From positions 1 through 22,446 of the forward strand of contig JAITCS010000029.1 of NCBI GenBank assembly GCA_031282935.1: 22,446 bases of DNA. The letters run 5' to 3'. The notes below the pieces were generated by a model. The model worked only from the letters and a program-made list of their open reading frames with translations. It was not told the origin of the DNA and made no database searches. Origin of the DNA: Cellulomonadaceae bacterium. Lineage in GTDB: Bacteria; Actinomycetota; Actinomycetes; Actinomycetales; Cellulomonadaceae. Of the stretch, positions 1 through 22,446 are shown one piece after another. A program made the translations under genes and the position numbers. How positions within the stretch are numbered: position 1 is the first letter of the stretch; every line of letters starts with the position of its first letter.

Positions 1-16
1 AGTTCCACGTGAAACA
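1..16. other. parS-like ParB binding site (copy 1)
   Basis: Bases 2-15 read GTTCCACGTGAAAC, the exact reverse complement of GTTTCACGTGGAAC found at 13516-13529. It differs from the canonical near-palindrome GTTTCACGTGAAAC at one position. It overlaps the last visible codons of birA (FHVE). That a parS site may sit inside a coding sequence is established for ParB systems; that this one is bound is inference. Only two such sites were found in the window. Confidence 0.6.
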
Positions 17-839
17 AATCCCCAAAATGGCGCGAAATTGTGGTATCTGGCGCCGTCTGCACCACTATGGCGCCGTCCCGCGCAATGCCGACCGCGACGC
101 CCTGCACCGGATCGCCGCCCTCGGCCTCGGCAATAGCCACGGCCCGCCCGATGCTTTGGCAGTGGCCCCGATATTCGTCAATTAGCGTTAGCAGATTGCC
201 GGTTTCCCATTCGGCACAGACTTTATCAAGATGACGCAAGATGGTCGCGGCTAATTCTTGGATTTGTGGGGGATTTTCTTTGCCCGATGGTTTCGACATG
301 CGGGCGCGCGAATCGCTGCGCGTCAACCGCCGGTACAATGCTAAGGATGTCGCCTCCGGCACTGGCAATTCTGACTCGGTTTGCGTGACGTTTATTCCAA
401 TGCCTACCACAGTTCCAATATTGGGGATGGTGTGACACAATATGCCCCCCACTTTTCGCCAATTCCCGTAATTAGCAATGCCGTCGTTTGCGGGCAACAA
501 GATGTCATTTGGCCATTTGAGCGCGGCGGGGAAACCGTATTTTGCCAACGCTCGACATATCGCTATCCCAACAAATAGCGGTAAAACGCTGATTCCTTCT
601 TGGTCTATTCGCGGGTTTATCAGGGCCGAAAAGGTGAGCGCGCCATGCTTTGGGGTGACCCAAGTGCGCTCGCCACGCCCGCGACCTGCGGTTTGATGAT
701 CAGTGCCGAGGGCGATTTTCGGTTCCACCTCGCCCGCGAGCGCGCGGCGGGTCAGTTCCTCGTTGGTGGACGGGCATGTTGCCACCCATTCCACAGTCCA
801 ATCCGGCAGGTCTAGTAGGCTGTCAGGCATGACGGCCAC
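1..839 (-). CDS. birA: Biotin--[acetyl-CoA carboxylase] ligase, 3' end cut by window edge
   Basis: The enzyme activates biotin with ATP and attaches it to the lysine of biotin carboxyl carrier domains in the cytoplasm. Translating the minus strand gives about 279 residues up to the window edge: STN at 24-26, the biotinyl-AMP loop AGRGRGERTW at 51-60, KWPND at 108-112, KVGGIL with the probable catalytic Lys at about 129, GIGIN at 146-150, and a C-terminal SH3-like part with IGRAV and GVAVGI. There is no N-terminal helix-turn-helix, so it is a monofunctional ligase and not a BirA repressor. The start is taken as GTG at 839 because GGAAGGG lies 6 bases upstream (846-852); ATG at 830 is the alternative. 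Compared with the usual WPND-x-GRKLAGIL spacing there is an insertion of about ten residues (PANDGIANYGNW) before KVGG. The reading frame ends in the parS-like site at 1-16. Its neighbour encodes a subunit of a biotin-dependent carboxylase. The family call is firm; only the exact C-terminus is unseen. Confidence 0.93.
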   Translation of the reverse strand, partial: MAVMPDSLLDLPDWTVEWVATCPSTNEELTRRALAGEVEPKIALGTDHQTAGRGRGERTWVTPKHGALTFSALINPRIDQEGISVLPLFVGIAICRALAKYGFPAALKWPNDILLPANDGIANYGNWRKVGGILCHTIPNIGTVVGIGINVTQTESELPVPEATSLALYRRLTRSDSRARMSKPSGKENPPQIQELAATILRHLDKVCAEWETGNLLTLIDEYRGHCQSIGRAVAIAEAEGGDPVQGVAVGIARDGAIVVQTAPDTTISRHFGDLFHVE

Positions 840-864
840 TTTACGCCCTTCCAAGGCGGCCATG
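828..864. promoter_or_regulatory. Divergent birA/accD start region with back-to-back ribosome sites
   Basis: The minus-strand birA ribosome site GGAAGGG (846-852) abuts a plus-strand AAGGCGG (853-859) that precedes an ATG at 862. A further pair of candidate starts, ATG 829-831 (+) and ATG 830-828 (-), share two bases of one CATG. There is therefore no room for a conventional promoter between the genes, and any promoter for either gene must lie inside the other coding sequence. No -35/-10 pair was identified with confidence. Confidence 0.5.
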
Positions 865-2205
865 CGCCTTTCGGCATTGTATGACCCTGGCACGGTTGCA
901 GTCTCTGAGCCTGATGGCGTTTCGGGGGTGGTCACCGCCAGCGGCTTAGTTAATGGGCAACCTGTTCTGGCTTTTTCTCAAGATGTCACAGTAATAGGTG
1001 GGAGCGTTGGCGCGGTTGAGGGGATGCAAATATCGGATTTGCAGCAAAAGGCACTGGAATTGGGTGTGCCGATTATTGGGATTTGGGATGGCGGTGGGGC
1101 GAGAATCCAAGACGGGGTTTCGGCTTTAGCGCAGTTCGGCAAGATATTCAGTGGGAATGTAGCGGCAGCGGGAAAGATACCGCAACTTTCTTTAGTGCTC
1201 GGCACCTGCGCTGGCGGCGCCTGTTATTCGCCCGCCCTTACTGATTTTGTGATTATGGTAACTGAGCAATCTCGAATGTTTTTGACCGGGCCGTACATTA
1301 CCCAAGAAATGACTGGGGAAGCGGCCACCGTTGAGGAACTGGGCGGTTGTCAATTACACAATCAGATATCCGGGGTGGCGCATTTCGCTGCCGCTGATGA
1401 AGACGCTGCCATTGCATATGCCCGGGAACTGCTGGCTTTCTTTAGCGCCCCCTTACCAGATTCCCCAAAACCGCCAGCGGATAATCACACAGACGATAAC
1501 CCCGAGCAACTGCCCGGAATCCCGCTAAACCCCTCCCAACCGTATGACGTACACGCGCTGCTAGCAAACATCTTCGATAAAGATACCTTTTTGGAAGTGC
1601 AACCTAATTTCGCTCGAAATCTTGTAACTGGATACGCTCGCCTGGCTGGAAATCCCGTAGCGATTATCGCCAATCAACCAACTTGGCTCGCCGGGGCCCT
1701 TGACACCAACGCCGCCAAAAAAGCCGCCCGTTTCGTGAAAACTAATACCAACTACAACCTGCCAATAATTACGATAGTTGATGTGCCAGGGTTTTTGCCC
1801 GGAGTCAAGCAAGAAGGGGCAGGCATAATCACCGCAGGTGCCGAATTAGTAAAAGCATATGCGAACGCGAAAACTAAATTAGTCACCCTTATCACCAGGA
1901 AAGCCTACGGCGGCGCCTTTATCGCGTTAGGGTCGAAATCCATCAGTAACGCCGCCGTAATCGCCTGGCCGCAAGCCCAAATCGGGGTGATGGATGCCGA
2001 GGCCGCAATGGCGCTGGTACACCGGCGGGAACTTGCGGCGGTGGCTGCGGCAAAAGGGGAGGCTGCGGTGGCCACCACGAGGACGCAACTGGCGGCCGAG
2101 TACCGGCTCGCCCAGAGCGCCGATCACGCGGAGGCGGCCGGGCAGGTGGACTCCATCGTGACGCCCGAGAATACGCGAGCGGCGCTGATCCGCTCCCTGC
2201 AGTAA
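829..2205 (+). CDS. accD: Acyl-CoA (acetyl/propionyl-CoA) carboxylase carboxyltransferase subunit
   Basis: This is the carboxyltransferase component of a biotin-dependent acyl-CoA carboxylase, which moves CO2 from carboxybiotin to acetyl-, propionyl- or a longer acyl-CoA to make malonyl- or methylmalonyl-type CoA. Both crotonase-like halves are visible. The N-half has FSQDVTVIGGSVG, GGGARIQDG and GTCAGGACYSPALTDF; the C-half has DVPGFLPGVKQEGAGII, ITRKAYGGAF and AWPQAQIGVM. Length is 458 residues, against roughly 510-540 for PccB, the difference being a short N-terminus. The position usually held by Asp in propionyl-specific subunits (before the AWP motif) appears to be Ala/Asn here, so substrate preference is left open. 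The start is uncertain: ATG 829 keeps the whole RLSALYDPG start region but has a weak ribosome site, while ATG 862 has AAGG at good spacing. The frame is also open further upstream inside birA. No biotin carboxylase or BCCP gene is in the window. GC rises from about 47% (1741-1920) to about 71% (1981-2160) by hand count. Confidence 0.9.
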   Translation: MTATLRPSKAAMRLSALYDPGTVAVSEPDGVSGVVTASGLVNGQPVLAFSQDVTVIGGSVGAVEGMQISDLQQKALELGVPIIGIWDGGGARIQDGVSALAQFGKIFSGNVAAAGKIPQLSLVLGTCAGGACYSPALTDFVIMVTEQSRMFLTGPYITQEMTGEAATVEELGGCQLHNQISGVAHFAAADEDAAIAYARELLAFFSAPLPDSPKPPADNHTDDNPEQLPGIPLNPSQPYDVHALLANIFDKDTFLEVQPNFARNLVTGYARLAGNPVAIIANQPTWLAGALDTNAAKKAARFVKTNTNYNLPIITIVDVPGFLPGVKQEGAGIITAGAELVKAYANAKTKLVTLITRKAYGGAFIALGSKSISNAAVIAWPQAQIGVMDAEAAMALVHRRELAAVAAAKGEAAVATTRTQLAAEYRLAQSADHAEAAGQVDSIVTPENTRAALIRSLQ

Positions 2206-2274
2206 CGGCGACCCCAACGGTGGCTGTACCGATGGCTGACGACGGAGCGCTAGAAAAACCCGAAACTCCCACTG

Positions 2275-2301
2275 TTGTCCAGAGGCAAGAATGGGTAGGG
2301 T
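2275..2301 (+). promoter_or_regulatory. Weak candidate promoter for the DUF885 gene
   Basis: TTGTCC (2275-2280) and TAGGGT (2296-2301) are separated by 15 bases, and the second hexamer ends 6 bases before the GTG start at 2308. That geometry would suit a leaderless transcript, which is common in actinobacteria. However, TAGGG at 2296-2300 is equally well placed as a ribosome site (7 bases before GTG), so the two readings compete. The 102-base gap 2206-2307 holds nothing else I can support. Confidence 0.2.
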
Positions 2302-2307
2302 TGGGGT

Positions 2308-3987
2308 GTGACCGAACGCGCCCAGACCCCGCTAGACATACTCGCCGAGGAATACGTTGCCAAAGTGGTTTCGATGAACCCGTTTTTTGCCACTTCGATG
2401 GGGGTGCCGGGCCACGATCACGAGGTGCCAGACTATTCTCCAGCGGGGAACGCCAAGTTTCACGAACTAGACCGCGAATTGCTGGATAAACTTGACGAAA
2501 TAGACGTCACCGATGAAATTGACCGCGTTACTTTGGCGGCAATACGAGAGCGTTTGGGGCTAGAAGGCGAATTGTATGACGCCGGGGAACATTTGGCCTC
2601 GCTAAACGTTATCGCCTCCCCACTGCAATCCATGCGCGATATTTTCGATTTGATGCCCACAGAAACGGTTGAAAATTGGCAGAATATCGCTGCGCGCCTA
2701 AGTAAGCTACCGCAGGCAATGGCGGGCTACATCGAGTCTTTACGCGCCGGGGCAAAGCGCGGCTTAGTGCCTGCTGTGCGGCAGGTGAAAGAGGGCATAA
2801 AGCAGGCTGAGGAATTGGCGGGGCCTAATTCATTCTTTGTGAGTTTCGCCAAGAAAGGCGCCGATTCGGTTGCCGCAAATGACCCCACATTGCAACAGCG
2901 ACTGGCCGCCGGGGCGGCAGCCGCGCAAAGCGCCTATCAAGAATTGGCCGACTTTTTGGTAGGCGAGCTAATAAAGCAGGCCCCCGAAAAAGACGGCGTC
3001 GGTAAAGAACGGTATCAGCGATTCTCCCGCTATTTCCTGGGTGACACCGTTGATCTGGAAGAAACCTACCAATGGGGCATTGAGGAATTGCGCCGCACGA
3101 TTGCCGAGCAGACGGCAGTGGCTGCGGAAATCGCAGGCCCAGGGGCGACTGTGGCCGACGCGGTAAAGGTTTTGGATGCGGATGAGAAATACATTTTGCA
3201 CGGGGTTACGGAACTGAAAGCCTGGATGCAAGAAACCTCCAATCAGGCAATTCGAGAATTGAACGGCACGCAATTCGACATCCCGGAAGTGGCCCAATCA
3301 CTGGAATGTATGATCGCCCCCACTCAAAACGGCGGCATTTACTACACTCCCCCTTCGGATGACATGTCGCGGCCGGGGCGCATGTGGTGGTCGGTTCCGG
3401 AAGGCGTTAACGAATTCCAAACCTGGCAGCAACGCACTACCGTTTATCACGAGGGCGTGCCCGGGCACCATCTACAATGCAGCACTGCGGCAATAAATCG
3501 AGACCAACTAAACTCTTGGCGCCGAAACATGTGCTGGTGTTCTGGGCACGGCGAGGGTTGGGCTTTGTACGCGGAAAAGTTAATGGATGAATTGGGGTAT
3601 CTAAAAGACGCCGCTGACCGGCTTGGCATGTTGTTCGGGCAAAGAATGCGCGCGGCTAGGGTGGTTTTCGATATCGGAATGCATTTAGGGCTAAACGCCC
3701 CGCCGGAATGGGGCGGCAAACCCTGGGATGCGGAAACCGGCTGGGAATTCCTGAAAGAAAACATGGAAAAGGACGAGGAATTTGTGCGCTTTGAATTCAA
3801 TCGCTATTTAGGATGGCCTGGCCAGGCCCCCGCCTACAAGATTGGGCAGCGGCTGTGGGAACAAGCTCGGGCGCGCGCTGAGGCTGCGGCAGTCGAAAAG
3901 GGTGAGGCTTTCGACATAAAAGCTTTCCACCGCAACGCCCTGGCGCTCGGCTCGGTGCCGCTGTGCATTTTGCGGACGGAACTCTAG
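2308..3987 (+). CDS. DUF885 family putative zinc metallopeptidase
   Basis: The protein has 559 residues, the normal size for the DUF885 family, with no signal peptide or membrane segment, so it is probably cytoplasmic. The family signature HEGVPGHHLQ begins at about residue 381 and is followed by GEGWALYAEK at about 415-424. The HExxxGH-like histidines and the later Glu are the expected zinc ligands and catalytic residue of a gluzincin-like peptidase. The family is generally called a putative carboxypeptidase or dipeptidase, and substrate is not predictable here. Start GTG 2308 follows TAGGG by 7 bases. The downstream maf gene starts 15 bases after its stop, so the two are probably cotranscribed. 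In many actinobacteria this slot between the carboxyltransferase gene and maf holds a small carboxylase epsilon subunit gene (from memory), so the peptidase here is an unusual neighbour. Overall composition is close to 50% GC and much lower than maf. Confidence 0.88.
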   Translation: MTERAQTPLDILAEEYVAKVVSMNPFFATSMGVPGHDHEVPDYSPAGNAKFHELDRELLDKLDEIDVTDEIDRVTLAAIRERLGLEGELYDAGEHLASLNVIASPLQSMRDIFDLMPTETVENWQNIAARLSKLPQAMAGYIESLRAGAKRGLVPAVRQVKEGIKQAEELAGPNSFFVSFAKKGADSVAANDPTLQQRLAAGAAAAQSAYQELADFLVGELIKQAPEKDGVGKERYQRFSRYFLGDTVDLEETYQWGIEELRRTIAEQTAVAAEIAGPGATVADAVKVLDADEKYILHGVTELKAWMQETSNQAIRELNGTQFDIPEVAQSLECMIAPTQNGGIYYTPPSDDMSRPGRMWWSVPEGVNEFQTWQQRTTVYHEGVPGHHLQCSTAAINRDQLNSWRRNMCWCSGHGEGWALYAEKLMDELGYLKDAADRLGMLFGQRMRAARVVFDIGMHLGLNAPPEWGGKPWDAETGWEFLKENMEKDEEFVRFEFNRYLGWPGQAPAYKIGQRLWEQARARAEAAAVEKGEAFDIKAFHRNALALGSVPLCILRTEL

Positions 3988-4002
3988 CGGCAGGTTTGTT
4001 CA

Positions 4003-4731
4003 ATGACTAAACTAATCCTGGCATCGGCCTCCCCGGCCCGCCTGGCCACCCTGCAACGCGCGGGTGTGGAACCCATCGTGCGCGTGTCCGGGGTGGACGA
4101 GCGGGCCGTCACCCGCACCGCGACCGAACGTTTCGGCGAGGTGCTCTCCCCTGGCGACACAGCGCTGCTGCTGGCCCAGGCCAAGGCCGAGGCGGTGGCG
4201 CGAGAGCTGGATGCGCCCGCGAACGACAGCGGCGGCGGTCTCGACAACGGCGGCGGTCTCGACGACGCCGGTCTCGACGATGATGGCCTATCTGACAGCC
4301 TGCTCGACGACGCGGTAGTAGTTGGATGCGACTCCATCCTCGAAATGGACGGGAAGCCGTACGGGCGCCCAGCGGACGCCGCCACCGCCATCGCGCGCAT
4401 CAAGGCCATGAGCGGAAACAGCGGCACGCTGCACACCGGACACTGGGTTATTGACCTGCGCAGCGCCGAAAACGGCGGTACAGGGGCGACGCTCGGCGCC
4501 ACCGGCTCGACCATCGTCCACTTCAGCGACATCGAGGACGAGGAAATAGAAGCCTATGTGGCCACCGGGGAGCCGCTGCAAGTGGCCGGGTCATTCACCG
4601 TGGACGGCCTCGGCGGGCCTTTCGTGGCCGGGATTGAGGGCGACTACCACAACGTGGTCGGCATTTCCCTGCCCTTGCTGCGCGACATCCTGCGGCAAAT
4701 TGGCGTGCCCTGGCACACGCTCCGCAGCTAG
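4003..4731 (+). CDS. maf: Maf family nucleotide pyrophosphatase with acidic Gly-rich insert
   Basis: Maf proteins hydrolyse non-canonical or modified nucleoside triphosphates to monophosphate and pyrophosphate. The N-terminal LILASASPARLATL carries the nucleotide-binding Ser/Arg cluster; VVGCDSILEMDGKPYGRP (106-123) holds the catalytic Asp; HTGHWVID and EGDYHNVVGISLPLL complete the fold. Length is 242 residues against about 195-215 for most members. The excess is an insert at about 70-103, rich in Gly, Leu and Asp, made partly of three tandem 18-base units, placed between the AKAEAVA helix and the catalytic strand. Start ATG 4003 has CAGG about 7 bases upstream and is 15 bases after the previous stop. 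GC is very high (about 75% in 4021-4080), a sharp step from the gene before it. Whether the substrate is dTTP/UTP or a 7-methyl-GTP type is not decided. Confidence 0.92.
   Translation: MTKLILASASPARLATLQRAGVEPIVRVSGVDERAVTRTATERFGEVLSPGDTALLLAQAKAEAVARELDAPANDSGGGLDNGGGLDDAGLDDDGLSDSLLDDAVVVGCDSILEMDGKPYGRPADAATAIARIKAMSGNSGTLHTGHWVIDLRSAENGGTGATLGATGSTIVHFSDIEDEEIEAYVATGEPLQVAGSFTVDGLGGPFVAGIEGDYHNVVGISLPLLRDILRQIGVPWHTLRS
4231..4284 (+). repeat. Three tandem 18-base units inside maf
   Basis: Units at 4231-4248, 4249-4266 and 4267-4284 encode GGGLDN, GGGLDD and AGLDDD. The first two differ at one base; the third is more diverged. They are in frame and form the core of the Maf insert, so unit number can vary without a frameshift. 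Confidence 0.85.
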
Positions 4732-4759
4732 CGGTGGTTTCGACAGGCTCAACCAACGG
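4732..4759 (+). repeat. 28-base palindromic dispersed element, copy A
   Basis: Core TTTCGACAGGCTCAACC with flanking arms CGGTGGTT and AACCAACG, which pair over 8 bases with one mismatch around an 11-base loop. It begins directly after the maf stop codon. It is identical to copy B (4892-4919) except at one base. A degraded partial copy may follow at about 4762-4775. Confidence 0.85.
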
Positions 4760-4790
4760 GCTGTGGTTTCGGTGACCGACGCAGACCGAG

Positions 4791-4816
4791 GGTAGAGTCC
4801 GCTTGCGGACTTTACC
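4791..4816. other. Strong intergenic hairpin
   Basis: GGTAGAGTCCGC pairs with GCGGACTTTACC across a two-base TT loop: 12 pairs with one G-U wobble. There is no T-run after it on either strand, so it is not a classical intrinsic terminator. It may still slow or protect the 3' end of the maf transcript. Confidence 0.6.
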
Positions 4817-4861
4817 GAGGGCCAGGAGGGCACAGGGAGCGAAGCGACCGCCACAGGCGGG

Positions 4862-4879
4862 CGCGCGGAATACCGCGCG
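4862..4879. other. GC-only hairpin CGCGCGG-AATA-CCGCGCG
   Basis: Seven perfect G/C pairs with a four-base loop, just before copy B of the 28-base element. It is part of the structured block between the two copies. No T-run follows. Confidence 0.55.
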
Positions 4880-4891
4880 TCAACCGGCGGT

Positions 4892-4919
4892 CGGTGGTTT
4901 CGACAGGCTCAACCACCGG
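4892..4919 (+). repeat. 28-base palindromic dispersed element, copy B
   Basis: CGGTGGTT (4892-4899) pairs perfectly with AACCACCG (4911-4918) around the loop TCGACAGGCTC. Its reverse complement matches the repeated coding units at 9562-9883 at 25 of 28 bases. Similar GTTGAGCCTGTCGAAACC-type palindromes are, from memory, dispersed in many actinobacterial genomes. I cannot confirm copy number here. Confidence 0.85.
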
Positions 4920-5075
4920 ATTAAAACAATTAGTGTGAGCCGGGTTACATTATCATTTGGCGCTTATCGCCAGCCCATTTTTCGCTAAAAGGCGCCCGAT
5001 TTCAAGTTTAGAGTGAACCGCAACACATTAGCGTCCCCGCAGGTCACGACACGCATTTTTATGCTTGCTTTGGTG

Positions 5076-5090
5076 GTTGCGCTGCGCAAC
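5076..5090. promoter_or_regulatory. Perfect 7+1+7 palindrome, possible operator of the surface gene
   Basis: GTTGCGC-T-GCGCAAC is perfectly symmetric and lies 41-55 bases before the start codon at 5131. TTGCTT (5066-5071 region) and AACTAT (5088-5093) could form a weak -35/-10 pair of 17-base spacing that would embed the palindrome in its spacer, as expected for an operator. The base pairing is seen directly; the role is inference. Confidence 0.35.
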
Positions 5091-5130
5091 TATTGCCCCG
5101 TTGATAAGGGATCGTTATTTGGAGCATAAA

Positions 5131-8100
5131 ATGGTTTTCGCAAACTTCAAGGTAGCCGCGAAAAACGTAATGGGCATTAAAATAGGTAAGCGACTAACCA
5201 CCGCCGGGGTGGTTATGGCATTGGGGTTCGGCGCGAACCTGGCGACCGCTTTACCTGCCGCAGCAGCGGGCATCAGCAAGGACGCTTCTGACGTGGTTGT
5301 GAAGGTGGGCGGGGCGCGCACCAAGAACTCGGGCGAGGTCGCCGGTCTGAATGACGTGTGGCTGGGCCTCTATTCGGCGGCAAACGGCGGGCAGTTGGTG
5401 TTCGCTACGAAGTCCGCGCCCGGCACCACCACCGCTGACGATTCCGGCAAAACCACCGATGGTATTGCCCGGTTCCATCTGACGGAAACAAGTCGCCTTG
5501 ATGACGCTAATTACCCCGGCCGCCCCGCGAAAATCCTTGGCGACGCCACGGCTACACAATCGAGGTTGAACGCCACCAATTCTGCGATCCTTTATCTGCG
5601 TCCGCTCGCCGCAGATGATGTCACCAAGCTGCGCGAACAGGGCGTCGGCGGGCAAAATGAAACCGCCACCCCCGCAGGCTGGGAGCACCTGACGCAACTC
5701 GCCACCAACACGGGCACCGCCGTCGGCGATACGAAAACCCGCGACTATGCTTTCCCCGTGCCGCCAACGGGTCGCCTGCGCGCGAACCACCTTTACCTTT
5801 CCGGTAGCACAAACGGCGACTCTGCCCAAAACGGCGCCACCATCGGGATAATGAACTCCAGCGGCGCCAACCAGACCGCCTCCAGCGGGTTTTTCACCCT
5901 CCGGGCCGAAAACGGCGCCATGCCCACCACCTGCAAAGCGCTCAACGTCGCACTGATCCTGGACACCTCCCACTCGGTGACCGCCCCGCAGCAGGTGCAG
6001 TTGAAGGACGCCGCCTCGCAACTGGTCTCCGCCTTCACCAACACCGGCTTATCCCTGCAACTGTTCACGTTCGGCACCGACGCCACCAAGCGCACCGACC
6101 TCACCCCGTTGACCCCGCAGGGCGCCACCATCGTCAAGGCCGAAATCGCCCGCCTCACGAACGCCACCTTCAACGGCCAGTGGACTAACTGGGACGCGGC
6201 CTTGTGGGCCTTGCAGCCGCAAGAAAAACTCGGTCTGGCCAAAAATGGCACCAATTTCGACGTCGCAATATTCCTCACCGACGGCCTGCCCACCACTTAC
6301 GGAGGCAACGGCGGCGCGAATCGCACCACCACCACGGGAAACGTCACCAACACCGCTGGCAACACCGTTCCCCTGACCGACTTCTTCCGTACCGAGCGCG
6401 CCATGCAGGCCGCCAACGCCCTCAAGCAGAACGGCACCCACATAGAGGTGCTCGGCATCGGCGACGCCCACGCTTCCAAGCCCGCGCTGCTGAACCTGAC
6501 CGCCGTCGCTGACGCGCACTCGGTGACCACCGAATCGTGGGATCAGTCCGCCCGCGCGCTGCGGTATTCGGTGCTCAAGCCTTGCCTGCCCTCGCTCACG
6601 GTGACCAAATACGAGCGCCCCTGGGACGCGCCGAACATTTCCGTGTGGGATGACCCGAACAGCACGCGTGACCTGCTCGCCGAGGGTTGGGATTTCACGG
6701 TCTCGGATTTGACCCAAGATACGATGGTTCTTGACCCCAAGTTTTTCCCAGACGCTACCGCCGCTGACCAATCCGCTGTCGAAACTACTGACGAGGCCGG
6801 ATCGGTGTTCTTCAAGTTGCTGGCCGTGAACGAGGGCGCTGACGACTTCGACCCCGATAAGCAACTGGGCAGCCTCACCGTGACTGAGGACCAGCAAGAG
6901 GGCTGGAACATCGTGCAGCAAATCTCCGAAAGCGACGACACGCCGCGCAACGCGCAGTGCGTATACATCAGCCAGTACACCACCGACAAGGCCATGAACA
7001 GCAAGTACGGTGGCGATGTGGTGGGCACCCGCCCGAGTTGGGTGGATACGGACGGCGTTGTTACGATGGGCGAGCCGCCCGTGGTGTTGCCTGCCAATTT
7101 CGGCCGCAAGGTGCCGTGGATTGACATCGAAACTGGCGGTTCCACGCTCGCCCGCCCGGCGTTTCGCATTGTGGACATGGCGGTGACCGACATGGTGCGG
7201 TGTACGGTTATCAACCAGGCGATGAAGCCGCTGGAAATTGTGGTTCCCGAGTCGCTGAACCCTGGCGAGATCGCTTTCGTGGGGCAGCACGTGGTGGATT
7301 ACGGCTGGGAGATTACCAAGGGGGTGGACACGCCGGTCGTCGAACTGTCGGGATTGGAGGCTGGTGCCGAATCGCGGCAGGCCACGGTCAATTACCAGTT
7401 GGATGTTAAGGCCGACTTGCGCGCCGAGGGCCGTGCCTTCGCTGCTGCGGGTGAGGTTGAGATCAAGAACCCGAACTCCCCGGCCTGCCCCGACGGTGAG
7501 ACGGATTGCAACCCGAAACTGGCCGCGCCGTTGCGCCTGGACGGGGTGAAACTGGAGATTGCGGGCAAGCCAATAGAGGCCGTTACGTGGACCCAAGACC
7601 ATCCTGCCCCCTGCGACACCCCGGTGCACTTCACCACGCCGGGTTGGGTGGTAAATGGGTTGAGCGACCAAGTGGAAATCGAGTACCTGCGCAGCCCCGC
7701 GTCGAGTTTTGCCCCTGACGAACCTGCCGCCTCCTGCGACGCCGACGGCACCGAACTCCCGGTGTCCTCCGATGGCCACGTTGCCAAGGTCACCCGCTCC
7801 AAGGACTGGGCAGGATTCGCCACCGATTCCGGGCTGCTGCTGCCCGGCCACTCGTACCGGTTCGCGTTGCGGGCACGGACGGCGGCGGGCGTCGGCTCGG
7901 TCGGTTTCCGCTTCGTTTCTTACTACGTGGATGCCAAGGGAGCTGAGCACTTCGATTGGGTGAACCCCACCAGCATAGACGAGAACTGGGCACCGATTTC
8001 GGGCACTTGGAAGGTGCCGCTGGACGCCGCCGACGCCCGCGTCTATTTGGGTACGTCCGATGTCGCTGGCGTGGCGGCCTACGCCTACTACGTGGACGAC

Positions 8101-11100
8101 CTGACCGTTTCTGAGGTCACCACTTTCACCCCGCAGGTCACTTCGGTAACTTTCGACGATGAAACCACTGGCGCTTACTGGACCAAATCTGGCGGGGCGG
8201 AACTGACTTTCCCGAGTGCGCCGTCTATTAGCGCCGGTAACGGCGGCGGCAACGGGGGCGGCACCGGCAGCGGCAGGGTGCTCTCGGTTTTACGCACCTA
8301 CGACTGGGACGGCATCGAAACCGTGTTGGGCGTCATCCAGCCCGGCACCTCGTACGAGTTCTCGATGAAGGTACGCACCGGGGCTGGGGTCGGCGCCTCG
8401 CGCGTGCGGTTCGTCGGCAACTCGCCGCTGTCGCCCGCCGGGCAACAATATGTGTGGATGGGCGACGACGCGGTTTCCGACGACGAGTGGACTACAATCA
8501 CCGGCACTTGGGTAACCCCCAAGGTCGGCGCCAACGGGGAACCCCTAACTGAGCACGACCTCAAGGTGTACCTCGGTTCGGCAGACTTGGGTCAGCCCTA
8601 CGAACTCCTGATTGACGATATTGTGGTGCGCCGTATTTCGACTGGAGGCACGGCAACCCTGCTGACCTCCGCCGAAATAGAACCGACCTCATACCTCTCT
8701 GAAATTACTGTTATGCCTGGTCAGAGCGTGTTGTTGCCGCTGCGCTGGGCTGCCGATGTCAGGCCGGAGGGCGGCGTGGAAGCCTCGCTCTCCGTGCCCT
8801 ACCACTACCTGTGGCCCATGCCAGCGACCGTGATCTCCGCATCGGGCAATGCTGCGGCCTGCCCCGATGCTGCGATGGGCTGCTACACCGCGCTGCGCAC
8901 CGTGGAGATTCCGAACCCGAACAGCACTCCCTTGGCAATGACTGATGTAGAGGTGCAAGTGGCTGGGCTGCCCGTGACTTTGGTGGCTAGTGCGCCGTCA
9001 TTGGTCTGCCCTGGCTCTGCGCCGGTTTCCGGTTCCCGCGATCTGGCTTTGAACGTGATCCCGGCTGGGTGCAAGCTGGAACTCGGTCTGACCTGGACGG
9101 GCCAGCCGCAGCCGCGTGGCTCGGTGGTGTTGGCAGAGATCATCATCAGCAAGCGCGCTTCGATGAACGTCAGTTTCGACGATGATCCGGTGCGCGAGAA
9201 CACTACGGCCCGTTTGACGGACTTGCTTTCTGGTTCTGATTTTGCCGAAGCTGCGGTTTCGCTTTGCGGTTCTGGTTCCGGTTCTGGTACTGGTACTGGT
9301 TCGCAATGGGGCGTTAGTTGCCTGGCCGATGGCAGCGTCGTTTTGGATATTGAGGCTGCGGGACGGCCAGCCGGTTTCTCGGGGTGGACTTTCGGATACC
9401 CGCAGACCTTGGCCGCCGCGAGCGAGCCCGGAACCTGTGCGGTTTATCGGAACGTGGCTACCGTGACGCCCGATGGCGCTGTGGCTGGCGACCAGCCGAT
9501 TACTGCTAGCGCAACGGCCTCGGTTTGCCTGGCTGAGGTTCCGCCGGTCGAGCCAGAGGAACCGGCGGTTGAGCCTGTCGAAACCCCGGAGCCAGAGGAA
9601 CCGGCGGTTGAGCCTGTCGAAACCCCGGAACCAGCCGACCCGACGGTTGAACCCGTCGAAACCCCGGACCCAACCGACCCCGACGACCCGGCGGTTGAGC
9701 CTGTCGAAACCCCGGAACCCACCGACCCGGCGGTAGAGCCAGAGGTTCCGGTCGAGCCTGAGGTTCCGGTCGAGCCAGAGTTACCGGCGATTGACCCCAC
9801 CGAAACCCCGGGCGACCCGGCGGTTGAGCCCGTCGAAACCCCAGAACCAGAGGAACCGGCGGTAGAGCCTGTCGAAACCCCGGATTCCGGCGCCATATAC
9901 GACGCCGCGCTGCGCGTGTGGGGCCAGCGAATCTACCGCCAAACCGACGGCGCGTGGCAGCAGGTGTACCAGTATCGCAGCGGTGTCCCGACCAAGCCGC
10001 TGCCGTACCTCGGTTTTGATGACGCCGCGACCGATTTGATGGTTGGGGACGCCGTGCAGTATGGCATCCAGGTCACTAACCAGGGCAATCGCACCATCCA
10101 CATTGACGCGTTGACTTTCCACGCCGCCCCTGGTTTGGTTCTAGCCGATGAACCAATCCATGTTGGCCAGACCAATGCAGCATGGCAAGTCGCTGGAGGC
10201 AGTTGGTTCTATTCGGTTCCGATGGATGATTTGCTGCTGGAACCGGGCGAGGCGAGCCTCGTGATGGTTACGGGCGTGGTCACAGAGGATATCGTGCTCA
10301 GTCCTGATGGGCATTTCGACTCCTTCGCCGAGATTTCGGGCATGTCCGCACCATTCGTGCTGCCAGTAGCCACCCCGCAACAAGAGGCAGAACCCGAGGC
10401 TGATCCTGAGGAAGAAACCGCTGCTGCGGAAGTTACCCCTGAGGAACAAGCCAACGGTTCAGACCTCGCAAGTGAAGATACCGAAATCCCCACCGCTGTA
10501 ATTGTCAATAAGACTACTGATGTCGTTGTTGATGACATTATCTTGGATGAGGACATCATTGCGGCGGATACCGTTGCAGAGGATACCGCCATCGAGGATA
10601 TCATTTTCGACGATATTATTGTTGCGGAAATAAAGGTATTCTCACTTCCAGCCACGATTGTGGATTTCGTTATGCCGCAGCCGGTTTCTTTCTTGGGCGC
10701 CAATGCGGCAACTCCGCTACTCGCAATCACGGATGAACCCCAAGGCGGCACCGGAATCCAAACGGAGGTAGTTTTCCGGGCGGTTGTTGATGTTGATTCC
10801 GATATGAACAATGACAATTCGGCACAATATTCCTTGAATTATGACCGTTTTGATAATGTTATAGATTCGCCTTTCGATGTGGATAACCACGACAGCACCC
10901 GTGCAATCGTGCGCTTGGCTGATACTAGTGAATCCAAGCCGGTCGTTTGCCCCTCCGACGCCGATTTGGATTTGGAGGATCCGGCTTGCGTGCTACCGCC
11001 TTGCCCCTTTGACTTTGCCCTCACGGGCGGCGACCTGGCTTGCACGCACCCCGGTGGTTTCGTGGGACCTGACCCCGAAACTCCGGTCACCGAGCCAGAA

Positions 11101-11679
11101 ACACCCGTCACCGAGCCTGAAACTCCGGTCACCGACCCGGAAACTCCCGTAGCCGAGGCTGCCACAGACCCGAAGCGTCCGGAGCGCCCCGCGAAGCCGA
11201 GCACGAAACCAGGGCAACCCGGTGACAATCCGGTTCAACCCGGCGGCGGCTACCCCGCCCCACCGACGGAGGTTGATACCCCTGGAATGAGCCAGGCCGA
11301 CGAGGTATTTCCTGCCGACCTTGGGAGCCTTGAAGTCGTGGCCGTCCACGGTCAGCCAAGCACCGAGGCGCCAGAACCGCGCGACACTGAAGCTGCTACC
11401 CGCAGCCAAAAAGCCAACCGTAAGGCAACGCGGTTATTTATAACCGGCAATGCCTCGAAAACCGAGCAAACTGCCACAGTTGAGCGCAGCGGCGATGGCC
11501 GCACTACGGGCAACCTTGAGAGCCAGGAAACCCAGCACAACCAGGCAAACCAGAGCGGCAATCCGGGCCACCTCTCCCGAACGGGCGCATCTCTGCTCCC
11601 CCTCGGTTTGGCTACCCTCGTAGCCGCTGCGGGAACCCTCACGCTGCGCCCAGGCAAACGCGCCAAGGCAACCTGCTAG
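5131..11679 (+). CDS. Giant cell-wall-anchored VWA/carbohydrate-binding surface protein
   Basis: 2182 residues. Start ATG 5131 has GGAG 6 bases upstream and begins a classic signal peptide (positive N-region, hydrophobic core, cut near LPAAAAG, about residue 45). A von Willebrand A domain (about 270-480) has the MIDAS residues DTSHS at 278-282, a TNWDAAL Thr and TDG at 383-385. A SpaA/Cna-B-like part follows (about 487-700), then two CBM4/9-like beta-sandwiches (about 876-996 and 1004-1170), each ending in DD followed by a hydrophobic strand. Two related NPN-containing segments (near 810 and 1265) look like duplicated surface domains. Next come VEPVET repeats (1478-1585), a DUF11-like domain (from about 1588), an Asp/Ile-rich block (about 1750-1884), PETPVTE repeats (1982-2009), and a C-terminus with LSRTG (2148-2152), a hydrophobic stretch and RPGKRAK. 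It is predicted to be exported, sortase-attached, and to bind glycans or matrix. The domain assignments come from reading motifs, and no search was run. It has its own leader and converges on the next operon. Confidence 0.85.
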   Translation: MVFANFKVAAKNVMGIKIGKRLTTAGVVMALGFGANLATALPAAAAGISKDASDVVVKVGGARTKNSGEVAGLNDVWLGLYSAANGGQLVFATKSAPGTTTADDSGKTTDGIARFHLTETSRLDDANYPGRPAKILGDATATQSRLNATNSAILYLRPLAADDVTKLREQGVGGQNETATPAGWEHLTQLATNTGTAVGDTKTRDYAFPVPPTGRLRANHLYLSGSTNGDSAQNGATIGIMNSSGANQTASSGFFTLRAENGAMPTTCKALNVALILDTSHSVTAPQQVQLKDAASQLVSAFTNTGLSLQLFTFGTDATKRTDLTPLTPQGATIVKAEIARLTNATFNGQWTNWDAALWALQPQEKLGLAKNGTNFDVAIFLTDGLPTTYGGNGGANRTTTTGNVTNTAGNTVPLTDFFRTERAMQAANALKQNGTHIEVLGIGDAHASKPALLNLTAVADAHSVTTESWDQSARALRYSVLKPCLPSLTVTKYERPWDAPNISVWDDPNSTRDLLAEGWDFTVSDLTQDTMVLDPKFFPDATAADQSAVETTDEAGSVFFKLLAVNEGADDFDPDKQLGSLTVTEDQQEGWNIVQQISESDDTPRNAQCVYISQYTTDKAMNSKYGGDVVGTRPSWVDTDGVVTMGEPPVVLPANFGRKVPWIDIETGGSTLARPAFRIVDMAVTDMVRCTVINQAMKPLEIVVPESLNPGEIAFVGQHVVDYGWEITKGVDTPVVELSGLEAGAESRQATVNYQLDVKADLRAEGRAFAAAGEVEIKNPNSPACPDGETDCNPKLAAPLRLDGVKLEIAGKPIEAVTWTQDHPAPCDTPVHFTTPGWVVNGLSDQVEIEYLRSPASSFAPDEPAASCDADGTELPVSSDGHVAKVTRSKDWAGFATDSGLLLPGHSYRFALRARTAAGVGSVGFRFVSYYVDAKGAEHFDWVNPTSIDENWAPISGTWKVPLDAADARVYLGTSDVAGVAAYAYYVDDLTVSEVTTFTPQVTSVTFDDETTGAYWTKSGGAELTFPSAPSISAGNGGGNGGGTGSGRVLSVLRTYDWDGIETVLGVIQPGTSYEFSMKVRTGAGVGASRVRFVGNSPLSPAGQQYVWMGDDAVSDDEWTTITGTWVTPKVGANGEPLTEHDLKVYLGSADLGQPYELLIDDIVVRRISTGGTATLLTSAEIEPTSYLSEITVMPGQSVLLPLRWAADVRPEGGVEASLSVPYHYLWPMPATVISASGNAAACPDAAMGCYTALRTVEIPNPNSTPLAMTDVEVQVAGLPVTLVASAPSLVCPGSAPVSGSRDLALNVIPAGCKLELGLTWTGQPQPRGSVVLAEIIISKRASMNVSFDDDPVRENTTARLTDLLSGSDFAEAAVSLCGSGSGSGTGTGSQWGVSCLADGSVVLDIEAAGRPAGFSGWTFGYPQTLAAASEPGTCAVYRNVATVTPDGAVAGDQPITASATASVCLAEVPPVEPEEPAVEPVETPEPEEPAVEPVETPEPADPTVEPVETPDPTDPDDPAVEPVETPEPTDPAVEPEVPVEPEVPVEPELPAIDPTETPGDPAVEPVETPEPEEPAVEPVETPDSGAIYDAALRVWGQRIYRQTDGAWQQVYQYRSGVPTKPLPYLGFDDAATDLMVGDAVQYGIQVTNQGNRTIHIDALTFHAAPGLVLADEPIHVGQTNAAWQVAGGSWFYSVPMDDLLLEPGEASLVMVTGVVTEDIVLSPDGHFDSFAEISGMSAPFVLPVATPQQEAEPEADPEEETAAAEVTPEEQANGSDLASEDTEIPTAVIVNKTTDVVVDDIILDEDIIAADTVAEDTAIEDIIFDDIIVAEIKVFSLPATIVDFVMPQPVSFLGANAATPLLAITDEPQGGTGIQTEVVFRAVVDVDSDMNNDNSAQYSLNYDRFDNVIDSPFDVDNHDSTRAIVRLADTSESKPVVCPSDADLDLEDPACVLPPCPFDFALTGGDLACTHPGGFVGPDPETPVTEPETPVTEPETPVTDPETPVAEAATDPKRPERPAKPSTKPGQPGDNPVQPGGGYPAPPTEVDTPGMSQADEVFPADLGSLEVVAVHGQPSTEAPEPRDTEAATRSQKANRKATRLFITGNASKTEQTATVERSGDGRTTGNLESQETQHNQANQSGNPGHLSRTGASLLPLGLATLVAAAGTLTLRPGKRAKATC
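9268..9303 (+). repeat. Six hexamer units encoding a Gly-Ser/Thr linker
   Basis: Six GGTTCN/GGTACT hexamers in tandem encode GSGSGSGTGTGS between two Cys residues of a surface domain. They are in frame, so gain or loss of units changes only linker length. A second Gly-rich stretch (GNGGGNGGGTGSG, about 8239-8277) sits inside the second CBM-like module. Confidence 0.8.
9562..9883 (+). repeat. Seven coding copies of the 28-base element (AVEPVETP repeats)
   Basis: Copies at 9562-9589, 9601-9628, 9640-9667, 9688-9715, 9784-9811 (most diverged), 9817-9844 and 9856-9883. Each encodes a variant of AVEPVETP with spacers such as EPEEP. Copy-to-copy steps are 39, 39, 48, 96, 33 and 39 bases, all multiples of three. 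The core GGTTGAGCCTGTCGAAACC is the exact reverse complement of the intergenic elements. The arms still pair (CCGG and GGTT with AACC and CCGG, one bulged base), so the mRNA could fold a row of hairpins. Confidence 0.9.
11074..11157 (+). repeat. Four tandem 21-base units encoding PETPVTE
   Basis: Four 21-base units encode PETPVTE, PETPVTE, PETPVTD and PETPVAE. They precede a Pro/Lys/Gly-rich stretch and the anchor, as expected for a wall-spanning segment. They differ in DNA from the 28-base element, although CCGGTGGTTTCG at 11051-11062 just upstream matches one arm of it. Confidence 0.85.
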
Positions 11680-11709
11680 TATGCTAGTTTGCGAAGTCGG
11701 CTAGCAGGT
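11671..11709. terminator. Inverted repeat at the convergent gene junction
   Basis: ACCTGCTAG (11671-11679) and CTAGCAGGT (11701-11709) are perfect complements with 21 bases between. The left arm contains the stop of the surface gene, and the whole lies over the 3' ends of two convergent genes whose stops are 4 bases apart. No T-run is present, so a bidirectional terminator role is only inferred from position. Confidence 0.35.
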
Positions 11710-13522
11710 CAACAATCTCGGCTTTGACTCTGTTCAAAGCTTTGCGTGCAGAGGCGCGAGCCTCGGTCACCCGGTCGAAGGTGGCGTCCATTTCGACCGG
11801 GTGTACCACCTCAAGGTAGCACTTGACTTTTGGTTCCGTGCCGCTGGGCCGCACGATGACCCGCATGTCATCCTGGGCTCTGATCAGAACGCCGTCGGTG
11901 GGAGGCAACCCCTGATAACCGTCCGACAAATCGGCTAACTCGACCACTTTGGAGCCGCCCAAGGTTTTGGGCGGGTGTGCGCGGAGTTTCGCCATCACTT
12001 TCGGAATTAGTGACAAATCATCAAAGCGCAACGATAGCTGATCGGCCAAGAACAACCCGTGTTGCCGATACAAATCATCCAACAAATCAATTACCGTTTT
12101 GCCATCGAGTTTGCCCTGATTCACTAATTGCGCAATCATTAGGGCCGCCGAAATACCATCTTTATCCCGAACACTCTCAGGAGCAACGCAATACCCTAAA
12201 GCTTCTTCATACCCAAATACCAAACCCGGGGTACGGGAAATCCACTTGAACCCCGTCAGAGTATTGCGATAGTCAAGCCCCACCCGCTGCGCAATCCTAC
12301 CCAGCAGCCGCGAGGAAACGATGGAGTTCGCCATTACCGGCTTGGCTTCCGGCCCGCCACGCAAAGCCCCGGCGGCGGCGCGTAAAGCCACAGCACTGTT
12401 CGCCACGGCAGACCCCAGCAGCGCCCCCACCTCGTCACCGTGCAACATTCGCCACCCACCCGGCGCCACACCCCGCCCAGCAAGCGGCCCGTCCTCGCAC
12501 TGCGACCAAGCCAAATCATTCGCGCGGGGGTCAAAGACAGCCATCGCCACCCGGTCAGCATCCGGGTCGTTGGCGACCACAAGGGCAGCGCCGTTTTTTT
12601 CAGCGAGTTGAATTGCCTGGTCAATGGCCCCTTTTTCCTCCGGGTTTGGGAAGGCCACCGTCGGGAAATCCGGGTCGGAATCAAACTGCTCGGTCACCGG
12701 GTATACCTCAGGGAACCCCGCCGCCTTGAACATGTCCGCCAAAACCTGCCCGCCCACCCCGTGCAGCGAAGTGGTAACGATCTTTAGGTCGCGCGCATTG
12801 TTATCAACCAGCGCTAAAACGGTTGCCAGGTATTGCGTAACAATGTCATCGGATAAAACTTGCCACCCACTTTTGGCGCGCGGAATGTCTTTTGCGGGGC
12901 CGACCTTCGAAATCTCCGCCGCAATAAGCCCGTCATAAGGCGGCACAATTTGCGCGCCTTGCCCGCTGTCGGTAACAATGCGACCACCCAAATACACCTT
13001 GTAGCCGTTATCGGCCGCCGGGTTGTGTGAGGCCGTGACCATCACCCCCGCGTCGGCGGACAAATGCCGCACTGCAAAGGCCAAAACCGGCGTAGGCAAG
13101 GCGCGCGGCATCAGGTCAACGTCAATGCCCGCCGCCGTCAGCACTGCGGCGGTGTCGAGGGCGAAATCGGCCGACCTGTGCCTGCCGTCGTACCCGACCA
13201 CCACGCGCGGACGCTCCCCCGGTATTTCCTGCTTCAGGTAGGAGCCAAGCCCGGCAGCCGCCGCGCACACCACCGCGCGATTCATCCGGCGCGGCCCAGC
13301 GGCCATCGCCCCCCGCAATCCTGCTGTTCCGAACTGCAGCGGCCCCGAGAAGCGGTCCGCTAACTCTTTGAGCGCAGCCGCCGCGGCCTTATCCCCGCTC
13401 GGGTCTGCTCCGGTGGCGATTTCAACTAGGGCTTCTAGGTCGCTTTTGTCCTTTTCGTCCACATCAGCATTTTGGTATTCCACCACCTTGGCCAGCAGCG
13501 CCGCAACCTCCGAATGTTTCAC
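11684..13522 (-). CDS. Phosphohexomutase-superfamily enzyme (PMM/PGM2-like), probable phosphopentomutase
   Basis: 612 residues with all four superfamily signatures: the phosphoserine loop TASHNP (Ser165), the metal loop NDPDADR (318-324), the sugar loop GYEEALGY (437-444) and the phosphate-binding RPSGTEPK (558-565). Such proteins are usually annotated phosphomannomutase or phosphoglucomutase. Here it is the last gene of a nucleoside catabolic operon, 8 bases after the purine nucleoside phosphorylase gene, and no DeoB is present. The inferred role is therefore moving phosphate from C1 to C5 of ribose or deoxyribose, as human PGM2 does, which would link the phosphorylases to DeoC. The M. tuberculosis pmmB gene sits beside nucleoside genes in the same way (from memory). 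Start GTG 13522 lies inside the parS-like site, with AGGG 6 bases upstream. The surface gene converges on its 3' end. Confidence 0.88.
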   Translation of the reverse strand: MKHSEVAALLAKVVEYQNADVDEKDKSDLEALVEIATGADPSGDKAAAAALKELADRFSGPLQFGTAGLRGAMAAGPRRMNRAVVCAAAAGLGSYLKQEIPGERPRVVVGYDGRHRSADFALDTAAVLTAAGIDVDLMPRALPTPVLAFAVRHLSADAGVMVTASHNPAADNGYKVYLGGRIVTDSGQGAQIVPPYDGLIAAEISKVGPAKDIPRAKSGWQVLSDDIVTQYLATVLALVDNNARDLKIVTTSLHGVGGQVLADMFKAAGFPEVYPVTEQFDSDPDFPTVAFPNPEEKGAIDQAIQLAEKNGAALVVANDPDADRVAMAVFDPRANDLAWSQCEDGPLAGRGVAPGGWRMLHGDEVGALLGSAVANSAVALRAAAGALRGGPEAKPVMANSIVSSRLLGRIAQRVGLDYRNTLTGFKWISRTPGLVFGYEEALGYCVAPESVRDKDGISAALMIAQLVNQGKLDGKTVIDLLDDLYRQHGLFLADQLSLRFDDLSLIPKVMAKLRAHPPKTLGGSKVVELADLSDGYQGLPPTDGVLIRAQDDMRVIVRPSGTEPKVKCYLEVVHPVEMDATFDRVTEARASARKALNRVKAEIVDLLADFAN

Positions 13523-13530
13523 GTGGAACC
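13515..13530. other. parS-like ParB binding site (copy 2)
   Basis: TGTTTCACGTGGAACC contains GTTTCACGTGGAAC, one base from the perfect parS palindrome. It fills exactly the 8-base gap between the purine phosphorylase stop and the mutase GTG start and supplies that GTG. It is the same 14-mer as at 2-15 in opposite orientation. Confidence 0.65.
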
Positions 13531-14376
13531 CTAGATTTTGCGGATTATTTCGGCCAGGAGCTTTGAGATTCGCGGGCCAGCGGCAATCCCCGCGTCTATC
13601 ACCTCGGCGTGGCTCAGTTGGAACGGGCTCACCCCAGCGGCCAGGTTGGTCACTAGGGACACGCCCAAAACATCCATGCCCACTTGCCGCGCCGCGATTG
13701 CCTCAAGGGCGGTGGACATGCCCACTAGGTCGGCGCCCATGATGCCCGCCATGCGCACCTCGGCTGGGGTCTCATACTGCGGGCCCCGAAATTGCGCGTA
13801 CACCCCTTCGGGCAGCGAAGGATCAATTTCCCGGGCCATATCGCGCAGGCGCGGCGTGTATACGTCGGTGAGGTCAACGAAAGTGGCGCTCTCCAGCGGC
13901 GACGCCCCCGTCAGGTTGATGTGGTCCTTGATGAGCACCACTTGTCCGGGCTGCCACGCCACGTGCAGACCCCCGCACCCGTTCGTCAGCACCAATTTGG
14001 AGGCCCCGGCCGCTGCGGCGGTGCGCACCCCGTGAACCACGCGCCGCACGCCTTTGCCCTCGTAGAAGTGGGTGCGCGAGCCGAGCACCAGTACGTTCAG
14101 CACCGATCCGTCCGGCTTGTCCACCCGAATGGAGCGTGTGGTGCCCACATGGCCTGCCACCGCAGGGGCGGAAAAGCCCGGAATTTCATCGGTCGGAATA
14201 GCCGCTACCGTGGTTCCGATCAGCTCCGCCGCACCGCCCCAGCCCGAGCCGAGGGTCACAGCAACATCGTGGTGCGGCACCCCCGATTTCTCGGCGATGT
14301 ACTCGGCGGCCTGCTTGGCAACCTCGAACGGGTCAACCTGCGGGTCGTCAATATCCAGTGCGGGTTGGTTCGCCAT
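13531..14376 (-). CDS. punA: Purine nucleoside phosphorylase (PNP-I, trimeric PunA type)
   Basis: It catalyses phosphorolysis of (deoxy)inosine and (deoxy)guanosine to free base and (deoxy)ribose 1-phosphate in the cytoplasm. 281 residues. The phosphate loop GSGWGG is at 43-48, GH at 75-76, RTHFYEG at 101-107, TNGCGG at 131-136, the purine-contact YETPAE at 201-206, GMSTALE at 219-225, and TNLAAG at 243-248 with the 6-oxopurine-selective Asn. These are the features of the low-molecular-mass trimeric class rather than hexameric DeoD. Start ATG 14376 has AGGGG 3 bases upstream and AAGG further away. It is separated from deoC by 233 bases, the largest gap in the operon, with a possible own promoter there. 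The mutase follows after 8 bases. Confidence 0.93.
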   Translation of the reverse strand: MANQPALDIDDPQVDPFEVAKQAAEYIAEKSGVPHHDVAVTLGSGWGGAAELIGTTVAAIPTDEIPGFSAPAVAGHVGTTRSIRVDKPDGSVLNVLVLGSRTHFYEGKGVRRVVHGVRTAAAAGASKLVLTNGCGGLHVAWQPGQVVLIKDHINLTGASPLESATFVDLTDVYTPRLRDMAREIDPSLPEGVYAQFRGPQYETPAEVRMAGIMGADLVGMSTALEAIAARQVGMDVLGVSLVTNLAAGVSPFQLSHAEVIDAGIAAGPRISKLLAEIIRKI

Positions 14377-14467
14377 ATTCCCCTGCCTTTTCGCTGTCAG
14401 GCGGCCCCGTTCGCTGTTGCTGCGTCGTCCACCGTCAGGCTGCGTCGCGCCCGATGAGCCTATCCTA

Positions 14468-14497
14468 ATTCAACGCCTCCCTCGCCGCCCAGGTCAA
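14468..14497 (-). promoter_or_regulatory. Candidate internal promoter for punA and the mutase
   Basis: Read on the minus strand, TTGACC (14497-14492) and TTGAAT (14473-14468) are separated by 18 bases, leaving a leader of about 85 bases before punA. The -35 matches consensus at five of six and the -10 at four of six. Its position in the only long gap of the operon supports it. The rest of 14377-14609 shows no gene. Confidence 0.35.
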
Positions 14498-14577
14498 TAG
14501 CCCTGGCAAATCGTGGTGCTGTTTTCGCTTGAGGCAGATTTTTAGGCCGCTGCCTACCCCTCCTATAATGCTTAAGG

Positions 14578-14594
14578 GCGCGGTGCTACCGCGC
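14578..14594 (-). terminator. Hairpin just downstream of deoC
   Basis: GCGCGGT and ACCGCGC pair perfectly over seven bases with a three-base loop, 16 bases past the deoC stop. No T-run follows, so it may attenuate transcription or stabilise the upstream mRNA rather than stop transcription fully. Confidence 0.35.
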
Positions 14595-14609
14595 AGTGGC
14601 AGTCCACTT

Positions 14610-15338
14610 TCAATATCCCGTGGCGGTATGTAGCGTCTGGGGCTTTCCAGGCGCCTTGTCGCCCACCTCATCGAAGCCCGCGAGCACGGCAGCGGTGCCC
14701 GAGAGGCCCAGCCGGGTGGCGCCTTTTTCGATTACCGCTTGCGCGTCCGCGAGGGTGCGCACACCCCCGGAGGCTTTCACCCCCAAATCTTTCCCAACCG
14801 TTTGGGCCATTAGTGCAACGGCGTGCGGGGTGGCGCCGCCACTGGGGTGGAAACCCGTGGAGGTCTTTACAAAGTCGGCCTTTGCGGCCTTTGCGGCTTG
14901 GGAGGTTGCGACGATTTCTTGGTCGCTTAACGCTGCTGATTCAATGATAACTTTCAGCAACGTACCCGGAATGGCATTTCGTACCGCTTCAATATCATTT
15001 TGCACCGCACTAAAATCACCTTCCTTTGCTTTGCCAACGTCAATAACCATGTCAATTTCATCGGCGCCCTCTTTTACCGCTAGAGCCGCCTCGGCCGCTT
15101 TTATTTCCGACTTCACTTTACCCGATGGGAAACCTACCACTGTGCAGATTTTTACCTTACCTTGCGCCTGCTTCTTGGCATGTGCCACAAAGGTTGGCGA
15201 CACGCAAACCGACCAAGTGCAGAGTTCTATCGCATCAGCAATCAAGGCGTCCACGTCCGCAGCGGTGGCCTCAGGCCTAAGCAAAGTATGGTCAACCAGC
15301 CCAGCCAATTCTTTCTTGTCAAGTACCGAGGTTGCCAT
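14610..15338 (-). CDS. deoC: Deoxyribose-phosphate aldolase
   Basis: Cleaves 2-deoxyribose 5-phosphate to acetaldehyde and glyceraldehyde 3-phosphate, the last step of deoxynucleoside catabolism. 242 residues, TIM-barrel class I aldolase. [12 protein letters not shown] lies at the N-terminus, the conserved Asp in DEID at about 96, the Schiff-base Lys158 in VKTSTGF, and the partner Lys188 in VKASGGVRT. Start ATG 15338 is preferred because AAAGGG lies 6 bases upstream; a GTG seven codons earlier (15359) has its purine run directly against the codon. It begins 46 bases after the deoA stop. GC is higher in the 3' half than the 5' half. Confidence is high. Confidence 0.95.
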
Positions 15339-15384
15339 TGGATTCCCTTTCATAGTCACCTTTTAGCCTTAGCCGCCAATATTG

Positions 15385-16677
15385 TCAGGAGATTCTTTCG
15401 CATATTAGGTTTTGCGGGTTGTGGTTGGATTCGTTGCCGATGTCGTAAGCGTTTTCTAGGGTTGCTTGGGCGGCTGCGAAGCGGTCGGGTGTGTCGGTGA
15501 GCAGGGTGAATAGCGGTTGACCCGCCGTGACCGCGTCCCCCGGCTTGGCGTGCATCAGCACCCCGGTCCCGGCCTGCACCGGGTCGCCTTGCCGCTCCCG
15601 GCCCGCGCCTAATCGCCAAGCGGCCACACCGACCGCTAGAGCGTCAAGCCTGGTAAGCACGCCAGACTTGGGGGCCAGGACATCGCGGCGGTGCTTCGCA
15701 ACGGGCAATGGGGCGTCCGGGTCGCCGCCTTGGGCAGCCACCATTTCCCGCCACTTTATAAGGGCTTGGCCGTTGGAAAGCGCGGCGCGGATTTCGGGTT
15801 CCGAGGCTGGCCTGCCAGCGGCTTGCAACATTTCAGCAGCCAGGGAGATAGTCAATTCGACAATATCACTGGGGCCACCACCGTTTAGCACATCAAGCGC
15901 TTGTTGCACCTCGATCGCATTTCCGGCGGCATAGCCTAAAGGGGTATCCATATTAGTTAGCAAAGCCACCGTATTCACCCCGGCGTCTTTACCTAAATCC
16001 ACCATAGTTTGGGCGAGTTCCCGCGCCTGCGCTCTGGATTTCATAAACGCGCCACTGCCCACCTTTACATCGAGAATTAGCGCCCCAGTGCCTTCCGCAA
16101 TTTTCTTGCTCATTATGGAACTTGCGATCAACGGAATGCTTTCCACTGTTGCGGTAACGTCCCGCAGGGCATAAAGCTTTTTGTCAGCAGGAGCCAAGTT
16201 GTCCCCAGCAGCACAAACTACTACACCCACGGCTTGCAACTGCGCCAGAATCTGGCGATCAGATAAACTACAGTTGAAACCGGGGATGGATTCGAGTTTA
16301 TCCAGCGTACCCCCGGTGTGCCCTAAACCTCGACCGGATAATTGCGGCACGGCCACCCCGAAACTGGCCACTAATGGCGCTAAAGTGAGGGTTATCATAT
16401 CCCCAACCCCGCCCGTGGAGTGTTTATCAACGGTGGGTTTGCCAAGGGCACTAAAGTCGAGGCGAATCCCCGAATCAATCATCGCCTGAGTCCACTGCGC
16501 AATTTCCCGCCTATTCATGCCGCGCAAGAATATCGCCATTGCCAAAGCTGACATTTGTTCGGGGTCAACAGCGCCTTTAGTGTACGCGTCAACAATCCAG
16601 GCTATTTGCTCGTCGCTGAGTTCTTGACCATCCCGCTTGGCCTTGATAACCTCAACCGCTGTGTGGTTATTGTTCAT
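15385..16677 (-). CDS. deoA: Thymidine/pyrimidine-nucleoside phosphorylase
   Basis: Phosphorolyses thymidine, deoxyuridine and perhaps uridine to base and (deoxy)ribose 1-phosphate. 430 residues, the normal length of the family. The phosphate-binding KHSTGGVGD is at 85-93, the signature SGRGLGHTGGTLDKLES at 114-130, the substrate loop from KKLYALRD (166) to IMSKK (192), and DVKVGSGAFMK at 203-213. The C-terminal alpha/beta part is complete. Whether it is strict DeoA or the broader Pdp type is not separable by eye. Its ATG overlaps the last 11 bases of cdd, so translation is probably coupled; no strong ribosome site precedes it. Confidence 0.94.
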   Translation of the reverse strand: MNNNHTAVEVIKAKRDGQELSDEQIAWIVDAYTKGAVDPEQMSALAMAIFLRGMNRREIAQWTQAMIDSGIRLDFSALGKPTVDKHSTGGVGDMITLTLAPLVASFGVAVPQLSGRGLGHTGGTLDKLESIPGFNCSLSDRQILAQLQAVGVVVCAAGDNLAPADKKLYALRDVTATVESIPLIASSIMSKKIAEGTGALILDVKVGSGAFMKSRAQARELAQTMVDLGKDAGVNTVALLTNMDTPLGYAAGNAIEVQQALDVLNGGGPSDIVELTISLAAEMLQAAGRPASEPEIRAALSNGQALIKWREMVAAQGGDPDAPLPVAKHRRDVLAPKSGVLTRLDALAVGVAAWRLGAGRERQGDPVQAGTGVLMHAKPGDAVTAGQPLFTLLTDTPDRFAAAQATLENAYDIGNESNHNPQNLICERIS

Positions 16678-17098
16678 CGCGGTTTGGCCCCAGTTCGGAT
16701 ACAGGTTCTACACTTAGCGCAGCCGATAGTTTGAACGGTTGGGATAGTAATTCGTTTATGGTGACGATTCCGAGCGGGGTTTCTATCAGCAAGTCACTTG
16801 CAGCGTGCTCGTAAAGCAGTTGCCGACATCGCCCACACGGGGTTATCAAATCACCGGCACCATTCACGCAGCAAAAAGCGGTGAGCAAACCCCCGCCAGT
16901 ATTAATTAGTTCCGAGATTAGGCCACATTCGGCGCATAAGCCCAGACCGTAAGACGAATTTTCGACATTGCATCCGGTAACTAGCCTTCCACCATCGGTA
17001 AAGGCGGCCGCCCCCACTCGGTAATTGGAGAACGGCGCATAAGCGCGTTGCGCCGCCGCTTTAGCAGCTTCGCGTAAGGCAGACCAATCGGGAGTCAC
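16667..17098 (-). CDS. cdd: Cytidine deaminase
   Basis: Deaminates cytidine and deoxycytidine to uridine and deoxyuridine, feeding the downstream phosphorylase. About 143 residues, the small tetrameric class. The zinc site is complete: CAE (55-57) with the catalytic Glu, and PCGRC (87-91) with two Cys ligands. The substrate motif CNVENSSYG precedes it. GTG 17098 is chosen because GAGG lies 9 bases upstream inside the permease end; ATG 17119 is an in-frame alternative without a ribosome site and would overlap the permease by 20 bases. With the GTG start, it begins 1 base after the permease stop. Confidence 0.93.
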   Translation of the reverse strand: MTPDWSALREAAKAAAQRAYAPFSNYRVGAAAFTDGGRLVTGCNVENSSYGLGLCAECGLISELINTGGGLLTAFCCVNGAGDLITPCGRCRQLLYEHAASDLLIETPLGIVTINELLSQPFKLSAALSVEPVSELGPNRDEQ

Positions 17099-17099
17099 T

Positions 17100-18434
17100 T
17101 TAGTGATCCTCAACCACATAAGCGGTGCCGCTGGCGGCTGGGGCCCGCGATTTGCCTACTAGACCGGCAACCGCTAACAGGGTGACCATGTATGGCAGCA
17201 TCAGCATAAAGGAACTCGGCACCGGAGAGCCAATAATAGACAATACGGTTTGCAGTGAAATCGCAAAACCAAATAGTAAGGCGGCAAATGCGGCTCGAAT
17301 AGGGTCCCAATTCCCAAAGATAACGGCCGCTAAAGCGATGTAGCCAAACCCGTTGGTCATCTCCCTATTAAAAGCCCCATTCGCAACCAAGGTGTACGAG
17401 GCCCCGCCAATGCCCACAATAGCGCCAGCAATCAACAAAGCAATCCACCGCGTCCGGTTCACCCTAATGCCTACCGTGTCAGCCGCTTTCGGGTGCTCCC
17501 CCACCGCCCGCAGCCGCAACCCCCAACGCGTGCGGTTGAGCGCAAACCACACTGCCGCCACGGCAAAAATCATCAGATAAACCAAAATATTCTGGTTGAA
17601 TAACGCTGGCCCGATTAGCGGAATTTGTGACAAAAACGGGATGGGCACCTGTGAAAAGCGCACCGCTAACGTGTTATTCAAAGTCATGGCGTTGGGTTGT
17701 AACCAGCCGTTGAACAGGAAAGTGGTAACCCCGGTAATCAGCACATTGAGCACCACACCCACAATCACCTGCTCAACTCGGTAGTTAATCGCGAACACTG
17801 CTAAAATGGCGGCGACCATTAGGCCCGCGATAGCGGCAGCTAACAGCCCCAACACTGGACTGCGGGTTACCGATCCGACTACTGTGGCAGTGAAAGCGGC
17901 CATTAGCAGTTCGGCCTCAATAGCGATATTTACGACACCTGCCCGCTCGCCGATTACGCCACCTAAAGCGCCGAACACTAAAGGGATCGCTAGCAATAGC
18001 GCATTTCCGATTAGTGGCACTAGGTTGATTGTCCCGGCAGCTCCGGCTCCAGCCCACGCTAAGAAAGTGCTCATAGCAGCCAAGGCAAATAGCCCGATAA
18101 TCCAAAGCCATTGCCTTTTGTAAGTGTATGAGAACCAGAAAGCTAAGGCGGTCAAAAACACCATAATAGCAATAGCGATCCAGCCGAGGGTCATGGCGTT
18201 TGGGGTTAGCACGGGCACATTTCGCAACAAATCATTTCCGGTTGTCACCCCAAATCTGGTTTCCCCACCGCGCGGGTTGGCGAGCAAAAGAATCATTAAC
18301 AGTGCGGTTAGGGCGGCCATTACCAGCGGAGCTTTATAGTCGCGGCGGGCAATTACACGCAGTTCTATTGGCTCTTCTGCGGCCGATAAATCCAGTTCCG
18401 GCGGGTCAGTAATTGAAGCAAGATATATGGACAT
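17100..18434 (-). CDS. Nucleoside ABC transporter permease (BPD_transp_2, YufQ/NupQ-like)
   Basis: Membrane permease of a BMP-family nucleoside importer. 444 residues with about a dozen hydrophobic segments. The conserved core starts near 140 with FGALGGVIGERAGVVNIAIE and includes the ATPase-coupling segment around LRLRAVGEHPKAADTVGI. An N-terminal extension of about 130 residues adds a charged cytoplasmic head and three or four membrane segments before the core, as often seen in actinobacterial members. The start ATG 18434 has GGGGAG about 8 bases upstream, 12 bases after the previous stop. It pairs with the permease at 18447-19802 as a heterodimer. Confidence 0.9.
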   Translation of the reverse strand: MSIYLASITDPPELDLSAAEEPIELRVIARRDYKAPLVMAALTALLMILLLANPRGGETRFGVTTGNDLLRNVPVLTPNAMTLGWIAIAIMVFLTALAFWFSYTYKRQWLWIIGLFALAAMSTFLAWAGAGAAGTINLVPLIGNALLLAIPLVFGALGGVIGERAGVVNIAIEAELLMAAFTATVVGSVTRSPVLGLLAAAIAGLMVAAILAVFAINYRVEQVIVGVVLNVLITGVTTFLFNGWLQPNAMTLNNTLAVRFSQVPIPFLSQIPLIGPALFNQNILVYLMIFAVAAVWFALNRTRWGLRLRAVGEHPKAADTVGIRVNRTRWIALLIAGAIVGIGGASYTLVANGAFNREMTNGFGYIALAAVIFGNWDPIRAAFAALLFGFAISLQTVLSIIGSPVPSSFMLMLPYMVTLLAVAGLVGKSRAPAASGTAYVVEDH

Positions 18435-18446
18435 GGTCGCGCTCCC

Positions 18447-19802
18447 CTAATTATCGCCAATTTGGTCAATAATATGTGAAGCGCCCTCTTGCAGCGGCGA
18501 AACTGGTGCCAGAAATACCTCGGGCGGTTGCGGCACGCCCGGCATCAAATCGAGGCCAGTACCACCCTGGCTTGCCGACAAACCAGCCGCCTGGCGTTCT
18601 AGGCGCGCGTTGGCCACCTTACGAGGGTCGGGAAAATGGAAAACCTTACGCACTAAAGGCGGGGCGGCGATAAATAGTACGATTAGGGATTGAATAACCG
18701 TCACAATTTCTATCGGAATGCCCTCACCCGCCTGCATATTCCCGCCCCCGGCCTTGAAAGCGCCGAATAACAACCCAGCAAGTAACACGCCTATCGGACT
18801 CGCGGCCCCCAATAAAGCTACCGTAATTGCGTCAAAACCAATTCCGGCGTCAATTCCATCAGTGAAGCCAGTCAGAATCACACCCAACACTTGGAATACG
18901 CCCGCTAAACCGCACAGCGCCCCGCTCAATGCCATTACCCCAATGGTGTTGCGCGCTACATTTATGCCAGCCACTCGGGCGGCTCTAGCGTTCTCCCCAA
19001 CTGCCCTAAAATGGAATCCCAGCACAGACCTGTTTAGCAACCACCAACAATACGCCACCATTGCGAAAGCCAAAATCAAACTCCACCGCACCGGGAATGT
19101 GCTGCCAAATAGGTGTGGGAACGCCGAACCAGCCGTGGGTAACGTTATCGGGTTTGAGGTGCCTGGCCGTTGCAAAAGCCCGCGCGTACCAAGCAGGAAT
19201 TGCAGTAAATAAAAGGCGACAAAGTTTAGCATAATTGTCGAAATGACTTCGTGGGCGCCCATTGCGGCTTTCAGCCAACCCGCTAACGCTCCCCACAACG
19301 CCCCGGCTGCTGCGCCCGCAATAACGCATAGTGGTAAAGACACCCACAATGGCGCCCGATTAGTTAGCGCGATTGCTAACCAGCCAGAGGCGATAGCGCC
19401 CATAATCATTTGGCCGCGACCGCCTATGTTGAATAGCCCCGCTTTAAACGCTAAAGCCACCCCTAAACCCGCGACAATAAGGGGTGCCGCATTTGCTAAG
19501 GTATTCATTAGTGGGGTGATTTGGCCGGTAAATGTGGTGGCCTGCCAGTTGAATATCGAGCCTCGCAGCAACTGCGAATACGCTCCCACCATTGCGCGCC
19601 CCAGGGCTGCGAACGTATCGCCTGGGCGGGCAAAGAAGTAGCTCGCGGCCGTGCGTACGCCTGCATTTGTGAAAGCGATCATTAAGGAGCCAGCCAGCAG
19701 CGCCAGAATGAGGGCACCAATGCCCAGGGCGGAGCCGCTGGAGGTAATCTCGGCCAGGGTGTCGCGCCAGGTGGGGTCAGGGGTGCGGCTTTCGACTTTC
19801 AT
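18447..19802 (-). CDS. Nucleoside ABC transporter permease (BPD_transp_2, YufP/NupP-like)
   Basis: The second membrane subunit, 451 residues. Family features are FKAGLFNIGGRGQMIMGA near 125-142, the coupling segment FRAVGENARAARVAGINV, and a Gly-rich FGAFKAGGGNMQ segment after the later membrane spans. The C-terminal 70-80 residues are hydrophilic and rich in Pro/Gly, longer than in many homologues. The start ATG overlaps the ATPase TGA by four bases (ATGA), with GGGAG 7 bases upstream, so the two are translationally coupled. Nucleoside specificity is inferred from the operon and the BMP lipoprotein. Confidence 0.9.
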   Translation of the reverse strand: MKVESRTPDPTWRDTLAEITSSGSALGIGALILALLAGSLMIAFTNAGVRTAASYFFARPGDTFAALGRAMVGAYSQLLRGSIFNWQATTFTGQITPLMNTLANAAPLIVAGLGVALAFKAGLFNIGGRGQMIMGAIASGWLAIALTNRAPLWVSLPLCVIAGAAAGALWGALAGWLKAAMGAHEVISTIMLNFVAFYLLQFLLGTRGLLQRPGTSNPITLPTAGSAFPHLFGSTFPVRWSLILAFAMVAYCWWLLNRSVLGFHFRAVGENARAARVAGINVARNTIGVMALSGALCGLAGVFQVLGVILTGFTDGIDAGIGFDAITVALLGAASPIGVLLAGLLFGAFKAGGGNMQAGEGIPIEIVTVIQSLIVLFIAAPPLVRKVFHFPDPRKVANARLERQAAGLSASQGGTGLDLMPGVPQPPEVFLAPVSPLQEGASHIIDQIGDN

Positions 19803-21340
19803 CGCTGCGCTCCCATCATCTGACCCACGGCATCGGCAGCTTTTTCGGGCGAGATCCCGGCCATCATCAGGCCCAACACCTCGCGCGGAGTGTCGGCAGG
19901 CACAATTCCCACCACCCCACCTCGATACATCACCATGACGCGATCCGCCAAAGCGGCAACTTCATCCAATTCAGTGGAAATCACCACCACGGGAATGCCA
20001 GCATCGCGGGTTTCCACAATCCTTTTATGGATAAACTCTATCGAACCAACGTCAACACCGCGCGTGGGTTGCGCGGCAACGAAAAGGCGCAACGGTTTGG
20101 ACAGTTCGCGCGCAATGATCAGTTTTTGCGCATTGCCGCCAGAAAGATTTGCCACCTTATTTCGGATGCCTTGCGTGCGCACATCAAACTCTTTTACTTT
20201 TGCGGCTGCAAAATCGTCCCGATAACCAAGGTGCAGGCCGCCTCTTTTGACGAACGGCTTTTCGTTGCCGCGATTCAACATCAGATTTTCCGCGATAGTG
20301 AAATTCCCAATCAGACCGTCCGCATTGCGATCCTCGGGGACAAAGCCAACCCCGGCGTCCAGAAATTGCCGAGGGCTGCGCCCAATTAGTTCGCGGCCAT
20401 CCAACTTGATTGACCCGGTGGCTTTAGGTTGCAACCCCAGCAACGCCTCAGCCAATTCGGTTTGGCCGTTACCTTGCACACCCGCGATGGCTAACACCTC
20501 ACCGCCTTGCACGGTGAAAGAAACCTTATCCACCACGGCCTGGCCCAAGCTGTTCGGGATTATCAAATCCTTTACCACTAGAGCGTTATCTTTGTGATTG
20601 GCCGGCTGCTTTTCCACCTGTAATTGCACCGCCCGCCCAACCATAGCGGCCGCCAATTCGGAATCAGTGGCAGTTGGGGAAGCCTGACCCACAATTTTCC
20701 CATGCCTGATTACGGTGATCCTATCCGCTACCTCGCGCACTTCCCGCAATTTATGGGTGATGAAAACAATGCCTTTGCCCTCGGCCTTGAGCTTGCGCAT
20801 AATCGCCATCAACTCGTTGGTTTCTTGCGGGGTGAGCACTGCGGTCGGTTCATCAAAAATAATGATGTCCGCATTACGCGCTAACGCCTTTACTATCTCT
20901 ACCTGTTGCTGCACGCCAACGGGCAAATCCTCCACGTTAGCGTTCGGGTCCAGATGGAAACCGAATTGCTTCGATAACTCCTTGACCCTTTTGCGCGTCC
21001 ACCTGATGTCGAATATCCCGGCCTTGGTTTTCTCATTCCCGAGGGCAACGTTCTCAGCCACTGAGAACGGCGGCACCAACATAAAGTGCTGGTGTACCAT
21101 GCCAATGCCCGCCGCCATCGCATCGCCTGGGCCTCGGAAATGCACCACTTTGCCGTCCAGCAATATCTCACCCTCGTCAGGCTGATAAAGTCCATACAAA
21201 ACATTCATCAGAGTGGATTTGCCCGCCCCGTTTTCGCCCAGCAAACAATGAATTTCCCCAGGGTTCACCGTCAAATTAATGTGGTCGTTCGCAACCAAAG
21301 CACCGAATCGCTTTGTGATGTTTCGCAGCTCAAGTCGCAT
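19799..21340 (-). CDS. Nucleoside ABC transporter ATPase, two ABC domains (YufO/NupO-like)
   Basis: 513 residues with two fused nucleotide-binding domains. Domain 1 has a good Walker A GENGAGKST (35-43), a divergent signature LPVGVQQQ (139-146) and Walker B IIIFDEPT. Domain 2 has a degenerate Walker A GVQGNGQTE (287-295), a good signature LSGGNAQK (399-406) and an altered Walker B VAAQPTRGVD (421-430) with Gln where the catalytic Glu usually sits. This asymmetry is normal for sugar/nucleoside-type double ATPases, so one composite site is expected to be the active one. Start ATG 21340 has AGGA 7 bases upstream and lies 9 bases after the lipoprotein stop. Confidence 0.93.
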   Translation of the reverse strand: MRLELRNITKRFGALVANDHINLTVNPGEIHCLLGENGAGKSTLMNVLYGLYQPDEGEILLDGKVVHFRGPGDAMAAGIGMVHQHFMLVPPFSVAENVALGNEKTKAGIFDIRWTRKRVKELSKQFGFHLDPNANVEDLPVGVQQQVEIVKALARNADIIIFDEPTAVLTPQETNELMAIMRKLKAEGKGIVFITHKLREVREVADRITVIRHGKIVGQASPTATDSELAAAMVGRAVQLQVEKQPANHKDNALVVKDLIIPNSLGQAVVDKVSFTVQGGEVLAIAGVQGNGQTELAEALLGLQPKATGSIKLDGRELIGRSPRQFLDAGVGFVPEDRNADGLIGNFTIAENLMLNRGNEKPFVKRGGLHLGYRDDFAAAKVKEFDVRTQGIRNKVANLSGGNAQKLIIARELSKPLRLFVAAQPTRGVDVGSIEFIHKRIVETRDAGIPVVVISTELDEVAALADRVMVMYRGGVVGIVPADTPREVLGLMMAGISPEKAADAVGQMMGAQR

Positions 21341-21349
21341 TTTGGATTC

Positions 21350-22446
21350 CTAGCCCAAGTAAGATTCCACAACCACATTTCCAGCGATAATGTCTTGTCG
21401 TAATTGCTCAATCTGACCCCGCAAATCTTGCGGAATCTGACTATCAAAATTATGGAAAGGAGCCAAACCTACGCCGTCATTCGCCAAATCGCCCACATAC
21501 GGGGTTGGCGTCCAATTTCCATTGCCCGATTCAATCACCGAGTTCTCAACGGCACCCGAAACGTTTTTCAATATCGAAGTCAAAAGCACTGGCTGGGTTG
21601 AGGGGTCGGTGTAGAACAAATCCATATCCACCCCGATTAGCGCTACATCACGATTAGAGTCCGTTATCGCAGCCACCGCCGACTGATAAATCGGGCCGCC
21701 CACTGGCAATATCACATCAACACCTTGGTCAATAATTCCCTGGGCCATAGCTTGCGCCTGCTGACCGGCCTGGAAATTGCCCGTGAATGAGCCGTCATAA
21801 CCATCCCAACCCGTGAATTGCACGTTAGCGTCATTCTGCGAATTGTAGTATTCGACGCCCTGCCTAAAGCCGTCCATGAATATGGTTACCGTGGGGAAGT
21901 TAGCGCCCCCGAAAGTCCCAACATGGTGAGCGCCACCCTCACGGGCAGAATATCCGGCAGCCAAATACCCAGCCAAGAAAGCAGCTTCCGCAGTATTGAA
22001 CAACACCGATTTCAGGTTATCGGGCGGTTGCTCACCATCTATTACCCCACTATCATCCACCAAAAGATAGTGGACATTCGGGTTAGCGTGCGCGGATTCC
22101 ACAGTCGCAGGCGCAAGATTGAAACTGATCGCCGTGATAAGCGAACAATTCTGCCCCAAAAGCGATTGGATATTGGGAATGTAATCGGCCACCGAATTAG
22201 AGGTGACGTTAGGGAAACTCTGCAAGCCGAAATGGGAGGCCGCCGCTTGCAACCCCTCAAAAGCCGACTGGTTGAATGATCTGTCATTAAACCCGCCCTC
22301 ACCTGACACGATGCAGGGCAAGAACCCCTCCACCGCCTGAGCGGGAGCGGCGGTGACCTCCCCGGCAGGCGCCCCCGTGGCGGCCGGGCTGGTGCCCTGG
22401 TCAGTGCCCGGAGGCGCACCGCAACCGCCCACCACCAGCGCAATTC
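21350..22446 (-). CDS. BMP-family nucleoside-binding lipoprotein, 5' end cut by window edge
   Basis: Extracytoplasmic substrate-binding protein that delivers nucleosides to the permeases. At the right edge the frame reads IALVVGGC, which is the end of a lipoprotein signal peptide; the Cys at 22421-22423 is the predicted lipid-anchored residue. A Thr/Pro/Ala-rich tether follows. BMP-family motifs are GGFNDRSFNQSAFEG, HYLLVDDSG, FNTAEAAFLAGYLAAGYS and VDVILPVGG. The start codon and signal N-region lie outside the window, as must the operon promoter. It is first in the visible operon, which fits the higher expression usually needed for binding proteins. Confidence 0.92.
   Translation of the reverse strand, partial: IALVVGGCGAPPGTDQGTSPAATGAPAGEVTAAPAQAVEGFLPCIVSGEGGFNDRSFNQSAFEGLQAAASHFGLQSFPNVTSNSVADYIPNIQSLLGQNCSLITAISFNLAPATVESAHANPNVHYLLVDDSGVIDGEQPPDNLKSVLFNTAEAAFLAGYLAAGYSAREGGAHHVGTFGGANFPTVTIFMDGFRQGVEYYNSQNDANVQFTGWDGYDGSFTGNFQAGQQAQAMAQGIIDQGVDVILPVGGPIYQSAVAAITDSNRDVALIGVDMDLFYTDPSTQPVLLTSILKNVSGAVENSVIESGNGNWTPTPYVGDLANDGVGLAPFHNFDSQIPQDLRGQIEQLRQDIIAGNVVVESYLG

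Follow-up and report, generated by a model that had tools for sequence, protein, structure and literature searches.

The AVEPVETP units of a large predicted surface protein from a member of the Cellulomonadaceae very probably stem from a palindromic DNA element that is dispersed in the genome. This element most likely landed in frame at a domain junction within the surface gene, where it was then likely multiplied, together with its spacer, as a 39-bp unit. An origin of the protein repeat from the element is well supported: since the DNA of the tract is that of the dispersed palindrome, in-frame insertion is its most likely beginning and duplication a likely sequel. The surface gene is one among many targets and not a special case, since the element also lies in frame within enzymes of this bacterium and of relatives.

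The stretch of DNA analyzed (the window, 22,446 nucleotides) contains eight matches to GGTTGAGCCTGTCGAAACC with no more than three mismatches, and 100 shuffles gave none. Two of them read on the minus strand and are located between maf and the surface gene. The six plus-strand cores, which start at 9567, 9606, 9645, 9693, 9822 and 9861, all lie in the surface gene. The features are as follows.

4732..4759, minus strand: intergenic copy A; core at 4736-4754, reading GGTTGAGCC... on the minus strand; its first base directly follows the maf stop codon
4892..4919, minus strand: intergenic copy B; core at 4896-4914; the better palindrome, of the CCGGT...ACC subfamily
5131..11679, plus strand: surface-protein gene, 2182 residues; VWA at 272-471, best CBM_4_9 stretch at 1003-1131, Pro/Glu tract, and a YDLALRxW-type domain from residue 1589
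9541..9885, plus strand: full extent of the Pro/Glu tract (about 115 residues), placed at a domain junction that is free of it in homologues
9562..9589, plus strand: coding unit 1, AVEPVETP, CCGGC...CCGG subfamily; 28/28 identical to intergenic copies
9601..9628, plus strand: coding unit 2; 28/28 identical to intergenic copies
9640..9667, plus strand: coding unit 3, TVEPVETP; two synonymous changes in the core
9688..9715, plus strand: coding unit 4; 28/28 identical to intergenic copies
9790..9807, plus strand: IDPTET stretch; 5 mismatches to the element in 18 bases; of doubtful status and excluded from the copies
9817..9844, plus strand: coding unit 5; one synonymous change in the core
9856..9883, plus strand: coding unit 6; one synonymous change in the core

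The preliminary description of this DNA had proposed that two intergenic palindromes and seven coding units share one 19-base core in opposite orientations. The shared core on opposite strands stands, with the exact 19 bases present in only three of the coding copies (the others have one, one and two changes), and the count falls to six, the supposed seventh unit being the IDPTET stretch. The 25-of-28 match between copy B and a coding unit was reproduced, and closer matches exist outside the window: units 1, 2 and 4 are identical over all 28 bases to intergenic copies at positions 1611-1638 of locus L010 and 9490-9517 of locus L018 of the same genome. The coding units are spaced by 39, 39, 48, 129 and 39 bp, every distance being divisible by three, as had been claimed, whereas the spacings of intergenic copies in the same orientation fall evenly into the three classes modulo three (27, 24 and 25). 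A 39-bp tandem array is reported within the tract. The spacers following units 1 to 5 agree with one another at 11-16 of 18 bases, and this similarity between units suggests tandem amplification in the surface gene; the bases after the last unit speak against it, having 7-10 of 18 in common with the other spacers. The part of the tract at 9731-9780 (18-bp period, VEPEVP) is not the element, so that a Pro/Glu linker could already have existed there before the element arrived. A signal peptide and a C-terminal LSRTG with a hydrophobic tail, both read by eye, would be consistent with a wall-spanning role of the tract.

Surface proteins often contain Pro/Glu linkers. One could therefore suppose that this linker arose independently and that its likeness to the palindrome comes from amino-acid and codon choice only, and a second tract near the C terminus of the surface protein, PETPVTEPETPVT, indeed bears no resemblance to the element. 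Such convergence is strongly disfavoured and has the least probability of the alternatives weighed here. At the codon usage of the window, the chance of obtaining the exact 18-mer from VEPVET is approximately 0.0007 per unit, which makes codon choice alone an unlikely cause. The proline codon CCT is used for four of the six unit prolines, compared to one of the 30 others in the tract. The 28-bp identity to intergenic copies and the reading of the same DNA in other frames by other proteins also speak against convergence.

The genome from which the window comes (1.5 Mb, incomplete) was searched with the motif TTTCGACA(A/G)GCTCAACC, allowing up to two mismatches, and with the reversed motif as a control. 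It has 188 copies of the element, compared to one for the control; the absence of the core elsewhere in the genome, named beforehand as an outcome that would speak against the proposal, is thus contradicted. The element occurs in nine of 11 genomes of the genus, with copy numbers from 0 to 566 (the latter in G010), and carriers beyond the genus have 14-259 copies each. Among 340 sampled copies, 190 lie outside called genes and nine at gene edges, with called genes covering 82-91% of the bases. The exact 27-mer CCGGTGGTTGAGCCTGTCGAAACCACC had no match among viral contigs, and a link of the element to viruses was rejected on this ground.

The other outcome named beforehand, an older protein repeat in relatives, was also sought: 11 equivalent domain junctions, taken from the proteins of six sister species, have neither VEPVET nor a long Pro/Glu tract. 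The closest homologues of the surface protein are only about 30% identical to it, so that no empty site is seen at the DNA level in this gene. A search of a large protein database at an E value of 0.001 returned no match for the surface protein or its repeat region; as homologues do exist, blanks in that database are not evidence of absence. An NCBIfam scan gave no score near the cut-off. Together with the 188 copies and the 28/28 identity, the tract-free homologues support the proposal that a dispersed element entered the surface gene and was read in frame as AVEPVET; "protein domain" was too strong a term for the product, which is a linker. The opposite direction, in which the protein repeat came first and its pieces were then scattered as DNA, draws on the six copies in the surface gene, a number above that of most single places sampled. 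We give it very little probability: carriers are found beyond the genus, intergenic copies have flanking arms that an ancestor within the gene would not need, and the homologues in the genus are free of the tract, even though the element has 566 copies in G010.

The conserved element is 27-28 bp long and has two forms, CCGGT-GGTTGAGCCTGTCGAAACC-ACC and CCGGC-core-CCGG. The palindrome is imperfect and folds better than shuffled sequence only in some copies. Folding as single-stranded DNA gave a stem of 8 bp for copy B (z = -3.2) and a weaker structure for copy A (z = -1.5). Three coding units were folded; their arms do pair with one bulged base, as described earlier, but no better than those of shuffles (z = -0.7 to -0.9). 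In the genome of the window, convergent genes have 28 copies between them, tandem genes 24 and divergent genes none. This distribution and the good fold of copy B would fit an element kept for a function in DNA or RNA, such as a gene-end hairpin or a protein binding site, with the coding copies incidental. We consider such a function unlikely, and it would be compatible with the derivation of the linker from the element. Divergent gaps do carry copies in G010 (24) and G002 (6), the window holds no known RNA family at the gathering score, and copy number varies from none to hundreds inside one genus. In 20 stretches of G010 the orientation of the copies is not skewed, which also counts against a DNA or RNA function and led to the rejection of a role as a chromosome-sorting site.

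One of the six frames of the element contains a stop and five are open; orientation and frame set the peptide, which is VEPVET, VSTGST, GFDRLN, LSLSKP or FRQAQP. We scanned 47 open frames with copies and counted a frame only if domains or homologues supported both sides of the copy. This was the case for 21, among them LigA, prephenate dehydratase, RibBA, LacZ, Fpg, GcvP and an Arthrobacter E2 subunit, with a simple gene caller and sampled stretches picked for clusters of copies. The 26 others were dropped because the copy was near a protein end or outside domains, or because no domain was found. Three genus genomes have 56 called frames with copies, 14 of them outside the scan (13 with copies within about 20 residues of the start, one a frame of 92 residues). 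Orthologues without the element were found for four proteins: LigA (nine of nine), prephenate dehydratase (nine of nine), a methyltransferase (five of six, the G008 orthologue being longer at the insertion site) and E2 (five of nine, the remaining four having 1-4 copies compared to eight; five more distant loci, L168-L172, were left out). The one methyltransferase junction inspected by eye at the DNA level has no clean target-site duplication of the kind that, with terminal inverted repeats and a matching transposase, characterizes a MITE. A tblastn match in G002 was rejected as a VEPVET protein, since the supported frame is on the other strand and encodes a methyltransferase with VSTGSTSGGVGG units.

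Many in-gene copies might instead be untranslated, lying in open frames that were called in excess in G+C-rich genomes. The 26 dropped frames would fit this, as would an eight-copy array at locus L089 that cycles through the three frames in 34-bp steps. We nevertheless regard the explanation as quite improbable, given the 21 proteins with same-frame support on both sides and the four with element-free orthologues. In this sample the in-frame copies are biased to two linker-like frames: those giving VEPVET or VSTGST are used by 19 of the 21 supported proteins, though five frames are open.

Derivation of the surface-protein tract from the element would most likely have begun with in-frame insertion of the palindrome at the domain junction. 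Because five of six frames are open, a copy placed in a linker with the frame kept can be tolerated. Selection probably purges the majority of copies whose peptide is not soluble and disordered, so that VEPVET and VSTGST predominate among those left. Identical cores would then extend the tract through slippage or unequal exchange; in the surface gene the result would be a Pro/Glu spacer of predicted flexibility. The chances are about even that the element is a general linker generator, that is, a transposase-less actinomycete palindrome that enters domain junctions, is kept as disordered VEPVET (Pro/Glu) or VSTGST (Ser/Thr/Gly) and is then multiplied in tandem. If so, a single selfish DNA would be the common origin behind surface stalks, ABC transporters, RibBA, LacZ and E2 swinging arms across several genera. 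The source of new protein linkers can rarely be traced. Here, exact donor copies still in the genome, insert-free orthologues and frame differences from protein to protein make frame selection and tandem growth directly addressable.

By size, number and position the element is REP-like: it is a palindrome within the 20-40 bp of REPs, is present in high copy number, and lies mainly between convergent or unidirectional genes, with additional divergent copies in G010 and G002. A REP-associated tyrosine transposase had been suggested as a partner. Y1_Tnp (PF01797, the RAYT family) was found in none of the 11 genus genomes and none of eight further carriers, some of these genomes being incomplete and control genomes being positive; a RAYT was accordingly rejected as the mobiliser. 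The element is thus apparently RAYT-less as judged by Y1_Tnp, a point against the proposed insertion that raises the question of what moves it.

Literature searches found no paper printing the core or its peptides, and none for REP together with Actinobacteria. In-frame palindromes are already known as Rickettsia palindromic elements (RPEs; PMC2229807, PMC10969869) and intragenic REPs (PMC3733652), and are now extended to Arthrobacter and the genus of the window. Like the intragenic GTAG/CGTC REPs, whose clusters code for 43-82 residues (Di Nocera et al., 2013, PMC3733652), the element is a short, many-copy palindrome, mostly intergenic and in some cases in frame within genes including DNA ligase. 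Unlike them, it has neither GTAG nor CGTC at its consensus ends, is without a detected Y1_Tnp and has apparently actinobacterial hosts, and for it we describe tandem in-frame units and a two-frame bias. RPEs (Ogata et al., 2000, as presented in PMC2229807 and PMC10969869) are likewise tolerated in frame in housekeeping genes, but they are approximately 105-150 bp long with one open frame, whereas the element has 27-28 bp, several frames and tandem arrays. In PARCELs (Roske et al., 2010, PMC2996958), palindromic DNA similarly encodes tandem protein repeats in membrane proteins. These are a 25-residue amphipathic family of the DUF285 type spread as coding sequence, and the parts of that report used here describe no intergenic donor copies; the present unit has 13 residues, is rich in Pro/Glu, has intergenic copies identical to coding units, and the surface protein has no such Pfam match. 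The enterobacterial RU elements (Delihas, 2007, PMC2759123) are another case of short mobile repeats whose open frames became fused with genes, but at 103-168 bp and MITE-like they differ in size, sequence and hosts. Compared to these systems, what is new here is an apparently RAYT-less, tandem-amplified in-frame palindrome that is read mainly in two linker-like frames.

The core GGTTGAGCCTGTCGAAACC was matched eight times in the window at ≤3 mismatches and never in 100 shuffles, confirming the claim of the preliminary description that the intergenic and surface-gene copies have a palindrome core in common. Two matches are intergenic, after maf, and six lie within the 2182-residue surface gene, whose product has VWA and CBM_4_9 domains (Pfam).

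4732-4759: intergenic palindrome, copy A
4892-4919: intergenic palindrome, copy B
5131-11679, + strand: surface gene
9541-9885, within the surface gene: Pro/Glu tract, with coding units read AVEPVETP

Of the six coding cores, three match exactly, two differ by one change and one by two, and all these changes are synonymous. A seventh unit proposed earlier, IDPTET, was left out of the count; 5 of its 18 bases depart from the element. Going by the codons used in the remaining genes of the window, VEPVET would be encoded by the exact 18-mer with p ~0.0007, and CCT encodes Pro at 4 of 6 unit positions vs 1 of 30 positions elsewhere in the tract. Copy A directly follows the maf stop codon, its first base being the next one (4729-4732). 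Among the copies folded, copy B alone clearly beat shuffles.

The conserved stretch, derived from the 61 copies of the own genome that do not lie within called genes (57 intergenic, 4 gene-edge), is CCGGT-GGTTGAGCCTGTCGAAACC-ACC, and conservation in these copies stops within ~5 bases on either side. A second subfamily, CCGGC-core-CCGG, includes the surface-gene coding units; the 25-of-28 match of copy B to a coding unit stands, but three coding units are better matched by intergenic copies at sampled loci L010 1611-1638 and L018 9490-9517, with identity over 28 bp. In the own genome, copies at L014 2278-2414 and L019 3352-3567 may form a third subfamily, in which GGA precedes the core and TAT or TGG follows.

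The proposed search of the genome and relatives gave 188 matches to TTTCGACARGCTCAACC at ≤2 mismatches in the own assembly, which is 65.5% complete with 1.5 Mb in 228 contigs, compared to 1 for the reversed control. At ≤1 mismatch, copies were present in 9 of the 11 genus genomes and in 3 of 28 further relatives (52, 2 and 1 copies). Of 297 genomes sampled across the order, 9 had at least one match to a 19-mer query, the own genome being one of them. The distribution among genomes is patchy.

Table. Copies per genome (genus genomes at ≤1 mismatch).
Genus: G010, 566; G002, 195; own, 181; G008, 74; G005, 49; G001, 24; G006, 4; G009, 4; G007, 2; G003 and G004, 0
Named carriers: Leifsonia sp. Root4, 259; Micropruina sp. 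SSC1, 199; Arthrobacter nitrophenolicus SJCon, 80; Arthrobacter sp. S39, 38; A. silviterrae, 19

In three genus genomes, 340 copies were sampled from stretches picked for copy clusters, and 190 were intergenic, 9 fell at the edges of genes and 141 were inside called frames, some of which are surely spurious (own genome 57/4/28, G010 110/4/98, G002 23/1/15); called genes make up 82-91% of bases in these stretches. The own-genome copies (convergent flanking genes 28, tandem 24, divergent 0) resemble REPs, which PMC3733652 places between convergent and tandem, not divergent, genes, whereas G010 (24) and G002 (6) differ in having copies between divergent genes. At L089 2010-2266 (G010), eight same-orientation copies in 34-bp steps cycle through three reading frames within a 776-residue called frame in which a Pfam domain was not found; this run is probably an intergenic array.

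Copies are held by 56 called frames across the three genus genomes, 42 of which were scanned with Pfam together with 5 frames from named genomes. In 21 of the 47, a copy is in frame and sits either between supported domains or inside one.

Table. Proteins counted as carrying internal copies.
Own genome: surface protein (post-tract support from homologues, not Pfam), DUF11 protein (by self-comparison), LigA, prephenate dehydratase
G010: GcvP, prolyl oligopeptidase, RNase H/AAA protein, ABC exporter, MrfA-type helicase, UvrD-PDDEXK, NudC-type, LacZ, GH3 glycosidase, double ABC ATPase
G002: methyltransferase, RibBA (copies between its two domains), ABC exporter, Fpg
Arthrobacter: E2 acyltransferase, Lhr, Mfd

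Excluded from this count were five C-terminal extensions past the last Pfam domain in which the element is read VEPVET (L008 994-2445, L025 8135-9157, L085 4843-5967, L031 4621-5349, L036 952-2802).

The window protein has ~115 residues of Pro/Glu tract ahead of a conserved YDLALRxW-type domain. Its homologues are distant (~30%); in the comparison of genes with and without repeats suggested earlier, VEPVET or a long Pro/Glu tract was absent before this domain at 11 junctions in proteins, some not strict orthologues, of six sister species (G001, G002, G006, G008, G009, G010). The 5850-residue DUF11 protein (L011 1820-19372, G000:C99) has >20 DUF11 stretches and one exact copy read VVEPVET inside a repeat; the nearest paralogous repeat has an 8-residue gap at this site, and others are filled differently. 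The LSLSKP units of the own-genome LigA were found in none of 9 orthologues, and all 9 prephenate dehydratase orthologues aligned at the insert are shorter. Four units of 36 bp lie in the G002 methyltransferase at a site that is a 5-8 residue spacer in 5 of 6 aligned orthologues; the sixth (L124) comes from G008, itself an element carrier, and its longer stretch there includes VVSSSTT, perhaps an independent copy that has decayed. The E2 acyltransferase of A. nitrophenolicus SJCon (L149 3608-5026) has eight copies in two interdomain linkers, vs 1, 4, 0, 0, 1, 3, 0, 0 and 0 in nine Arthrobacter relatives (for L165 and L167 counted over an open frame extending upstream of the gene), whose linkers are Pro/Ala/Glu-rich.

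One of the element's six frames contains a stop (GGT TGA). The 21 proteins use VEPVET (8), VSTGST (4), both (7), LSLSKP (1) or GFDRLN (1). If the five open frames were equal, at least 19 of 21 in the VEPVET/VSTGST frames would have p 2e-6, and the 16 of 18 in the window's genus alone p 3e-5, as computed with a simple gene caller on chosen stretches with genes treated as independent. This caller overlooked a 150-residue frame at 16667-17119 resembling cytidine deaminase. Since it would be expected to favour the G+C-rich GFDRLN frame, the bias probably does not originate in the caller.

Coding units are spaced by multiples of three, as described previously (39, 39, 48, 129, 39), whereas the spacings of same-orientation intergenic copies divide evenly among the three remainders (27, 24, 25). 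Among the first five units, the spacers agree at 11-16 of 18 bases, compared to 7-10 for the bases that follow the last unit, and Tandem Repeats Finder reports a 39-bp array of 4.1 copies. Together these favour, without proving, a model in which the element was duplicated along with its spacer rather than inserted repeatedly. Tandem Repeats Finder also reports a separate 18-bp repeat (VEPEVP, 9731-9780) beside the units, which lacks the core and is not the element; this repeat perhaps represents a Pro/Glu linker that was there before the element.

The search for a REP-associated transposase, also proposed earlier, was negative: Y1_Tnp (PF01797) was found in none of the 11 genus genomes (9 element carriers) or 8 further carriers, some of them incomplete, and control genomes gave the expected matches. 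Neither the core nor its peptides were found in print in the literature searched. In-frame palindromes are already known as Rickettsia palindromic elements (PMC2229807, PMC10969869), intragenic GTAG/CGTC REPs, with one in DNA ligase and clusters coding 43-82 residues (PMC3733652), PARCELs (PMC2996958) and enterobacterial RU elements (PMC2759123). The element is set apart from GTAG/CGTC REPs by the GTAG/CGTC test, from the REP/RAYT system by the RAYT test and from Rickettsia palindromic elements by the size test. It works like the known in-frame palindromes and is a new form of them.
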